DNA of 62,024 bases, taken from positions 1 through 62,024 of the forward strand of contig JAGXRP010000001.1 of assembly GCA_018335795.1 (NCBI GenBank), in the 5' to 3' direction. The notes under the pieces are model-generated. The model was not told the origin of the DNA, made no database searches, and saw nothing but the letters and a program-made list of their open reading frames with translations. Below, piece after piece: positions 1-62,024 of the stretch (the first letter of the stretch is position 1; each line of letters starts with the position of its first letter). This DNA is from Desulfobulbaceae bacterium. GTDB taxonomy: Bacteria; Bacteroidota; Ignavibacteria; Kapaibacteriales; UBA2268. Position numbers and translations under genes: made by a program.

Positions 1-1
1 G

Positions 2-388
2 CGCGGTACTCGCGAATCCTATTGCATACTGATGACCAAGGACAACTACCAATACAGCATGAAACGCGGGACTGATTCGACTGACGAGCGAATAACAGCG
101 ATTGCGAGATTGAAAACTATGGTGCAAACCACCGACGGATTTGAAATTGCCGAAACCGATATGAAGCTACGTGGTCCCGGCGACATAATGGGAACCAAGC
201 AATCGGGACTGCCGGAGTTCAAATACCTAAGCCTCGCGGAAGACGGCGAAATCATAGCCCAAGCTAAAAAAGCAATCGAATATTTGCTCCGCGACGACCC
301 AAAATTGAACAAAACGCAGCACTTGCAAGTTCGCGCCAAATTGGTGAAGCTACTACGCGGCAGCGACAATTATTTTGAGATAGCGTAG
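2..388 (+). CDS. recG: ATP-dependent DNA helicase RecG, C-terminal part (5' end outside window)
   Basis: Only the last 128 codons are present; the reading frame is open from base 2. RecG is the DNA helicase that remodels stalled replication forks and Holliday junctions. The visible part covers the end of the second helicase lobe (GRG-type stretch RGTRESYCIL, the equivalent of the motif VI region) and the RecG-specific tail with LRGPGDIMGTKQSGLPEF, which matches the family block LRGPGDxxGTxQSGxP almost exactly. The stop is TAG at 386-388. Family length is about 690-700 residues, so more than 80% of the gene lies upstream. There is no downstream gene on the same strand before a strand switch. 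Confidence 0.93.
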   Translation, partial: RGTRESYCILMTKDNYQYSMKRGTDSTDERITAIARLKTMVQTTDGFEIAETDMKLRGPGDIMGTKQSGLPEFKYLSLAEDGEIIAQAKKAIEYLLRDDPKLNKTQHLQVRAKLVKLLRGSDNYFEIA

Positions 389-541
389 GGGAGAGGGGAT
401 GGAAGCAGTAGAGACGTTTGTGATTGATTAACGTATGTAAACTTTGGTCTCATTTCTTCGCTAACTTATTGTGATTATGGATAGTATGACGCCATTTTAG
501 ACCTTTTATTTTTTCCTTTTTTTAACATATATTAAAAGTAT

Positions 542-559
542 CTGCCTTATGAGACAGCC
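542..559 (-). terminator. Hairpin downstream of the small membrane-protein gene, shared 18-mer
   Basis: Read on the minus strand, GGCTGTCTCATAAGGCAG folds as CTGTCT-CATA-AGGCAG (one G-U pair) and is followed by a T-rich stretch. The same 18 bases form the strong terminator at 51188-51222 in the other orientation, in both places just after a gene end. The T tail here is broken, so termination strength is uncertain. Confidence 0.45.
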
Positions 560-579
560 ACAGATTGAACCCCAAAAGC

Positions 580-867
580 TCATTTAGGTTTTGATTTCCG
601 CTGTTTGATTGAACTTAAGTAAAGAAGTTTACCTATAAAGTAAACTAATAAAGCTAATATCAGATGTGAGTATTTGAATACATTCTTGGTGCTTTCATTA
701 AGAATGATAAATACTAAAGCAATTGACACTGATATTATCAAATCTAATAAACCAATTTTAAAATTACACCTATTATTTCCAAAGATTAAGTTCTTTAACG
801 TAATTCTATCTTCATTATTCTTCTTCATATAAATTCCATACCCATTTATTAATAAAATGAATTTCAT
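580..867 (-). CDS. Small two-helix membrane protein of unknown function
   Basis: I do not recognise the family. The conserved-looking part is about 81 residues starting MKKNNEDRITLKNLIFGN (ATG at 828), with two hydrophobic helices (IGLLDLIISVSIALVFIIL and LILALLVYFIGKLLYL) and a basic tail KQRKSKPK. An alternative in-frame ATG at 867 (MKFILLINGYGIY) adds 13 residues and has GGGAAG about 11 nt upstream; that GGGAAG is the end of the palindrome at 874-906. An even longer open frame runs through the palindrome to 963 but starts poorly. I chose 867 for the possible ribosome binding site; 828 is equally possible. It may be co-transcribed with the lipoprotein gene upstream at 983-1804. Confidence 0.5.
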   Translation of the reverse strand: MKFILLINGYGIYMKKNNEDRITLKNLIFGNNRCNFKIGLLDLIISVSIALVFIILNESTKNVFKYSHLILALLVYFIGKLLYLSSIKQRKSKPK

Positions 868-873
868 TGTAAG

Positions 874-906
874 TCTTCCCGTCAGTTTTAACAACTGACG
901 GGAAGA
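874..906. repeat. Palindromic repeat, family GTCAGTT/AACTGAC
   Basis: Perfect inverted repeat: 14-bp arms TCTTCCCGTCAGTT and AACTGACGGGAAGA around a 5-nt loop TTAAC. A second copy of the core (GTCAGTT...AACTGAC) is at 59260-59280. It sits between the lipoprotein gene and the small membrane-protein gene and lies just upstream of the latter's likely start, so it could affect translation or processing of the joint transcript. Confidence 0.85.
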
Positions 907-982
907 AAAGTTTTGTAATATTTGACATTCATTCCTAACTTGAATAAAGCAAAATATTGACAATTTCCAGTTCTAATTTTTA

Positions 983-1804
983 TTAATCAGCAAAAGTTTC
1001 ATTAGCGTATACAGAAGAATAAGTACTAGCTACAATTGACCAAAATGGTCCATAACTTGAAAGGTATAAAGCACCTACAGCATCACATATTATTACCCAA
1101 GAACCTTTATCCTTTGGTGCATTTTTTTGCCACCATTTACGGATACTTGTGATTGGTTCTTCTACTCTTTCTTCATCATACCATAAATCATGTGAAGAAT
1201 TCGCAACAGATTTAAAAAGACATATATTATTGATGGTTTCTGCGCTGGCACCTGATGGCACTGTAATACTGTTTATGATGCTCATTACATTATCAGATGA
1301 CTCGAATTCACCTGCAAGATTTATTGGTAAGCTAATCAAATCAATTGTTGTTGAGTCAATACCAATTTCAGATAGATAATCAATTAGGTTATCTGCAAAG
1401 CTAGGTAAATCTTCAAAAAGTCCACGATAATAAACATTGTTGTTTATGGTGACCTTCAAATTCAATGCAACATTGAAAGAATCTATTAATGCAAAAGCGC
1501 TATTAATTTCAATAATACTATAACCCTCGGTCAACATAAAATTTGTTAATGATGATTTTATATTATTGAAACCTGCTTGTGTAAGATATAATGTTGAATC
1601 AATACCTACATAAGTCTTATTTGGAAAATCATAATGATTCTCAATATAATAATTCACTGCGTTATTATGCAAATCCCCAACTAATTGACAATCATTGTTA
1701 AGAATACTGAAATTAGGTGTACTAATTACATCATTCAGCTCGGTTTCTTTGCAGCCAAACAAAACGAAAATTATAAAAAATATAAAAAACATATACTTAT
1801 TCAT
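983..1804 (-). CDS. Putative lipoprotein of unknown function
   Basis: 273 residues. The start is the ATG at 1804, preceded by GAGAAAG; a longer frame to 1924 exists but places 40 unlikely residues before the signal peptide. The N-terminus MNKYMFFIFFIIFVLFGCKE is a typical lipoprotein signal with the lipobox Cys at residue 18 (LFGC), so the product should be anchored in the outer membrane or cell surface. The rest is soluble and mixed alpha/beta, ending in a region with two Trp (IRKWWQKNAPKDKGSW). No catalytic motif is recognised. Base composition is more AT-rich than in the neighbouring housekeeping genes, as is usual for accessory genes here. Confidence 0.7.
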   Translation of the reverse strand: MNKYMFFIFFIIFVLFGCKETELNDVISTPNFSILNNDCQLVGDLHNNAVNYYIENHYDFPNKTYVGIDSTLYLTQAGFNNIKSSLTNFMLTEGYSIIEINSAFALIDSFNVALNLKVTINNNVYYRGLFEDLPSFADNLIDYLSEIGIDSTTIDLISLPINLAGEFESSDNVMSIINSITVPSGASAETINNICLFKSVANSSHDLWYDEERVEEPITSIRKWWQKNAPKDKGSWVIICDAVGALYLSSYGPFWSIVASTYSSVYANETFAD

Positions 1805-2306
1805 TTTCTTTCTCAAATTATTTAAAAAACTGTTAATTTTTAAAACAAAAATCAAATTCATGTAGAAATTCCCGCGTTGGGTATTCAGTTCTCTCCCGAA
1901 GCTCCCCGTGCTCCAGGTGTTCATTTCGCAATCATATCGGACCTCGCTTATTTGTGAGCGGATATAATTTATGGTATGTCAATGAACTTTGCGAGAGTAG
2001 AGGTGATAATTCTAGTCTTAGATTCTTGTGTGTTACAAGTGTATTTGTTTGTGGAAAAGTTTCAAGAAATAGAGTACAATAAGAATTTCGAGTTTCGTCA
2101 TTATGTACCGATGTACCGATGTACCGATGTAAAAATTCCTATGTTACAAATTTTCAACATCAAATTTCCATTTTGAATGTTTATACTAATCTAATATAAA
2201 AAAGTTTTTCGAAACCTCCAAACAAAAATTGAAAATATTTCAAGAAATTTTCAAAATTCTTTCGAATTCTCTTCGGAGAGGGAAGATGCGGCGGTCACAT
2301 ATGTTT
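1805..2306. other. Intergenic stretch with a GC-richer island and an octamer tandem repeat
   Basis: No gene is supported in these 502 bases. At about 1868-1960 there is a block much richer in G and C than its flanks, without an obvious gene. At 2105-2131 the octamer GTACCGAT is repeated three times and followed by GTA. At about 2265-2282 a short hairpin (CTC-TTCG-GAG core) lies just beyond the 3' end of the MATE gene and could be a weak terminator for it. Confidence 0.6.
2105..2131. repeat. Short tandem repeat, (GTACCGAT)x3
   Basis: Three exact copies of the 8-mer GTACCGAT at 2105-2112, 2113-2120 and 2121-2128, plus GTA. An 8-nt unit does not preserve a reading frame, and no convincing gene crosses it, so it is best read as a non-coding simple repeat. 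Confidence 0.9.
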
Positions 2307-3644
2307 CTACACCACCTCTCTTGAGACCTTAACGAATCTAAAGAATAGAAGCACGGCGGCGGTACCAAGCCCAACTAAGTAGCCAATCCAGACGCCGTAA
2401 GCGCCATAGCCAAAGACAAATGCTAAGGTGTAGCCGGTTGGTATGCCGACGCACCAATATGCCATCAGTGCGGTCAGAGTCGGGATTTTGACATCCTTCA
2501 AGCCCCGCAATGCACCTAATCCTACTACTTGTGTACCGTCAAACATTTGGAATAATGATGCAATGATGATTAAACCGGAAGCAAGTTCGATTACTTCTCG
2601 CTCATTTACAAAAATCAATGGCAGATGATTTCTCAGCAATATGAAGAGGATTGCCGTAACGAACATAAACATTGCCGCCATCAGAAAAGTAGAAAAACCC
2701 GCTCGGCGCATCTCCTCAAACTTTCCGGCTCCAATCAACGTACTGAGGCGAATCGTAGCCGCCGAAGCAAGCCCACCTGCCGCCAAATATGTTGTAGCAG
2801 CGAGACTGATTGCGATTTGGTGTGCTGCCAACGGGTATGCACCAAACCACCCAATCATAATCGCTCCAAACGAAAATGAAGCGATTTCCAAAATAAGCTG
2901 AAATCCGATGGGGATGCCAAGTTTCAAAATTGAAATAATTCTTTTCCGCGATATTAATTTATCACCGAAATGCTTGATGTAGCCTTTGAAAAGCTTATTT
3001 GAAAACACATAATATCCAAATGCCAAACCCATGTATAAGCGCGCTATCAAAGTCGCATAACCTGCGCCATCCAACTCAAGTCGCGGGAAAATCCAGACAC
3101 CGTAAATCAAAAAGTAGTTCAAAACTATGTTCAGCAAATTCCCTGAAATGCTGAAGAACATTGCCGGTTTGGTAAGCGAAAGACCTTCGGTGAATTGCTT
3201 GAATGTCAAAAAAAGCATTCCCGGGAACATTGAAAAAGCTGTAATAATGTAGTATGGTTGCGCTAATTGGAGCACAACATCAGTTTGCCCCATATATTTC
3301 AAGAAGGGGTAAACGGCTAAGATAATCGCTGTGAGAGCCATTCCGGCAAAAATCCCGAGAATTGTACCATTTGATAGCAATCTTCCACATTCACGGCTAT
3401 TATTTTGACCTTTAGCAACTCCGACTAATGGCGTCAAGCCGGTGGATACGCCGACACCGAACACAAAAAACATAATAAAAATGTTATGAGCAAAAGATGC
3501 CGCAGCAAGATATTCGCTTCCAACCTGTCCCACCATGATTGAATCGGCAATGCCGGTCATGATGTGCCCTACCTGCCCAATAATAATTGGGTAGGCTAAT
3601 TTGATGTTTATCTTATAGTGATTTCGGTAATCTTTGCTGAACAT
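2307..3644 (-). CDS. MATE-family multidrug/cation efflux transporter
   Basis: 445 residues from the ATG at 3644 (MFSKDYRNHYKIN). The open frame extends 34 codons further, but that extension is unlike MATE N-termini. Twelve hydrophobic helices are visible. The family N-terminal block LAYPIIIGQVGHIMTGIADS-MVGQVG and the mid-protein repeat (GIPIGFQLILEIASFSFGAI, AAHQIAISLA) are characteristic of the NorM branch. The protein acts in the inner membrane as a Na+ or H+ antiporter for cationic drugs; the substrate cannot be told from sequence. Length is normal for the family (440-470). No Shine-Dalgarno is seen, which is common in this group. Confidence 0.9.
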   Translation of the reverse strand: MFSKDYRNHYKINIKLAYPIIIGQVGHIMTGIADSIMVGQVGSEYLAAASFAHNIFIMFFVFGVGVSTGLTPLVGVAKGQNNSRECGRLLSNGTILGIFAGMALTAIILAVYPFLKYMGQTDVVLQLAQPYYIITAFSMFPGMLFLTFKQFTEGLSLTKPAMFFSISGNLLNIVLNYFLIYGVWIFPRLELDGAGYATLIARLYMGLAFGYYVFSNKLFKGYIKHFGDKLISRKRIISILKLGIPIGFQLILEIASFSFGAIMIGWFGAYPLAAHQIAISLAATTYLAAGGLASAATIRLSTLIGAGKFEEMRRAGFSTFLMAAMFMFVTAILFILLRNHLPLIFVNEREVIELASGLIIIASLFQMFDGTQVVGLGALRGLKDVKIPTLTALMAYWCVGIPTGYTLAFVFGYGAYGVWIGYLVGLGTAAVLLFFRFVKVSREVV

Positions 3645-3847
3645 GTTAAAATCAAAACTTGTATTGACGAAATCAAAAAAAAATATGTTGCAATACAAAT
3701 ATTGTCTAAATATTATATGATTTCGTGAATCCTTGTGTTGGAACATATCTTAACCCATAATTCAATCATAATCATGACAAATTATGTCTTTTAAAATGGG
3801 ACTTACTAAAAATAAATCGAAAAAAAATGAAAAAAATGAAAAAAATA

Positions 3848-3879
3848 TTTGTTAATGTTGTGAAAGTCTTATATCTTTG
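3848..3879 (+). promoter_or_regulatory. Bacteroidota-type sigma70 promoter for ftsQ-ftsA-ftsZ
   Basis: TTTG at 3848-3851 (-33 element), 20-nt spacer, then TATCTTTG at 3872-3879, a full match to the -7 consensus TAnnTTTG. Transcription would start near 3886, leaving a leader of about 120 nt before ftsQ. Confidence 0.65.
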
Positions 3880-3920
3880 CCATTGCAGCAAGTGAAAATT
3901 TTTCACAAAAAGAGGAAGAA

Positions 3921-3974
3921 ATGCAACATTTTCTTCCATGTATGTTTTTAATTCAGGGTAGTGCAGACTCTTAG
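3921..3974 (+). CDS. Possible 17-residue leader peptide upstream of ftsQ
   Basis: ATG at 3921 lies 4 nt after AGAGGAAG, one of the strongest Shine-Dalgarno sequences in the window, and reads MQHFLPCMFLIQGSADS before TAG. It lies between the predicted transcription start and ftsQ (34 nt before its ATG). ftsQ itself has no clear Shine-Dalgarno. No homology is claimed; it may be a regulatory leader ORF or chance. Confidence 0.3.
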   Translation: MQHFLPCMFLIQGSADS

Positions 3975-4007
3975 TCGTGTACTTATATTATAAGTGTAAG
4001 CATAGAC

Positions 4008-4772
4008 ATGGAACGACAGAAACAGAATGAAGTCCCCAAAGGTGGTTCTTTTTTGAGAGCCTTACCAATCGGTTTGATTGTTATTGCAGTTATACTGATT
4101 GGCATAGTGGCACTGACTTACATGTCCCGCCAATGGTACTCCGAGCAATCAATCAGCAAAATCGAAGTCGAAGGAAGCAATATATTGAGCGAATCGGAAA
4201 TCATGATAATGCTCAAAGACTCTGTACTCGGCAAGACTTATTCCGAAATTGATATAGCAAACATTGATAAAATGCTTTTGCAAAATCCATACATCATAAA
4301 AACGAAAATCACACACGACGGCAAAGGCAAAATCCATGTTCAAGTTTTTGAACGCCAACCTACAGCAATATTAATCAAAGCAGACGGCAACCTTGCTTAC
4401 AGCGATGATTCCGGCTTCACTTTTCCCTACGTACCACTTGAAAATGTTGATAATATACCAATCTTAGGCAATTTATACGAAAGTGGCAGGTTGAACATGA
4501 AAGCACTCAAAATGGCATTGAAGATAGTTGATGAAATCAGCCAAACTGATTATGACATAATCATTTCACGAATCAATTTCAAATCAGGAACAAGCTTTGA
4601 AACTATCACAACCGACTACGGCGTAAAATTAATTGTAGATGCCTCATACCAATTAGATGAACAACTTAAGAAATATGTAAGATTTGCAGCTAAGAACGAA
4701 CGTACAATGATGTTGTCGGAAGTAAAATATTTAGACTTGCGTTGGAGCAATAGGCTCGTAGCAGGTTATTGA
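4008..4772 (+). CDS. ftsQ: Cell division protein FtsQ (POTRA-domain divisome protein)
   Basis: 254 residues. A short cytoplasmic N-terminus is followed by one membrane helix (about residues 20-42, LPIGLIVIAVILIGIVALTY). A POTRA domain (about 48-115) starts with the typical ISKIEVEGSNILSESEI pattern, and a beta domain of the FtsQ/DivIB kind follows. FtsQ is the bitopic inner-membrane scaffold that links FtsB/FtsL to the division septum. Position directly before ftsA and ftsZ supports the call. ATG at 4008 follows a possible leader ORF; there is a 39-nt gap to ftsA. Sequence conservation of FtsQ is low, so identity rests on domain order plus context. Confidence 0.9.
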   Translation: MERQKQNEVPKGGSFLRALPIGLIVIAVILIGIVALTYMSRQWYSEQSISKIEVEGSNILSESEIMIMLKDSVLGKTYSEIDIANIDKMLLQNPYIIKTKITHDGKGKIHVQVFERQPTAILIKADGNLAYSDDSGFTFPYVPLENVDNIPILGNLYESGRLNMKALKMALKIVDEISQTDYDIIISRINFKSGTSFETITTDYGVKLIVDASYQLDEQLKKYVRFAAKNERTMMLSEVKYLDLRWSNRLVAGY

Positions 4773-4811
4773 AATAGAGTATTATATCCAAAATAAAAAG
4801 AGATTAGATTG

Positions 4812-6161
4812 ATGACAAACACACAACAGCATATTGCAGTCGGATTGGACATCGGCACAACCAAGATTTGTGCGATTGTTGCACAAAAAGACCCCGACAG
4901 TCGCATCATCAAAATACTCGGGATGGGTGTTGCTGATAGCGAAGGATTGAACCGCGGTGTTGTAGTAAATATTGACAAAACAGTAGCAGCTATTAAGCGA
5001 GTAATCGCAGATGCCGAACAACAATCTGGCATTACGATTAAGGAAGTTGTTGTCGGAATTGCTGGTGACCATATCGAATCATTCCAATCACGCGGAATCG
5101 TAGGCATTTCGGCTCCAACCAACGAAATTTCAAAAAAAGATGTTGACAGATTATTAGAAGAAACACGTAAGATTTCGATTTCAGCAGACAAAAAAATTAT
5201 TCACATTATACCTCAAGATTTCACAATCGACGGGCAAGACGGAATCATTGACCCGGTCGGGATGAGTGGAGTGAGGATGGAAGCAAACGTACATATCGTA
5301 ACCGGATTAAGTACTGCAATCCAAAATCTTTACAAATGCGTCGAAAGAGCCGGACTTAAAATCAAAGACTTAGTTTTGGAGCCATTGGCTTCGGCTATGG
5401 CAGTTCTGACACCTGAAGAAAAGGAAGTCGGCGTCGCATTGGTTGACATTGGCGGTGGCACAACCGACATTGCAATTTTTGAAGAAAATCTCGTGCGTTA
5501 TACTTCAGTATTCGCAATAGCCGGAAAACAAGTCACAGACGACGTTCGCAAAGGTCTTGGAATTATCCAAGCTCAAGCCGAAAGACTCAAACGAGATTAC
5601 GGACATTCTTTCGGGGCTTCAATCGAAAAAGACGAAGTAATTATGGTTCCCGGCGTTGGTGGCAGAGCTCCCAAAGAAATAACAAAAAATTACCTTTGCA
5701 ATATTTTGCAACCGCGGATGGAAGAGATATTTGAATTTATTCAAGCCGAAATTATGAAGTCGCAATTCGGCAGCCAACTTGGTGCAGGTGTGGTTATCAC
5801 AGGTGGTACTAGTTTATTGCGCGGAACAGATGAATTAGCTCAACATATTTTGCAAATGCCGGTGAAGATCGGTATTCCATCAGGATTTACTTATTCAGGG
5901 TTGGTACCGGAAATCGAAAATCCGATGTATGCAACATCTGTAGGGCTTGTTTTGTGGGATATTCACAATTATGGCGGTTCCTCGCTAAATACAACTATTT
6001 TAGAAGACGAATCGGTACAGAATGAAACAGAAGTAAGCTCAATTAATGAAACAGTAGAGGGAAAAAGTGACGCAGAGCCGGAAGACAAAGGGATAAACAA
6101 AGTTAAGGAACAAATGAAAAAAGGCATTAGCAACATCGGAAGATTTTTGAAAGAACTCTAA
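4812..6161 (+). CDS. ftsA: Cell division protein FtsA
   Basis: 449 residues, actin-like ATPase that tethers FtsZ to the membrane. Visible: phosphate-1 motif VGLDIGTTKICAIVA (about 10-24), SHS2-type 1C insertion (after residue 80), phosphate-2 motif VDIGGGTTDIAIF (about 211) and the late GGTSLLRG motif. The C-terminus KVKEQMKKGISNIGRFLKEL is an amphipathic helix, the expected membrane-targeting sequence, joined by an acidic linker. I use ATG at 4812; a TTG directly before it is also in frame. Gap to ftsZ is 28 nt, so the two are co-transcribed. Confidence 0.97.
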   Translation: MTNTQQHIAVGLDIGTTKICAIVAQKDPDSRIIKILGMGVADSEGLNRGVVVNIDKTVAAIKRVIADAEQQSGITIKEVVVGIAGDHIESFQSRGIVGISAPTNEISKKDVDRLLEETRKISISADKKIIHIIPQDFTIDGQDGIIDPVGMSGVRMEANVHIVTGLSTAIQNLYKCVERAGLKIKDLVLEPLASAMAVLTPEEKEVGVALVDIGGGTTDIAIFEENLVRYTSVFAIAGKQVTDDVRKGLGIIQAQAERLKRDYGHSFGASIEKDEVIMVPGVGGRAPKEITKNYLCNILQPRMEEIFEFIQAEIMKSQFGSQLGAGVVITGGTSLLRGTDELAQHILQMPVKIGIPSGFTYSGLVPEIENPMYATSVGLVLWDIHNYGGSSLNTTILEDESVQNETEVSSINETVEGKSDAEPEDKGINKVKEQMKKGISNIGRFLKEL

Positions 6162-6189
6162 TTTTTTTATATATTAATAGGATTAAATT

Positions 6190-7482
6190 ATGCCAATTGG
6201 GATTGATACTACTAATTCGACCGGAGCAAGGATTCGCGTAATCGGTGTTGGTGGCGGTGGTGGGAATGCTATCAATAACATGATTTCGAGCGGTCTCGAA
6301 AGTGTTGATTTTATTGCAGTCAACACTGACGCTCAAGCTCTTGAGCACAATCTTGCAAAGACCAAGATTCAAATAGGTGACGCCACTACACGCGGATTAG
6401 GTGCTGGTGGCGATTGGACTGTCGGACAAAAAGCTGCTGAAGAAAGCATCACTGAATTGAAAGAAGTTATCAAAGGCAGCGACATGGTATTTGTGACTGC
6501 CGGAATGGGTGGCGGAACAGGTACAGGAGCGGCTCCCGTTATTGCTCAAACTGCAAAAGAAATGGGTGCATTGGTTGTAGGCGTGGTTACTAAGCCGTTC
6601 CTTTGGGAAGGCAACAAAAGAGGTAAAAGTGCCAAAGAAGGCATTCTTAGATTGAAAGAAGGTGTTGATGCACTAATCATTATCCCCAACCAAAGACTAC
6701 TTGAAATAATTGACAACAACACATCATTCAAAGAAGCTTTTAGAATCGTTGACGGTGTATTGTTGAATGCAACAAGAGGAATATCCGAAATAATTTCATG
6801 TCATGGTACTGTAAACGTTGACTTTGCAGACGTTAAAGCAATTATGTCCGGCATGGGTGATGCTATTATGGGTATCGGTATTGCAAAAGGTGAAAATAGA
6901 GCTGAAAAAGCTACTGCAACTGCACTCAATTCGCCATTGCTTGACGGTGTGTCTATCAAAGGTGCGAAAGGCGTTCTTGTGAATATTACAGGTGGCGATG
7001 ATTTGACTATGAATGAAATCGCTCGTGCTGTTTCCATAGTAGAACAAGAAGCCGGCGAAGACACAAACTTGATTCACGGTGTTGTTCAAAATCCCAACAT
7101 GAACGAACAAATTATGGTTACAGTTGTTGCGACAGGTTTTAATCAAGAAGAAACATCAGTACCTGAAGTTGAAACAGCAGTTGAATTGAATCCTAAGGAA
7201 AAAGCTAAACCAATAGAAATCCCATTTCCCAAAGCACCGGTAGCACCAAAATTTCCTGTTTCCAAAGTCCCAAGAGGATTTTACCATGAAAAAGCAGGTG
7301 TGATGCCAACTAATTTGATTTCTTCGAGTCCTCGAGGCGAAGAACAACTCAAAAAATTCGATATGCCCGCTTATCAGCGTCGAGGTGTCGAGCTCAGTGT
7401 AACAACTAACACACCTGAGAATGGAGAAGAGTTTAACAACGGATTGGCTGAATTACAGTATAATGGTTCAACTAAACATTGA
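6190..7482 (+). CDS. ftsZ: Cell division GTPase FtsZ
   Basis: 430 residues, tubulin homologue that forms the Z ring. The nucleotide-binding [13 protein letters not shown] (about 19-31) and tubulin signature [15 protein letters not shown] (about 104-118) are intact, as is the T7-loop region with [11 protein letters not shown]. After the globular core there is a Pro/Lys-rich linker. The C-terminal interaction peptide [13 protein letters not shown] (about 388-400) corresponds to DIPAFLRR, which binds FtsA. Unlike E. coli, about 30 further residues follow this peptide, as in some Bacteroidota. The gene ends with a bidirectional terminator. Confidence 0.98.
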
Positions 7483-7483
7483 T

Positions 7484-7522
7484 AAAAAAAGGGCGATGAT
7501 TAATTTCATCGCCCATTTTTTT
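7484..7522. terminator. Bidirectional intrinsic terminator (ftsZ / DUF1573 gene)
   Basis: Stem GGGCGATGA / TCATCGCCC (7491-7499 and 7506-7514) with a 6-nt loop, seven A before and seven T after, so it can end transcription from both converging genes. Confidence 0.9.
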
Positions 7523-7540
7523 GTTTACAAATCAAAAAAA

Positions 7541-8287
7541 CTATCTATTTAGCCCCGTTTTAGGTTCTTCTTTCGGGTCAACAATGTTTCCCCATCCGGA
7601 AATTTCAATCAATTCGTGCTCTTTACAATCTGTCTTGATTTTCACGCTCGAAGATAATCTACCATTAGCTTTAGGCAAAATTGTTGCTTCGACTGTGTAA
7701 GGTACTTTCGGGTTCAGAATATCACCGACTTTGACGTTGACTTTCATTGTAGCTTCACCATCAACAGCACCTGCAATTACTCTTGCTGAAACTTCAACTT
7801 CTTTAACTTTAACCGGCTTATCGGTATTGTTAGTGATTACAACCTTTCCGACACTTTCTTCATTAATAAAAAGCTTTGGAAAGCTCAAAAATTTCGGAAA
7901 AACTGTTATCGGTCGCATTACATCTGCTTTTATCATAAGCGTGGTTCTTTCTTCTGCTTCATTTGTGAAGATACTTATGCTTTTTGTTACCGGTCCATCG
8001 TAAGTAGATACATTGAGTGTAACGTCCAATGTGGCATATTTGCCCGGTGCAATAATATTAGTATCAAGAGGCGCTGTAGTACAACCACATCCAGGCTTCA
8101 CACGCTTGATTTCAAGAGTTTGATTGCCTTTGTTATGTAGCTTAATACTTGCCTTGAGCGGATTTTGCTCAGGTGTCACTCTGCCCCAATCGTAAGTAGT
8201 TCCGCCCTCTATTTCAAGTTTGGGTTGGGCTAACAATAAAGAAAAAGTAAACGCAAATATCAAAATTGTTGCGTAAAAGATTCTCAT
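7541..8287 (-). CDS. Secreted DUF1573 domain protein
   Basis: 248 residues with a cleavable signal peptide (MRIFYATILIFAFTFSLLLAQ). The first half is a DUF1573 immunoglobulin-like domain with the signature block VKPGCGCTTAPLDTNIIAPG (about 64-83). A second Ig-like beta domain follows. Such proteins are very common in Bacteroidota and are probably periplasmic or surface proteins; the molecular function is unknown. A good ribosome site (AAGGAG) precedes ATG 8287, and a promoter-like TTTG-N19-TATATTTA lies upstream. Confidence 0.85.
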   Translation of the reverse strand: MRIFYATILIFAFTFSLLLAQPKLEIEGGTTYDWGRVTPEQNPLKASIKLHNKGNQTLEIKRVKPGCGCTTAPLDTNIIAPGKYATLDVTLNVSTYDGPVTKSISIFTNEAEERTTLMIKADVMRPITVFPKFLSFPKLFINEESVGKVVITNNTDKPVKVKEVEVSARVIAGAVDGEATMKVNVKVGDILNPKVPYTVEATILPKANGRLSSSVKIKTDCKEHELIEISGWGNIVDPKEEPKTGLNR

Positions 8288-8324
8288 TTTATATACTCCT
8301 TGTATATTGTTTGTAGATAATATG

Positions 8325-8355
8325 TAAATATAATAAAAATACCAATTCGGTCAAA
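8325..8355 (-). promoter_or_regulatory. Putative promoter of the DUF1573 gene
   Basis: On the minus strand TTTG (8355-8352), 19-nt spacer, then TATATTTA (8332-8325). This matches the -33/-7 pattern TTTG...TAnnTTTG except for the last base. Confidence 0.4.
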
Positions 8356-8499
8356 CATACATAATATAAGAACGTTTTAACAGTAAAAAGTTGCATTCTT
8401 TACCTAAAATGATTTTAAAATTTTATAGCTTGTTTTGTTTTTTTTATTAATTTCATATTTATAAAAGTTGACGATATAAGAAAAGTATTGGAGAAAATA

Positions 8500-9648
8500 A
8501 TGATTAGTTTTGAGTTTAGTGATATTCAACTGCAAATTAAAGAAGCCGCTGCAAAATTTGCCCAAGAAGAAATGGCACCGGGAGCAATAGAACGAGATAT
8601 TAATGCTACTTATCCCAGAGAAATATTATCCCAATTGGGCGAACTCGGCTTTCTTGGAATGATGGTTAGCCCTGAATGGGGCGGCTCCGGTTTAGATGCC
8701 GTTAGTTATACATTGGCAATAGAAGAATTTGCCAAAGTTGATGCCGCTACAAGTATCGTGATTTCTGTCCAAAATTCTTTAGTTTGTTGGATTTTGGAAA
8801 ATTACGGAAATGACGAGCAAAAAGAAAAATTCCTTCGCCCATTAGCAGAAGGTAAGGATATCGGAGCTTATTGTTTGAGCGAACCCGAAGCGGGATCTGA
8901 TGCTCGCCAACAAAGTACCACAGCTGTCAAAGATGGCGATTATTGGGTATTGAACGGTATGAAAAATTGGATTTCTTCCGGTACTAATGCTGATACTTAT
9001 ATCGTTTTTGCCCAAACGAATCCAGAATTAAAGCACAAAGGAATCGCTGCTTTCGTTATTTCGAAAAATACTCCCGGATTTGAACCTGCAAAAAAAGAAG
9101 ATAAAATGGGAATGAGGGCATCGGACACATGCTCAATCGGATTGACAAACGTAAAATTGACCAACGAAAATCTAATCGGCAAAGTCGGCGAAGGATTCTA
9201 TATCGCTATGAGAGGCTTGAATGGTGGCAGAATAGGCATCGCTTCTCAATCTGTAGGAATAGCACAGGGAGCATTTGAAGCCGCTCTGAAATATTCGAAA
9301 GAACGTAAAACAATGGGCATTCCAATTTGCGAACATCAACTGATTCAAGCAAAATTAGCACAAATGTCTATGAAAATAAATGCTGCACGCTCGCTTGTGC
9401 TCAAAGCGGCATGGTTACGAGATAACAAAATGGACCACATCAGAGAAAGTTCTGAAGCTAAATTATTTGCTTCGACAATTGCTAATGAAGTCACTCGAGA
9501 AGCTGTCCAAATCCATGGCGGATATGGCTACGTTAGAGAATATATTGTAGAACGTATGATGCGTGATGCGAAAGTAACCGAAATTTACGAAGGGACTTCG
9601 GAAATCCAACAAATTGTTATAGCACGAGAGCTAATCAAGAATTCATGA
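8500..9648 (+). CDS. Acyl-CoA dehydrogenase, short-chain/butyryl-CoA type
   Basis: 382 residues from ATG 8500, which has GGAG 6 nt upstream; an in-frame TTG lies earlier and is unlikely. FAD flavoprotein that oxidises acyl-CoA to trans-2-enoyl-CoA in beta-oxidation. Seen: signature YCLSEPEAGSDARQ (about 121-134), the FAD/substrate block NWISSGTNAD, GIASQSVGIAQGAFEAALKY, and the C-terminal IHGGYGYVREY plus IYEGTSEIQQIVIAREL. The Glu of YEGT is the catalytic base position in butyryl- and short-chain enzymes. Chain-length preference is inference. No electron-transfer flavoprotein gene is adjacent; a Lol-type permease follows 31 nt later on the same strand. Confidence 0.95.
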   Translation: MISFEFSDIQLQIKEAAAKFAQEEMAPGAIERDINATYPREILSQLGELGFLGMMVSPEWGGSGLDAVSYTLAIEEFAKVDAATSIVISVQNSLVCWILENYGNDEQKEKFLRPLAEGKDIGAYCLSEPEAGSDARQQSTTAVKDGDYWVLNGMKNWISSGTNADTYIVFAQTNPELKHKGIAAFVISKNTPGFEPAKKEDKMGMRASDTCSIGLTNVKLTNENLIGKVGEGFYIAMRGLNGGRIGIASQSVGIAQGAFEAALKYSKERKTMGIPICEHQLIQAKLAQMSMKINAARSLVLKAAWLRDNKMDHIRESSEAKLFASTIANEVTREAVQIHGGYGYVREYIVERMMRDAKVTEIYEGTSEIQQIVIARELIKNS

Positions 9649-9679
9649 AAAAAATTCAATTCCGGAAAATAAACAAATC

Positions 9680-10906
9680 ATGAATCATACATTAGTGCGA
9701 CTGATTTCCTCTCGGCTTACACAAGGTATCCGAAGGAAAAGATTTCTCAAATTTACTAAGATTGTAGCATTAGCAAGCGTCACTTTGGGGTGTTTAGCAT
9801 TGATTTTATCTCTTTCAATTCTCGAAGGATTTGATAGGAAGCTGCATAATACAGCCGAAAGATTTTCTTCGCACATTATAGTTACATCGTTCAATCGTGA
9901 ACCACTTCCAAATTATGAAGAAACAAGTGAAAAAATCAAAGAAAATTTCGAGCAAGTCACTGGGGTTGAGCCAATTCTCGAAAGAGAAGGCTTGATTCGT
10001 TCGACTTTGCATACAGACGGAATTACGATTAATGGAATCATACCCGAAAAGTCTGTTACAGGATTCGATAAATTCATAACCCAAGGTTCGTACTCATTTA
10101 CTGATGATAATGCCAAAGAAGCTATAATAAGCGAACGAATGTCCGAAAAACTCGGCGTCAAAATGGGGGATAAAATTGTCATTTTTACTATGAAGGATAA
10201 TTCTGCTCTTAACTTTGGCGGAATCAAAGCTGATAATTTTACTATTAAATCCATCTACAAAAGTGGCATGGTTCAATTCGACGATGTTTTGGTCTTGATT
10301 CCATTGAAACGAGCCGCAAAATTATTCGATATGCCCGAAGGAACAGCTTCTTCATATAAATTAATGTTGACTGATATGCATCAATCAACTGCTTTAGTTG
10401 ATACGCTTGAGTCTTTTTTGAGATACCCGTATTTTGCTTTTACAATCTTCAATTTTCATGGTTCACTTTTTTCGTGGATAGAGCTACAAAAAGAACCAAT
10501 TCCTTTAGTATTGGGACTAATTTCACTCGTTGCCGTTTTGAATATTATCACTACATTATTGATAACTATACTCGAAAAGACAAACTCAATTGGCATTTTG
10601 AGAGCTTTAGGGATGAGAAAAAGAGAATTGTTGGCATCTTTTGTCAATCAGGGATTTACAATCGGTCTAACAGGTACTCTTTTAGGCACCGGCATCGCAT
10701 TTATAATTTGTAAATTGCAAGATGCATACGGAATTATAAGATTGCAGGGCGAAATTTATTTCTTAGATACATTGCCAATAGCTATCGTTCCTGAACATTA
10801 TCTCTTGGTAATTGCCGTATCTCTTGTTCTTACACTTGCTGCTACAATTATCCCCGCTTTTATTGCTGTGAGTATAAGCCCGTTGCGAGCCTTACGGTTC
10901 AAATAA
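9680..10906 (+). CDS. LolC/LolE-type (FtsX-like) ABC transporter permease
   Basis: 408 residues, inner-membrane permease of the lipoprotein-releasing LolCDE type. An N-terminal helix (about 28-50) begins with the family's RRKRFLKFTKIVALASVTLG block. A large periplasmic domain (MacB_PCD-like, about 55-265) follows, then three C-terminal helices of the FtsX domain, with the conserved ILEKTNSIGILRALGMRKRE coupling segment and ending SISPLRALRFK. It would extract lipoproteins from the inner membrane together with a LolD ATPase, which is not adjacent. LolC and LolE cannot be separated from sequence alone. Confidence 0.9.
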   Translation: MNHTLVRLISSRLTQGIRRKRFLKFTKIVALASVTLGCLALILSLSILEGFDRKLHNTAERFSSHIIVTSFNREPLPNYEETSEKIKENFEQVTGVEPILEREGLIRSTLHTDGITINGIIPEKSVTGFDKFITQGSYSFTDDNAKEAIISERMSEKLGVKMGDKIVIFTMKDNSALNFGGIKADNFTIKSIYKSGMVQFDDVLVLIPLKRAAKLFDMPEGTASSYKLMLTDMHQSTALVDTLESFLRYPYFAFTIFNFHGSLFSWIELQKEPIPLVLGLISLVAVLNIITTLLITILEKTNSIGILRALGMRKRELLASFVNQGFTIGLTGTLLGTGIAFIICKLQDAYGIIRLQGEIYFLDTLPIAIVPEHYLLVIAVSLVLTLAATIIPAFIAVSISPLRALRFK

Positions 10907-10960
10907 AATAAATCATAAACAAAATCCTCTAATTGTTTTTGTTAATAATTAGGCTACACT

Positions 10961-11623
10961 ATGAAATTGATTTACACTATGATTACTTTATTATTTCTAA
11001 CACCTAATCTTCAGGCGGCGAAATTCAAGGTCGAACCAACCGAAATTATTATCAAAAAAACGACTGATTTCGATTATGTCTATGATTATGCTGAGATAAT
11101 AAGCCTGACAGACGAACCTGTATCAATATTTTGGCAAAAAGAGTATTTGACAGAGGTCCCATTAAATTGGGAAACTTCTGTGCAATGTCCGGGCGAATTT
11201 CATTTCGATTCGCACATTATGTCATATATATTCGACCTAAGTGATGAATCTAATTTTGACCACAAATTTATTTTTCACGCCTATCCGAATCAATCATTTG
11301 GCTATCTTGAGGCAGCTTTTCATTTTAATGAAGTCGGTTTTCCTGATGAAGTCCAAACTGTAATATTCAAAATTAGTATTTATGATTCAATCAATAGCAT
11401 TGATGATACCCATGAAGATGACTTTGTACGGATTTTAGGCAATCAAATAGTTTTTACTGACAATATCGCCAAAGCAATTATATTTGGCTTAAACGGCAAT
11501 CTTGTCGCTGAATGTAGGAGCAATGGAAATTTTAATTTGGATAAGCTACCAACGGGAATTTATATTGTAAACCTTTTTACCAAAGACAATCTGGTTTATA
11601 ATCACAAGATTATTAAACATTAA
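10961..11623 (+). CDS. Secreted protein with type IX-like C-terminal sorting domain
   Basis: 220 residues with a signal peptide (MKLIYTMITLLFLTPNLQAA). The middle is beta-rich and not recognised. The last 60 residues (IVFTDNIAKAIIFGLNGNLVAECRS..., LPTGIYIVNLF, HKIIKH) follow the Por_Secre_tail pattern of type IX cargo proteins, though the usual YPNP start is replaced by ILGNQIVF. It should be exported across the outer membrane and possibly anchored. The stop codon TAA shares the tetramer TTAA with the stop of the converging gene. Confidence 0.7.
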   Translation: MKLIYTMITLLFLTPNLQAAKFKVEPTEIIIKKTTDFDYVYDYAEIISLTDEPVSIFWQKEYLTEVPLNWETSVQCPGEFHFDSHIMSYIFDLSDESNFDHKFIFHAYPNQSFGYLEAAFHFNEVGFPDEVQTVIFKISIYDSINSIDDTHEDDFVRILGNQIVFTDNIAKAIIFGLNGNLVAECRSNGNFNLDKLPTGIYIVNLFTKDNLVYNHKIIKH

Positions 11624-12867
11624 GGTTTGCAAGTCAGCAAATAAACACGATTATTGATTACTCCCAGCGATTCAAATCTGTTTGTGTTTCTGTTATAGAT
11701 TGCCCTCGTAGCGTAATCAACCATAATTCCGGCATGTGTATTGCCTGTTTCGAGATATACCATAGATAGATGCGCCGAAGTTCCATAAGCTATAGCCTTG
11801 CCTTCGGTATCCAATGCTATAGGATAGGAAGGGTCCAATCCCCCATAAATGACATATTTACGTCCATTAACATTGACAAAGCATTCCATATCGCAACCGA
11901 TGAAGTACAAAACATCGCCATCGTGTGTAAATCTGGGAGTGCCCGGCGATAATCCCCCATTATACTCTGTTGTGCTGAATACTACATAATTTGCCAAATT
12001 GAATGTCGCACCATAAGAAATTAGCGCAAGATTAGGATGAACAGCCAGCCCCCAAACTTTGTCGTACATCATGCCATAAAGTGGTTCGCGATATTCATCT
12101 GAAAACATTACACCCTGATACTTTGAGCTAAACCCAAGAACCAAAGCCCCAACAGTTCTTCCGGTAGGATTTACAGCTATTTCCAATACGTCTTTAAATT
12201 CTGTCGAAATTTCTGTTTCGTTGTAATAAATTCGCCAACCGTTGCCACGACGCCCTGCATAAACAAATTCCCCGTTTTCTTTGAACCCTGCCGGGATTAT
12301 ATCATCAAAAAAATCACTGTCACGACCGTTGATATTGACCACATGAGACATCCCTCTGAGTGCAGTAAAAGCAAATCTATCACCCCAAGGACTAATATAT
12401 AAATTCCCGGAACGGTGCATAATTTGGATTTCTTTGCCGTTAATATTTACATATTCTATATCTCCGCGATAAACAGAATAAACCAAAAGATTTGTAATAG
12501 TTGAAAATATAATGCTTCCGGGAGTAACTGAACCAAATTCTATAACTTCATAACGAGTGAATAATTTCCAACTTCCAACATCATAACCGAAAAATGCCCA
12601 ATTTTTACCGTCATGTGAGAAAACAGGCAATGTCAACGAATCCAGCACATCATATTCGACATCGCTGATAGTAATCCTGTATTTGAAACTGAAAGGAGCG
12701 GTAAGAACCCACCAATTGCCTGTTGAATCAATCCCAAGGTCAACAAGTTGCTCCGAACCATCAGTTAACATGAAGTCTCGGCATCTGTCTTCTTGAGCAG
12801 ATGTTGCGATATTTGCGATGAAAATTATTAGTGAGATTAAAATAAAATACATTGCTTTTGTTTTCAT
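11620..12867 (-). CDS. Secreted beta-propeller-like protein of unknown function
   Basis: 415 residues from ATG 12867 (MKTKAMYF); an in-frame TTG lies two codons earlier. A signal peptide ends near IANIATSAQ. The mature part has repeated units of the form hydrophobic strand - DG/NG - strand (for example VNINGRDSDFFDDI, VNVNGRKYVIYGGLD, VNINGKEIQIMHRSGN) with W/F-rich segments such as FSHDGKNWAFFGYD. These resemble TolB/WD40-type propeller blades. No sorting tail is seen. No enzyme motif is recognised. It overlaps the converging gene by the 4-nt TTAA at 11620-11623. Confidence 0.75.
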   Translation of the reverse strand: MKTKAMYFILISLIIFIANIATSAQEDRCRDFMLTDGSEQLVDLGIDSTGNWWVLTAPFSFKYRITISDVEYDVLDSLTLPVFSHDGKNWAFFGYDVGSWKLFTRYEVIEFGSVTPGSIIFSTITNLLVYSVYRGDIEYVNINGKEIQIMHRSGNLYISPWGDRFAFTALRGMSHVVNINGRDSDFFDDIIPAGFKENGEFVYAGRRGNGWRIYYNETEISTEFKDVLEIAVNPTGRTVGALVLGFSSKYQGVMFSDEYREPLYGMMYDKVWGLAVHPNLALISYGATFNLANYVVFSTTEYNGGLSPGTPRFTHDGDVLYFIGCDMECFVNVNGRKYVIYGGLDPSYPIALDTEGKAIAYGTSAHLSMVYLETGNTHAGIMVDYATRAIYNRNTNRFESLGVINNRVYLLTCKP

Positions 12868-12999
12868 TACCAAAGTACCTGTTTGTTATTCTTAAAATTT
12901 TCGTAATTTAGCAAATACTAATATATCAAAATATAAATGATAAACGTATTAGTATAATTATTGTAAAACTTTCAGAAAAATATTAAAGCGGAGTAACAT

Positions 13000-14061
13000 A
13001 TGAGCAAAATTATTGAGTACTTAGGCGAAAAATCCGATTATTTGTTGAATTTTTCGACACCAAAAATTTCCAAAGAGCTTTTAAATCTACCGGGTTCCGA
13101 CTTTGTGGACAGAATTTTCTTTAATTCTGACCGTAATAACCGCACAATCGGCAATTTGCAATGGATTTATAATCATGGTCGTTTGGCAGGCACGGGATAC
13201 ATGTCCATTTTGCCTGTTGACCAAGGTATTGAGCATTCTGCAGGAGCAAGTTTTGCCAAAAACCCAATTTATTTTGATGCTGAAAACATTGTAAAATTAG
13301 CTATTGAAGGCGGTTGTAATGCCGTTGCTTCGACTTTTGGAGTTCTTGGTATTGTAGCACGCAAATACGCTAACAAAATCCCTTTTATTGTCAAAATTAA
13401 TCATAACGAATTGATGACATACCCAAACAAATTTGACCAAGTCCTGTTCGGCAGAGTAGAACAGGCTTATGATATGGGTGCAGCTGCAATTGGTGCTACG
13501 ATTTATTTTGGTTCCGATGAAAGCTCTCGGCAAATTGTTGAGATAGCCGAAGCATTCCAATTAGCTCACGAACTTGGTATGCCGACGATTTTGTGGTGCT
13601 ATGTTCGTAATAATGAATTCAAAAAGGACAAAGATTACCATGTGTCTGGGGATTTGACAGGACAAGCCAACCATTTGGGCGTGACGATTCAAGCGGACAT
13701 CATCAAACAGAAATTACCCGAAAACAACGGAGGATTTGAAGCTCTCAATATGGGCAATTCATCTTATGGGAAATTTGACAAACGAATCTATACCGAACTT
13801 TCATCAGACCACCCGATTGATTTATGTCGCTACCAAGTTGCAAATTGCTATATGGGCAAAATCGGACTCATAAACAGTGGTGGTGCATCAGGCACGAACG
13901 ACTTCGCTGAAGCTACCGTTACTGCTGTGATTAACAAACGTGCAGGCGGACAAGGTCTAATTTCGGGTAGAAAGGCATTCCAACGTCCAATGGAAGAGGG
14001 AGTTAAGCTGTTGAACACAATTCAAGATGTTTATCTAAGTCCGGATGTTACTATAGCGTAA
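13000..14061 (+). CDS. fbaB: Class I fructose-bisphosphate aldolase (FbaB/DhnA type)
   Basis: 353 residues, cytoplasmic. It cleaves fructose 1,6-bisphosphate to dihydroxyacetone phosphate and glyceraldehyde 3-phosphate through a Lys Schiff base. The family markers are present: [20 protein letters not shown] (about 65-84), [41 protein letters not shown] and the late [17 protein letters not shown]. Clear GGAG precedes ATG 13000. The gene ends with a bidirectional terminator shared with pta. With the phosphofructokinase at 56659 it provides two upper glycolytic steps in this window. Confidence 0.95.
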
Positions 14062-14071
14062 GGGATTGAAA

Positions 14072-14112
14072 TAAAAAAAAATGGGGCAATGATGAATTGC
14101 CCCATTTTTGTA
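14072..14112. terminator. Bidirectional intrinsic terminator (fbaB / pta)
   Basis: Stem ATGGGGCAAT / ATTGCCCCAT (14081-14090 and 14096-14105), 5-nt loop, A tract before and T-rich tract after. It lies between converging fbaB and ackA-pta. Confidence 0.9.
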
Positions 14113-14129
14113 TTTTTACAAGTTTGTTT

Positions 14130-15107
14130 CTACATCAAGCTACAGATTGCAGCTACGTTTACCATGTCGTCCACCGAGCAACCGCGTGATAAATCGCAAT
14201 AAGGTTTACGCAAGCCTTGAACGATTGGACCAACGGCTTCTGCACCGGCTAATCGTTCGGTAAGTTTGTAACCAATATTGCCTGAATTTAAATCTGGGAA
14301 TACAAGTACATTCGCTTTTCCTGCAACAGTCGAGCCCGGAAATTTCCGTTCGCCGATTGAAGGAATAATTGCTGCATCTAATTGCATTTCGCCATCGCTT
14401 TGCAAATGAGGAGCTTTTTCTTTCAACATTGCTGTTGCAGACTGAACTTTAGAAACTAAATCATGTTCTGCGCTGCCATTTGTCGAAAATGACAACATTG
14501 CGATTTTCGGTTCAATGCCTGTAATTTTTTGAAAATTAGTTGCGGAACTGATAGCTATATCACAAAGCTGTGGTGCTGTTGGGTCTGGATTGACCGCGCA
14601 ATCAGCGAAGCAATACATCTTATCGGGGAAAGTCATAATAAAAAATGAGCTAACAATTGAGATACCTTCAGCAACGCCAACAGTAAAGATTGAAGCTCGC
14701 ATTACATCACCCGTGCTGGAAACATTTCCACCCACAACAACATTGACGACACCTGTTTCGAGCAAGAATCCTGCATAATAAAGAGGATTGCCGACTGTCT
14801 CGTAGGCTTGTTCTTGAGTCATTCCTTTGTGTTTGCGTTTTTCGTAAAGCAAAGTAGCAAAATCATTTCGATGTTCGCCTTTCATCGAATCATAAATCAA
14901 AATATCATCAATATTCACACCTTGTTCAGAAGCAACTTTCCGAATATTGTCGGGATTACCTACCAATACCGGACGAGCGATTTTTTCATTTGCTAAGAAG
15001 CGACTTGACTTGATTGAACGAATATCTTCGGCATCAGGAAAAGCTACAAGTGCATTCTTAGATTTAGCTTTGGTTCTGATTTCATCAATAAATGGGTTTT
15101 TAGACAT
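14130..15107 (-). CDS. pta: Phosphate acetyltransferase
   Basis: 325 residues, the short single-domain PTA_PTB type without the N-terminal DRTGG part of E. coli Pta. It converts acetyl-CoA and phosphate to acetyl-phosphate. Family blocks seen: ALVAFPDAEDIRSIKSSRFL at the N-terminus, TGVVNVVVGGNVSSTGDVMRA (about 116-136), SFSTNGSAEHDLVSKV and the C-terminal FPDLNSGNIGYKLTERLAGAE. AAGGTGAAAC precedes the ATG. It lies 15 nt after ackA on the same strand, so ackA-pta form one operon. Confidence 0.95.
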   Translation of the reverse strand: MSKNPFIDEIRTKAKSKNALVAFPDAEDIRSIKSSRFLANEKIARPVLVGNPDNIRKVASEQGVNIDDILIYDSMKGEHRNDFATLLYEKRKHKGMTQEQAYETVGNPLYYAGFLLETGVVNVVVGGNVSSTGDVMRASIFTVGVAEGISIVSSFFIMTFPDKMYCFADCAVNPDPTAPQLCDIAISSATNFQKITGIEPKIAMLSFSTNGSAEHDLVSKVQSATAMLKEKAPHLQSDGEMQLDAAIIPSIGERKFPGSTVAGKANVLVFPDLNSGNIGYKLTERLAGAEAVGPIVQGLRKPYCDLSRGCSVDDMVNVAAICSLM

Positions 15108-15122
15108 TGTTTCACCTTTATA

Positions 15123-16367
15123 TTATGGTAATTGAGCATTTAAAACAACTCTAACTGTATCGCGAGCTATTACTAATTCTTCGTTTGTCGGCAATACATA
15201 TACTTTGATACGGCTATCTGCAGTGCTGATGATACCTTCTTTTCCACGAATCATTTGGTTGTTCAATTTTTCATCAATTTTAATACCGAACCATTCCAAA
15301 TCTTGGCATGCTCTTGAACGAACTTCTGTAGCATTTTCGCCGATACCGCCTGTAAAGCAAATCGCATCTGCACCGTTCATCTGAGCCAAATAAGCACCGA
15401 TGTATTTTTTTATTCGTTGGCTGAACATCTTGACAGCAAGCGTAGCACGTCTGTCTTGGTGTTCTTCTTCTTCTTCGAGCAAATCACGCATATCGTGTGT
15501 TAAGCCGGAAATACCTAATAAACCTGAGCGTTTGTTCAACATATTGAAAATTTCATCCAAGGAAGATTGTTCTTTGTGCGCAATAAATTCAATGACCGAA
15601 GGGTCAACGTCACCGCAGCGAGTTCCCATCATAAGCCCTTCGAGTGGAGTGAACCCCATTGATGTATCAATAGATTTGCCATTTTTGATGGCGCAACAAG
15701 ATGCACCATTTCCGAGATGTAAAGTAATTATATTCGTTTCGTCTTTTGTAAGACCTTCAATTTTTCTGTATCTATAAGATACATATCTGTGCGATGTGCC
15801 GTGGAATCCGTATTTTCTAATTTTGTATCTTCTATAATATTGGTATGGAATAGCATACAAATAGCTTGTTTCCGGCATAGTTTGGTGAAACGAAGTATCG
15901 AAAATTGCTACTTGCGGCGTTCCCGGACCAAAAACATCTTTCGCTGCCTTGATACCTTTAATATTAGCCGGATTGTGAAGTGGAGCTAAGTCTATGTTAT
16001 CTTCGAGGCTTTTGATAACATCGTTATCAATTCGTACCGAATGATGGAATGCTTCACCACCGTGAACTGTTCTATGTCCGACCGCATGAATGTCGTTGAT
16101 TGAATTAATGCCCGGAATTTGTGATTCGTCGGAAATTATCCAATTGATGACATAATTGATGGCTTGCTTATGGTCGCGAAGTGGAGCAGCTTGCTTGAAC
16201 GCTTGTTTTCCTTCTACTTTGATGGAAATAAGTGCTTGGGAGCCGATTCTTTCGACTAAACCTTTGACTAAACATACATCTGCATGCTTTTCAATTAACT
16301 CTAAGTCTGTCTCAATGATTTGAAATTTGAGAGATGAACTTCCACAGTTTAAGACTAATATATTCAT
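15123..16367 (-). CDS. ackA: Acetate kinase
   Basis: 414 residues, cytoplasmic ASKHA-fold kinase that makes acetate and ATP from acetyl-phosphate and ADP. Canonical signatures: MNILVLNCGSSSLKFQ at the N-terminus, AVGHRTVHGGE, FHGTSHRYVSYR, LHLGNGASCCAIKNG, TPLEGLMMGTRCGDVDPS and CFTGGIGENATEVR. Length is slightly above the usual 395-405. First gene of ackA-pta. On the minus strand TATTTTTG near 16420, which fits a -7 element, may be its promoter but lacks a clear TTTG at -33. Confidence 0.97.
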   Translation of the reverse strand: MNILVLNCGSSSLKFQIIETDLELIEKHADVCLVKGLVERIGSQALISIKVEGKQAFKQAAPLRDHKQAINYVINWIISDESQIPGINSINDIHAVGHRTVHGGEAFHHSVRIDNDVIKSLEDNIDLAPLHNPANIKGIKAAKDVFGPGTPQVAIFDTSFHQTMPETSYLYAIPYQYYRRYKIRKYGFHGTSHRYVSYRYRKIEGLTKDETNIITLHLGNGASCCAIKNGKSIDTSMGFTPLEGLMMGTRCGDVDPSVIEFIAHKEQSSLDEIFNMLNKRSGLLGISGLTHDMRDLLEEEEEHQDRRATLAVKMFSQRIKKYIGAYLAQMNGADAICFTGGIGENATEVRSRACQDLEWFGIKIDEKLNNQMIRGKEGIISTADSRIKVYVLPTNEELVIARDTVRVVLNAQLP

Positions 16368-16700
16368 AATTTATCCAAAAATTGTTCAAACAAGTTAAAT
16401 TAACTTAATACAAAAATAGTGAATATTTTGATATTATTGTGATTGTATTGTCAATATTTAAACAAGTTTAAGCTAATATCATCACTTTTAACAATGCAGT
16501 TGTAACTAAATAAAATTTTAGGAATGTTTAGCTGCTCGGATCTTAAATTGAAAAAAATTGGTAGCAAATTTTTGTTATTCACCCATATTAAAACCACAAA
16601 AATTTACTTTTTTAATTAAAAGAATTTTTAAAGATTAGAAGTACTGATTCGTCAAATCCAAAATGAAATATTTGTGAATTATGAATAAGAGGAAAAGAAA
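16368..16700. other. AT-rich intergenic region between divergent ackA and the M20 peptidase gene
   Basis: 333 bases with no ORF or RNA that I can support. It must hold promoters for both directions; only a -7-like TATTTTTG on the minus strand (about 16415-16423) is visible. No repeat or long hairpin was seen. Confidence 0.5.
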
Positions 16701-18068
16701 ATGAGCGATTACATTCAGTTTATCGAATCAAACAAAGACAGATTCTTCACAGAATTGGTAGATTTTTTGAAAATACCTAGCGTCAGTAGCCAATCAGAAC
16801 ATAATCCTGACACTCGTAAAGCAGCAACTTGGCTCGTCAAGCAGCTAAATGATATTGGAATGCCGAAAGTGGAGCTATACGAAACAGCGGGACATCCTGT
16901 GGTTTATGCCGAAGATTTGCGTGCAGGTGCCGATGCTAAGACAGTTTTGATTTACGGTCACTATGACGTTCAACCGGTTGACCCGGTCGAATTATGGAAT
17001 TCACCACCTTTCGAGCCTGTGGTGAATGGCGGAAAAATTTATGCTCGTGGCAGTTCTGACGACAAAGGTCAAGTTTTCGCACATATCAAAGCTGTCGAGG
17101 CTTATCAAAAAACAAACGGGAAATTGCCTGTAAATATCAAATTTATGATTGAAGGCGAAGAAGAATGTGGCAGCAATAATCTTGATGTTTTCATTCGCGA
17201 GCATAGAGATATGCTCAAATGCGATACCGTGATGGTGTCGGACACAGAATGGTTTGCAGAAGGGCTGCCTTCGATTTGTTATTCATTGCGTGGGCTTTCT
17301 TATATCGAAATAACTGTGACAGGACCCAATCGCGACTTGCATTCAGGGACTTATGGCGGCGCTGTGGATAATCCGCTAAACGTACTTTGCGACATTGTTT
17401 CCTCACTTAAAGATAAGTACGGACGAATCACAATTCCCGGCTTCTACGATGACGTAAAGCCTCTTACAAGCGAAGAGAGAGAGGGATTCGCAAAGTTACC
17501 TTTCAATTACGAGGAATATACTGAAGAATTGGGTGTTGCAGATGGCAACGGTGAATTTGGGTTCACCACATTAGAACGTACTTGGGCTCGCCCAACTTTA
17601 GATTTGAATGGTATTTACGGCGGCTATACTGGTGAAGGCGCTAAGACAATTCTACCTTCAAAAGCATCTGCCAAAATTTCCATGAGACTTGTGCCTTATC
17701 AAAATCACGAAGATATTACAGCAAAAATCACTAAACATTTGAAGGCAATCACCCCACCAACTGTGAAATTGGATATAACTCCATTGCATGGTGGTAATCC
17801 CGTGATGATTGAGTTGGAAAGCGAAGGATTGAATGCTGCAAAACGTGCTATGAACAGAGCTTTCGGCAAAGACCCAATCATGATGCGTGAAGGTGGCTCG
17901 ATTCCAATTGTCGAATTGTTCGGTTCGGAGCTAAATGCACCAACAATTTTGATGGGAATCGGATTGCCGTCGGATAATATTCATTCTCCTAACGAAAGTT
18001 TTTCAATCGATAATTTCTATGGCGGAATTAAAGCAAGTGCAATTTTCTTAGAAGAATTTGCTAAATGA
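16701..18068 (+). CDS. M20 family metallopeptidase (dipeptidase, CNDP/PepV-like)
   Basis: 455 residues, cytoplasmic di-zinc peptidase. The metal site reads VLIYGHYDVQPVDP (His, about residue 85), YARGSSDDKGQ (bridging Asp, about 118), MIEGEEECGS (catalytic Glu plus metal Glu, about 153) and later SDTEW (Asp). The Pro-rich PVDPVELWNSPPFEP block and long dimerisation insert (about 200-360) are typical of the M20A dipeptidase subfamily rather than ArgE/DapE. Exact substrate unknown. ATG 16701 has AGAGGAAAAG upstream. It overlaps the next gene by ATGA, starting a four-gene cluster that ends with mutS. Confidence 0.93.
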   Translation: MSDYIQFIESNKDRFFTELVDFLKIPSVSSQSEHNPDTRKAATWLVKQLNDIGMPKVELYETAGHPVVYAEDLRAGADAKTVLIYGHYDVQPVDPVELWNSPPFEPVVNGGKIYARGSSDDKGQVFAHIKAVEAYQKTNGKLPVNIKFMIEGEEECGSNNLDVFIREHRDMLKCDTVMVSDTEWFAEGLPSICYSLRGLSYIEITVTGPNRDLHSGTYGGAVDNPLNVLCDIVSSLKDKYGRITIPGFYDDVKPLTSEEREGFAKLPFNYEEYTEELGVADGNGEFGFTTLERTWARPTLDLNGIYGGYTGEGAKTILPSKASAKISMRLVPYQNHEDITAKITKHLKAITPPTVKLDITPLHGGNPVMIELESEGLNAAKRAMNRAFGKDPIMMREGGSIPIVELFGSELNAPTILMGIGLPSDNIHSPNESFSIDNFYGGIKASAIFLEEFAK

Positions 18069-18442
18069 GTAATAAATTAATATATATATTTATAATTATA
18101 TTAATTATTTGCTCGTGTGAACCGAAAAAAGACCCGAAAGTAATTGTTTCGGAAAAGAAATTCGGATTTGTAGAAAGTGGGCATTATTTCGCTGATGTTA
18201 CTTTGAAGAACGTCGGTGAAATTCCCGCTTATTTTGTGATTTTAATTTCAACGGCTTATACAGACGGAAATGAAATTCAACGAGTAGAACGCGGATATGG
18301 AGACCTTTTCCCAAATGGGGAAAAGAGTTTTCGCATTATCTTCGATAAATTCCGCTTGAATCCTCCTGATACCGTCAATTTTGAAGTTACATTTTCACAT
18401 TCTATTTCAAATTCTGTAGCTCCGGTGGGTTATGATAGGTAA
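18065..18442 (+). CDS. Small putative lipoprotein
   Basis: 125 residues. N-terminus MSNKLIYIFIIILIICSCEP is a lipoprotein signal with the acylated Cys at about 18. The mature part (KFGFVESGHYFADVTLKNVGEIPAYFVI...) is a beta-sandwich-like segment resembling FxLYD or DUF1573-like domains that handle 'difference in justification' contexts; I cannot name the family. Start overlaps the stop of the peptidase gene (ATGA at 18065-18068), and its end overlaps the transglycosylase start by 11 nt, so translation is probably coupled. Confidence 0.7.
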   Translation: MSNKLIYIFIIILIICSCEPKKDPKVIVSEKKFGFVESGHYFADVTLKNVGEIPAYFVILISTAYTDGNEIQRVERGYGDLFPNGEKSFRIIFDKFRLNPPDTVNFEVTFSHSISNSVAPVGYDR

Positions 18443-19115
18443 ATTCTTTAAAATAATAATATATTGCTGTTTGTTATTTATGATTTTTTCAGTAGGTATT
18501 GTATTTATTTACAAATACGTTAACCCTCCGATGACTCCGACAATGCTCATTCGTGCAGTTGAAGCCATTAAAGAGGGCAGATTGCAATTTATAGAGCGTC
18601 AATGGGTTGATTATGATGAAGTATCGCCAAATTTGATTAGAGCAATAATCGCAGCCGAAGATGCAAGATTTATGACACATTTTGGTATTGATTGGAAAGC
18701 TGTGAAAGATTCGCAAACTTATAATAAGCGTCATAAAGGCAAAAAAAAGCGTGGTGCCAGTACTGTCACAATGCAAACTGCGAAAAACACCTTTCTAAAT
18801 CATTCACGTAATTATGTAAGAAAAGCTTTTGAAGCATATTTTACATATTTAATCGAAGCAATTTGGGATAAAAAAAGAATTATCGAAGTATATGTCAATG
18901 TAGTTGAATGGGGCGATGGTGTTTATGGTGCAGAAGCCGCATCTAAAAAGTTTTTCGGTAAATCTGCAATTGATTTGAGCCGAAGAGAAGCCGCTTTGTT
19001 GGCATCTGTTTTGCCAAATCCTCATAGATGGTCTCCTGCCAAACCTACGAATTATATAAATAAAAGAGTCGGTTGGATATCAGGACGTATGAATTCAGTT
19101 CAAATTCCGAGTTAA
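18432..19115 (+). CDS. mtgA: Monofunctional biosynthetic peptidoglycan transglycosylase
   Basis: 227 residues, GT51 family, polymerises lipid II into glycan strands at the outer face of the inner membrane. One N-terminal membrane helix (about 6-30). The GT51 motifs are in order: IAAEDARFMTHFGIDWKAV (contains the catalytic Glu, EDxxFxxHxG), RGASTVTMQTAKNTFL (usual GGSTIxQQxxKN, with the second position changed), KRIIEVYVNVVEWGDGVYG (second catalytic Glu in IxEVYxN) and REAALLASVLPNPHRWSP. No transpeptidase domain, and length fits MtgA. Sits directly before mutS with a 3-nt gap. Confidence 0.94.
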   Translation: MIGKFFKIIIYCCLLFMIFSVGIVFIYKYVNPPMTPTMLIRAVEAIKEGRLQFIERQWVDYDEVSPNLIRAIIAAEDARFMTHFGIDWKAVKDSQTYNKRHKGKKKRGASTVTMQTAKNTFLNHSRNYVRKAFEAYFTYLIEAIWDKKRIIEVYVNVVEWGDGVYGAEAASKKFFGKSAIDLSRREAALLASVLPNPHRWSPAKPTNYINKRVGWISGRMNSVQIPS

Positions 19116-19118
19116 AAA

Positions 19119-21758
19119 ATGATGAAAGAAAGCCAAACTCCTTTAGGAAGACAGTATAATCAAATTAAGCAAAAATATCCAAATACTATTTTATTATTTA
19201 GACTTGGTGATTTTTTTGAAACATTTGGTGATGATGCTGTAATTACAGCACAGGTTTGCGGTATTACATTAACTAAGCGCAATAACGGTGCAGGGGCTGA
19301 TACACCTTTAGCAGGTTTTCCGTATCACCAACTCGACGCTTATTTGCCCAAAATTGTGAAAGCAGGACATCGTGTAGCCGTGTGTGAGCAACTCGAGGAC
19401 CCCAAAAAAGCCAAAGGAATAGTCAAACGTGGCGTGGTCGAAGTTGTCACTCCGGGAGTTGCATTGTATGATAAATTATTGGAAACTAAAAGTAATAATT
19501 ATATTATATCCTTATATGCTAAAGACTTAAAGTCATATATCAAGCAAATCGGAATTGCAATTACAGATATCTCAACGGGAGAGTTTTCGGTCACAGAAAT
19601 TGAGTCCACTAAATTAAACGATGTTTTAGTAAGCCTCAATCCGGCTGAAATTCTCGTGAGTAAAGAGCAAAAGGACTATTTCGCCACAGAATTAACTGCA
19701 ATGAATTTTAAAACGGTAATGACTAAAGTTGAGCATTGGATTTTTGAATATAATTTTACTCTCGATATTTTACTCCGACATTTCAAAATTAATTCGCTTA
19801 AAGGCTTTGGAATTGATGAATTGAATTACGGAATTTCGGCTGCCGGAGCATTATTGAATTATGTAAGCGAAACTCAAAATAGCGTTATCGGGCATATCAG
19901 CACCATTAATCGCTATAATGTCGAAAAATATATGCAGTTGGATAAATCCACGCGACGAAATTTGGAAATACTATTTTCCCAAACTGATAATAATTCGTCA
20001 TCTTTGGTTTCAGTAATAGATAAAACAATCACTCCGCAAGGCAGCAGAATGATTCGCAAATGGCTGAGTATGCCGTTGGTAAATAGAGAAGATATTCTGA
20101 AAAGACAAAATTCTGTCACTTACTTTTACGATAATGATAATATTCGGAAAGATTTGCAAAAATTGATGCAAGAAATCGGTGATATAGAAAGGTTGATTAC
20201 CAAAATTTGCACCGCAAGAGCTAACCCGAGAGATGTTGTTTCGCTCAAAAATAGTCTCGCAAAAATTCCATTGATTAGCGAAATATTAAAAAGCAGTACG
20301 AATGCTGAAATAATTAATTTAATTAATAATTTTCTTAATACAGATAACGTTGTCGAGCTAATCCAAAATTCTTTTATTGATGACCCGACGGCGCAATTAG
20401 GCACCGGCAGAGTTTTCAGAGATGGTTATGACGAAGATTTAGATTCGTACCTCACCGCTAAATATTCTGCGAAAAAATGGCTCGATGATTATCAAGAAAA
20501 AGAAAAGCGCCGCACCGAAATACCTTCGCTTAAAGTTGGCTTCACGAGCGTTTTTGGATATTATATCGAAATTACAAATACTCACGTTAACAAAATCCCG
20601 GAAAATTATTCACGTAAACAAACCTTGCGAAATGCTGAACGTTACATAACCGACGAATTAAAAGAATTTGAAACAAAAATATTAAATGCTGAAGAAAAAA
20701 TATCTGAGATTGAAAATTCATTATTTAATCAATTAATAAATAAAATTGCAGAAAGTACAAAAGAAATTCAACATAATGCAATTGTAATTGCAACTATAGA
20801 CTGTTTGCAATCACTTGCTGAAATTGCAAAAATAAATAATTACGTCATTCCGGAAATCACTGATGACACTGTTCTGGAGTTAATCAATGCTCGTCATCCG
20901 GTCGTAGAGAAATTGCTCAAAGACGGCGAACATTTCACTCCAAATTCTACAGAAATGAATACTAAAGATAATATGATTCATATTATCACTGGTCCGAATA
21001 TGTCCGGAAAGTCTTGCTATTTACGACAAGTGGCAGTAAACGTTTTGCTTGCCCAAATTGGCGGATATGTCGCAGCTGATTCAGCCAAAATTGGAGTTGT
21101 GGATAAGATTTTTACCCGAATCGGGGCGCAAGATAATATAACTGCCGGAGAAAGTACATTTTTGGTTGAAATGCAGGAAGCCGCAAACATTATGAATAAT
21201 GCCACAGAAAGAAGTTTGATTTTGCTTGACGAAGTCGGTCGGGGCACTGCAACATTTGATGGTATTTCCATCGCTTGGTCTATCGCCGAGCATATTCATA
21301 ACAAAATCAATGCAAAGACTCTATTCGCTACTCATTATCACGAATTGAACGATTTATCTGAACGTTATAACGGAATCAAAAATTTCAAAGTCGAAGTCAT
21401 CGAAACAGGTTCCGACATAATATTCTCCCACAACGTCGTATCGGGAGCAAGTGATTACAGTTTTGGCATTCATGTCGCTAAAATGGCAGGCATGCCCTAT
21501 GAAGTGATATCTCGTGCTGATGAAATTATGGCAACGCTGGACGAAGAAAAGCATGGCAATGAACGCAAAAGCAAGCCCGATATGAAATCTATCAAAACTA
21601 CAAAACCCAAACACAGCGAAGACCAATTGGCGATATTTGAATTTCGCGATGATGAAATGCGTCAGCGAATTGCAGCGATAAAGATTGACCATCTAACCCC
21701 TGTTCAAGCATTTAATATGCTGGTAGAATTCCACAGAGAAGCCCTCAAGAAGCAATAA
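19119..21758 (+). CDS. mutS: DNA mismatch repair protein MutS
   Basis: 879 residues, full length. The mismatch-reading motif RLGDFFETFGDDA has the Phe-x-Glu pair that stacks on the mispair. Connector, lever and clamp regions follow. The ATPase domain has Walker A TGPNMSGKSCYLRQ (about 624), Walker B LILLDEVGRGTATFDG (about 699) and the THYHEL switch. The C-terminal helix-turn-helix-like tail (LTPVQAFNMLVEF) matches family ends. ATG at 19119 is followed by a second in-frame ATG. Gene order peptidase-lipoprotein-mtgA-mutS has nearly no gaps. Confidence 0.98.
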   Translation: MMKESQTPLGRQYNQIKQKYPNTILLFRLGDFFETFGDDAVITAQVCGITLTKRNNGAGADTPLAGFPYHQLDAYLPKIVKAGHRVAVCEQLEDPKKAKGIVKRGVVEVVTPGVALYDKLLETKSNNYIISLYAKDLKSYIKQIGIAITDISTGEFSVTEIESTKLNDVLVSLNPAEILVSKEQKDYFATELTAMNFKTVMTKVEHWIFEYNFTLDILLRHFKINSLKGFGIDELNYGISAAGALLNYVSETQNSVIGHISTINRYNVEKYMQLDKSTRRNLEILFSQTDNNSSSLVSVIDKTITPQGSRMIRKWLSMPLVNREDILKRQNSVTYFYDNDNIRKDLQKLMQEIGDIERLITKICTARANPRDVVSLKNSLAKIPLISEILKSSTNAEIINLINNFLNTDNVVELIQNSFIDDPTAQLGTGRVFRDGYDEDLDSYLTAKYSAKKWLDDYQEKEKRRTEIPSLKVGFTSVFGYYIEITNTHVNKIPENYSRKQTLRNAERYITDELKEFETKILNAEEKISEIENSLFNQLINKIAESTKEIQHNAIVIATIDCLQSLAEIAKINNYVIPEITDDTVLELINARHPVVEKLLKDGEHFTPNSTEMNTKDNMIHIITGPNMSGKSCYLRQVAVNVLLAQIGGYVAADSAKIGVVDKIFTRIGAQDNITAGESTFLVEMQEAANIMNNATERSLILLDEVGRGTATFDGISIAWSIAEHIHNKINAKTLFATHYHELNDLSERYNGIKNFKVEVIETGSDIIFSHNVVSGASDYSFGIHVAKMAGMPYEVISRADEIMATLDEEKHGNERKSKPDMKSIKTTKPKHSEDQLAIFEFRDDEMRQRIAAIKIDHLTPVQAFNMLVEFHREALKKQ

Positions 21759-21848
21759 TCTTTACTTTTACACACTAACACTAAGCGAACAAATATTCAT
21801 TGACTTTGAGCGTCAATTAATACAGTTTATAACCAAATTGAAAGGATT

Positions 21849-24401
21849 ATGGAAGGAAATTTTTCAAATAGAGTAAATGATGTAATAAGACTCAGTCGAG
21901 AGGAAGCAATTCGTCTCGGGCATGATTACATAGGTACCGAGCATCTTTTGTTGGGTATCATTCGCGAAGGCGACGGCATGGCTGTACGGATTCTGAAAGG
22001 ATTGGGTACAGATTTGTTTAAATTGAAAAAAGCTATTGAAGATACTGTCAGACAATCAAGTAATACAATTACTATTGGCAATATTCCTTTAACTAAACAA
22101 GCTGAAAAAGTACTCAAAATTACTTATCTCGAAGCAAAATTATTCAAATCTGAAACTATTGGGACAGAGCATTTGTTACTCTCGCTTTTGAGAGACGAAG
22201 AAAATATTGCTGCCCAAATATTATCGCAATTTACTGTCAATTATGATGTGGCAAGAAGAGAATTAGATGGCATTATGAGCGGGCAACCCTCATCAATGCG
22301 TCCGATGCAAGGAGCTGCTCCTATCTCTAAGAACGCGAAAGAGAAAGCTAAAACTCCTGTGATTGACAATTTCGGACGAGATTTGACTAAACTCGCTTTA
22401 GAAGGTAAACTTGACCCCGTGATTGGCAGATTAAAAGAAATCGAGCGCGTTTCGCAAGTGCTTTCACGTCGCAAGAAGAACAACCCTGTCTTAATTGGAG
22501 AACCCGGCGTAGGTAAAACTGCGATTGTAGAAGGTTTGGCTCTTAAAATCGTTCAGAAAAAAGTGTCTCGTGCCTTGTTCGACAAACGGATTGTGACTCT
22601 TGACCTTGCTTCACTTGTTGCAGGTACTAAATATCGCGGGCAGTTTGAAGAGCGCATGAAAGCCGTTATCAATGAATTGGAAAAAGCAAAAGATGTAATT
22701 TTATTTATTGATGAAATTCACACAATTGTCGGTGCCGGTGGTGCAAGTGGTTCGCTTGATGCTTCGAATATGTTCAAACCCGCATTATCTCGCGGCGACA
22801 TTCAATGCATCGGCGCGACTACCTTGGACGAATATCGTCAATATATAGAAAAAGATGGTGCTTTAGACCGTAGATTCCAAAAAATCTTGGTTGACCCGCC
22901 GTCATCAGACGAGACTTTGCAAATATTGAATAATATCAAAGATAAATATGAAGAGCATCACAGCGTAGTATACACTAATGATGCTATCGAAGCCTGCGTA
23001 CGATTCTCCGAAAGATACATCACTGACCGCATGTTCCCCGATAAAGCAATTGATATTCTCGACGAAGCCGGTGCTAAAGTGCATTTAGCGAACATAGTTG
23101 TTCCAAAAGAAATTTTGGAATTTGAAGAAAAAATCATTGACATTCGCTCAGAAAAAAATAACGTAGTCAAAAAGCAGAATTTCGAGGAAGCTGCCAGATT
23201 GCGAGATATGGAGAAAAAATTACAGAACGACCTCGAACTAGCCAAAATAGAATGGGACAGCAAATCCGGCGAGCAGGTTTTTCCGGTCACCGAAGAAGAC
23301 GTTGCAGACATTGTTGCTATGGTGACAGGTGTCCCCGTAAATAGAATCGCCGAATCTGAATCGCAAAAACTGATGAACTTATCTGATGATTTGACAAAAT
23401 ATGTTGTCGGACAAGAAGAAGCACTCAAATCTCTTTCAAAAGCTATTCGTCGTGCACGTGCAGGATTGAAAGACCCCAAACGTCCAATCGGCTCATTCAT
23501 GTTCTTAGGTCCAACAGGTGTTGGCAAGACTGAACTTGCTAAAGCATTGGCGAAAGTTATGTTCGATTCAGAAGATTCGCTCATACGTATTGATATGAGT
23601 GAATATATGGAAAAATTCTCGGTCTCGAGATTTGTCGGAGCGCCTCCGGGATATGTCGGTTACGAAGAAGGCGGACAATTGACTGAAAAAGTTCGTAGAA
23701 AGCCTTACAGCATAATTTTGCTTGATGAAATTGAAAAGGCGCATCCCGATGTGTTCAACATTCTTTTGCAAGTATTCGATGATGGTGTTCTGACTGATGG
23801 ACTCGGTCGCAAAGTAGATTTCAAAAACACAATTATTATCATGACATCAAATGTCGGAACTCGCGACGTCAAAGCCGGCGGGAACATAGGATTCTCGAGC
23901 AACAAAGGTGTTGATGATTATGCTCATATCAAGTCAACCATCGAAGAATCTATCAAGCGGTTATTCAACCCTGAGTTTATCAACAGGATTGACGATTTCA
24001 TTATCTTCCATCAGTTGACTAAGAAAGATATTTTGAGCATTATTGACATTCAAACAGATGCTCTGATGAACAGGCTTAAGGCTAACAAGATGAAATTCGA
24101 GTTGACTCTCGATGCTAAAGAATTCCTTGTCGAGAAAGGCTTCGACGAAAAATATGGAGCACGCCCATTGAAACGTGCTATACAGAAATTCCTCGAGGAC
24201 GAAATAGCCGAAATAATTTTAGTAGAAAATCTTGGTTTCGGTGCAGTTATTACTGCTGATTATGAAGCCGGAGCAGACAAGCTGAAATTTGAATTCACAA
24301 AAGGTGTGAGCCAAATTGATGAGAAAACTTTGCTCAAACCCACTATCAATACACCTTTCGGTGGCGACATTGATACAGATAACGACGTGAACAAAAACTA
24401 A
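21849..24401 (+). CDS. clpC: ATP-dependent Clp protease ATPase subunit ClpC
   Basis: 850 residues, HSP100 unfoldase that feeds ClpP. Two Clp_N repeats (about 1-145: [20 protein letters not shown] and [20 protein letters not shown]). D1 AAA+ domain with Walker [14 protein letters not shown] (about 216). UVR motif [20 protein letters not shown] (about 437-457), which identifies ClpC rather than ClpA/B. D2 has [13 protein letters not shown] (about 552) and the C-terminal D2-small domain [20 protein letters not shown]. In Gram-positives ClpC works with adaptors such as MecA; none is seen here. Ends in a strong terminator. Confidence 0.97.
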
Positions 24402-24420
24402 TCGCTTTTTTAAAAATTAA

Positions 24421-24453
24421 AAATGGGGCAATTTATTGCCCCATTTTTTTTTC
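24421..24453 (+). terminator. Intrinsic terminator after clpC
   Basis: Stem AAATGGGGCAA / TTGCCCCATTT (24421-24431, 24436-24446) with a 4-nt loop and a T tract. Its core ATGGGGCAA is the same as in the fbaB/pta terminator. Confidence 0.92.
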
Positions 24454-24653
24454 TTAATAAATATCGGCATTGTGCGAGTGTATTAATCCATTTATTCAGT
24501 TTTGCAATCTTAACAATTTATTTGCATAATTATTGTATTTGTTTGATTTTATATTGTAAAACTGTTATTTTTGCTTATGTAACATTTTTAACAATTTTGT
24601 GTTATAGTACTTGAATTAGTTACAATATTTTATCATATTATGGAAAAAATAAA

Positions 24654-25529
24654 ATGAAGACTGCATTATTATCGATCATGTTGATTTTTCTTATTACACA
24701 CAATATCTTTTCTCAGTGTGCCGACGAGAATACTCTTTATTCATTCACATTCGATGGTAAATCATACGAAATCGTACTAAAAGCAATGACGTGGGCTGAT
24801 GCCGTGGACTGTTCAGTAGAACGGGGCGGATATCTAACTATTATCAATTCCTCCGAAGAGCAAAATGCTCTTTTCGATGCCATTGTTAATGGCGCCAAAA
24901 TTCCCTGGAATTATACACAACTGCTAACAGGTGGTGGCATTGGTTATGTATGGATAGGTGCTACCGACCAAAATGAAGAAGGAAAATGGATATGGGACGG
25001 CAAAAATGAAGGTATGGGAATCCAATTTTGGTCAGGTGAAGGAACTTCTGGTAAAGGTGATGGGAATGCAGTTGATAACGCTTACCATAATTGGGGAGGT
25101 AAAAGTACAGGAACCATTAAAGAACCGGATAATTATGGCGGAAGTCAACATTATGCGGGTCTTGCGCTTGCAGGATGGCCCCTTGGTACTACGATGCTTG
25201 GAATTTCTGGCGAATGGAATGATTTAAGTGGTAGTTCTCAGTTGTATTTTATTATAGAATTTGACGAAACATCTCACATTAATCACGAATTCGATGCTAT
25301 ATATGCCAAAATTCACCCCAATCCAAGTATGGGAGCAATTGCAATATCTACAGATATATCAAGTTATCAAGTACGAGTTATGAATTTGAATGGACAAACA
25401 ATTTATTCAAGGAATCATAACACATCAACTGCAAATATTGACTTGAAAGGCTTTCCTAATGGGGTATATTTAGTGCATATTTCAGATGGTAAAAGAGGTT
25501 CAATAATCAAATTAATACTCGATAAATGA
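24654..25529 (+). CDS. Secreted C-type lectin-like protein with type IX sorting domain
   Basis: 291 residues. Signal peptide MKTALLSIMLIFLITHNIFSQ. Residues about 22-205 form a C-type lectin-like domain: MTWADAVDCSVERGGYLTIINSSEEQNALF (helix region), VWIGATDQNEEGKWIWDG (the WIG and W-W core), EPDNYGG (the EPN-like sugar/Ca2+ loop) and GEWNDLSGSSQLYFIIEFDE (WND motif). The last 75 residues, from HPNPSMGAIAISTD to GVYLVHISDGKRGSIIKLILDK, are a Por_Secre_tail domain. It is likely a secreted or surface sugar-binding protein. The CTLD has the classic Ca2+ ligands EPD and WND, so sugar binding is plausible but not proven. Confidence 0.85.
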   Translation: MKTALLSIMLIFLITHNIFSQCADENTLYSFTFDGKSYEIVLKAMTWADAVDCSVERGGYLTIINSSEEQNALFDAIVNGAKIPWNYTQLLTGGGIGYVWIGATDQNEEGKWIWDGKNEGMGIQFWSGEGTSGKGDGNAVDNAYHNWGGKSTGTIKEPDNYGGSQHYAGLALAGWPLGTTMLGISGEWNDLSGSSQLYFIIEFDETSHINHEFDAIYAKIHPNPSMGAIAISTDISSYQVRVMNLNGQTIYSRNHNTSTANIDLKGFPNGVYLVHISDGKRGSIIKLILDK

Positions 25530-25602
25530 TATTAATATCATAATTTATTTGTTCGATTCTCGAGAATTTGTGGGGCGAGAAGTTCGCTTCGTACCTAATT
25601 AA

Positions 25603-25637
25603 AAACTTCGTTATACTTTAAAAGCATAACGAAGTTT
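25603..25637. terminator. Hairpin between converging lectin-like and tricorn-like genes
   Basis: Stem AAACTTCGTTAT / ATAACGAAGTTT (25603-25614 and 25626-25637), 11-nt loop, A-rich before and TTT after. It lies between two converging genes and may stop both. Confidence 0.7.
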
Positions 25638-25668
25638 AGACTAATGAGCAATTAATTAAATTAAATAA

Positions 25669-28600
25669 TTATTTCCCAAAATCTTTCTTTTTATCAGGGA
25701 ATTGCGGTAAAGCCGGAACCTTAGGCTTGGTGTCAGTTCTGAGCAAATCGAGAATTATCTCAATTCCTCGATTGAGTTGCTCATCAGTTCCCTGATATTC
25801 TTTCCAAGGGTCGTTGTCTACTACTATATCCGGCACCATACCGACATCTTCGAGCACCCATTTGCGGTCGGGGCTGAAGTTTGCTACCTCGGGTTTGCGG
25901 ACGTCGCTGCCATCAAGTAGAGGCAATGAGCCGTATATTCCAACTACGCCACCCCAGCTGCGTTTGCCGATGACTGGTCCTAAATTCAGACGCTTGAACT
26001 GGAAGGGGAAGAGGTCGCCGTCAGACATGGACTGCTCGTTTATCAAGCATACCATTGGTCCGGTCATGATTGCATCAGGATTTGTTAATATTTCATCCTG
26101 GTTACGACCGTATTTCACGATTGCCAATTCGCGTCGCAATCTTTCGATTATCATTGGAGAAACGTTGCCACCGCCGTTATAGCGGTCGTCAATTATCATT
26201 CCCTCTTTTTTCGTCTGCGGGTAGAAATAGCGTACAAACCAATTCAAACCATTAAATGGCGACATGTCGGGAATGTGGACGTAGCCTATTCTTCCGCCTG
26301 TCGCAGAGTCAACTTTGCGGCGATTTGTTTCCACCCAATCATAATAACGCAAATCTTTCTCGGATTTTAGCGTTTTAATATTTAATTTTCTGGCTCCATC
26401 ACGAGAGGCTTTGGAATTAATCTCAATTTCGACGAATTTATCAGCTTTATTTATTAATTCTGAAAATGGCGTGCGAGTTTGATTGAGCGTAACTCCATTA
26501 ATTGCAACGATATAATCGCCGTTATTAATGTTCAGCCCGGGTTCAGTCAAAGGTGAACGCAAGTTTTCTTCCCAGTTCATTCCTTCGTAAATCTTTTTAA
26601 TTCGGTAAAATCCTGAAGATTTGTCGAATTCATAATCTGCACCTAATAATCCGATTGGAACTGCAGCCACTTTCGGCATATCACCACCACTCACATAAGC
26701 GTGTCCGGCATCGAGTTCGCCAATCATTTCTCCTATGATGTAAGTCAAATCAGTACGGTGAGCGACGTAGGGGAGAAGCTGCTCATATTTAATTTTCAAT
26801 GAATCCCAATTATATCCGTGCATATTCGGGTCATAGAAAAAGTGCTTCATGTGGCGCCATGATTCATTGAATATCTGCTTCCATTCGGCACGGCGGTCAA
26901 GCATTACCTGCAAATCTTTAAAATCTAATTTACCTTCCTTAGTATTAATATTTTCTTTTAGTGATGAAATATAATAATCATCTCCTGATTTGAACAATAT
27001 TGAATTTTCATCATTACTAATAACATACTGCGAAAATTCTCCGACTTCTTTTTCCTCTTGCTTAACTGCATCATAATAATAGAACTTAGGCTTTTGTCCG
27101 GTAGCACTTCGAACAAAATACATTCGATGATTTGATGTAGGAGTCAGACTTGAATAATTTCCGGGTGCAACGGGAAATTCGAATATTCTTCTTTCAATAC
27201 CGTTAAAATCAATTTTAATAGGATTTTCGGAACTTATTTTATCTTTTTTCTTGGTAGTTTTTTTCTCATCGCCCATTTCTTCGTCACTTTCAAAAACTGC
27301 AAACGGATTTAGGGTTGTGTCTTGCAATGTAACTCCATATATTTTAGACATATCTGAATATTGAAAATTATATTCGAAAGCCCCAAATGATGGTTTGAAA
27401 TTTCTGTCAGAAATAAAAAATAGGAAACGTCCCCCGGGAGAAAATTCTACTCCGTAGCTGTTAAAGAATTCATTTGTAACGGGATAGCTTGTATTATCTT
27501 TAAGAGAATAAATATAAATCATTCCTGTTCGGCGGTCTGTATAATTTGTGTAAGCAATCCATTGATTATCAGGCGACCAATCAAAATCGGAAAAACTCCA
27601 AAATCTTGATTTTGCTATATTTGTCTGCTTTTTGCTTACGATATCAATATAATATAAATTGCGAGTATTATCGGACGAAATTAATTTTTTGCTGTCCGGT
27701 GACCATTTCAATAGATAACGATAAAAATTTCCATTATTAGTCAATTGTATTTCGCCTGTACCATCCGGCTTTACGATATAAATTTCGTCTGTACCGCTTT
27801 TGTCACTGATGAAGGCAATGAGTGAGCCATCCGGCGACCACACCGAATTTCTTTCGTGTATGCTCGGTGTATTAGTAAGATTTCTAATATTACCCTTGGA
27901 AGCAGGGACGGTGAATAAATCGCCTCTCCCTGTGAATAGTGCACGCGCACCGCTTGGAGAAATATCCACATTTGTAATCCTATCTTTGACGGGCACTAAT
28001 GATGAACGTAATTGAGGGAAATCCTCTTTAACTTCGATGTTGATTTGGCGGACATTTTCAGTCGCTAAATCCATTAAATAAATATTTCCGCCATTTTCAA
28101 ATGCGATATGATTTTTCCCTTTTGAAGGGAATTTGACATCATAATAATTAAAATTCGTGATTTTTCGAGTTTCTTTTGTATTCAAATCATAACAAAATAA
28201 ATTCATAGTAAAATCTCTATCCGAAAGATAATAAATTTTATCACCATGCCAAATTGGAATAATATCTTGGAAGTCATTGTTAGTAATGTTTTCGCTTTGC
28301 CCGGTGGAAAGGCCATAAATCCAGATTTCGTCAGCTTGACCGCCACTATAGCGTTTCCATGTTCTATATTCACGGAAAATCCTGTTGTAAGCCAACTTTG
28401 TGCCGGAGGAGTTCATTGAGGCGAATCCGCCACGAGGCAAAGGCAACTGAACGGGCAAGCCACCCGCTTTGCCGACTGTGTATAATTGACCGACAAGGAT
28501 ATTCCAACTATTTTGACGAGAACGATACAAAATACTTTCACCGTCCGGAGTCCATTGCATGATAATAATGTCGGGACCTTGCCGCTCCGCAACGTTTGCT

Positions 28601-28920
28601 TCAGTATGACTGTAAGTTAACCGTTGCGGAATTCCCCCGCTGGACGGCATTACGTAAACTTCATTGCTTCCGTCATATTCTGCAGTGAAAGCAATTTCTG
28701 AGCCATTTTGTGAAAAACGCGGATAGCGTTCAATTCCTTCGGAGCTTGTCAATCTGCGGGCTATACCGCCTAATAGGGGCACAGTGTAGATGTCGCCGCC
28801 ATAAACAAATGCAATGTCTGTTTCGGAAGTATTGGGGTATCTTAGTAATCTAGTGGGTTCAGCGAATAGTTCTGATGCGATAAAAAGCAAAATAGTCAGT
28901 GAAATAATAAATTTAATCAT
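25669..28920 (-). CDS. Tricorn-like S41 protease, secreted or periplasmic
   Basis: 1083 residues with signal peptide (MIKFIISLTILLFIASELFA). Two successive beta-propeller regions occupy roughly 25-660, shown by repeated blades such as PRFSQNGSEIAFTAEYDGSN, SVWSPDGSLIAFISDKSGT and FDWSPDNQWIAYTNYTD (TolB/PD40 pattern). A tricorn C1 domain precedes a PDZ domain (about 800-860, NNGDYIVAINGVTLNQ). The C2 peptidase core has GRIGYVHIPDMSPFN, RYNGGGNVSP and the nucleophile block NEQSMSDGDLFPFQFK (Ser about 962). Tricorn in archaea acts downstream of the proteasome; in Bacteroidota such proteins are secreted peptidases of unclear substrate. Length matches tricorn (about 1070). Confidence 0.92.
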   Translation of the reverse strand: MIKFIISLTILLFIASELFAEPTRLLRYPNTSETDIAFVYGGDIYTVPLLGGIARRLTSSEGIERYPRFSQNGSEIAFTAEYDGSNEVYVMPSSGGIPQRLTYSHTEANVAERQGPDIIIMQWTPDGESILYRSRQNSWNILVGQLYTVGKAGGLPVQLPLPRGGFASMNSSGTKLAYNRIFREYRTWKRYSGGQADEIWIYGLSTGQSENITNNDFQDIIPIWHGDKIYYLSDRDFTMNLFCYDLNTKETRKITNFNYYDVKFPSKGKNHIAFENGGNIYLMDLATENVRQINIEVKEDFPQLRSSLVPVKDRITNVDISPSGARALFTGRGDLFTVPASKGNIRNLTNTPSIHERNSVWSPDGSLIAFISDKSGTDEIYIVKPDGTGEIQLTNNGNFYRYLLKWSPDSKKLISSDNTRNLYYIDIVSKKQTNIAKSRFWSFSDFDWSPDNQWIAYTNYTDRRTGMIYIYSLKDNTSYPVTNEFFNSYGVEFSPGGRFLFFISDRNFKPSFGAFEYNFQYSDMSKIYGVTLQDTTLNPFAVFESDEEMGDEKKTTKKKDKISSENPIKIDFNGIERRIFEFPVAPGNYSSLTPTSNHRMYFVRSATGQKPKFYYYDAVKQEEKEVGEFSQYVISNDENSILFKSGDDYYISSLKENINTKEGKLDFKDLQVMLDRRAEWKQIFNESWRHMKHFFYDPNMHGYNWDSLKIKYEQLLPYVAHRTDLTYIIGEMIGELDAGHAYVSGGDMPKVAAVPIGLLGADYEFDKSSGFYRIKKIYEGMNWEENLRSPLTEPGLNINNGDYIVAINGVTLNQTRTPFSELINKADKFVEIEINSKASRDGARKLNIKTLKSEKDLRYYDWVETNRRKVDSATGGRIGYVHIPDMSPFNGLNWFVRYFYPQTKKEGMIIDDRYNGGGNVSPMIIERLRRELAIVKYGRNQDEILTNPDAIMTGPMVCLINEQSMSDGDLFPFQFKRLNLGPVIGKRSWGGVVGIYGSLPLLDGSDVRKPEVANFSPDRKWVLEDVGMVPDIVVDNDPWKEYQGTDEQLNRGIEIILDLLRTDTKPKVPALPQFPDKKKDFGK

Positions 28921-28973
28921 CGAAAATTACCGATTTATGTAAAAAAATATTATTTAGTAGTCGAAAAAAGGGA

Positions 28974-29666
28974 TTAAATATTATCTTGGAGCAAATCGGG
29001 GCGTCTTTCGGCTGTTTTTTTCAATGATTGTTCGTTTCGCCACTCTTCGATATGAAGCGGATGCCCGCCAAGTAGCACATCGGGAACTCTCATACCGCGA
29101 AATTCTGCCGGTCTTGTGTAAATCGGAGCTTCGAGCAATCCGCTCTGGAATGAGTCATGCAGTGCCGATTCGCAATCTCCAATCACTCCGGGAAGCAATC
29201 GAACAATCGAATCTGCAAGCACAATCGCCGGAAGCTCGCCACCGCTCAGAACAAAATCGCCAATGGAAAATTCGCGAGTAATTAAAGCATCTCGAACCCT
29301 TTGGTCAACGCCTTTGTAATGCCCTGCAAGTATGATTATATTGCCTTTCAATGATAATTCATTGCAATGGCTTTGGTTCAATCGAACGCCATCGGCTGCC
29401 ATGTATATGATTTCGTCATACCTCCTCTCAGATTTCAACTTTTCAATGCAACTAAAAACAGGTTCGCATTGAATCACCATACCTGCACCACCACCGAAAG
29501 GATAATCGTCAATATGGCGGTATTTGTCGGTCGCATAATCATGTAAATTATGGAGATTGATTTCAGCAATTTCTTTTTCGCGAGCAATTTTGATGATGCT
29601 TGCGCTAATTGCCGATTCCATTATTTCCGGTACAGCCGAGATTATATCTATTCGAATTAATGGCAT
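28974..29666 (-). CDS. trmD: tRNA (guanine-N1)-methyltransferase TrmD
   Basis: 230 residues, SPOUT-class enzyme that methylates G37 of tRNAs with SAM. Seen: YPFGGGAGMVIQCEPVF (about 56-72, the PFGGGxGM signature), LAGHYKGVDQRVRD (the knot loop; GRYEGxDxR in proteobacteria, GHYKGxDQR is usual in Bacteroidota), EFSIGDFVLSGGELPA and SFQSGLLEAPIYTRP. The C-terminal helix ends the protein. It starts 1 nt after the rimM stop and is the last gene of the operon. Confidence 0.97.
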   Translation of the reverse strand: MPLIRIDIISAVPEIMESAISASIIKIAREKEIAEINLHNLHDYATDKYRHIDDYPFGGGAGMVIQCEPVFSCIEKLKSERRYDEIIYMAADGVRLNQSHCNELSLKGNIIILAGHYKGVDQRVRDALITREFSIGDFVLSGGELPAIVLADSIVRLLPGVIGDCESALHDSFQSGLLEAPIYTRPAEFRGMRVPDVLLGGHPLHIEEWRNEQSLKKTAERRPDLLQDNI

Positions 29667-29667
29667 A

Positions 29668-30183
29668 TCAATCTACCAAACCCGGAATCACGTTTATAAA
29701 TATTTTCTTATTTGTGTAATCAATTTTTTCGACAAATTCAGGCACGTTTGGTACATTGAAATCATTTTTGATTCCGCTCACCACAATCACGTCATTTGCC
29801 GGTAATTGCCAATAATCAATAACATCGCCCAATTCCTCGCCGGAAGTGGCATCAATCACTTTCATATTAATAAAATCGGATGTGATTTGAATTTCAGGCG
29901 ATATCGTGCGTAATTTATCTTCTTCGATGAAAATGCCCGCTTCCATGAATTGCATAGCTTTTTCATCGGAATCAACTCCCTTTAATTCCAATTTGGCTTG
30001 TTTTTTGGTTTGTCGCCATTTGACAATTTTGTAAGTAACTGAAAAATTGGGCGAATAACCTATATAAACCTCTGTTTCTGGCGGTAAATGGACGTCGTCA
30101 ATATCTAAGTGGCTGACTTTCATTTCACCGCCATAGCCTCTGATTCCGGTAATTGTACCTATATAGATTTTTTTGTTTTCCAT
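29668..30183 (-). CDS. rimM: Ribosome maturation factor RimM
   Basis: 171 residues. N-terminal RimM beta-barrel domain (IYIGTITGIRGYGGEMKVSHL, about 4-24, containing the G-x-x-G family start) followed by a C-terminal PRC-barrel (about 95-171, FINMKVIDATSGEELGDVIDY, NVPNVPEFVEKIDYTNKKIFI). It binds ribosomal protein S19 and assists 30S head maturation. Pairing with trmD is the ancestral rpsP-rimM-trmD-rplS order, here without rpsP and rplS. Gap to trmD is 1 nt. Confidence 0.93.
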   Translation of the reverse strand: MENKKIYIGTITGIRGYGGEMKVSHLDIDDVHLPPETEVYIGYSPNFSVTYKIVKWRQTKKQAKLELKGVDSDEKAMQFMEAGIFIEEDKLRTISPEIQITSDFINMKVIDATSGEELGDVIDYWQLPANDVIVVSGIKNDFNVPNVPEFVEKIDYTNKKIFINVIPGLVD

Positions 30184-30190
30184 TATATCC

Positions 30191-31081
30191 TTACGATTTT
30201 GGTACAGCTACTTCAAAAACATTGCCCTTGGGTGGATTTGGTAACGAACGTTTCAAAATCCAAGGGTTTAGCATTTTGACTTGTTTATAATTATATCCCA
30301 TGCTTTTTGCCCATGCCGATAAGTCCGGAATGGCTCTATCCACCTTAACTATATCATATTCATCAGGTGGGTACAAATCGGACTTTTGTAAATTGAAACC
30401 ATATTTTTGAGAATTTTCCATAAAATGTTTAATAATCGCAATTCTGAAAATGAATCGAGAAGTTTCCTCATTCAAATGCAAATCAAAATAATTATCGGTA
30501 CTCTGGAAATTCAAATTATCTTGTACACCTGTGTGTCCCATATTATAACCTGCAACAGTCAACATCCAAGATTTGTGGCTTTTATATCCTTCTTTCAAAT
30601 ATTTCATTGCTGCTCGAGTGCTTTTCTCCGGATGTCTTCTTTCGTCAACGTTATCGTCCACTTGCAACCCCATTGTCTTGGCAGTCGCTGCCATAAATTG
30701 CCACAATCCTATTGCTCCAACGCTTGATTTAGCTTGATAAAGGGCACTTTCAGCAACAGCTAAGTATTTCAAATCATCAGGCATACCATTTTCGTTGATA
30801 ATTTTTTCGAATATTGGAAAAAATCTACCCGAACGCTTCAAATAAAGTATGATTTGCCCGGGTTGCTGCAGCAGCATATAAAATTCCCTTTCAGCTCTTT
30901 CGCGAACTTCGGGGTCATCTAAGGGCACTTTTTCGCCACAAAATGAAAGTTCTGTCGGGAATTCTACCGTTGATAGAAATTCAAAATGAGACGGTTTGTC
31001 AATTTGATTGCTTCTCAAATCATTTGACTCGGAGCAAGATATGATTACAATTGCAGTAAAAAATATTAGAAATGAACGCAT
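30191..31081 (-). CDS. Lytic transglycosylase (SLT/GH23), putative lipoprotein
   Basis: 296 residues from ATG 31081 (MRSFLIFFTAIVIISCSES); the open frame continues upstream into the ABC gene but that part has no signal. The signal with Cys at 16 suggests a lipoprotein. GH23 motifs: LKYLAVAESALYQAKSSVGAIGLWQFMAATAK has the catalytic Glu (AES) and the GAIGLWQFM block; VAGYNMGHTGV is the AYNxG motif. This matches the MltD-like family, which cleaves peptidoglycan to anhydromuropeptides. The tail (KQVKMLNPWILKRSLPNPPKGNVFEVAVP) looks like a single degenerate LysM-like end. Gap to rimM is 7 nt. Confidence 0.9.
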   Translation of the reverse strand: MRSFLIFFTAIVIISCSESNDLRSNQIDKPSHFEFLSTVEFPTELSFCGEKVPLDDPEVRERAEREFYMLLQQPGQIILYLKRSGRFFPIFEKIINENGMPDDLKYLAVAESALYQAKSSVGAIGLWQFMAATAKTMGLQVDDNVDERRHPEKSTRAAMKYLKEGYKSHKSWMLTVAGYNMGHTGVQDNLNFQSTDNYFDLHLNEETSRFIFRIAIIKHFMENSQKYGFNLQKSDLYPPDEYDIVKVDRAIPDLSAWAKSMGYNYKQVKMLNPWILKRSLPNPPKGNVFEVAVPKS

Positions 31082-31095
31082 AATGATTCCTTGCA

Positions 31096-31737
31096 TTATT
31101 GATAATCCATCAAATCGAAAAAAGCATTGCAAAGTCGCTTTTCTCTGTCCTCATTTGTAGCAATCACAATGCCACAAGCTTGGGATGATTTTCGCTTTAT
31201 TAATTCGCCGACGATTTCAATACCGGCAGTGTCCAAATTCGATGTCGGCTCGTCAAGAAATAGTAAATCTGTATCATGAGCCAGAGCTAATATGAATTTC
31301 ATTCTTTGCTTCATTCCCGATGAAAAATTCCTGATTTCCTTATGTGCATGTTTATGCAAGTTGAATTCGAGCATCAGATTTTCAAATATTTCAATATCAA
31401 TCGAAATCCCCTTCAATTTGCAAAATATCTCAAATTGTTCCAAAGGTGTGAATTCTTCATACAAATTTACATAAGGAGCGACAAATCCGAAATGAAGATT
31501 ATGTTCATCTTGGACGATTTCAGTTCCGTTTTTCGTGAAATTGATTTTTCCGCGACTTGCATTGATGATTCCTGCCATAGTTTTCAGCAATGTGGATTTG
31601 CCCGAGCCGTTTTCGCCTGTAATGGCAATGACATCACCGGGGCGGATTTCAATCGAAAAATTGTTGTAAATGAAATTTTTGCCCGTATAGGACTTGGCTA
31701 TTGAATCTGTTTTGAAGAGGAAATCTCTCATAATCAT
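31096..31737 (-). CDS. ABC transporter ATP-binding protein, CcmA-like, no permease nearby
   Basis: 213 residues, a single nucleotide-binding domain. Walker A ITGENGSGKSTLLKTMAG (about 39-56), signature NFSSGMKQRMKFILALAHD (about 139), Walker B LLFLDEPTSNLD (about 159), and a His-switch replaced by Asn/Glu (VIATNEDRE; the usual THD or THH is absent). Size and sequence are closest to the haem-exporter ATPase CcmA, but no ccmB/C gene is near. It overlaps the metalloprotease stop by ATGA. Role uncertain: possibly export of a substrate linked to the neighbouring secreted proteins. Confidence 0.85.
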   Translation of the reverse strand: MIMRDFLFKTDSIAKSYTGKNFIYNNFSIEIRPGDVIAITGENGSGKSTLLKTMAGIINASRGKINFTKNGTEIVQDEHNLHFGFVAPYVNLYEEFTPLEQFEIFCKLKGISIDIEIFENLMLEFNLHKHAHKEIRNFSSGMKQRMKFILALAHDTDLLFLDEPTSNLDTAGIEIVGELIKRKSSQACGIVIATNEDREKRLCNAFFDLMDYQ

Positions 31738-33440
31738 TTCTTCAAAACCGTAAATTTGCCAATACTCATATCATCATTATGATAAATCCCGTAAATATAA
31801 ACGCCATTTGCCAAATCGTGCGGAAAGTTGGTCCAACTTAGCACTTTTCGTCCGTTAAATGAGCCGACAGGTAATTTCTCGGTTTTGAGTGCTACCATGT
31901 CTGTATTGTAAATGATAACTTCCAAATTTTCGTACAAGTTAGAACCTTCGGGAGCCGGGAAGTGCAGTGCTTCGTCATTTTCGGGGTTAAATGAATTAGG
32001 GAAAGCATAATCAATCTCGATTAAAACGTCGCCTTTACGGACATAAATCTTTGATTGAAGGAATTCATGAGCTGATTCAACAGTATAATAATAATTCAGA
32101 TTTGGTACCATATCCCAACCTGATTGATGCAATTCGGAAATACCGACAAAATATTCCCTTTTTATTCTGAATTGGTTTTTTGCGGAATTCAAATCCAAAT
32201 TTACAAGCACTACATCGACAGTGTCATTGGTTATGTCTTTACCATTTTTGAAAATATACCGTAGTGAACGGATTTCCAATGGGTCTAAGGTTCTCGAATC
32301 AGACACTGATGGGCTTGAATAGATTTGAGTTCCAAAGAATTTAATTTCCGGCAAACTCATGGCATTTGGGAAGTATTTACCTTCAATTGAGCGGCTACCG
32401 GTATGATATGCCCATTCGGAAAATTTGCTCAATTCATTATTCAAACTTGTGTTCAGTTCCTTGAGAGTGCTATCCAAAGCAGAATAGACTTCAATCTTTT
32501 TGCCAACTAACTCCCAAAGTCTTTTCAAAACATCATCGCCATGGTTTAGAATCAAATATTTTGCAAAAAGTGAGTAACCATAGCCCATATCGGGACTATC
32601 AACTCCAAACGGGTACGATGACAAGTTATTAAAAATATGTCGAACGTACTGAATATAATCTTTTATTTCAGGGTATTGTCTTATTTCCATTGATACGGCA
32701 CACATTTCCATAATACCAATTGATGCAGGAGAGCTTCTGCCATATATTAGTTGTATTGCATGTTGGAACTCATGCGTAGCAGTAATTTTCAGCCCCTCCA
32801 TCCCAAATGTGCTATAAGCCTGTCTGGCTCTGCTCGTTTGATTTTGTGGGCGGATAGAATCCGTTGGGCTATAATCATTATCAAGTACGATGTAGGAATA
32901 AAACTTATCGAAACCCGACGATGGGACATAGTCAATATCTTCGTTAAAAAATGTATAGCCGTATAATCCACCGGCATGATAGTTCGGATGCCAAGGGTCA
33001 TCGTCACTATTTCCTAAATCCCAAATGTATATATCGTATTCTTGAGTGCCACGCCTTCCGCCATCAGGAGTAGGGGAGACGTAGCCCAATTGTTCAACTT
33101 GCAATTCATAAGCTTTGTCCATGTAATAAGCTACTGAATCAATATAATCAGGTACTCCATTCATATCTGAATCTTTCAAATCTGGAGCATTCAGCCCTGT
33201 TATGTCATAATGGATTACGAAAACACCCTTCGGAGAAATATGGGTTCTTTGCCCGACGTCAGGTGCACCATTTTTGGTGTTTACACGACGCATTAAAGAT
33301 TCTCTTCCATCTGCAGAATGGATTAGGTGGAATCCGCATTTGTTGTTGTGGTAAACGTCTTTGGAAATTAAAGTATTGGGTATTGACAAAACGAAAAAAA
33401 ATGTCAAGAGTATGACACGATATAAATAGTATTGAGTCAT
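31734..33440 (-). CDS. Secreted zinc metalloprotease, MXAN_6640-like
   Basis: 568 residues, signal peptide (MTQYYLYRVILLTFFFVLSI...). The pro-part has DSDMNGVPDYIDSVAYYMDKAYE, a calcium-binding-like DxDxNGxPDYID segment typical of this family. The active site is HEFQH at residues 223-227 (HExxH), within GLKITATHEFQHAIQLIYG; a Glu in IMEMCAVSMEI 20 residues on fits the third zinc ligand. The C-terminal 120 residues form Ig/FlgD-like beta strands (PNSFNPENDEALHF, LANGVYIYGIYHNDDMSIGKFTVLKK) resembling a sorting or FlgD-like tail. First large gene of the operon after the FN3-like gene. Confidence 0.85.
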   Translation of the reverse strand: MTQYYLYRVILLTFFFVLSIPNTLISKDVYHNNKCGFHLIHSADGRESLMRRVNTKNGAPDVGQRTHISPKGVFVIHYDITGLNAPDLKDSDMNGVPDYIDSVAYYMDKAYELQVEQLGYVSPTPDGGRRGTQEYDIYIWDLGNSDDDPWHPNYHAGGLYGYTFFNEDIDYVPSSGFDKFYSYIVLDNDYSPTDSIRPQNQTSRARQAYSTFGMEGLKITATHEFQHAIQLIYGRSSPASIGIMEMCAVSMEIRQYPEIKDYIQYVRHIFNNLSSYPFGVDSPDMGYGYSLFAKYLILNHGDDVLKRLWELVGKKIEVYSALDSTLKELNTSLNNELSKFSEWAYHTGSRSIEGKYFPNAMSLPEIKFFGTQIYSSPSVSDSRTLDPLEIRSLRYIFKNGKDITNDTVDVVLVNLDLNSAKNQFRIKREYFVGISELHQSGWDMVPNLNYYYTVESAHEFLQSKIYVRKGDVLIEIDYAFPNSFNPENDEALHFPAPEGSNLYENLEVIIYNTDMVALKTEKLPVGSFNGRKVLSWTNFPHDLANGVYIYGIYHNDDMSIGKFTVLKK

Positions 33441-33450
33441 AGTGGAAATC

Positions 33451-33882
33451 TTACCTGAACATCTCTTTAATCATACCCCAAGTGCGTCTTATGCTACTTG
33501 TGTTATGCTTAACGTAGGCTACATCACTAAATGTGGCTGTATTATCATTAGCGATGATTTTGATTCTGTAACTGTAAAAGTTTTGAGTTTGCAAATCAGG
33601 TGTGTAATCTACATCATCTTTCATGAATGCTTCATCATCACGGAAACTGTAATTACTAGGAGAACCCTTTGCTATTACGGAATGGATTCGTTTATAATTT
33701 TGGTCGCCAACAGAACGCTCTATTTCAAAACGTTTGATGATAGATTCGTCAGTAGTTGTCCACTTGACGGTAACATTATCGCCTGATGATTCGGCTGTAA
33801 AGGACTGCAATATACTATCGGAAGCAAATCCGATTGTTATCAGTCCCATTGCTATAAGAATCACTAAAATTGTACTTCTCAT
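33451..33882 (-). CDS. Small secreted fibronectin type III-like protein
   Basis: 143 residues, signal peptide MRSTILVILIAMGLITIGFA. The mature part ILQSFTAESSGDNVTVKWTT to SYRIKIIANDNTATFSDVAYV has the A-B-C strand and Y-x-Y pattern of an FN3 domain (VxVxWxT..., FxIERS..., YSYRIKI). The basic tail SIRRTWGMIKEMFR is unusual. Located 10 nt upstream of the metalloprotease gene and likely co-transcribed. On the minus strand TTTG (33944-33941), 20 nt, TATTTTG (33920-33914) is a near-match promoter. Confidence 0.75.
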   Translation of the reverse strand: MRSTILVILIAMGLITIGFASDSILQSFTAESSGDNVTVKWTTTDESIIKRFEIERSVGDQNYKRIHSVIAKGSPSNYSFRDDEAFMKDDVDYTPDLQTQNFYSYRIKIIANDNTATFSDVAYVKHNTSSIRRTWGMIKEMFR

Positions 33883-34257
33883 GTTTCAAACTTAAGTATT
33901 ATTTTCTAAAGTACAAAATAATTTTCTGCCTTTTTATCAACAAATATTCTGCTTCATGTAAATCAAATCATTTTGTAAGACGAAAGAAACCCGAAAAACA
34001 TTTATGCCTGTTTCGCACCACTATCAAAATATCTTCTCATCCTAACTCTTACGATATAAATCAAAAATTTAATCTAATCGTTATAATTCTATATCCAAAA
34101 GACGTTTACAATATAAATAAAGTTACAATAATGAAGCCATTTTTATAGATATTCGTATAGAGTTATGAAAAGTTTCAAAATTTAGAGCAAAATATATTTT
34201 TTCTTTGTCAAAACTATCTTTACTTTTGAAAATATTATTTTTAATCTCGGAGGTATT
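33883..34257. other. AT-rich intergenic region between divergent operons
   Basis: 375 bases with no supported gene. Near 33914-33944 a minus-strand promoter-like pair is present (see the FN3-like gene). On the plus strand TACTTTTG at about 34221-34228 fits a -7 element, without a well-spaced TTTG. GGAGG precedes the gene at 34258. No repeat found. Confidence 0.5.
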
Positions 34258-36252
34258 ATGTTAAGAATTAGTTTACTTTTTCTTGTATTCGTTTTCTCTT
34301 CTATTCATTTATTATCTCAGCCAACTATAATTAGAGAGATGATGCCCAAAGTAGGAGATAAATATGTACTGTATGATTGCGATACAACAGGGGTTGTAGC
34401 AGGCAATAAAGGTGCTAATATTAATTGGGATTTTTCTTCTTTAACTCGTTTGAGTGGTTCTGACTATATGACCCTTCTGGAGTTTATAGAACCTGAATTT
34501 GCTCCTCAGGCTGACAAATTTCCATTAGCGACAATTGCACAAATGAATGACACCGCAGCAGTTTTTTACCGCCAAACTTCAGGCGGATTTTTCAGACTTG
34601 GCATCGGTGCTTTTGAATTGTACGAAATCATTGATTCTCCTTATGACCAACATTTTAAATTTCCATTTGCATACAACGAAAAACTTACATCAAGCTATAA
34701 ATCTAAGATTTATGTTGAAACCGAAGATGGGGATATGGAAATGCAGCGATACGGTGAAACTATGGTCGAATACGATGCATACGGTACTCTAAAAATGCCC
34801 GGCAAAGAATATGGCAATGTTTATAGACTTCATTACAAATCCACAATTTACGATACTGTTCAAATCATGGAAGGTTTCCCTCCTATGATAATCAAAACTG
34901 AAATGACAAATTATGCTTGGCATGCATCAACCTCAATTCAGCCAATTTTGACAATTAGCAATATTGTAGTGTCCTATATTGGTTTCCCGGGAGCTCCGGT
35001 TTATACTAATAACGTAACTTATTCCGAATTTGGTGAAGGAACGATTGAATTATTACCACCAACCTTGAAATCACCGGCAAATAATTCTGTTGACATCGAA
35101 ATTCCTGTTCTTTTGCAATGGGAAGAACCTGTTACGAGCAGTATTGGCAATGAAAGTGATGAGTTTCAAGCGGCAGAAGAAATCCAATATCATTTGCAAG
35201 TTTCATCTAATCCTGGCTTTAGCACTATGGATTTTGAAGCCACAATCTCCACAACATCACAAAATGTTTTTGAACTAGAAATTGGAACGACATATTATTG
35301 GAGAGTCAGGTCAATTAGAGGTGAAGAGATATCAGAGTTCTCTTCGATTTGGAACTTCAAAACAAAAATTCCTGATGAAGTTACAGTTCCGGACCCACCG
35401 ATACTGATTAGTCCGACAAATGGTGAAGTAGTAGCGTCAAAAATGCCAACTCTCATTTGGGAAGATGCAACAGGTGTAGATTATTCTTGGAAAATTGAAG
35501 TAGCTAAAGATGCAAATTTTACGGATGTAATCTATAGTGAAAATCCTCGCTTGACAAATACGCTCGAATTCGATTATGAGTTAGAAGCCGGCAATTACTT
35601 CTGGCATGTAGCAGTTCATAATGGTGAAGCTTGGTCAGAATGGTCTGCCACATGGTATTTCGTTATCGAAGGTGGAGCAATTGTGCTCAACCCGCCGACA
35701 TTGCTTGAGCCTGCTGATGGAAGTCAAGACTTGCCATTAAATGCAATCACATTCTCTTGGGATGATGACGAAAGCGCATCCGTTTGGGTCATCCAAATTG
35801 CTGAAGATGAGAATTTCGATTTCACTTTTGTAACAGATGAAACTGAAACCAACCAGATAACTGTAAATGATTTTGAACCATATACAACATACTATTGGAG
35901 AGTACTATCATCAGATGGTGTAAACGTTTCCGAATGGTCTGATGTACGTAGTTTCACTACTATGATAGGCGGCAATGTCAATAATATTTACTCTGGAAAT
36001 ATGATGAAAATTTCGCCAAATCCTACGCAAGATTTTATTCAAATTACGCTCGACATCGAGGGTAATCAAAATGCAAAATTTGAAATTCGCGACATCAATG
36101 GCAAATTGCTTATGAGTGAAAATCTCGGCATGATTAGTGGCAATAAATTGAATATTGAACGCTCAATCAGCAACTTTGCATCAGGTAAATATTTTGCAAT
36201 CTTCAAAATCGGCGATAAGGCATATATCAGCCCATTTAACATTACAAGATAA
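34258..36252 (+). CDS. Large secreted FN3-repeat protein with type IX sorting domain
   Basis: 664 residues. Signal peptide (MLRISLLFLVFVFSSIHLLS). The N-terminal 260 residues are a beta-rich domain of unknown type. Then three FN3-like units of about 95 residues start near 265, 385 and 480; each has the pattern LxSPxNxxxxxxxxPxLxWE...GTTYYWRVRS...WSxxxxFxT. The last 75 residues, from MKISPNPTQDFIQITLD to YISPFNITR, are a Por_Secre_tail domain. Likely a surface adhesin-like or matrix protein. Strong GGAGG Shine-Dalgarno. No palindrome occurs in this tail, unlike three others in the window. Confidence 0.85.
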   Translation: MLRISLLFLVFVFSSIHLLSQPTIIREMMPKVGDKYVLYDCDTTGVVAGNKGANINWDFSSLTRLSGSDYMTLLEFIEPEFAPQADKFPLATIAQMNDTAAVFYRQTSGGFFRLGIGAFELYEIIDSPYDQHFKFPFAYNEKLTSSYKSKIYVETEDGDMEMQRYGETMVEYDAYGTLKMPGKEYGNVYRLHYKSTIYDTVQIMEGFPPMIIKTEMTNYAWHASTSIQPILTISNIVVSYIGFPGAPVYTNNVTYSEFGEGTIELLPPTLKSPANNSVDIEIPVLLQWEEPVTSSIGNESDEFQAAEEIQYHLQVSSNPGFSTMDFEATISTTSQNVFELEIGTTYYWRVRSIRGEEISEFSSIWNFKTKIPDEVTVPDPPILISPTNGEVVASKMPTLIWEDATGVDYSWKIEVAKDANFTDVIYSENPRLTNTLEFDYELEAGNYFWHVAVHNGEAWSEWSATWYFVIEGGAIVLNPPTLLEPADGSQDLPLNAITFSWDDDESASVWVIQIAEDENFDFTFVTDETETNQITVNDFEPYTTYYWRVLSSDGVNVSEWSDVRSFTTMIGGNVNNIYSGNMMKISPNPTQDFIQITLDIEGNQNAKFEIRDINGKLLMSENLGMISGNKLNIERSISNFASGKYFAIFKIGDKAYISPFNITR

Positions 36253-36275
36253 TCTAAATAATTTTATCTTTCATA

Positions 36276-36308
36276 GAGTCTCAAGATATTTCTTGGGGCT
36301 CTTTTTTA
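36276..36308 (+). terminator. Intrinsic terminator of the FN3 gene, inside the end of the DedA gene
   Basis: Stem GAGTCTCAAGA / TCTTGGGGCTC (36276-36286 and 36291-36301, two G-U pairs), loop TATT, then six T. It overlaps the last codons of the converging DedA gene. Confidence 0.8.
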
Positions 36309-36925
36309 TTTGCACCATTGGAACCGTTTTTATTATTTATAAACCAACGAACTATGAAAAAGACTATAATCAACCCTGCCACGGGGAATATAATCTTGCC
36401 ATAAATCGAAAGGTAACGGTCAATATTTTCCCAATTATCACCAAATGCAAAACCAAAATACAACAAAATCGAATTCCAAATCAAAGAGCTCAATCCGGAA
36501 AGAATAATCGTTTTTGTAAAGTTTAGTTTTGACATACCTGCAAAAAATGAAATTACAGCACGAGTGCCTGATAAGAATCTATTTGCAACAATTAGTCGAT
36601 AACCATATATTTGAAACCACTTTTCTACTTTAATCAATGCTTCTCGGGAAATAAACTTAAATTTCCCCGATTCAATAACTTTCCGGTCGAAGGTTGAACC
36701 AAAATAAAACATAATTGCGAAGCCGACAGTTGAACCAAGTGTCGAAACTAATAGCAATGGTACAAAACCCACTACACCGATTCCGATTAGTGTACCGGTA
36801 AATACTACAATTGAATCGCCCGGGGCCGGCGGGAAAACATTCTCTATTAGTGTCGTCATGAAGGCTATTATAAGTACCCAATACCAAGGAACAGAACTCA
36901 GAAAATCTATTGCCCATTCAAACAT
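36281..36925 (-). CDS. DedA family membrane protein
   Basis: 214 residues with about five hydrophobic helices. The DedA/SNARE-associated block is present: LIENVFPPAPGDSIVVFTGTLIG (about 22-44, with the E-x-x-P-P-x-P-G-D signature) and RFLSGTRAVISFFAGMSKLNFTKTII (about 115-140, R-F-x-P-G-x-R-x-x-x-x-x-x-A-G, here S for P). DedA proteins act in undecaprenyl-phosphate or phospholipid flipping. A basic C-terminal tail follows. The last codons coincide with the terminator of the opposing gene. Confidence 0.92.
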   Translation of the reverse strand: MFEWAIDFLSSVPWYWVLIIAFMTTLIENVFPPAPGDSIVVFTGTLIGIGVVGFVPLLLVSTLGSTVGFAIMFYFGSTFDRKVIESGKFKFISREALIKVEKWFQIYGYRLIVANRFLSGTRAVISFFAGMSKLNFTKTIILSGLSSLIWNSILLYFGFAFGDNWENIDRYLSIYGKIIFPVAGLIIVFFIVRWFINNKNGSNGANKKEPQEIS

Positions 36926-36956
36926 TTTTGCAATCTTATCAAACTTAAAATGAAAA

Positions 36957-37484
36957 TCACGTAATTGAATGATTAATATTTACAAGTAAGTTTTTCAAAT
37001 CAGGCAAAATTGTGACATCGGCATGTTGGAACTCAAAATCACCGATTAAAATACACTTGATACCGGCATTTATCGCTGCTTGGGCATCCGAAATGCTATC
37101 ACCTATCATTATCGATTGCGCCGGGGCTATGTCAAACAAATCGAGTGCTTCAAGTATCATTCCGGGATTCGGTTTTCTTCGCGGACTGCCACTATTGTCA
37201 AGCTCAGGACAATAAAAAATAGCATCAAAGCTTTCTCCGGCTTGCTCTTGCAAAAGATATTGCATATAATCATGAACTATTACTAAATCATCTTCGGTCA
37301 TCAAACCTTTGCCAATGCCTTGTTGATTTGTGATAACTATTGCCAAATACCCCTTCATTTTCACATATTTTAATATTTCGATGATTTCTTCGTGCAATTC
37401 AAATTCTTCAATTTTAGTTACATATTCGTCAATTAGACGCTTATTTATAATCCCGTCTCTATCAAAAAAAACCGCTTTATTCAT
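36957..37484 (-). CDS. HAD-superfamily phosphatase, GmhB/HisB-N-like, zinc site reduced
   Basis: 175 residues. HAD motif I is VFFDRDGIINKR (Asp8, Asp10), motif II is VITNQQGIGKG, motif III/IV are RRKPNPGM and IMIGDSISDAQAA. Overall it looks like D-glycero-D-manno-heptose-1,7-bisphosphate 7-phosphatase. GmhB normally has a C-x-H...C-x-C zinc site before RKP; here only the first Cys remains (FYCPELDNSGSPRRKP), with the loop shortened. Substrate therefore unsure; a sugar phosphate is likely. It overlaps the glycosyltransferase gene stop by 8 nt, so the two are probably co-expressed. Confidence 0.85.
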   Translation of the reverse strand: MNKAVFFDRDGIINKRLIDEYVTKIEEFELHEEIIEILKYVKMKGYLAIVITNQQGIGKGLMTEDDLVIVHDYMQYLLQEQAGESFDAIFYCPELDNSGSPRRKPNPGMILEALDLFDIAPAQSIMIGDSISDAQAAINAGIKCILIGDFEFQHADVTILPDLKNLLVNINHSIT

Positions 37485-38667
37485 TCAATATTCCATTCAT
37501 AATTGATAATAATTGTAATTCAACCACATCCCAGGTGTGAGTTTCGAGAATCAATTTCCTTGCTTGTGTGCCAATTTTGGCTCGTAAATCCTCATCACCA
37601 AGCAGTTTGATGATTTTCCGGGCAAAATCAGTGCTGTCATTAGCAATAATTAAATGTTCGCCATCAATGCCATTGATTCCCTGAATGCCTGTTATAGTCG
37701 TTATCACGGAGCAACCGCAGGCTAATGCTTCCAAAAGTTTATTTTGAATTCCGGAGCCTCCTCGGTGCGGATTAACAAAAATGGTGGCTCGTTGATATTG
37801 CGGAAGCATATCACTGACATTTTCGATGATTTCAATTTTGTCCGAAGCTAAATTTCTTATTTCTGCATTCATGTCTGCTCCGGCAATAATCAATTTAACT
37901 TCAGGGACTGCTTTTGCAACTACCGGCAAAATTTCTTTTGCGAGTTGAATTGCAGAAATTTGATTAGAATGAACATTCATTTTACCGGCGAAAAGCAATG
38001 TGTAAGGTTCACGCTTTGAGGAATCTTTGTAATGCTCAACGTCAGTCCCATTTGTAAGTAATTTATAGTTCCCATGCGGATTAATATTTTTGATACTCGA
38101 AATATCATGCTCGGTTACAAAACTGACAGCATCAAATTTGTCCATCATACTTTTCTCATACTTGTGTAGCTTTTTCCATTCGTGGTATCGGACGATTTTT
38201 TGCAAAAATTTATCAGTTTGCTCATACGAACGCTTTTGATACAATGTTCTGCAATCCTCTGCGACTAATAGTTTTTTGATTTGCATGTTCTTTACAAATT
38301 CCCCTGAACGCATGAAGAAAGCAACAACAACATCAATCTTATCATATTTCACGCTTGTTTCAACTGCTTTACGAAATTCGCTCAAGTTATAGAATGAAAT
38401 CTCGAATGGCAATCCCGAAAATAGTTTCAATCCACAATTTAAAGCTGCTTTAAAGGGATTTAACCTTAAAACTTCAACTTCAACTCCGAGTGATTTGATT
38501 AGTTCCAGATAGGAATCTTTAGGCAATTTAAAGTAACTCCATGCAATTAACTTTACATCATAATGTTTTGACATGATTTTAAGCAAATTGAATGCTTTTA
38601 GCTTATCGCCACCGATCGGGGGATAAGGGAATCGAGTTGTCAGGAAAAGTACTCGTTTACGGCTCAT
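37477..38667 (-). CDS. Glycosyltransferase, family GT4-like
   Basis: 396 residues. N-terminal Rossmann region starts RVLFLTTRFPYPPIGGDKLK, with the GG loop that binds donor phosphate. The C-terminal half has LLFAGKMNVHSNQISAI, VKLIIAGADM and the GT4 donor-site block HRGGSGIQNKLLEALACGCSVITT (usual GxGxxxKxLEAMAxGxPVV). Resembles the TIGR03087 sugar-transferase group seen in exopolysaccharide loci. It adds a sugar to a lipid- or protein-linked acceptor at the inner membrane; the substrate is unknown. Overlaps the helicase gene by 4 nt. Confidence 0.88.
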   Translation of the reverse strand: MSRKRVLFLTTRFPYPPIGGDKLKAFNLLKIMSKHYDVKLIAWSYFKLPKDSYLELIKSLGVEVEVLRLNPFKAALNCGLKLFSGLPFEISFYNLSEFRKAVETSVKYDKIDVVVAFFMRSGEFVKNMQIKKLLVAEDCRTLYQKRSYEQTDKFLQKIVRYHEWKKLHKYEKSMMDKFDAVSFVTEHDISSIKNINPHGNYKLLTNGTDVEHYKDSSKREPYTLLFAGKMNVHSNQISAIQLAKEILPVVAKAVPEVKLIIAGADMNAEIRNLASDKIEIIENVSDMLPQYQRATIFVNPHRGGSGIQNKLLEALACGCSVITTITGIQGINGIDGEHLIIANDSTDFARKIIKLLGDEDLRAKIGTQARKLILETHTWDVVELQLLSIMNGILNE

Positions 38668-40658
38668 TCCTCCTCTTCCTCCTCAGTAATTACATATCTT
38701 TCGGCAAATTCATCGGTAATATTTTCGAGAAAACGAGACGGTTCGCTCAATACAAATCCCGATTCACGGTCGAAAATATTTGTAGGGTAAGTGACATACA
38801 AATAATCCTTTGCTCGAGTGCAAGCTACGTAAAATAATCTTCGTTCTTCCTCCATTTGGTCGAGAGAATCGGTTGATTTTGATGAAGGAAATTTCCCTTC
38901 CAATGCCCAAATCAAAAATACTACGCGCCACTCGAGCCCTTTGGCTGAATGAATTGTTGAAAGTGTGAGATACTCTTCTTCTTTCGATTCGGGTGTCAAC
39001 TCCGATACTGATTCATTTGGTGGGTCGAGCGATAATTCATTCAAGAAATTATCCAAGGAACGGTACCGCTCAGAAATTGAAATCAACGTTTCGAGGTCTT
39101 TCCAGCGCTTTTGCCAATCATCATACTTCTCTTGTAGGTAGGGTCTGTAATATTCGGTCAACAATGCAGTTTTATCGGCTATGCTCAATTTCGATTTTGA
39201 TACTTCGCCAAGATTTTTGAATAATTTATGTATATGTTCGAATGAGCGCAAGCTACTGTCTAATTGCGTATAATCGTTTGTATTGACTTGATTGTCAGAA
39301 ATTTGTTCGAGCACCTTATCAACTGTCATTGGTCCAACTCCCGGCAATATTTTCAACACTCGTTGCCAACTTACCGCATCAATCGGATTTGCCAATATTC
39401 GCAGATAAGCAATAATATCCTTTACGTGGGCTACCTCCATGAACTTCAAACCACCGAATTTTCGGAATGGGATATTTGCTTTTTCAAGCTCGATTTCCAA
39501 ATCAAAAGCATGAAATGACGACCTGAACAAAATCGCCATATCTTCGAGGGGAATATTTTCTTCGCGGTGTTCCAATATTTGTTGAACGAGAAACTTTGAT
39601 TGCATTCTCTCAGTTTGCGATGATATTATTTTAGGCATCTCTGTAGATTCTCGTTTCGAGAACAAATTTTTCTCATATTTGAATATTGCAGAACTCATTA
39701 ACGTATTGCTGAAATTCAAAATCGGCTGAATGCTTCGGTAATTTTCTTCGATTTTGTAAATCTTGCACTCCTCAAATGAATCCGGGAAGAACATTATATT
39801 TTGGTAATTTGCTCCACGGAAGCTGTAAATTGATTGGGCATCATCGCCCACTGCAAGCACATTTTTGTTTTTCCCTGCCAAATATAGTATTATCTCATGT
39901 TGTAGCCTGTTCGTATCTTGATATTCATCAACCATGACTTGAGTATATTTTTTGTTGATTTTTTCAAGAATATCGGGGTGATTTTTCATCAAGAAAAGCA
40001 AATTCAACAATAAATCATCGTAATCCATCAGTTGATAACGTTTTTTGTACTCAACATATTTAAAAATTAGTTCCTTGATTTTATCCGTTTCATTTAAATA
40101 CCATGGAAATTGCTCTTCAATTAATTCATCAACTTGTGATTGCGTGTTTACTGCGAGACTCCAAATCTTGCTGATAGTAGCTTTAGTCGGGAATCTGCGT
40201 TTTTCATTCTTCCCTGCAAATTCATGACGCAACAAATTAATCACATCTTGCGAATCGCTTTGGTCCAGGATTGTGAAATTTGAAGCATATCCCATAACCT
40301 GAGCATATTGACGCAAAATTAGCGATGCAAAGGAATGAAAAGTACCTCCGGAAACGCTTTCTGCTCGTCCATCAAGAAGAAGTGCTGCACGGGAAAGCAT
40401 TTCTTGCGATGCCTTGCGCGTGAAAGTCAATAAGAGAATAGATTCAGGAGGGATACCATCTTCAATCAATCGCGAAACTCGATAAATCAATGTGCGTGTT
40501 TTGCCTGTGCCCGCTCCGGCAATTACTAACGCCGGACCCTTACTATGCATTACTGCATCATATTGACTGAGATTCAAGTCCTGCTCATAATTGATTTTGT
40601 ATGATTTTTGTATTCCTACATCATCAAACTTAGTCTTCTTTAAAATAATTTTTTTCAC
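38664..40658 (-). CDS. UvrD/PcrA/Rep-family ATP-dependent DNA helicase
   Basis: 664 residues, superfamily 1A 3'-5' helicase. Motifs: Q-motif LNLSQYDAVMHSKGPALVIAG, Walker A AGAGTGKTRTLIYRVS (about 47), motif Ia TFTRKASQEM, motif II MVDEYQDTNRLQ, motif III AVGDDAQSIYSFRGAN, motif IV/V LSTIHSAKGLEWRVVFL and VI EEERRLFYVACTRAK. The start is GTG 40658. It ends with EEEEEE. A bit shorter than UvrD (720), closer to Rep/PcrA length. Likely roles: repair or restart of replication. It is the first gene of a minus-strand set with the glycosyltransferase and HAD genes, a functionally odd union. Confidence 0.93.
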   Translation of the reverse strand: MKKIILKKTKFDDVGIQKSYKINYEQDLNLSQYDAVMHSKGPALVIAGAGTGKTRTLIYRVSRLIEDGIPPESILLLTFTRKASQEMLSRAALLLDGRAESVSGGTFHSFASLILRQYAQVMGYASNFTILDQSDSQDVINLLRHEFAGKNEKRRFPTKATISKIWSLAVNTQSQVDELIEEQFPWYLNETDKIKELIFKYVEYKKRYQLMDYDDLLLNLLFLMKNHPDILEKINKKYTQVMVDEYQDTNRLQHEIILYLAGKNKNVLAVGDDAQSIYSFRGANYQNIMFFPDSFEECKIYKIEENYRSIQPILNFSNTLMSSAIFKYEKNLFSKRESTEMPKIISSQTERMQSKFLVQQILEHREENIPLEDMAILFRSSFHAFDLEIELEKANIPFRKFGGLKFMEVAHVKDIIAYLRILANPIDAVSWQRVLKILPGVGPMTVDKVLEQISDNQVNTNDYTQLDSSLRSFEHIHKLFKNLGEVSKSKLSIADKTALLTEYYRPYLQEKYDDWQKRWKDLETLISISERYRSLDNFLNELSLDPPNESVSELTPESKEEEYLTLSTIHSAKGLEWRVVFLIWALEGKFPSSKSTDSLDQMEEERRLFYVACTRAKDYLYVTYPTNIFDRESGFVLSEPSRFLENITDEFAERYVITEEEEEE

Positions 40659-40734
40659 TATATAACTTTTTCGTAATTTCTGCGTAATGTAATATACATT
40701 TTACAAATATAGTTAACATTAATTAGGTACTTTT

Positions 40735-41637
40735 ATGAAAAATATTATAATTCTTAGTTTATTAGCTCTCTTTTTCACATACACCGCCGAAAGTCAATTT
40801 TTACAAAAGAAATTGGCTACTGAACCACTTCCGACAGCTCGCGAAAGAGCCGTGGTTGACGGAATTGTCGACCCTGAGTTGATTTTTGTTGCATCGTTAA
40901 ATCAAGATATTGAACTTTTTGAAACAGTTCTCGAAATGAGATTCGATCTTATGACCGGCAAAGGTGATATGTGGATTTATATATTCACAAATGAAGCTCG
41001 AACAGATTTTCGCGCTTACACCTTGTTCAAACCAATGCTCGGAGGCTATTTTATTGAAGAAATTCCGGCAGAAGAAATACTCGAAAGCGGTCTTCCTATT
41101 GCGTTGGAACAATCTTTGGATGATTTTGAATGGGAAAATAGCGACAAAGCTGCCGGTGCATTGAGTTCTTCGAAAGCGTTTTCGGATTTCTATGCTCTCG
41201 AGCCTGATGTTTTTATGATTGCTTTATTTTTGAATGGAGGCCTTCCCGGAGTTGAATTTGGTGACCCAATGTGGGGAGCAATAATGGAAAAAGACGGTTC
41301 GGAACAAATGTGTTCAGCACATGCCATAAGTCTCGAAGTTCAATGCTTGCTCGAGGCATCAGTTAATGATGTAATTGCAAATAGTTTGATGATTTATCCC
41401 AATCCTACGTCAGATTATCTCGTAATCCATCTACACGATATCAACCCTACTGTTAACCGTATGGCTGAAAACACAGATATAGAAGTGCAAATATTTAATG
41501 TTCTGGGAGCAGAAATTCAAAACTTCACTTCAAGCCTCTCCGTAGGCGATAAAGTTAGAGTAAATGTATCCGATTTACAACACGGCGCCTATTTTGTAAA
41601 AATCGGCAATCGCTTCGTACCGTTTGTAAAAGAATAG
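40735..41637 (+). CDS. Secreted protein with type IX sorting domain containing a palindromic insert
   Basis: 300 residues, signal peptide MKNIIILSLLALFFTYTAES. The body (about 30-215) is unrecognised. The C-terminal domain starts at LMIYPNPTSDYLVIHL and ends YFVKIGNRFVPFVKE. Within it the DNA at 41440-41469 encodes INPTVNRMA in the same frame as the perfect palindrome in the 57912-59189 gene; here it has diverged. So this tail shares the insert with the two other tail genes. Confidence 0.8.
   Translation: MKNIIILSLLALFFTYTAESQFLQKKLATEPLPTARERAVVDGIVDPELIFVASLNQDIELFETVLEMRFDLMTGKGDMWIYIFTNEARTDFRAYTLFKPMLGGYFIEEIPAEEILESGLPIALEQSLDDFEWENSDKAAGALSSSKAFSDFYALEPDVFMIALFLNGGLPGVEFGDPMWGAIMEKDGSEQMCSAHAISLEVQCLLEASVNDVIANSLMIYPNPTSDYLVIHLHDINPTVNRMAENTDIEVQIFNVLGAEIQNFTSSLSVGDKVRVNVSDLQHGAYFVKIGNRFVPFVKE
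41440..41469. repeat. Degenerate in-frame palindromic repeat (family CCCTACGGTT)
   Basis: Left arm ATCAACCCTAC and centre GTTAACCGTA match the element at 58074-58103; right arm has decayed (ATGGCTGA instead of AGGGTTGA). Encodes INPTVNR in the sorting domain. Confidence 0.7.
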
Positions 41638-41654
41638 AATGGCGTAAAAAAAAA

Positions 41655-41684
41655 CATAGCCCACGGTTTCAACCGTGGGTTATG
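41655..41684 (-). terminator. REP-like palindrome acting as terminator of nuoJ-nuoK
   Basis: Arms CATAGCCCACGGTT / AACCGTGGGTTATG (one G-T pair) with loop TC. On the minus strand it is followed by a run of nine T, so it should end the nuoJ-nuoK transcript. The core ACGGTT/AACCGT resembles the in-gene palindromes at 58074 and 59491, which suggests the same repeat family. Confidence 0.75.
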
Positions 41685-41722
41685 TGCTTAAACGACTTCT
41701 TTCAAAACCTTCCCTTTCCCTC

Positions 41723-42031
41723 TTACCACTTCAAGATGTTGATTTCGTCAACGTTTACAGTTTGTTTGATTCTGAAGAGGGCGATGACGATTGCTAAACC
41801 GATTGCGGCTTCGGCGGCAGCCACCGACATGACGAAAAATACAAATACTTGTCCAGAGGCATCGCCCAAATTTGCGGCAAAGCCGACAAAGGTAAGATTG
41901 ACCGAATTCAGCATCAATTCGATTGACATAAAAATGATAATTGCGTTGCGACGCGTAATGACGCCAATCGTACCAATCGAAAAAATGATTGCCGATAAAA
42001 CGAGGTAATATTCAAGGGGTATTGCTTGCAT
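41723..42031 (-). CDS. nuoK: NADH-quinone oxidoreductase subunit K
   Basis: 102 residues, three membrane helices. Family block: [41 protein letters not shown], with Glu of helix 2 (MSIELMLN) and Glu of helix 3 ([16 protein letters not shown]) that take part in proton pumping in complex I. It starts 13 nt after nuoJ. No other nuo genes are in the window. Confidence 0.96.
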
Positions 42032-42043
42032 AATTTTTACTTT

Positions 42044-42556
42044 TTAATTTTCTAACTTCTTTTTTGCTAATACTATTGCTCCAACTATTGTTCCTGTAAG
42101 CAATACGCCAATTAACTCAATAGGGACTATATAATTGGTAAACAACTCGTTACCCAAGTTATTGACCGTGCCTATTGCAACGGCTGTTTCTGCGTTGAAT
42201 TGACTTAGACTTGAATGAGTGATATACAATGTCATTAACAAGAATGCAAGAGCCGAACCAAACACCCAACCGAGAACGTAGCGAGACGAAACCTTCAATT
42301 TCAACTTTTCTTCGTTTGAAAGATTGAGCAACATGATTACAAATACTACAAGTACCATTATGGCACCTGCATAAACCAAGATTTGTATTGCTGCCAAAAA
42401 TTGTGCATTAAGTGTCAGATACAAGCCCGACAACATGAAGAAATGCAAGACCAAAGCCATTGCAGAACGAACAGGATGTCTGCTTGCAATAGTTATGATT
42501 GCCGAACCTATTGCTAAGGTTCCCAATACCATAAACAGTATTAATGTCAAATTCAC
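42044..42556 (-). CDS. nuoJ: NADH-quinone oxidoreductase subunit J
   Basis: 170 residues, five membrane helices. Typical: ASRHPVRSAMALVLHFFMLSGLYLTLNAQFLAAIQILVYAGAIMVLVVFVIMLLNL (the Y-x-G-A-I-M-V-L-F region of helix 3). The start is GTG 42556 (MNLTLILFMVLGTLAIG). Together with nuoK it makes an isolated J-K pair; the rest of the complex I operon is not here. Confidence 0.94.
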   Translation of the reverse strand: MNLTLILFMVLGTLAIGSAIITIASRHPVRSAMALVLHFFMLSGLYLTLNAQFLAAIQILVYAGAIMVLVVFVIMLLNLSNEEKLKLKVSSRYVLGWVFGSALAFLLMTLYITHSSLSQFNAETAVAIGTVNNLGNELFTNYIVPIELIGVLLTGTIVGAIVLAKKKLEN

Positions 42557-42619
42557 AATCGTTTACTTTATATTATACGTACATCATCTTTTCAAAAATA
42601 AATAAAAAAGTTCTTAACT

Positions 42620-44746
42620 TCAATTTTTATTTTTATCTATTTGAACTAAAATTACTCCGTGTACACTCCATATGTTCTCGAAAATCATCTTGATGTGCTT
42701 CTTATCAGGGACTAACAGCTCTATACGCTCTTTCAAAATATTTCCTTCGGATTGGTATGAAAGTGATTTTAATTCTATATCATTGACCGAAATCATCTTA
42801 GAATTCATCTCTTCGAGTATCTGAATCTTATCACTTACTGAAACATTGATTGTCAGTTCATACAATCCTCTGTCATTTCGTTCAAAGTCTAATGCATCAA
42901 GTTTGGCTGCAAAATGCAAGTAGTTATCGGACGAAAGCAATGTTGAGCTTGTTTTTTCGACTATTTTTCGTAGCTCGTTCCCAATTTTAAAACCGTCTTT
43001 CAGCTTATATTTTACAAATTCCATCGTTCTTTCAAAATCAATTTTTTTCTTAGCTATTGCCAAAAACAAATCTTCTTTCGTTGGAAACTGAAGTGATATT
43101 GCGACTTTGTCAATCTCATCATCCGGAATTCGAATTGCATATTCTTGCAATTTGTCATTCCAAATCTTTCGCCCTGCGATGATATTGCGTTTTTCCTCAT
43201 CCTTAAGATATTTAATTATTGCCGATTTGGCTTTTGGAGTCACTAAATACTGCAACCAATCTGATTTTGGTTGTGGTTGCTCCGATGTCAGAATTTCAAC
43301 TATATCTCCACTTTCGAGTTTGTGTTCGATTGGGACAATTTTGCCGTTTACTTTTGCGCCAATATAGCTATATCCGATTTGAGTGTGGATGTCGAAAGCG
43401 AAATCAAGAGGCGTCGAATCTTTTGGTAACGTTCTAAACTCATTGTTTGGAGTATAGACATAAATCTCATCAAGCAGAAAATTATTCCGGACATTGTTAA
43501 TTACATCTTCGTTAGTGCTCATGCCGGCATTCTCGAAGATGCTTCTGACTACTTGCACCCATTCCATTATTTGCTTCTTTTCGAGAATGCTATTCTGCCC
43601 AACCTGATTTTTATATACGAAATGAGCCGCCAAACCCTTTTCAGCAATATCATGCATTGAGATATTTCGTACTTGAATTTCGACAATTTTATTATTCAAC
43701 CCTACAACAGCCGAATGAATAGACTGGTATCCGTTCCGTTTCGGATTATTGATATAGTCTTTAAAAGTCTCTGGTACAGGCTTGTAAATACTTGCGACTA
43801 TCCCGTAAACATAGTGACACAAAAAGGGGTCTTTACTATCCAAATTCACTCTAACTGCGAATAGGTCATATAGCTCATTTATGCTTTTACTTCTTGCTCT
43901 CATTTTGTTGTAAATCGAGTATAGGTGCTTTGGTCTTCCGTCAATTGTAAATTTTATTTTTAGCTTTTTGAGTAATTCCTCTTGAGCCAATCTTTCTTCG
44001 ATTGGTTTGATGAATTGTTTAATATACTCCTCACGTTCTTCTCGAGACAAATTCAACTCAGCCCTGATTTCTTCGTATGCTTCTTGATTCAGATATTTGA
44101 ATGCCAAATCTTCTAATTCCCACTTCAAATTTCGTAAACCGAATCTATTAGCAAAAGGTGCATATATATCCATAGTTTCTTTGGATAATTTGACCCTGCT
44201 TTCATCGGAAAGATACTCCAAAGTTCGCATATTATGAAGTCTATCTGCTAATTTGATTAGTATAATCCTGACGTCACGGAATAATGAAATCAATAATTTT
44301 CTGTAGTTTTCAGCTTGATTGTCAACAGGCAGATTATTGTTTTCGATATGACCAATTCTATATATATTTTCAACTATATTAGCGACGGTCGAGCCAAATT
44401 CCAATCTGATGTCTTTGATATGGAAAACATCGCCTTGGTCGGGAACATCATGCAATAAAGCCGCAATAACAGAAGTTTCATCGAGAGGAATTTCTTTCAA
44501 AACTATTCGTGCTACTTCAAGAGGATGAGTATAGTAGGGTTCACCTGATTGGCGCATTTGATTTTCATGAGCGTCTAAACACATCATGAATGCTTTGCGG
44601 ATCTTTTGTTCGTTAAATTTATTGAGGTGAATCTTACATTCTTTCAGCAAAAATGTCAAATCGGAATTAGAATCTAATCCGATTTTATGATTGCTATTTT
44701 CCTCTGATTTTGGTTTATTACCGAATGGAAGTGTAAGAATGCTCAT
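42620..44746 (-). CDS. RelA/SpoT family (p)ppGpp enzyme with altered hydrolase motif
   Basis: 708 residues. Order: HD hydrolase (about 50-200), synthetase (about 235-350), TGS (about 400-460), helical and C-terminal ACT-like region. Synthetase residues look intact: GRPKHLYSIYNKMR, YDLFAVRV, PKRNGYQSIHS, EIQVRNISMHDIAEKGLAAHFVYK. The HD motif is LLHDVPDQGD (99-105): the metal His-Asp is kept, but the following Glu-Asp (usually HDVxEDT) is Asp103-Gln104. The substrate His (YTHPLEVA) and DRLHNMRTL are present. The RxKD/ExDD position reads TFKD. It is therefore probably a synthetase with weakened or lost hydrolase; a second RSH would be expected elsewhere. Confidence 0.9.
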   Translation of the reverse strand: MSILTLPFGNKPKSEENSNHKIGLDSNSDLTFLLKECKIHLNKFNEQKIRKAFMMCLDAHENQMRQSGEPYYTHPLEVARIVLKEIPLDETSVIAALLHDVPDQGDVFHIKDIRLEFGSTVANIVENIYRIGHIENNNLPVDNQAENYRKLLISLFRDVRIILIKLADRLHNMRTLEYLSDESRVKLSKETMDIYAPFANRFGLRNLKWELEDLAFKYLNQEAYEEIRAELNLSREEREEYIKQFIKPIEERLAQEELLKKLKIKFTIDGRPKHLYSIYNKMRARSKSINELYDLFAVRVNLDSKDPFLCHYVYGIVASIYKPVPETFKDYINNPKRNGYQSIHSAVVGLNNKIVEIQVRNISMHDIAEKGLAAHFVYKNQVGQNSILEKKQIMEWVQVVRSIFENAGMSTNEDVINNVRNNFLLDEIYVYTPNNEFRTLPKDSTPLDFAFDIHTQIGYSYIGAKVNGKIVPIEHKLESGDIVEILTSEQPQPKSDWLQYLVTPKAKSAIIKYLKDEEKRNIIAGRKIWNDKLQEYAIRIPDDEIDKVAISLQFPTKEDLFLAIAKKKIDFERTMEFVKYKLKDGFKIGNELRKIVEKTSSTLLSSDNYLHFAAKLDALDFERNDRGLYELTINVSVSDKIQILEEMNSKMISVNDIELKSLSYQSEGNILKERIELLVPDKKHIKMIFENIWSVHGVILVQIDKNKN

Positions 44747-44753
44747 ATCTTGC

Positions 44754-45488
44754 TTATAAAAATGAGTTAGTAATATGTTTCAATTGTTCATTCCACGTTT
44801 TTGAGTCATGGTCCCACTTAGTATCCCACAAATCACATCTATGTCTGATACCTTTTGCATTTAGAATGTCCGAGAATGATTTAGTCTGTTCGGGAGTTTC
44901 ATATCGTCCGCTTCCCGAAGCTAAATAAATATGCTTACGATTGAGAAGATAAGACATCCAGTAATTATCGTTCAAATTAGGTAGATAATCCACCGGCGAA
45001 TTGAAATAACAATTCTCATCGAAGAAACCTTTTGTCAATTTGCGTATATCGTAAAAACCACTTAGAGCAATTGTTCCCATGAAAATATCGGGTCGTCTGA
45101 AAAAAGTATTTGCCGCATGATATGAACCTATTGCTGCTCCCATTGTCATCATTGGGACAGGTCCACCACATGTTTCGTAGATGTAGGGGACTAACTCTTC
45201 TTCTAAAAATCTGTTGTATTCGTAGTGTCGGCGACTTCTCTCCTCATCAGTTTTATTAGAGTCGAGCCAAGATTGCAAATTTACAGATGAAACCGAATAT
45301 ACTTTGACTCTGCCGGAATTAATATAATCCTTCAAAGTATGAACGAAACCTATATTCTCCGCATCATGGCAAGAGTCGCCTTGAGTCGGGAATATTATCA
45401 TAGCAATTCCGTAGCGTCCGTAACTTATTAGCTCTACTTCCTTAGATAGATACTCACTTTTAAGTTTATTAATATCTTTTTCCATCAT
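44754..45488 (-). CDS. Esterase-like alpha/beta protein with Ala at the nucleophile position
   Basis: 244 residues. It resembles the putative esterase family (DUF of esterase D/feruloyl type) of Bacteroidota: VPYIYETCGGPVPMMTMGAAIGSYHAANTFFRRPDIF, then IALSGFYDIRKL and WDHDSKTWNEQLKH, the region of the usual catalytic His. The nucleophile elbow G-x-S-x-G reads G117-A-A-I-G121, so the Ser is Ala. Start is ATG 45488, with AGGAG just upstream and a second ATG following. It is 8 nt from relA and probably in one operon. Function unknown; likely catalytically inactive. Confidence 0.75.
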   Translation of the reverse strand: MMEKDINKLKSEYLSKEVELISYGRYGIAMIIFPTQGDSCHDAENIGFVHTLKDYINSGRVKVYSVSSVNLQSWLDSNKTDEERSRRHYEYNRFLEEELVPYIYETCGGPVPMMTMGAAIGSYHAANTFFRRPDIFMGTIALSGFYDIRKLTKGFFDENCYFNSPVDYLPNLNDNYWMSYLLNRKHIYLASGSGRYETPEQTKSFSDILNAKGIRHRCDLWDTKWDHDSKTWNEQLKHITNSFL

Positions 45489-45511
45489 ACTACTCCTAAT
45501 AGATATACAAT

Positions 45512-46177
45512 TTATAAAAAAATCGGACTCAATGGCAATCTCGAATCAACAAACATAAGAAAAGAGCCTTCGGAAACTGTAATTTCAAAATTTTCACCTA
45601 AAGTAACGTTTCTGGCACCTTCTCGTTCACTAAATTGCAAAATTTCATCACTCAATTCCCATTTCAAATTTCGAGTTGTTAGTCTAACAATTCCATTAGG
45701 TATTAACGAAACAACTTCATTTTGAACGCAATTCATTTTTATAGAATCATAAATCGGAATTGCATATCTGCCAAGTTCGTAGTTGCACAGATTTAGTTTC
45801 CGCCCGTAACGCATCAAAATGCTCCAATTATTCAAAGTATGTTCGAGCAATCCGCCATGAAGACCTAATATCAAAATGTTTTTCATTCCTGAATGCTCCA
45901 GCCATTTCAAGCATTTCTCAAAATCATTCGTTTCTTGGTCAGCAATTTCTATAATATCTGCTGAATCATATAATTTTTCTATTTCCACACGATTACCGGA
46001 ATCTAAGTCTCCAATTACCTTTGTTGCTTTCAAACCATGCTTTTTCAGTTCGAAAACTGCTCCATCAGCCGCAATAATCGGAATATGCGGATATAATTCA
46101 AACACATAATCCGGCAGTTCGGAGTTCAAACAAAGCAAAGAATCAAATTTTTTTGTGTCAAAAACCACTTGTTTCAT
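45512..46177 (-). CDS. thiN: Thiamine pyrophosphokinase
   Basis: 221 residues. TPK catalytic domain: IPIIAADGAVFELKKHGLKATKVIGDLDSGNR (about 34-64; Asp residues ADGA and GDLDS bind Mg-ATP), IADQETNDFEKCLKWLEHSG (DxxxxDFEK) and LGLHGGLLEHTLNNWS. The C-terminal half is the thiamine-binding beta domain. It converts thiamine and ATP to thiamine diphosphate. The next gene downstream is the esterase-like gene (23 nt gap). Confidence 0.93.
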   Translation of the reverse strand: MKQVVFDTKKFDSLLCLNSELPDYVFELYPHIPIIAADGAVFELKKHGLKATKVIGDLDSGNRVEIEKLYDSADIIEIADQETNDFEKCLKWLEHSGMKNILILGLHGGLLEHTLNNWSILMRYGRKLNLCNYELGRYAIPIYDSIKMNCVQNEVVSLIPNGIVRLTTRNLKWELSDEILQFSEREGARNVTLGENFEITVSEGSFLMFVDSRLPLSPIFL

Positions 46178-46315
46178 AATTTTCTATCATTTTCAAAATA
46201 ACAACATATCACTATTTTTTCAAACAACATAATGAAAAAGTAAATTTTCTTAAAAAAAATGCTGAAATTGAAGTATTTTCGCTTTGACTAATTTTCTAAA
46301 TGTAAAAATATAAAT

Positions 46316-47257
46316 ATGATACTCTCATTTTTGATGCTTTTGCTTGCTTCGGCACTTTTGTATTTCGGAGCTGATGGTTTAGTAGGCGGTTCTGCACGGA
46401 TTGCCTTCAAAATGGGCATTAAGCCACTGATTGTTGGTTTGACAATAGTCGCATTTGGTACAAGCAGTCCTGAGTTAGTCGTAAGTGTAAATGCAAATCT
46501 TGCAGGAAATAGTGACATAACTTTGGGAAATGTCATCGGTTCTAATATATGCAATATTGGATTGATTGTCGGTATAACAGCGCTAATCAAACCTATTAAT
46601 GTAAGTCTTCAAATTGTACGCAAAGATATCTTCATTATGTGTGCAGTTTCAGTTTTGCCATTGATTATGTTGATTGACGGTCAAATAGGCAGGGTAGAAG
46701 GTGTTATACTCATATTGTTGTTAGTCGTTTATTTGTGGTTACTTATTTTCATGACATCAAAGAAAGGTAATCTTGAAGTAGATACTGAGATAGATTCAAT
46801 TGTAAAAAAGTCAAAGCCAATGTGGATGAATATTGCATTTATAATTGGGGGCTTAGCTTTACTTATCGTCGGAGCAGATTTATTTGTTGAGCATGCTATC
46901 GAAATAGCACGTTTTTTCAATGTCAGCGAGTCTGTTATCGGGCTAACTATAGTAGCTATCGGGACCAGTTTGCCTGAGTTGGCTACAAGTGTTGTTGCCT
47001 CAATCAAAGGCGAAAGTGATATAAGTTTGGGTAATATTGTTGGCTCAAATATTTTCAATATTCTTGCTATTCTCGGCATAGCAGCTGTCATCAGCCCGAT
47101 TAGCTTTGGTAATATTACTTATATTGATTTGTCAATCATGTTGATGTTTGCAGTTATTTTACTTCCTCTTGCTCGTACAGGATTTATCATAGACCGAAAA
47201 GAGGGGATAGTGCTACTTCTACTCTATGTTGGGTATATCTACATTTTACTCAGATAA
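46316..47257 (+). CDS. Calcium/sodium antiporter, CaCA (YrbG) family
   Basis: 313 residues, about ten membrane helices in two inverted halves. Both alpha-repeats are clear: FGTSSPELVVSVNANLAGNSDITLGNVIGSNICNIG (about 43-78) and GTSLPELATSVVASIKGESDISLGNIVGSNIFNI (about 220-253). The Glu and Ser/Thr/Asn residues are the Ca2+/Na+ ligands. An inner-membrane Ca2+ or Na+ exporter is expected. A basic loop lies between the halves (about 145-165). No sequence oddity. Confidence 0.94.
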   Translation: MILSFLMLLLASALLYFGADGLVGGSARIAFKMGIKPLIVGLTIVAFGTSSPELVVSVNANLAGNSDITLGNVIGSNICNIGLIVGITALIKPINVSLQIVRKDIFIMCAVSVLPLIMLIDGQIGRVEGVILILLLVVYLWLLIFMTSKKGNLEVDTEIDSIVKKSKPMWMNIAFIIGGLALLIVGADLFVEHAIEIARFFNVSESVIGLTIVAIGTSLPELATSVVASIKGESDISLGNIVGSNIFNILAILGIAAVISPISFGNITYIDLSIMLMFAVILLPLARTGFIIDRKEGIVLLLLYVGYIYILLR

Positions 47258-47260
47258 AAT

Positions 47261-47809
47261 TTATCTTATTTCTCGTTCTACATTAGGAACATCAAGCAAA
47301 AAGTTTGCAAAACGTGCAGCAGTAAATAAATAGTCAGACAAGCGATTCAGAAACAATATCACTTCGTTTGATACCTGCTCTAAAGTTGCTAAATGCACTA
47401 CCAAACGCTCGGCTCGCCTTGCTACGGTTCGAGCTACATGCAATCTGGCTGAAGTTTCCGAGCCACCCGGCAAAATGAAGCTCTTCAATACGGGTAATTT
47501 TTCAACGTAGCTATCTATCAAATTTTCTAACAATTCTATGTCATTTTTGTTGATTCTGTCCACTTTGAATTTTGGCGGAGGTTCAGTTGGGGTAGCCAAA
47601 TCGGTGCCAAGTACAAATAAAAGATTGCTGATTCTTGTCAAATCATTTTTGATTGGTTGGGGAACATCGCCCGAATTTGCAAGACCAATGATACTATTCA
47701 GCTCATCAACAGTGCCGTATGATTCTACGCGTAAATCATATTTGGCGACACGTTTACCGTTAAATAAGCCCGTCGTTCCATCATCGCCAGTTTTAGTGTA
47801 TATTTTCAT
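47261..47809 (-). CDS. Cob(I)yrinic acid a,c-diamide adenosyltransferase, PduO type
   Basis: 182 residues. Family markers: MKIYTKTGDDGTTGLFNGKRVAKYDLRVESYGTVDELNS (KTGDxGxTxL, VxxxGxxDELN), SFILPGGSETSARLHVARTVARRAER (the ATP-binding RxxxRRAER) and EVILFLNRLSDYLFTAARF. It adenosylates cobalamin with ATP, so the cell uses or salvages B12. Converging with the Ca/Na antiporter gene, 3 nt between stops. Confidence 0.95.
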   Translation of the reverse strand: MKIYTKTGDDGTTGLFNGKRVAKYDLRVESYGTVDELNSIIGLANSGDVPQPIKNDLTRISNLLFVLGTDLATPTEPPPKFKVDRINKNDIELLENLIDSYVEKLPVLKSFILPGGSETSARLHVARTVARRAERLVVHLATLEQVSNEVILFLNRLSDYLFTAARFANFLLDVPNVEREIR

Positions 47810-47924
47810 AATTCAAATTTATCTTATTTTTGTATTACTTTAAACAAATAAGTAGTTTTTTGTAAACATTTTATTGTTTCATGTGTCATTATTTATTGAG
47901 AAAGTGAAATTAAGGAAAAAAATT

Positions 47925-50690
47925 GTGAAGAAAATTATAATTATTACGATTCTATTAGCAGCTGTCAATGTTTATTCAAACATTCTTTACCAACCTGATA
48001 ATCTCAATTTTGAGCAGGGCAGACCCGGTTTCGTTCCCGATGGATGGGTATTCCCATCAAAACTTGCCACAGCTGGTTACATTGCCTTTATTGAACATAA
48101 GACTGTTTACGAAGGTAGATTTAGTGTTGCGATTGACAATCCGCACTATAATGCCGATACAGCTATCGTCGAGGGAAGCCCGAATATGTCAACTTTATAC
48201 CAATCCGTTGATGCCTTCCCTTTTCGGAATAAGACGATTCGCTTTTCAGCATGGGTCAAATGTGATATAGGCGAGCCTGATGCCAAAGGAGAATTATGGA
48301 TTGTGGTTAGAGATGAAAAGAAAGAAGTTATTGTCACAGAATATGGCGAAAATGACCAAATTACAGAAAATGTATGGCACAAAAAGGAAATAATGGCGTT
48401 TATTCCTAACGATGCAGATGAATTGAGATTCGGTTTTTTGTTGAATGGAAAAGCAAGACTTTGGGCTGACGCTGTAAGCATTGATATAATCAATCCTGAA
48501 GGTTCTTCTGATTTACCACCTCAACAATTATCCGATAAAGCTATCCCGGCACTTGTGACTTTTGCAAAACTCTATGGCTATCTACATCATTTCTATCCTT
48601 CGCAAAATTTCCGTTCACTTGACCAAGAGAGACTGATGCTCTATTCAATTTCACGTATTCTCGACAAACCTGATAATTTCATTTCAGACATGAAGGGTTT
48701 GCTAAAGGATATTGCACCGGAAGCAAATATACTCAAGAAAAATGAGCAAATAAACTATTCATATCTAAAACCGACGACTCTTCAGGACAGAATAGCGTAT
48801 GTTGCTGAAATTGCAGGCGGACCTGTCGTCAAGAATAGTCCGGCATTTTATTCAATACTCAGAAATGTTTACTCAACCACAAGAAGTCGAGAAGGTTCTG
48901 TCTTTCAAAATATTGACATGATAAAATATGACAACAAAAAAGTTGTTGTCTCGGCAATGATTAAAGTGGATGGCAAATCTCCCGGAAGCAACGCTCAAAT
49001 TTGGTGCAAGACAGACATCATAAATTCCCAAGATTATACTTTTGCAACCAATTCCGAAACTCCGGCTTTAGAAAATGAATGGAAAAAGTATAGTGTCGAA
49101 ATCAATATGCCCGAAAATGTTTACAATTTGCGTTTAGCTTTAGTATTCTTAGGCGAAGGTGCTGCCTATTTTGATGATATTAAAGTTCAAGTTTATGACG
49201 GCGAGAAGCTCGAAAAGGAATTTATCGTTCCAAACGGTGATTTTGAGCAATCCGGGGCAGGGAATACATTGAATTCATGGGAAATCGAACCGGCTGTTCT
49301 GAGCGCAGGTTATAATGCAGGCAGAGAGCTAAATGTCAAATTCGGTGGCTCTTTCTCGCTCAGAATCGCTTCGGACCTTGAAACAATGATTAAATTCCCG
49401 GATATGGGAGAATTAGCAATCTTTCCTATAAATGAACAATACGACATTGCATTTCCACTTGTTATCCCAATTCAAAAAGAATTCATAGCTGACGATTTTA
49501 TCAAAAAATTGGAAATTCCGGGCAAACCATTCGGCTACAACCCCACTATTAATGACAAAAGCACAAGATTAGCAGCTGTGATTCAGCTTTGGAATATAAT
49601 CAAACATTTTTCATTAAAAACTATTGCCGAAGCTGAACTCGAGAATATGTTGATTCAATCGTTAATTTCTGTTAGTACTGTTAATTCTTACCAAGATTTT
49701 TCAAATATTATGAACAATATGGTTCAGATTTTGACTGACCCACGAGTTACGGTATGGAATCAGTTTTACGACTTGAAATACGGACTCCCACTTGTTTTCC
49801 ACAAATTTGAGCAAGACGTGATTGTCACTTCTGTAATAGACAATTCATTAGACATCACAGCAGGAGATGTCCTTACTCATGTTGATGGTGTTCAGATTAA
49901 TGATTTGATCAAAAAATATGAAATCAAACACTATGCTGTCAATCAAAATTTTGCAATATTGCGAGCACTTGCAAATATTAGGGTAGGAGTGAAGGACTCT
50001 AAGAGTACACTCACTTTGAAAAATAAAAATGGCGAATCTCGCGAGGTAGCTGTCACCAGGAATACTCTACTTCATGATATTTACGAACCGCGACCGGAAC
50101 CCATTGTTGAGTTGGACTCTTTAGTTTATTATGTAGATATGACCCAGGTGAGTGATAAAACTTTCAAACGTGTTACGGACCAAATTCCTGAAGCTAAGGC
50201 ATTTGTTTTCGATATGAGAGGGCACATGAGTATGAGCGAACATGTCTTAAGCCTTTTTTCAGATAAAGATTTGGACGGCGTAAGGTGGGAAATACCCGTT
50301 TATACCAAACCTGAAAAACAACTTCAATCTAAAATTATATATTCAGGCGGAATTACAGGCAGGAAGAAATACACAGACACAAAGCTAATCTTTTTGATTG
50401 ACGAATCTACAATTGGTTATTCAGAAGCTGTTGCTAATATTATCAAAGAATCTCAACTTGGTATTTTGCTCGGTGCACCATCAGCCGGATTAATCGGCGA
50501 AACCTTCTCTACAAGACTAATTGGCGGCACAAGTCTATCCATGACAGGCATGAAAGCATATAATTCGACATACAAATTATTAAACGGTAATAGTGTCGAA
50601 CCTGATGTGCTTTTGCTGCGTAATAACAATAAATTTCTGAATTATACGGAATTACTACTTGAAAAGGCATTGGAGTTATTAAAAAATTAG
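47925..50690 (+). CDS. Secreted S41-family peptidase with two carbohydrate-binding-like modules
   Basis: 921 residues from GTG 47925 (VKKIIIITILLAAVNVYSN, signal peptide), preceded by TAAGGA; the frame extends upstream to a TTG at 47874 but with no signal sequence. First module (about 25-165) begins LNFEQGRPGFVPDGWVFPS and ends WADAVSIDI; second (about 295-485) has VSAMIKVDGKSPG...AYFDDIKVQVYD, which resemble CBM-like jelly-rolls. The C-terminal region has a PDZ-like segment (ITAGDVLTHVDGVQINDLI) and an S41 core with FDMRGHMSMSEHVLS and DESTIGYSEAVANII (nucleophile Ser in GYSE). Role in surface or extracellular proteolysis is inferred. Confidence 0.82.
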   Translation: MKKIIIITILLAAVNVYSNILYQPDNLNFEQGRPGFVPDGWVFPSKLATAGYIAFIEHKTVYEGRFSVAIDNPHYNADTAIVEGSPNMSTLYQSVDAFPFRNKTIRFSAWVKCDIGEPDAKGELWIVVRDEKKEVIVTEYGENDQITENVWHKKEIMAFIPNDADELRFGFLLNGKARLWADAVSIDIINPEGSSDLPPQQLSDKAIPALVTFAKLYGYLHHFYPSQNFRSLDQERLMLYSISRILDKPDNFISDMKGLLKDIAPEANILKKNEQINYSYLKPTTLQDRIAYVAEIAGGPVVKNSPAFYSILRNVYSTTRSREGSVFQNIDMIKYDNKKVVVSAMIKVDGKSPGSNAQIWCKTDIINSQDYTFATNSETPALENEWKKYSVEINMPENVYNLRLALVFLGEGAAYFDDIKVQVYDGEKLEKEFIVPNGDFEQSGAGNTLNSWEIEPAVLSAGYNAGRELNVKFGGSFSLRIASDLETMIKFPDMGELAIFPINEQYDIAFPLVIPIQKEFIADDFIKKLEIPGKPFGYNPTINDKSTRLAAVIQLWNIIKHFSLKTIAEAELENMLIQSLISVSTVNSYQDFSNIMNNMVQILTDPRVTVWNQFYDLKYGLPLVFHKFEQDVIVTSVIDNSLDITAGDVLTHVDGVQINDLIKKYEIKHYAVNQNFAILRALANIRVGVKDSKSTLTLKNKNGESREVAVTRNTLLHDIYEPRPEPIVELDSLVYYVDMTQVSDKTFKRVTDQIPEAKAFVFDMRGHMSMSEHVLSLFSDKDLDGVRWEIPVYTKPEKQLQSKIIYSGGITGRKKYTDTKLIFLIDESTIGYSEAVANIIKESQLGILLGAPSAGLIGETFSTRLIGGTSLSMTGMKAYNSTYKLLNGNSVEPDVLLLRNNNKFLNYTELLLEKALELLKN

Positions 50691-50738
50691 TTATTTTTGT
50701 TTGTTATTTTTTATCTATATTATCAAAGGGGTATTTAT

Positions 50739-51164
50739 ATGCTTAAAAAAATTAAGTCCATAAGCTCAATATTCTTAGCTATTTTATTTGTTGTGAGTGT
50801 ATCATATGCAGGTGAAATCAAAGAAACAAGCTTCCAAACCAATTTGCATTGTGGCTCATGTGCATCAAAGATTCAAAAAGGATTGAAAAAAGTCGGTGGT
50901 GTAATTGAAACTAAAGCTGACGTAGAATCAAAAATCGTAACCGTTAAATACGATACTGATAAGACTGATGATTCTAAAATCAAAAAACTTATTGCAGACA
51001 TGGGTTACAAAGCTGACTTAGCAAATGCTAAGGAATGTAACAAAAGCGGTGAAAAAGAATGTTGCAAAACTACAGGCAAAGCTTGCGACAACAAAGACAA
51101 AACATCTAAGATGTCCGGCAAAGATTGTTGCGATACAAAAGCTACAAAATCGAATCCAAAATAA
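50739..51164 (+). CDS. Secreted heavy-metal-associated (HMA) domain protein with Cys-rich tail
   Basis: 141 residues from ATG 50739 (AAAGGGG upstream); a 14-codon longer frame is unlikely. Signal peptide MLKKIKSISSIFLAILFVVSVSYA. An HMA domain with the metal motif LHCGSCASKIQKGL (CxxC at about 38-41, usually MxCxxC) follows. The last 45 residues are Lys/Cys-rich (ECNKSGEKECCKTTGKAC, KDCCDTK), which should bind more metal. Periplasmic or surface copper or other thiophilic-metal binding is inferred. A strong terminator follows. Confidence 0.88.
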   Translation: MLKKIKSISSIFLAILFVVSVSYAGEIKETSFQTNLHCGSCASKIQKGLKKVGGVIETKADVESKIVTVKYDTDKTDDSKIKKLIADMGYKADLANAKECNKSGEKECCKTTGKACDNKDKTSKMSGKDCCDTKATKSNPK

Positions 51165-51187
51165 AGTCTATAAACTTTAAAATTCAT

Positions 51188-51222
51188 GCGGCTGTCTCAT
51201 AAGGCAGTCGCTTTTTTTTTTT
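51188..51222 (+). terminator. Intrinsic terminator after the HMA gene
   Basis: Stem GCGGCTGTCT / AGGCAGTCGC (51188-51197, 51202-51211; two G-U pairs), loop CATA, then about 11 T. It shares an 18-mer with the hairpin at 542-559. Confidence 0.93.
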
Positions 51223-51315
51223 CTCATTTCCCAAATTTTTCCCTAATTTTGAGATAAATACCACTTTCATGTGTCTTAGAATATATACGGAAAATGTATT
51301 TCAAGGAGAATTTTT

Positions 51316-52584
51316 ATGAAAAGAGCATTGTTTTTAATCGTGACGACAGTTTTATTGTCGTTTTTTCAGACAAGACTAGCAAAAGCACAATCAATTGAAG
51401 ATTTTATCATCTGGGAGGCAGATTCTAACAGGATTGAGCAATTTTGTGTTCACCCAAACGGCAATATAATCGCCAGTCAATCAGGAATAGCGTATGAAAT
51501 TGATGGGCAAACAGGGAAAATCTTACGTTTTATACCACAACCCTTAGTTGGTTATGTAGAAATATCCAACGATGGTAGGCTTATTGCGCTATCTTCAGGT
51601 GGCTTAACAAATATAATTGAATATGAGACTTTTGTTGTATTAAGACAAATAACTGGAGGGACTGTCAAGTTTTTCCCTGACAATGAAAAATTATTAGTAT
51701 TAGGAACGGGAGTATTGGATTCATCATTGGCAATATATAATATTGAAACTGGTGAATCCCGATATTTTTCAATGAAATCTCCAGGGTCTGGTGACTTCTT
51801 TATTAGTTCAATAGGTATTTCATCAAACGGAAGCCATTTTGCGTCCGGGAGTTGGTTAAGAAAATATCAAAGCAATGAACATATTCAGTATTTCCATCTA
51901 TGGGATACTGAAACATTGACTCCAAAATTAATTAGTACGGATGACCAACAAGAAGGTCCTACAAAGGAAATAAATTTTAGTGCTGGTGATAAATATTTAG
52001 GATTTACTCGTGAAGTCGGGGGAATAAGAGGAGCTAAGTTCTATTCAATAGAGCCAGGAACATTTAAAACGACATTAATAAAGGAATTTAACTCAAAAGA
52101 TAATATCAAGTCTTTTTGTTTTATTGGTGAAGGAAATACGGTGGTAACGACGTATCAAATAGGCAACACGAGGAGTACAAAAGTGATTGATTTACTCACT
52201 GGTCAAATATTTTTTGATGATATTGATTTTTACGGTGGGACTATAAGATATAATAAAAATTATAACACACTCATCCTACTGGGTAAGTCATTTGTATGTT
52301 TGGATTTGGATAGATTGCTTGCAACAAGTGTAGAAGATCAAGAACCAAATATATTTGATTTGACTTATCAAGAGAACCAAATAACCATCCAATTAAAAGA
52401 AAACATACCAATCATTAACGAAGTCTCGATTATTGATATGCTTGGCAATGTACTATACCAAAGCAATAACTTATTAATACGAGACAAAATACAAATAGAA
52501 TTGCCGTTACCTGCCGGTGTTTACATAGTAAAACTTAAAATAAGCGGTCATCATTACACAAATAAATTTGTAGTTGGTAGGTAA
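51316..52584 (+). CDS. Secreted WD40-like beta-propeller protein with type IX sorting domain
   Basis: 422 residues, signal peptide (MKRALFLIVTTVLLSFFQTRLAKA), GGAG Shine-Dalgarno. Blades appear as GNIIASQSGIAYEIDGQTGK, NDGRLIALSSGGLTN, SSNGSHFASGSWLRKYQS and others, so one propeller of about seven blades (50-320). Tail (about 350-422): NEVSIIDMLGNVLYQSNNLL to AGVYIVKLKISGHHYTNKFVVGR is the Por_Secre_tail domain without the YPNP start. No palindromic insert is present. A 49-codon gene follows 10 nt later. Confidence 0.8.
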   Translation: MKRALFLIVTTVLLSFFQTRLAKAQSIEDFIIWEADSNRIEQFCVHPNGNIIASQSGIAYEIDGQTGKILRFIPQPLVGYVEISNDGRLIALSSGGLTNIIEYETFVVLRQITGGTVKFFPDNEKLLVLGTGVLDSSLAIYNIETGESRYFSMKSPGSGDFFISSIGISSNGSHFASGSWLRKYQSNEHIQYFHLWDTETLTPKLISTDDQQEGPTKEINFSAGDKYLGFTREVGGIRGAKFYSIEPGTFKTTLIKEFNSKDNIKSFCFIGEGNTVVTTYQIGNTRSTKVIDLLTGQIFFDDIDFYGGTIRYNKNYNTLILLGKSFVCLDLDRLLATSVEDQEPNIFDLTYQENQITIQLKENIPIINEVSIIDMLGNVLYQSNNLLIRDKIQIELPLPAGVYIVKLKISGHHYTNKFVVGR

Positions 52585-52594
52585 GGAGGAAATC

Positions 52595-52744
52595 ATGAAA
52601 AATCTGATTATATTTTTGATGGCAATTGTAAGTGTTAATTGTCAGAATATTGAACCATCGCAAGTACAAATTAACATTAAAATCCACAACCCACTAATGA
52701 ATTCGTGGGCTTTGTCTTTTGATTCGTCTGTCAATTCCTACTGA
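52595..52744 (+). CDS. Short (49 residue) putative lipoprotein or gene remnant
   Basis: ATG 52595 with the near-perfect Shine-Dalgarno AAGGAGG just before it. It reads MKNLIIFLMAIVSVNCQNIE: a lipoprotein signal with Cys at 16, then 33 residues and TGA at 52742-52744. It is located 10 nt after the propeller gene. A hairpin CCCAC...GTGGG (about 52689-52708) followed by CTTTGTCTTTT lies inside and may terminate transcription. It may be a real small lipoprotein or a truncated copy. Confidence 0.45.
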   Translation: MKNLIIFLMAIVSVNCQNIEPSQVQINIKIHNPLMNSWALSFDSSVNSY

Positions 52745-52747
52745 TTT

Positions 52748-55093
52748 TTACTTATCGAACTTAAGAATGAATGTTGTTCCTTTGCCTTCTTCACTCTCAA
52801 ATGTGATAGTGCCATTTATCAATTCAACATACTTCTTAACAATTGCAAGTCCTAATCCTGTGCCGGGTTTATTTCCTACATTTCGCGACCTATGGAAGGG
52901 GTCGAATACACTTTCCATCTCATTTGCAGGTATGCCGATTCCATAATCTTTGATTTGCATATTTACTGAGGTTTGATTGTCAAAAATGCTGATATCTACG
53001 CTTGTATCTTCACTTGAGTATTTCAAAGCATTTGCAACAAGATTGCTGATAATGTTCCTTAATGAGATTTGGTCACATTCAATCAAAATCTTCTTGTTTG
53101 CACATTTGACATTGACTATCCTGTTTTTCCCGATTGTCATCTTAATTTCATCTATTATCGAACCTATAAAACTACAAAGCTCAATAGTATTATAAGTAAC
53201 TTGCCAATCCTTCGTAGTAGGTTTTTCAAATACTAAGACGTCATCAAGCAACTTTGTCAGCGATTGGATTGAATGGCGAATCAGTTCCAAATTTTTCTTG
53301 AAGGAAATCTCATCATTCATCTCATAAAGTTTGTCCAAAATGTATGTTGAGGATAGTATCACAGTCAATGGTGTTCGATATTCATGAGATACCATTGCTA
53401 TGAATCGGCTTTTAAGCTCATTTAGGCTCTTTTCCTTAGTCAAAACAGCAAGCAAATCGTCCTGAGTTCTGACCAATTCAATTTGCGTGCGTTTCCGTTC
53501 TTCATTTTCGTAACTTAATTCATTAAGAGCTGTTTCTAATTGCTTAGTTCTCTCGGCGACACGATTTTCAAGTTCTTTGTTTATTTCAATAATTCTTCGT
53601 TCATATTGCTTTCTATCAGTAATATCAATCAAAAAAGCCTGCAATATGAAAGAGTCTCTTATAGGGATTCTGTTTAATGATACTTCGACATCAATCATCT
53701 CATTGCCATTTTTGAGATGTTTCCATTCAAATGTAAGTGATTCGCCATCCAATGCTCGAGTAACATATTCTTGGGCAATTTTCAAAGAATTTAGTCCCTC
53801 GCCTTGAAATTTTGGGGATAGCTTATCAGGAGTTAGCCCTACAATTACATCACGGCTGAAGCCAAAAAGTTGCTCTGCTTTGGGGTTGCAATCTATAAAT
53901 TGCATCTTGTCTAACAATAGAATTGCAACTGAAGCTTGGTTAAATAGGGCTCTAAATTGTGCTTCGCTTTGGATAATTTCTTGTTGCAAAAGCATATCTT
54001 TTGTTATGTCTTGCATTGTTCCCGTTATTCGTAGTGGGTAGCCATAAGAATCTTTAACAATTTCACCTATCGAACGAATCCATCTCATTTCACCGTCAGA
54101 TGCTCTGAAAATTCGGTACCTAATATCAAAATCTTCACCTCCGTTCTGCAACGAATCAATCGCTTTAGAATGTAGTGGTCTGTCTTCTTCATGGCACAAT
54201 TGCTTGAATTCCGAATACGATATACTTCCTGTATCGGGCTCCATTCCGATTATTTTAAAATACTCTTCTGTCCCCCAGTATAGCGTTTTGTTCAAATCTA
54301 ATTCCCAACTCGCAATTTTAGCTATTGATTGCACATTTTGCAATCGCCTTTCGCTATAAGTCAGTTCTTTCTCTACCACTATTCTATCGGCTATTTCCTC
54401 TCTCAAACTGTCTATAGCTAATTTACCAATCTCCATCTGCTCTGTTAACTTGTCTTTGCTTTCTTTGGAAAGTATCAAAGCACTTGTCAATCCTTTGATT
54501 AGCAGCAAAAGACTAACTGAAATAATTGCCGAAAGTAATATCAGGTCGAATGAAATCGTTAAAATTTCAAGAGTAGTTAGTGTTTTTGTTTGATTCAAAT
54601 CTAGAAGTTCATAATCGGATGTGATACTATAAGCTATCAAGACGAAGATAACTAATCCGAATGCAATGATGGCTCCTTTACCACCTTTTAGTATCGTAGT
54701 CGAAATGAGAAATGTCAGCATCCATAATGTAGCAGCAGAATCCGGTCCAAATTTGAAAAGTAAATAAACCGATAAAGTGAAAAGACCAATCAACAAAATA
54801 TTAGATTTGAGTATGTATTTCTCTTTTTTTATAAGTAATAAGCTTAGTAATGTCAAATAGATTAAAAATATGAACACACCATAAGAAGGGTCTGCTATTT
54901 CGAAGGATAGAATGATACCCGAAAGCAATGATAATGCGCCGACTATTATCCCAAGCCGGATAATATAGTTCAAAATGTCTAATTTTACTTGACGCAGTAT
55001 CTCTTCTTCTTGTTCTGTAGGTTTCTTGAATAATCCCTGAAAAATCAATGTAATGTTTTGGTTTTCTTTACCCCAAGGGTTTATTTTCTTCAT
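52748..55093 (-). CDS. Sensor histidine kinase, membrane, with PAS/PAC domains
   Basis: 781 residues. Five or six membrane helices (about 40-200), a coiled linker, two PAS domains (about 240-370 and 370-490; the first has SSYSEFKQLCHEEDR, RIFRASDGEMRW, GTMQDIT), a coiled coil (490-560), HisKA with phospho-His in FIAMVSHEYRTPL (about 569) and HATPase_c with NLVANALKYS, DYGIGIP and GTGLGLAIVKKYVELINGTI. It autophosphorylates and passes phosphate to a response regulator. No response regulator is next to it, so it is an orphan kinase. It ends 3 nt from the stop of the small lipoprotein gene on the opposite strand. Confidence 0.93.
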   Translation of the reverse strand: MKKINPWGKENQNITLIFQGLFKKPTEQEEEILRQVKLDILNYIIRLGIIVGALSLLSGIILSFEIADPSYGVFIFLIYLTLLSLLLIKKEKYILKSNILLIGLFTLSVYLLFKFGPDSAATLWMLTFLISTTILKGGKGAIIAFGLVIFVLIAYSITSDYELLDLNQTKTLTTLEILTISFDLILLSAIISVSLLLLIKGLTSALILSKESKDKLTEQMEIGKLAIDSLREEIADRIVVEKELTYSERRLQNVQSIAKIASWELDLNKTLYWGTEEYFKIIGMEPDTGSISYSEFKQLCHEEDRPLHSKAIDSLQNGGEDFDIRYRIFRASDGEMRWIRSIGEIVKDSYGYPLRITGTMQDITKDMLLQQEIIQSEAQFRALFNQASVAILLLDKMQFIDCNPKAEQLFGFSRDVIVGLTPDKLSPKFQGEGLNSLKIAQEYVTRALDGESLTFEWKHLKNGNEMIDVEVSLNRIPIRDSFILQAFLIDITDRKQYERRIIEINKELENRVAERTKQLETALNELSYENEERKRTQIELVRTQDDLLAVLTKEKSLNELKSRFIAMVSHEYRTPLTVILSSTYILDKLYEMNDEISFKKNLELIRHSIQSLTKLLDDVLVFEKPTTKDWQVTYNTIELCSFIGSIIDEIKMTIGKNRIVNVKCANKKILIECDQISLRNIISNLVANALKYSSEDTSVDISIFDNQTSVNMQIKDYGIGIPANEMESVFDPFHRSRNVGNKPGTGLGLAIVKKYVELINGTITFESEEGKGTTFILKFDK

Positions 55094-55256
55094 ATTTGCC
55101 GATTTAGATTTTTTTCATTATGCTAAATTAATAAAAAATTACATAATTTTAATCATAAGCATGCATATTATCAAAGTAAATTTCCTAAAAATTAAAATTA
55201 GCCATACCGAATTTTAATTTTGAATTATCAAAAATTAACAAATTTCATTTATTATC

Positions 55257-55287
55257 TTGTATTGAGTTGTAAAATTGCATAATTTTG
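55257..55287 (+). promoter_or_regulatory. Putative promoter of the NhaD-type antiporter gene
   Basis: TTG (55257-55259, in CTTG rather than TTTG), 20-nt spacer, TAATTTTG (55280-55287), a full match to TAnnTTTG. The start codon is 38 nt further on. Confidence 0.55.
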
Positions 55288-55324
55288 AGTTTGGGAATTT
55301 AACAAATTTGTAAAAAGGTTGAAA

Positions 55325-56638
55325 ATGGAACTTGCTCATGACATACCACTGTATTCGCTACTACCATTCGTACTAATGCTTGGAGCTATTGCAGTACTGC
55401 CACTTGTGGCACATCACTTTTGGGAATCAAACAAAAACAAGTTGATTGTAGCTTTAGTTTTGGGTATTCCTACAGCGATTTATCTCCTGCTAACAGGATT
55501 CTCGCATGAATTGTCTCACATCGTATTTTTTGATTATGTGCCATTTATTATTTTGCTCGGTTCATTATTTGTAATTACAGGTGGAATCTATGTCGAAGGT
55601 GATATTGAAGCAAAGCCCCATATAAATACATTGATGTTAGGACTCGGTGCGTTTCTCGCTTCTTTGATGGGGACAACAGGTGCGGCAATGTTGTTGATTC
55701 GCCCGGTCTTGCAAACTAACTCGCAACGCAAGTTTAAAGTTCATACCGTTTTGTTTTTTATTGCTACTGTAGCTAACTGCGGTGGTCTATTAACTCCCTT
55801 AGGCGACCCGCCACTTTTCATGATGTACCTTCGTGGAGCCGAATTTTTCTGGTTCTTGAATCTATTCAAAGAGTGGATTTTTGTTAATTCTTTAATTTTG
55901 ATTGTATATTATTTCGTAGATAGATACTACTATAGTAAGGAAAAACCCGAAGATTTGAAACGCGATTCGTTAGATAAGAAACCAATCAAAATCTCAGGCA
56001 AACTTAATTTCATCTTCTTGTTTGGTGTAATTTGTGGTGTTGCATTTATTAACACTAACACAATGGAATTCATCAAAGACAGTATATATTACGGTTTTTT
56101 ACGTGAAGGATTTTTGTTATTGATGGCAGCGCTCTCATTAATATTTACTACCAAAATTGTACGCGAGAAAAACCATTTCAATTGGGAACCAATCCTTGAA
56201 GTTGCATATCTGTTCATCGGTATATTCATAACTATGGTGCCGGCTCTCGAATATCTTAAGATTCATGCAAATGACCTCGGGATTGTTACCGCTGCGCAAT
56301 TTTACTACGCAACAGGATTTTTGAGTGCATTCTTGGACAATACCCCAACAGCAGTCACATTTTATTATTTGCAGGTAGGTTTGGTTGAACTTAACCCAAG
56401 CTCTTTACTTGCAGGAGCTGTAGCAGGCATACCCGAAAGCATTATGATAGCAATTTCGACTGCAGCGGTATTTTTTGGAGCGATGACCTATATCGGCAAT
56501 GGTCCTAACTTTATGGTTAAGGCAATTGCAGAAAGTCAAGGAATTAAGATGCCCGATTTCTTTTCTTATATGATAAAATTCTCTATAATCGTCTTACTTC
56601 CAATATTTATACTTGCACAGTTACTTTTTGTGCATTAA
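55325..56638 (+). CDS. Sodium/proton antiporter, NhaD/citrate-transporter superfamily
   Basis: 437 residues from ATG 55325 (AAAAAGG upstream; a TTG two codons earlier is in frame). About twelve helices. Markers include VLPLVAHHFWES at the N-terminus, GTTGAAMLLIRPVLQTN (about 117), VANCGGLLTPLGDPPLFMMYLRG (about 155) and FLDNTPTAVTFYYLQ (about 338; the D-N-x-P-x motif of ion transporters). The family exchanges Na+ for H+. Followed 20 nt later by phosphofructokinase. Confidence 0.88.
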   Translation: MELAHDIPLYSLLPFVLMLGAIAVLPLVAHHFWESNKNKLIVALVLGIPTAIYLLLTGFSHELSHIVFFDYVPFIILLGSLFVITGGIYVEGDIEAKPHINTLMLGLGAFLASLMGTTGAAMLLIRPVLQTNSQRKFKVHTVLFFIATVANCGGLLTPLGDPPLFMMYLRGAEFFWFLNLFKEWIFVNSLILIVYYFVDRYYYSKEKPEDLKRDSLDKKPIKISGKLNFIFLFGVICGVAFINTNTMEFIKDSIYYGFLREGFLLLMAALSLIFTTKIVREKNHFNWEPILEVAYLFIGIFITMVPALEYLKIHANDLGIVTAAQFYYATGFLSAFLDNTPTAVTFYYLQVGLVELNPSSLLAGAVAGIPESIMIAISTAAVFFGAMTYIGNGPNFMVKAIAESQGIKMPDFFSYMIKFSIIVLLPIFILAQLLFVH

Positions 56639-56658
56639 AATAAAAATTGGGAGAATAA

Positions 56659-57870
56659 ATGTCTGACATAAAAAGAATTGGCATCATTACAAGTGGTGGT
56701 GATTGTGGCGGTTTGAATGCCGTTATTTCCGGTGCTGCACGCATAGCATATCATTTGGGTATCGAATCGTGCTTGATACCTCATGGCTATGCCGGTTTGT
56801 ATAATTTATCGAACATCACGCCTGTAGTTATAGATTTTGCTCGTGCCGACAAAATTCATTCGGGAGTCGCAGGTTCGGAAGCCGGACACTCACGTGTGAA
56901 AATCAGTAAAATCAATAATGTACACAAGTACGAAATAATCAAAGAAGGTTTGAAAAAGCACAATATTGATGGATTGATTATTGCCGGTGGCGACGATACG
57001 GGTGGTGTAGTGGTGGATTTGATTGAGCATGGTATCAAATGTATTCATGTGCCAAAAACAATGGATTTGGACTTGCAATCTTATTCTGTCGGTGGCGATT
57101 CGACAATTAATCGAATTGCAAAATTCACTGATGAATTGCGTACCACAGGCATTACACATAGTCGTGCTTTGGTAATTGAAGTATTCGGCAGATACTCGGG
57201 TCATACTGCTTTCAGAGGTGGACTTGGTGCCGATGCTGATTGCATACTCATTCCCGAGATTCACGTGGATTATGACATTGTTTATGACCATTTCAAACAA
57301 ACATATGTCAACAGATTGATGTCGAGTGACGTAAAGGGTTCTACATATATCATTGTTGCTGCTGAGGGTGTAAAAAACTCAAAAGGTGAATTTTTTGCCG
57401 ATGCTTCCGATAATTTGGATTCATTCGGGCATAAGAAGTTATCCGGAGTCGGCAAATATATTCGTCAGCATCTCGAAGACCGTATGAAAAAGGATTCCTA
57501 TTGGGAATTGATTTTAAAACGAGAAGGAATCTATGTAGATGATATTTATCAACATCCTGAAATTCGTGAAATCCAACTCGGGCATTTGGTTCGTGCCGGT
57601 GCTACAAGTGCATATGATGTGACTTTCGGTAAGCAAATTGGCGGTGGCGCTGTTCTGGCTATGCACAAAGGCATTTGGGGAGTTACTATTGTTGGGGTAG
57701 AAGCAGAGGAAATCATTTATATTCCGACACAAGAAGCTATCAAACAACGAAATGTTGAGCTCAAGGAAATTGCCTTTTACGAGGCTATGGGCGTTTGCTT
57801 CGGGCGTGAACCTGTGCAATACAAACCCACGTTCCGGCAGCATGTCGGCGAAATTCATCGTTATATGTAA
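56659..57870 (+). CDS. 6-phosphofructokinase, PPi-type signature
   Basis: 403 residues. N-terminal TSGGDCGGLNAVISGAARIAYHLG. The phosphoryl-donor determinants are GGDDTGG (about 111-117) and VPKTMDLDL (about 131): Asp follows GGD and Lys precedes TMDLD, which are the PPi-PFK (and some ATP group III) residues; E. coli has GGDGS and GTIDND. The catalytic Asp pair is kept, but TIDND is TMDLD. Other blocks: SVGGDSTINR, RALVIEVFGRYSGHTAF and VRAGATSAYD. It phosphorylates fructose 6-phosphate in glycolysis, probably with PPi. A terminator for the opposite gene follows. Confidence 0.92.
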   Translation: MSDIKRIGIITSGGDCGGLNAVISGAARIAYHLGIESCLIPHGYAGLYNLSNITPVVIDFARADKIHSGVAGSEAGHSRVKISKINNVHKYEIIKEGLKKHNIDGLIIAGGDDTGGVVVDLIEHGIKCIHVPKTMDLDLQSYSVGGDSTINRIAKFTDELRTTGITHSRALVIEVFGRYSGHTAFRGGLGADADCILIPEIHVDYDIVYDHFKQTYVNRLMSSDVKGSTYIIVAAEGVKNSKGEFFADASDNLDSFGHKKLSGVGKYIRQHLEDRMKKDSYWELILKREGIYVDDIYQHPEIREIQLGHLVRAGATSAYDVTFGKQIGGGAVLAMHKGIWGVTIVGVEAEEIIYIPTQEAIKQRNVELKEIAFYEAMGVCFGREPVQYKPTFRQHVGEIHRYM

Positions 57871-57874
57871 AAAA

Positions 57875-57902
57875 AATGGGCTGTTCTTTCGAGCAGCCCA
57901 TT
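57875..57902 (-). terminator. Terminator of the reg_prop-like gene, between converging genes
   Basis: Stem AATGGGCTGTTC / GAGCAGCCCATT (one G-U pair) with loop TTTC (57875-57902). On the minus strand it is followed by about seven T, so it should end the 57912-59189 transcript. Confidence 0.85.
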
Positions 57903-57911
57903 GAATTACGA

Positions 57912-59189
57912 CTATATCTTCACAAACATCTGCGTTTGACTACCGATACGCAGGTAGTACACACCACGAGGGAGATGCGAAATGTCAATGCGTTGTAGAG
58001 ACAATTCATGAATTGTCTCTACAGTCAATACACATTCCCCAAGTGTATTGAAGATTTTGATTTCCGAACCTTCATCAACCCTACGGTTAACCGTAGGGTT
58101 GATAGTAGCATTGATTTCTATATACTCCGTTGCTGGATTTGGAGAAAGTATAATCCCATTTGACTTTGAAACTTCCGAATCTTCTACGCTAGTGAGAGAT
58201 AGAATATCATTGCTGACGCCACCTTCACGATAGACATAAAGCCCAATTGCTGTACCAAACCATTTATGATTATCATCATCTACGGCAATTGAATATGCCC
58301 AAAATTTTTCTACATCATACTTAAAGAAATTCCAGTCCGTGCCATCATACATTATTATCCCACTATTATCAGTAGCTGCCGAGACGCCACCCCAAATCTT
58401 ATTGTTTTTATCAATTGCCATTGACATCAGATAAGGATTTTTGATGGGTATATCTTCATCAATCCAAAGAGTATTCCAATTCTCGCCATCGTAATTTAGA
58501 AAATAAGTCGAACGATTGAAAATCCAAATCTTCCCTTCTGTATCCTTGCAAAATATTTCAGGCATCCAAATTGGAATTTCTTCATCACCCGGCAGTTTAA
58601 GAAATGGAGTAATTTCCTCAGTCATAATATCCATACGATTTAAATAATCATTGGAATTTATCCACAAATCCTTCCCCTCGGGAAATAACCTTCTCACCCA
58701 ATTGCCTGTCAATTCAGAATTTGTAGCACTATATCTTTTCCACTCTGTATCATTAAATTTAAATAGACCGGTATATGCACTACCGAGCCATTTATTATTA
58801 TATTTGTCAATTGCAAAAGATTGAACAAAAAAATCGTAATCATTTTCAATCAAATTGTAAAAGTCATAATTTACTTTTGTCCAATTTTGATTGTCATACA
58901 CCAAGAAAAAAGAATCTCGAGGGAGCCAGATATTTTTAAATTCATCAAATGCAAAAAGACTTACACCATTAGGAATAGGCGAGTTCGAAGAGTTAAAAAT
59001 TGTACTTGTTCCGGATTCAAGATTTATCTTTGTCAAACCATTTTTTTCGTTCCCATACCAAATGTTTCCGTCCAAAAATGTAACATTATACGTTCTCAAA
59101 TCATTAATTTTCACCCATTCAGGGTTTGAAGCAATTACATGTACAAAAGTATAACACATGATAACTACAAGTATTAAATATTTTTTCAT
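57912..59189 (-). CDS. Secreted propeller protein (reg_prop-like) with type IX tail and two in-frame palindromes
   Basis: 425 residues, signal peptide MKKYLILVVIMCYTFVHVIA. Blades with the two-component-regulator-propeller pattern: NIWYGNEKNGLTKINLESGTS, NKWLGSAYTGLFKF, KIWIFNRSTYFLNYDGENW, KIWGGVSAATDNSGIIMYD and HKWFGTAIGLYVYREGG. The Por_Secre_tail begins LSPNPATEYIEINATI. Two perfect 30-bp palindromes sit in it: 58074-58103 (encoding INPTVNRRVD) and 57994-58023 (encoding VETIHELSLQ), both in frame and free of stops. Likely a surface protein. Confidence 0.85.
   Translation of the reverse strand: MKKYLILVVIMCYTFVHVIASNPEWVKINDLRTYNVTFLDGNIWYGNEKNGLTKINLESGTSTIFNSSNSPIPNGVSLFAFDEFKNIWLPRDSFFLVYDNQNWTKVNYDFYNLIENDYDFFVQSFAIDKYNNKWLGSAYTGLFKFNDTEWKRYSATNSELTGNWVRRLFPEGKDLWINSNDYLNRMDIMTEEITPFLKLPGDEEIPIWMPEIFCKDTEGKIWIFNRSTYFLNYDGENWNTLWIDEDIPIKNPYLMSMAIDKNNKIWGGVSAATDNSGIIMYDGTDWNFFKYDVEKFWAYSIAVDDDNHKWFGTAIGLYVYREGGVSNDILSLTSVEDSEVSKSNGIILSPNPATEYIEINATINPTVNRRVDEGSEIKIFNTLGECVLTVETIHELSLQRIDISHLPRGVYYLRIGSQTQMFVKI
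57994..58023. repeat. Perfect 30-bp palindrome inside coding sequence (family TGTAGRGACA)
   Basis: TGTAGAGACAATTCA followed at once by its exact reverse complement. It lies in the sorting-domain loop after GECVL and encodes VETIHELSLQ in the minus reading frame. It shares ends TGTAGRGACA/TGTCYCTACA with the intergenic palindrome at 59295-59323. Confidence 0.95.
58074..58103. repeat. Perfect 30-bp palindrome inside coding sequence (family CCCTACGGTT)
   Basis: ATCAACCCTACGGTT followed at once by its exact reverse complement. It encodes INPTVNRRVD within the sorting domain. Diverged copies occur at the same domain position at 59491-59520 and 41440-41469. Confidence 0.95.
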
Positions 59190-59259
59190 AATTTTTCTCC
59201 ATTTTATAAAACATTATTAAAGTAAAAAAAATAGCTGTCTAAATGCTGTATTCTCGTCC

Positions 59260-59280
59260 TGTCAGTTGTTACAACTGACA
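59260..59280. repeat. Palindromic repeat, family GTCAGTT/AACTGAC, second copy
   Basis: Arms TGTCAGTTG / CAACTGACA around TTA. Shares the core GTCAGTT...AACTGAC with 874-906. It lies in the 139-bp gap between the two large secreted-protein genes, upstream of 57912-59189. Confidence 0.8.
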
Positions 59281-59294
59281 AAACATATATATAT

Positions 59295-59323
59295 GTAGGG
59301 ACAGAACGCTGTTCTGTCCCTAC
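59295..59323. repeat. Intergenic palindrome, family TGTAGRGACA
   Basis: Arms GTAGGGACAGAAC / GTTCTGTCCCTAC with a 3-nt loop GCT. It is 6 nt from the stop of the 59329-60675 gene. Same terminal motif as the in-gene palindrome at 57994-58023. It may serve as its terminator, though no T run follows. Confidence 0.9.
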
Positions 59324-59328
59324 GATGT

Positions 59329-60675
59329 TTAAATCTTCACAAATATTTGCGTTTGTTTGCCGATACGGACATAATACACACCACGAGGGAGATGTCCTAC
59401 ATTCATCCGATGACTTGGAGTCATCGGATGAATTGATTCGTTAAGAACACATTCACCAAGTGTGTTGAAGATTTTGATTTCTGAACCTTCATCAACCTTA
59501 CAGTTAACCGTAGGGTTGATGTCAATGGCTATTTCAATATATTCCGTTGCCGGGTTGGGATAAATTGAAAATTGATTTTCAGAATTTAAATCGAAATCGT
59601 CAATGTCCGAAACTCCAAGTCTTGAGTACCTGTAAATATTTCTCCAAGTATTCATTGCTAATGCTGCAGCACTGTTTTGGTCAAGCATGATAACGGTGCT
59701 AATTCGCTCGTAAAATTCAGCAGTTGTGAAACTCGGGTCCCATTCCCAAGTTTCTCCACCGTCCGTTGTTTGATATACATACGCTAAAGTAGTAGCAATT
59801 CCATATAAAGAATCGGCGAAGTGTAGAGAAACAATAGGGTCGTGAGGGGATACCTCATGATCAAAAACAAATTTCCAACTTCTGCCCCCATCAGTAGTTT
59901 TACGAATAAATTTCCTATCACCTTTAAATTGTCCCCTGCTTATTCCTCCATACTGAAATCCCAGATTTTCATTTACAAAATGGAGGCTTCCCCCTGGCGG
60001 ATATTCCGGTCCCGGGTATGATTCCCATGTTGCACCGAAATCCGTAGTTTTATGAAAATAGTAAACTGAATCAGTTTTTGTATCTGCTTCAGTAAAATAA
60101 GCCGAATATTTATCAAATAAGATGAGATATGATGCGTTAGGAATGTTGACTACAGGTACTTTAGGGAAATCAAACCAAGTTTCGCCTCCGTTTGTTGTTC
60201 TACGAACTAATCCATCATTCTGAAAAATAATTCCATTATTTTTATCCCAAAATTTTATTAAATATGTCCTTGTTTTATTTTCAAACTGATGCTTATTCCA
60301 ATTTATGCCATTATCAGTGGTTCGGTAATAGTATCCGGAATCGCAAACAATTATAGCAAGCGAAGTATCAGGATAGCTAATTGCGTTTGCTCTTGATTCA
60401 TAAACGCTTGGTGGAATTTTTAAAGTATAATTATAGCTTTTGCCCGAATCAGAACTTTGCAATATGTGGGGACTATTAAAATTAACATTACCTATAACCA
60501 TAATGTCTTTCCCGTTTGGTGATACAATGTCAATCATCTGACAAGCCCAATAACTATCACCACTACTTTTGATATACATATCTGCAACCACTTCCCATTT
60601 TCCGGTTTGAGCGATGCTTTTGTATGTAAAAAAAATCATTAAGATACAGAAAATTTTAAAAAAATTGGAATTCAT
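59329..60675 (-). CDS. Secreted BNR/YCF48-like propeller protein with type IX tail and two in-frame palindromes
   Basis: 448 residues, signal peptide MNSNFFKIFCILMIFFTYKSIAQ. Repeats are of the BNR/photosystem-II-stability type: SSDSGKSYNYTLKI, TTDNGINWNKHQFEN, TTNGGETWFDFPKV, TTDFGATWESYPG, TTDGGRSWKFVF and TTDGGETWEWD, so a six-bladed propeller. The tail IYPNPATEYIEIAIDINPTVN to GVYYVRIGKQTQIFVKI is almost identical to that of the 57912-59189 protein. Its palindromes are at 59401-59433 (encoding SIHPMTPSHRM) and 59491-59520 (degenerate, encoding INPTVNCKV). Confidence 0.85.
   Translation of the reverse strand: MNSNFFKIFCILMIFFTYKSIAQTGKWEVVADMYIKSSGDSYWACQMIDIVSPNGKDIMVIGNVNFNSPHILQSSDSGKSYNYTLKIPPSVYESRANAISYPDTSLAIIVCDSGYYYRTTDNGINWNKHQFENKTRTYLIKFWDKNNGIIFQNDGLVRRTTNGGETWFDFPKVPVVNIPNASYLILFDKYSAYFTEADTKTDSVYYFHKTTDFGATWESYPGPEYPPGGSLHFVNENLGFQYGGISRGQFKGDRKFIRKTTDGGRSWKFVFDHEVSPHDPIVSLHFADSLYGIATTLAYVYQTTDGGETWEWDPSFTTAEFYERISTVIMLDQNSAAALAMNTWRNIYRYSRLGVSDIDDFDLNSENQFSIYPNPATEYIEIAIDINPTVNCKVDEGSEIKIFNTLGECVLNESIHPMTPSHRMNVGHLPRGVYYVRIGKQTQIFVKI
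59401..59433. repeat. 33-bp palindrome inside coding sequence (family ATTCATCCGATGACT)
   Basis: Arms ATTCATCCGATGACT / AGTCATCGGATGAAT with loop TGG. It lies in the same sorting-domain loop (after GECVL) where the neighbouring gene has the unrelated palindrome 57994-58023. Length 33 preserves the frame. Confidence 0.95.
59491..59520. repeat. Degenerate 30-bp palindrome inside coding sequence (family CCCTACGGTT)
   Basis: Same as 58074-58103 except that CCCTACGG in the left arm is CCTTACAG here, giving two non-Watson-Crick positions. It encodes INPTVNCKVD. Confidence 0.85.
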
Positions 60676-60689
60676 ACTTACCTCACTTT

Positions 60690-61166
60690 TTATTCGGGAC
60701 TATTGCAAATGAAGAAACAGCCAAAGGAAGTTGTTGCTTCACAGTTAACTTCTGTACTTATCACTTCAAGCAACTCATAAGTAATATTATCATTACCATC
60801 TCGACAGAGGCGATAGCGATGAACGCAACAATTTTCACCCTGGCACTTCCTAAATGTTCGTATTGGCATTACATATAAATCATTTAAACTATAACCTGGA
60901 ATTGTATAATCCTGCCAACATGCTGATTGAAAAAGTCTATAATAATCTTTACATTTATTTGGATCAGGGATATTTGGGAAATGGTATTTTAAAAGATTGT
61001 CCACAACAGCTGCATGTATTTCTGATGGCAATGTATTACATGGTGGGCAAGATCCTTCCACGAAATCAATTCTATCTAAGTATAAATCATTAGCTGATTC
61101 TAAACCAAATTCAGGACATGCATATGTTATTCTTTGTCTATAATAAACTGTTACTGAACATCCTGG
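60690..61166 (-). pseudogene. 3' part of Cys-rich secreted protein gene, separated by in-frame TGA
   Basis: In the same frame as the upstream gene and directly after its TGA (61169-61167). Read through, it continues PGCSVTVYYRQRITYACPEF to the stop at 60690. A GTG start at 61061 would give 123 residues (MEGSCPPCNTLPSEIHA...), but the part between, with conserved-looking Cys, speaks against a separate gene. It carries the modules GENCCVHRYRLC and ATTSFGCFFIC, matching GECCYWIVYHD in the upstream part. Either a nonsense-mutated gene, or UGA is read through; a sequencing error is also possible so near the window edge. Confidence 0.6.
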
Positions 61167-62003
61167 TCAAAAAGGTAATTCCATTTCGTAACTATTATTT
61201 AACATAAAAGATTCGCTATTACAAGCCACATTACAATGTAAAGGAGGCTCAGGTTCTTCTACAGCTGTTATATTTTCATAAATTACATTTTCACAAAACT
61301 TTGAACATGACGAAGGACAATAGCGTGTCTGACCATAATATATTCTACTTACTGAAGTTTCATTATTGGAATCTATATCGGTAATAGAATGATTTGAAAT
61401 TGAAACTTGTTTATCACGATAACAACAATATTCAAATTCATCACAAGCAATGGGGTCGCCATTTTCATCAAATACTACATTTCCATTAATATCTTTTTGG
61501 AAACAGCCACCGGTAGAATAAAAATATATTGGTTTCGAGCCTGATATAAAAGATGGTATATAAACATTTGGAGAGACTTCCATGGTTATTTCATATTGAA
61601 AGAATCCTATTGGTTTACTTTTGAATAAACATACATGAAAAGCATGAATAATTTCACTTTTAGTTCTTTCATCACAATCTTCACCTTCGGCAATAACGGC
61701 GACTACATTGACTTGGTAAGATTTTTGCTGTGTAACGTCATTTGTTATCGTTCTATCATGATAGACTATCCAATAACAACATTCTCCAAGTTCACTGTTT
61801 TCAAGCTCACTACAAGTATTTGTACACAATTTGTAATACTTCTTTACAGACCAAGGGTTACCGGAATCATATTGGTCAGTAAAACAAGGTGAAGGGGTGG
61901 TCATATTCAAAACTTCTTCAGGTACTTGTTGTGCTTTTGTTAACGTAACATTAGTTAAGTATAGTATGCAAATTGCTACTGTCAATAGCCATAAGGTTCT
62001 CGT
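61167..62003 (-). CDS. Cys-rich secreted protein, 5' end uncertain at a poly-C tract near the window end
   Basis: About 275 residues visible. The frame is open up to the window edge through the C tract (G tract on the plus strand). A signal peptide TLWLLTVAICILYLTNVTLTKAQ is complete except for the start; the TTG at 61985 cuts it in the middle and is unlikely. The mature part has paired Cys in repeated units: LGECCYWIVYHDRTI, CDEFEYCCYRDKQVSI and RYCPSSCSKFC. I do not recognise the family. An ATG at 62019-62017 would be in frame if the C tract were 10 instead of 11. It stops at TGA 61169-61167; the frame continues after it (see the 60690-61166 entry). Confidence 0.6.
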   Translation of the reverse strand, partial: TRTLWLLTVAICILYLTNVTLTKAQQVPEEVLNMTTPSPCFTDQYDSGNPWSVKKYYKLCTNTCSELENSELGECCYWIVYHDRTITNDVTQQKSYQVNVVAVIAEGEDCDERTKSEIIHAFHVCLFKSKPIGFFQYEITMEVSPNVYIPSFISGSKPIYFYSTGGCFQKDINGNVVFDENGDPIACDEFEYCCYRDKQVSISNHSITDIDSNNETSVSRIYYGQTRYCPSSCSKFCENVIYENITAVEEPEPPLHCNVACNSESFMLNNSYEMELPF

Positions 62004-62014
62004 GGGGGGGGGGG
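62004..62014. repeat. 11-bp homopolymer G tract (C on minus strand)
   Basis: Eleven G in a row in otherwise AT-rich DNA, 10 bases from the end. It lies between an ATG and the signal peptide of the Cys-rich gene. Could be a phase-variable tract or an assembly or sequencing artefact. Confidence 0.7.
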
Positions 62015-62024
62015 TACATTGTTT

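Follow-up and report, generated by a model that had tools for sequence, protein, structure and literature searches.

In-frame palindromic elements of several families occupy two loops of type IX sorting domains

Introduction

Two neighboring genes of the window (the whole 62,024-nucleotide stretch of DNA analyzed here) carry palindromes in the coding sequence of their C-terminal tails, and the question raised by this locus is how such elements came to lie in frame within a protein domain. RPE and other intragenic REPs are palindromic repeats that occur between genes and are also translated in frame inside varied enzymes (PMC3733652). In the section of that study on genome distribution, intragenic REPs are described as being, for the most part, in different genes and at different positions within them, and the recB genes of two Xanthomonas carry different REPs at about one site (PMC3733652). 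A CGTC tetranucleotide marks one end of this class of repeats (PMC3733652), and the GTAG REP hairpin has a stem of 5 to 13 bp and a loop of 2 to 20 nt (PMC3733652, Table 1). REPs are found mostly downstream of genes, and GTAG REPs are thought to be mobilized by RAYT (Y1) transposases. No description of palindromes in type IX tails was found in a partial search of the open-licence PMC literature, and the exact arm sequences were absent from that literature as well.

Results

Both genes (Table 1) reached 43.9 bits against the Por_Secre_tail profile (PF18962), compared with a Pfam curated cut-off of 27. By this profile the tails are type IX sorting domains; their role in secretion is inferred. 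Scoring of Por_Secre_tail domains across this genome (G000) covered 150 of 220 candidates. BLAST comparison showed that the bodies of the two genes are unrelated, while the tails are 61% identical in protein; gene duplication is therefore excluded as the source of the matching tails. A structure model of the gene 1 tail predicted seven strands, which meets the criterion of a seven-stranded Ig-like sandwich, and a fold search with this model gave mirolase 8qb1 as the best match (Z of 10.5, 77 residues aligned, rmsd of 3.2). The many fibronectin-type domains in the fold search were set aside as a common arrangement. The model and the fold match placed the palindromes in the beta2-beta3 loop (loop 1) and the beta4-beta5 loop (loop 2), and no palindromic elements were seen in the beta3-beta4 turn (NTLGE) or at the C terminus. 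In a profile search of PDB sequences (18 sequences, 14 of which had E above 0.04 and were left unused), the solved chain 7pzj was short of exactly 10 residues at loop 1.

Table 1. Coordinates of the two genes, their tails, and the palindromes in the window
Feature	Position	Strand	Description
Gene 1	57912..59189	-	425-aa protein with a propeller-like body and a C-terminal type IX sorting domain
Gene 1 Por_Secre_tail domain	57921..58142	-	47 bits in genome-wide tail scoring
Gene 1 loop-2 (beta4-beta5) palindrome	57994..58023	-	perfect 30 bp, GTAG type, peptide TVETIHELSLQ
Gene 1 loop-1 (beta2-beta3) palindrome	58074..58103	-	perfect 30 bp, peptide INPTVNRRVD
Intergenic GTAG-type palindrome	59295..59323	.	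just downstream of gene 2
Gene 2	59329..60675	-	448-aa BNR/YCF48-like protein, type IX sorting domain
Gene 2 Por_Secre_tail domain	59341..59565	-	47.3 bits in genome-wide tail scoring
Gene 2 loop-2 palindrome	59401..59433	-	33 bp, 15+3+15, peptide IHPMTPSHRMN
Gene 2 loop-1 palindrome	59491..59520	-	30 bp, 2 mismatched pairs, peptide INPTVNCKVD

The first-pass annotation had described, from the sequence alone, perfect in-frame palindromes of 30, 30, 33, and 30 bp in loops between the tail strands of these two genes, with unrelated palindromes at one shared loop. The lengths, the open coding frame of all four, and the location were confirmed, and loop 2 indeed holds a GTAG-type element in gene 1 and the unrelated IHPMT element in gene 2. 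The word "perfect" held in part: three of the four have fully complementary arms, one of them (59401) with a 3-nt spacer between its perfect 15-bp arms, and the fourth (59491) has two mismatches and is a decayed copy of the 58074 element. The arm scores were 15, 15, 15, and 10; Markov shuffling of the entire window, repeated five times, gave no score above 11, and thus the 59491 palindrome is not outstanding by itself. When the fixed peptides were recoded with random synonymous codons, with real and random sequences scored by the same script, the real score was matched in 0, 0, 9, and 18 of 20,000 draws. Amino acid constraint, named in the annotation as an outcome that would refute its reading, was thereby contradicted. 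RNA folds were strong (z of −6.9 and −7.5 against shuffles), and the folded RNA of the 57994 element, with a 13-bp stem and a 4-nt loop, is within the range of the GTAG REP hairpin. With up to 3 mismatches, the 28-bp core of the 57994 element is present at 4 copies in the genome and the 58074 element at 5 copies, all within tails, and the 59401 element is present at 6 sites, 2 of which are in typed tails. The intergenic palindrome at 59295 was absent from the first-pass list; its counterpart in the sister species G002 has a truncated second arm.

A total of 95 tails were compared (30 from this genome, 26 from G001, 29 from G002, and 10 from other members of the family or order). At least five element families, with units of 24 to 33 bp, occupy the two loops in mixed combinations. 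Among the 85 tails of the three species, the INPTVN element of loop 1 was paired with four loop-2 classes (3, 17, 5, and 12 tails, plus 2 untyped), and the PSEGF element of loop 1 was likewise paired with four (4, 3, 5, and 3 tails). Loop 1 was without a typed element in 23 of the 85 tails and loop 2 without a typed palindrome in 35, of which 19 had a repeat-like stretch; short-loop, empty-like tails were also found (C21:70628, L198, L200, and L193). Two of the families are not confined to one loop: an AACCTTC-family element lies in loop 1 of L212 and L245 and in loop 2 of L251, and a GTAG-type element lies in loop 1 of L148 (by peptide also L133) and in loop 2 elsewhere. The ATCAACCC element was found in tails at 5 of 5 sites in this genome and the AGATGTCC element at 8 of 8; G001 has 20 ATCAACCC sites against 18 tails typed so, and G002 has 15 and 15. 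IHPMT sites in G001 and G002 numbered 37, 9 of them in typed tails, with most of the others unread, and typing of the PSTGSG class rested on peptide sequence alone. Reversed control patterns of the element searches gave 0 matches. Paired changes in both arms were represented by GTAGAGACACGACATGTCGTGTCTCTAC and CAACCATACGGTTAACCGTATGGTTG. The spacer of the IHPMT element is variable, with 2.8% mismatches in its arms; within tails, the spacers of the PSEGF and AGATGTCC elements are fixed as strictly as the arms.

The elements are preserved at the DNA level while the backbone drifts. In tails typed by peptide, the same amino acid was encoded by the same codon at frequencies of 0.910 to 0.987 in elements versus 0.465 to 0.782 in backbone segments; peptide typing was used to avoid a possible bias from types assigned on DNA similarity. 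The excess identity of same-type tails faded within approximately 0 to 4 codons beyond the palindrome. Beyond that distance, mean identical flank runs (left/right) at loop 1 were 3.5/4.4 nt for same-type versus 3.4/3.9 nt for different-type tails, and those at loop 2 were 4.8/3.7 nt versus 4.1/3.1 nt. Identical flanks of at least 15 nt at loop 2 were found at frequencies of 0.058 for same-type versus 0.014 for different-type tails on the left and 0.019 versus 0.012 on the right.

In G002, genes 1 and 2 are still neighbors, with body DNA identities of 0.896 and 0.885, and all four of their loops hold element types different from those of the window. Among 26 reciprocal-best ortholog pairs from the three species, the loop-1 type differed in 19 and the loop-2 type in 16; "untyped" was counted as a type, and at each of the two loops 5 of the differing pairs had one untyped partner. 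These pairs were limited to the fetched tails (30, 26, and 29) and are partly three-way, hence not independent. Same-type pairs numbered 7 of 26 at loop 1, compared with 8.6 expected from random cross-genome pairs, and 10 of 26 at loop 2, compared with 5.2, a weak ortholog signal (P of 0.024). The ortholog signal was lost at the start of the tail backbone (identity of 0.818 for orthologs versus 0.807 for other tails) and in its middle (0.813 versus 0.789), and the end alone retained it (0.800 versus 0.673). Alignments of the closest pairs showed that the differing patch exceeds the length of the palindrome; the L054 pair matches at both ends and differs in the middle and in both loops. Given the backbone start and middle and these alignments, the view that exchange is restricted to the loop was abandoned. 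Because differing patches are longer than the palindrome, backbone signal is lost, and loop 2 shows flank and ortholog signal, the exchange is in part plain tail-to-tail recombination or descent.

Occurrence outside tails was also examined. In approximately 525 kb of this genome, a non-random sample consisting mostly of tail neighborhoods with ORFs called by a simple length rule, tail sequence (37 kb) contained 22 palindromes, non-ORF DNA (43 kb) contained 38, and the remaining ORFs (445 kb) contained 8. An AACCTTC/AAACTTC 33-mer was found outside tails and outside the phylum. It is present in at least 117 stretches, of which 80 (L202 to L281) were read and 37 left out; these 80 loci contain 94 copies, 70 intergenic and 24 in ORFs called by the same rule. 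For 51 of the 70 intergenic copies, the nearest gene end was a 3' end. In ORFs of at least 300 aa, 12 of 14 copies (two of the 14 being G002 tails already counted) were read in the hydrophilic PSEG/TSEV frame, with the consensus open in all three frames. In-frame copies are hosted by aconitase, lipoyl synthase, and DNA methylases from other phyla and also by ABC ATPases, for which no uninserted homologs were aligned. A search for Y1_Tnp (PF01797) at E of ≤0.001, with 11 candidates scored, found none in the one genome tested, and the control was positive in 5 of 14 genomes. A RAYT/Y1 origin is thus unsupported in this genome; the sister species were outside the test. No target-site duplications were identified from flank profiles, the only evidence used.

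Discussion

These results show that several unrelated palindrome families are common to the same two sites and that orthologs hold different ones. The explanation that we favor, and regard as likely, is that REP/RPE-like palindromes are in-frame inserts that are tolerated in two tail loops and are moved by copying and short-patch recombination. We infer that an element would first be inserted into a tail, with only open and hydrophilic frames passing the filter, and would then be copied from tail to tail, with short-patch recombination among paralogous tails; hairpin breakage may trigger this exchange. Since the ATCAACCC element is almost tail-only, tail-to-tail spread is likelier than fresh insertion, and for ATCAACCC and AGATGTCC together spread by recombination fits better than free transposition. 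Loops have apparently been rewritten faster than gene bodies, and parts of the tail backbone were in all likelihood reshuffled too. The protein effect would probably be a loop extension of 8 to 11 residues that is tolerated by secretion, and the strong hairpins formed in the mRNA close to its 3' end would be a by-product.

The first-pass annotation had proposed two independent insertions or a replacement at one tolerant site. Replacement held, as shown by ortholog pairs with different elements; independent insertion is indistinguishable from replacement by copying out of another tail. Transposition itself was not observed, with no target duplication and no transposase identified. The checks that it had proposed found tails that carry inserts at these two loops and tails that do not, copies of the arms in other tails and, for some families, outside tails, and relatives in a different loop state. 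Its likeness to Rickettsia palindromic elements held for the AACCTTC element; its neutral loop extension is kept as probable by inference, and its proposed effect on mRNA stability is kept as an unlikely, non-exclusive rival, strong folds having been seen.

Whole-tail or long-tract gene conversion, in which tails are swapped as modules with palindromes as old passengers, is considered unlikely. It is supported by the multiple copies of tails, by similar tails on unrelated bodies, by the L054 pair, and by the start and middle backbone without ortholog signal. However, element type is barely linked to the backbone past 0 to 4 codons, elements are far more uniform than the backbone at synonymous positions, and some of the same elements are also present outside tails. 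Selection on the nucleic acid, with hairpins kept for mRNA 3'-end stability or regulation or as DNA sites, is compatible with the favored explanation and likewise appears doubtful. The strong folds, the paired arm changes, the variable spacer between the conserved IHPMT arms, and the proximity of intergenic AACCTTC copies to 3' ends speak for it. Against it, many tails are without a typed element at loop 1 or a typed palindrome at loop 2, the sequence of each family is preserved beyond mere pairing, and the PSEGF and AGATGTCC spacers are as fixed as the arms. Paired arm changes may also stem from quasi-palindrome correction. Amino acid constraint or chance as the maker of the arms, suggested by recurring same-type peptides, is all but excluded by the synonymous draws and the empty reversed controls.

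The favored tail inserts resemble RPE and CGTC REPs in their in-frame and intergenic occurrence, a likeness met by the AACCTTC element, whereas ATCAACCC and AGATGTCC are nearly tail-only and the element sequences of all families are without a CGTC tag. Unlike RPEs and other REPs, these units of 24 to 33 bp occupy two fixed sites in one multicopy domain, and several families use the same sites and differ between orthologs. The 57994, 59295, and VETRHAVSL elements start with GTAG, as GTAG REPs do, but are nearly or fully symmetric, their other end reading CTAC; other families have no GTAG end, and no Y1_Tnp gene was found in this genome. The tails share the fold of known type IX C-terminal domains (mirolase 8qb1 and the PorU, PorZ, NucA, and RemA tails), including the conserved beta3-beta4 glycine turn and the C-terminal strand, and differ from them in that the beta2-beta3 and beta4-beta5 loops are made of repeated palindromic DNA.

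A bolder reading, which we think improbable, is a self-spreading variation system in which a hairpin breaks the loop, repair copies the element of another tail, and both exposed tail loops keep reshuffling. If true, 30-bp selfish DNA would generate fast surface or sorting diversity in many secreted proteins. Under the favored explanation, the tails are a natural replicated experiment in which selfish palindromic DNA turns into protein, with tens of copies per genome in three genomes. Empty-like sites, competing families, and differing orthologs make it possible to measure how in-frame elements insert, are replaced, and decay. When annotated proteins contain loop peptides such as PSEGFEPSEG or VETRHAVSLQ, these may be translated repeats, which serves as a warning for annotation, and the elements reveal the loops of the type IX signal that accept added sequence.

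Palindromes occupy two loops of the type IX sorting tail

Gene 1 (57912-59189) and gene 2 (59329-60675), neighbors on the minus strand, have unrelated bodies and tails that are 61% identical over 97 columns; a Por_Secre_tail domain terminates each (43.9 bits in both; cutoff, 27). Palindromes were found at all four positions listed by the first-pass annotation. Its description of them as perfect held fully for gene 1 (57994 and 58074), held at 59401 for the arms around the spacer, and failed at 59491. Five shuffled versions of the 62-kb window gave a top arm score of 11, with real scores of 15 for the first three palindromes and 10 for the fourth. When the same peptides were encoded with random synonymous codons, the observed scores were reached in 0, 0, 9, and 18 of 20,000 draws. 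Therefore, neither chance nor amino acid constraint accounts for the palindromes, and both were ruled out as the source of the arms; constraint alone, which the annotation had named as grounds for refuting its reading, was not supported by the synonymous draws.

Positions of palindromes, in-frame 33-mers, and neighboring features
Feature	Position or locus	Description
Palindrome, gene 1, loop 2	57994-58023	Perfect, 30 bp
Palindrome, gene 1, loop 1	58074-58103	Perfect, 30 bp
Palindrome, gene 2, loop 2	59401-59433	15-bp arms perfect, 3-nt spacer
Palindrome, gene 2, loop 1	59491-59520	Two mismatched pairs; decayed copy of the 58074 element
Further strong palindrome	874-906	Within a short called ORF
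Further strong palindrome	25603-25637	Outside ORFs
Further strong palindrome	41654-41685	Outside ORFs; starts 16 nt past the end of another tail gene
Adjoining minus-strand ORFs	60690-61061, 61167-61985	Possibly fragments of a single Cys-rich gene; the nearby contig end has a run of G
In-frame non-tail 33-mers	L276, L272, L257, L265, L234, L280	Aconitase, lipoyl synthase, two ABC ATPases, DNA methylases (Eco57I-type, N6/N4)
Longer imperfect hairpin repeat (GTCTGAACTATGATTT...)	G000:C77:104210-104305; L128 3' end	A separate dispersed family that recurs downstream of tail genes

The gene 1 tail was modeled with 71 sequences (mean pLDDT, 79). The predicted fold has seven strands, and its best match was the mirolase tail 8qb1 (Z score of 10.5 over 77 residues; rmsd, 3.2). 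In gene 1, the palindrome at 58074 encodes tail residues 25 to 34, within the modeled β2-β3 loop (loop 1), where model confidence is low (below 50 at residues 26 to 35); the one at 57994 encodes residues 51 to 61, spanning the modeled β4-β5 loop (loop 2). When 7pzj, a solved lipase chain with an end that fits the tail profile (E value, 3e-07), was aligned, it lacked exactly ten residues at loop 1. The β3-β4 loop and the C terminus of type IX tails are important for secretion, and the remaining loops are variable in length (PMC11285876); palindromes were absent from the β3-β4 loop and the C terminus.

Several element families share the two loops

Occupancy was tabulated for 85 tails from three species of the genus. 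Loop 1 carried INPTVNRRVD (39 tails), KPSEGFEPSEG (15), one of three rarer elements (8), or no typed element (23). Loop 2 carried VETxHxxSLQ (23), DVQHLGDVGHL (15), IHPMTxSHRMN (12), a repeat-like PSTGSGSGN stretch (19), or no typed element (16), and loop 1 and loop 2 elements occurred in many combinations. Each typed element was always read in one frame (39/39, 25/25, 16/16, 15/15, and 13/13). The GTAG type lies in loop 2 in the three species and in loop 1 at locus L148 and, by peptide, at L133; the AACCTTC type lies in loop 1 in the genus and at L212 and L245 and in loop 2 of a Kapaibacterium tail (L251). Occurrence of the same element at either loop in different tails is a prediction of insertion into two tolerant sites. 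The loop 2 stretches PSTGSGSGN, LRQAQGTD, and NPPLPKRE, which lack a strong palindrome, look like translated bits of other dispersed repeats (CCTTCGACAGGCTCAGG-like).

In G000, the genome of the window, 150 tails were scored, and all 150 were read with their flanks. About 525 kb of this genome was sampled for palindromes scoring ≥12. Tail DNA (37 kb) contained 22, non-ORF DNA (43 kb) 38, and the remaining ORFs (445 kb) 8. Reading the tail list by eye showed that 1 of the 22 spans a stop codon and 21 fall in 13 tails; one entry among the eight, on contig C39, is a tail fragment. Thus, in-gene palindromes of this sample are nearly limited to one tail subfamily. Copies at ≤3 mismatches lay in tails for the ATCAACCC (5/5) and GTAG...AATTC (4/4) elements, in tails or tail fragments for the AGATGTCC element (8/8), in tails for 4 of the 10 AACCTTC copies, and in typed tails for 2 of the 6 ATTCATC copies.

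Elements are replaced between orthologs

In the sister species G002, the orthologs of genes 1 and 2 are adjacent and in the same order (body DNA identity, 0.896 and 0.885). There, AACCTTC and ATTCATC elements fill the loops of gene 1; gene 2 carries an AAACTTC element in decayed form together with a GTAGAGACACGGC element, so that the element differs from that of the window at all four loops. Among 26 reciprocal-best ortholog pairs, type changed at loop 1 in 19 and at loop 2 in 16 (one partner was untyped in five of each); both types were kept in 4 pairs, one in 9, and neither in 13. Even two pairs with body identities of 0.978 and 0.979 each show a difference at one loop. At loop 1, 7 pairs were of the same type, versus 8.6 expected if tails were paired at random; at loop 2, 10 were, versus 5.2 expected (P = 0.024); for the 16 pairs with bodies ≥80% identical, the values were 4 versus 5.0 and 4 versus 2.7. 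Orthology does not predict loop 1 type and predicts loop 2 type slightly.

Elements are uniform at the DNA level

When tails were typed only by peptide, a given amino acid was encoded by the same codon at frequencies of 0.969, 0.976, 0.910, 0.987, and 0.944 inside five elements versus 0.465 to 0.782 in backbone segments of those tails. The excess identity of same-type tails stops about 0 to 4 codons beyond the palindrome; further out, identical runs in different-type tails nearly equal those in same-type tails, with a slight same-type excess at loop 2. Arm mismatches in the IHPMT element amount to 2.8%, and its 3-nt spacer is variable; within tails, the spacers of the PSEGF and AGATGTCC elements are almost as invariant as the arms. 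In some copies, a change in one arm is paired with a change in the other.

Backbone identity gave no ortholog signal at the start (orthologs versus other tails, 0.818 versus 0.807) or middle (0.813 versus 0.789); the end (0.800 versus 0.673) was the sole part more alike between orthologs. In the closest ortholog pairs, the differing patch extends beyond the palindrome. Short-patch recombination from tail to tail is therefore frequent and, in all probability, must account for part of the element exchange, which counts against a simple reading.

Elements outside tails and in other genomes

The ATCAACCC element was present in 7 of 119 genomes searched and, other genera included, scarcely outside tails; nearly all sites with context read were loop 1 of a tail, one site in G006 and one in G021 not being clearly so. 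A Y1 transposase was not found in G000.

At least 117 contig stretches fit a degenerate pattern for the AACCTTC/AAACTTC 33-mer; their record titles include Ignavibacteria, Kapaibacterium, Bacteroidetes, Cloacimonadota, Neomarinimicrobiota, Chloroflexi, Armatimonadota, and Zixibacteria. At ≤2 mismatches, it occurred in 13 of 60 genomes of order relatives (maximum, 30 copies). Eighty of the 117 loci were read and held 94 copies, 70 intergenic (closest ORF end 3' in 51 and 5' in 19) and 24 in ORFs. The 14 copies in ORFs of ≥300 amino acids, two of which are G002 tails already counted, used the PSEG/TSEV frame (12) or the NLPKV frame (2, in one ORF) and never the third; the 10 in shorter, less certain ORFs were divided 2, 7, and 1 among these frames. 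Non-tail hosts include the six in the table, whose record titles are Anaerolineales, Bacteroidota, Chloroflexi, Neomarinimicrobiota, and Cloacimonadales. The two ABC ATPases, possibly ABC-F-like from a reading of their domains, hold the 33-mer at an identical place. In lying in frame inside varied proteins and also between genes, the 33-mer resembles Rickettsia elements and intragenic REPs (PMC3733652).

At loci L009-L201, the 15-bp arms of several 33-mers (AACCTTCCGAAGGTT, AGATGTCCAACATCT, and AAACTTCGGAAGTTT) are near-palindromic around a short center, which makes the unit in these cases a palindrome built from palindromes. Short loops, for example QTSEV, resemble a single arm.

DISCUSSION

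In-frame palindromic inserts are already known. In the open-access literature searched, no paper was found that describes palindromic inserts within type IX tails, fixed loop sites common to several families, or palindrome exchange between orthologs; as far as that literature goes, these aspects are probably new here.

A role for the palindromes in RNA remains possible and is not excluded: the mRNA hairpins fold strongly (z scores of −6.9 and −7.5).

Location, element identity, site sharing, replacement between orthologs, and DNA-level uniformity are established. Insertion as the entry route, the copying route, and a near-neutral effect on the protein are inferred steps of the favored mechanism, which as a whole we regard as likely. 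Under this mechanism, palindromic elements would enter proteins in frame and would persist where a loop tolerates 8 to 11 extra residues. Type IX tails would supply two loops of this kind across many paralogs, among which the elements would be reshuffled by copying together with short-patch recombination between tails.
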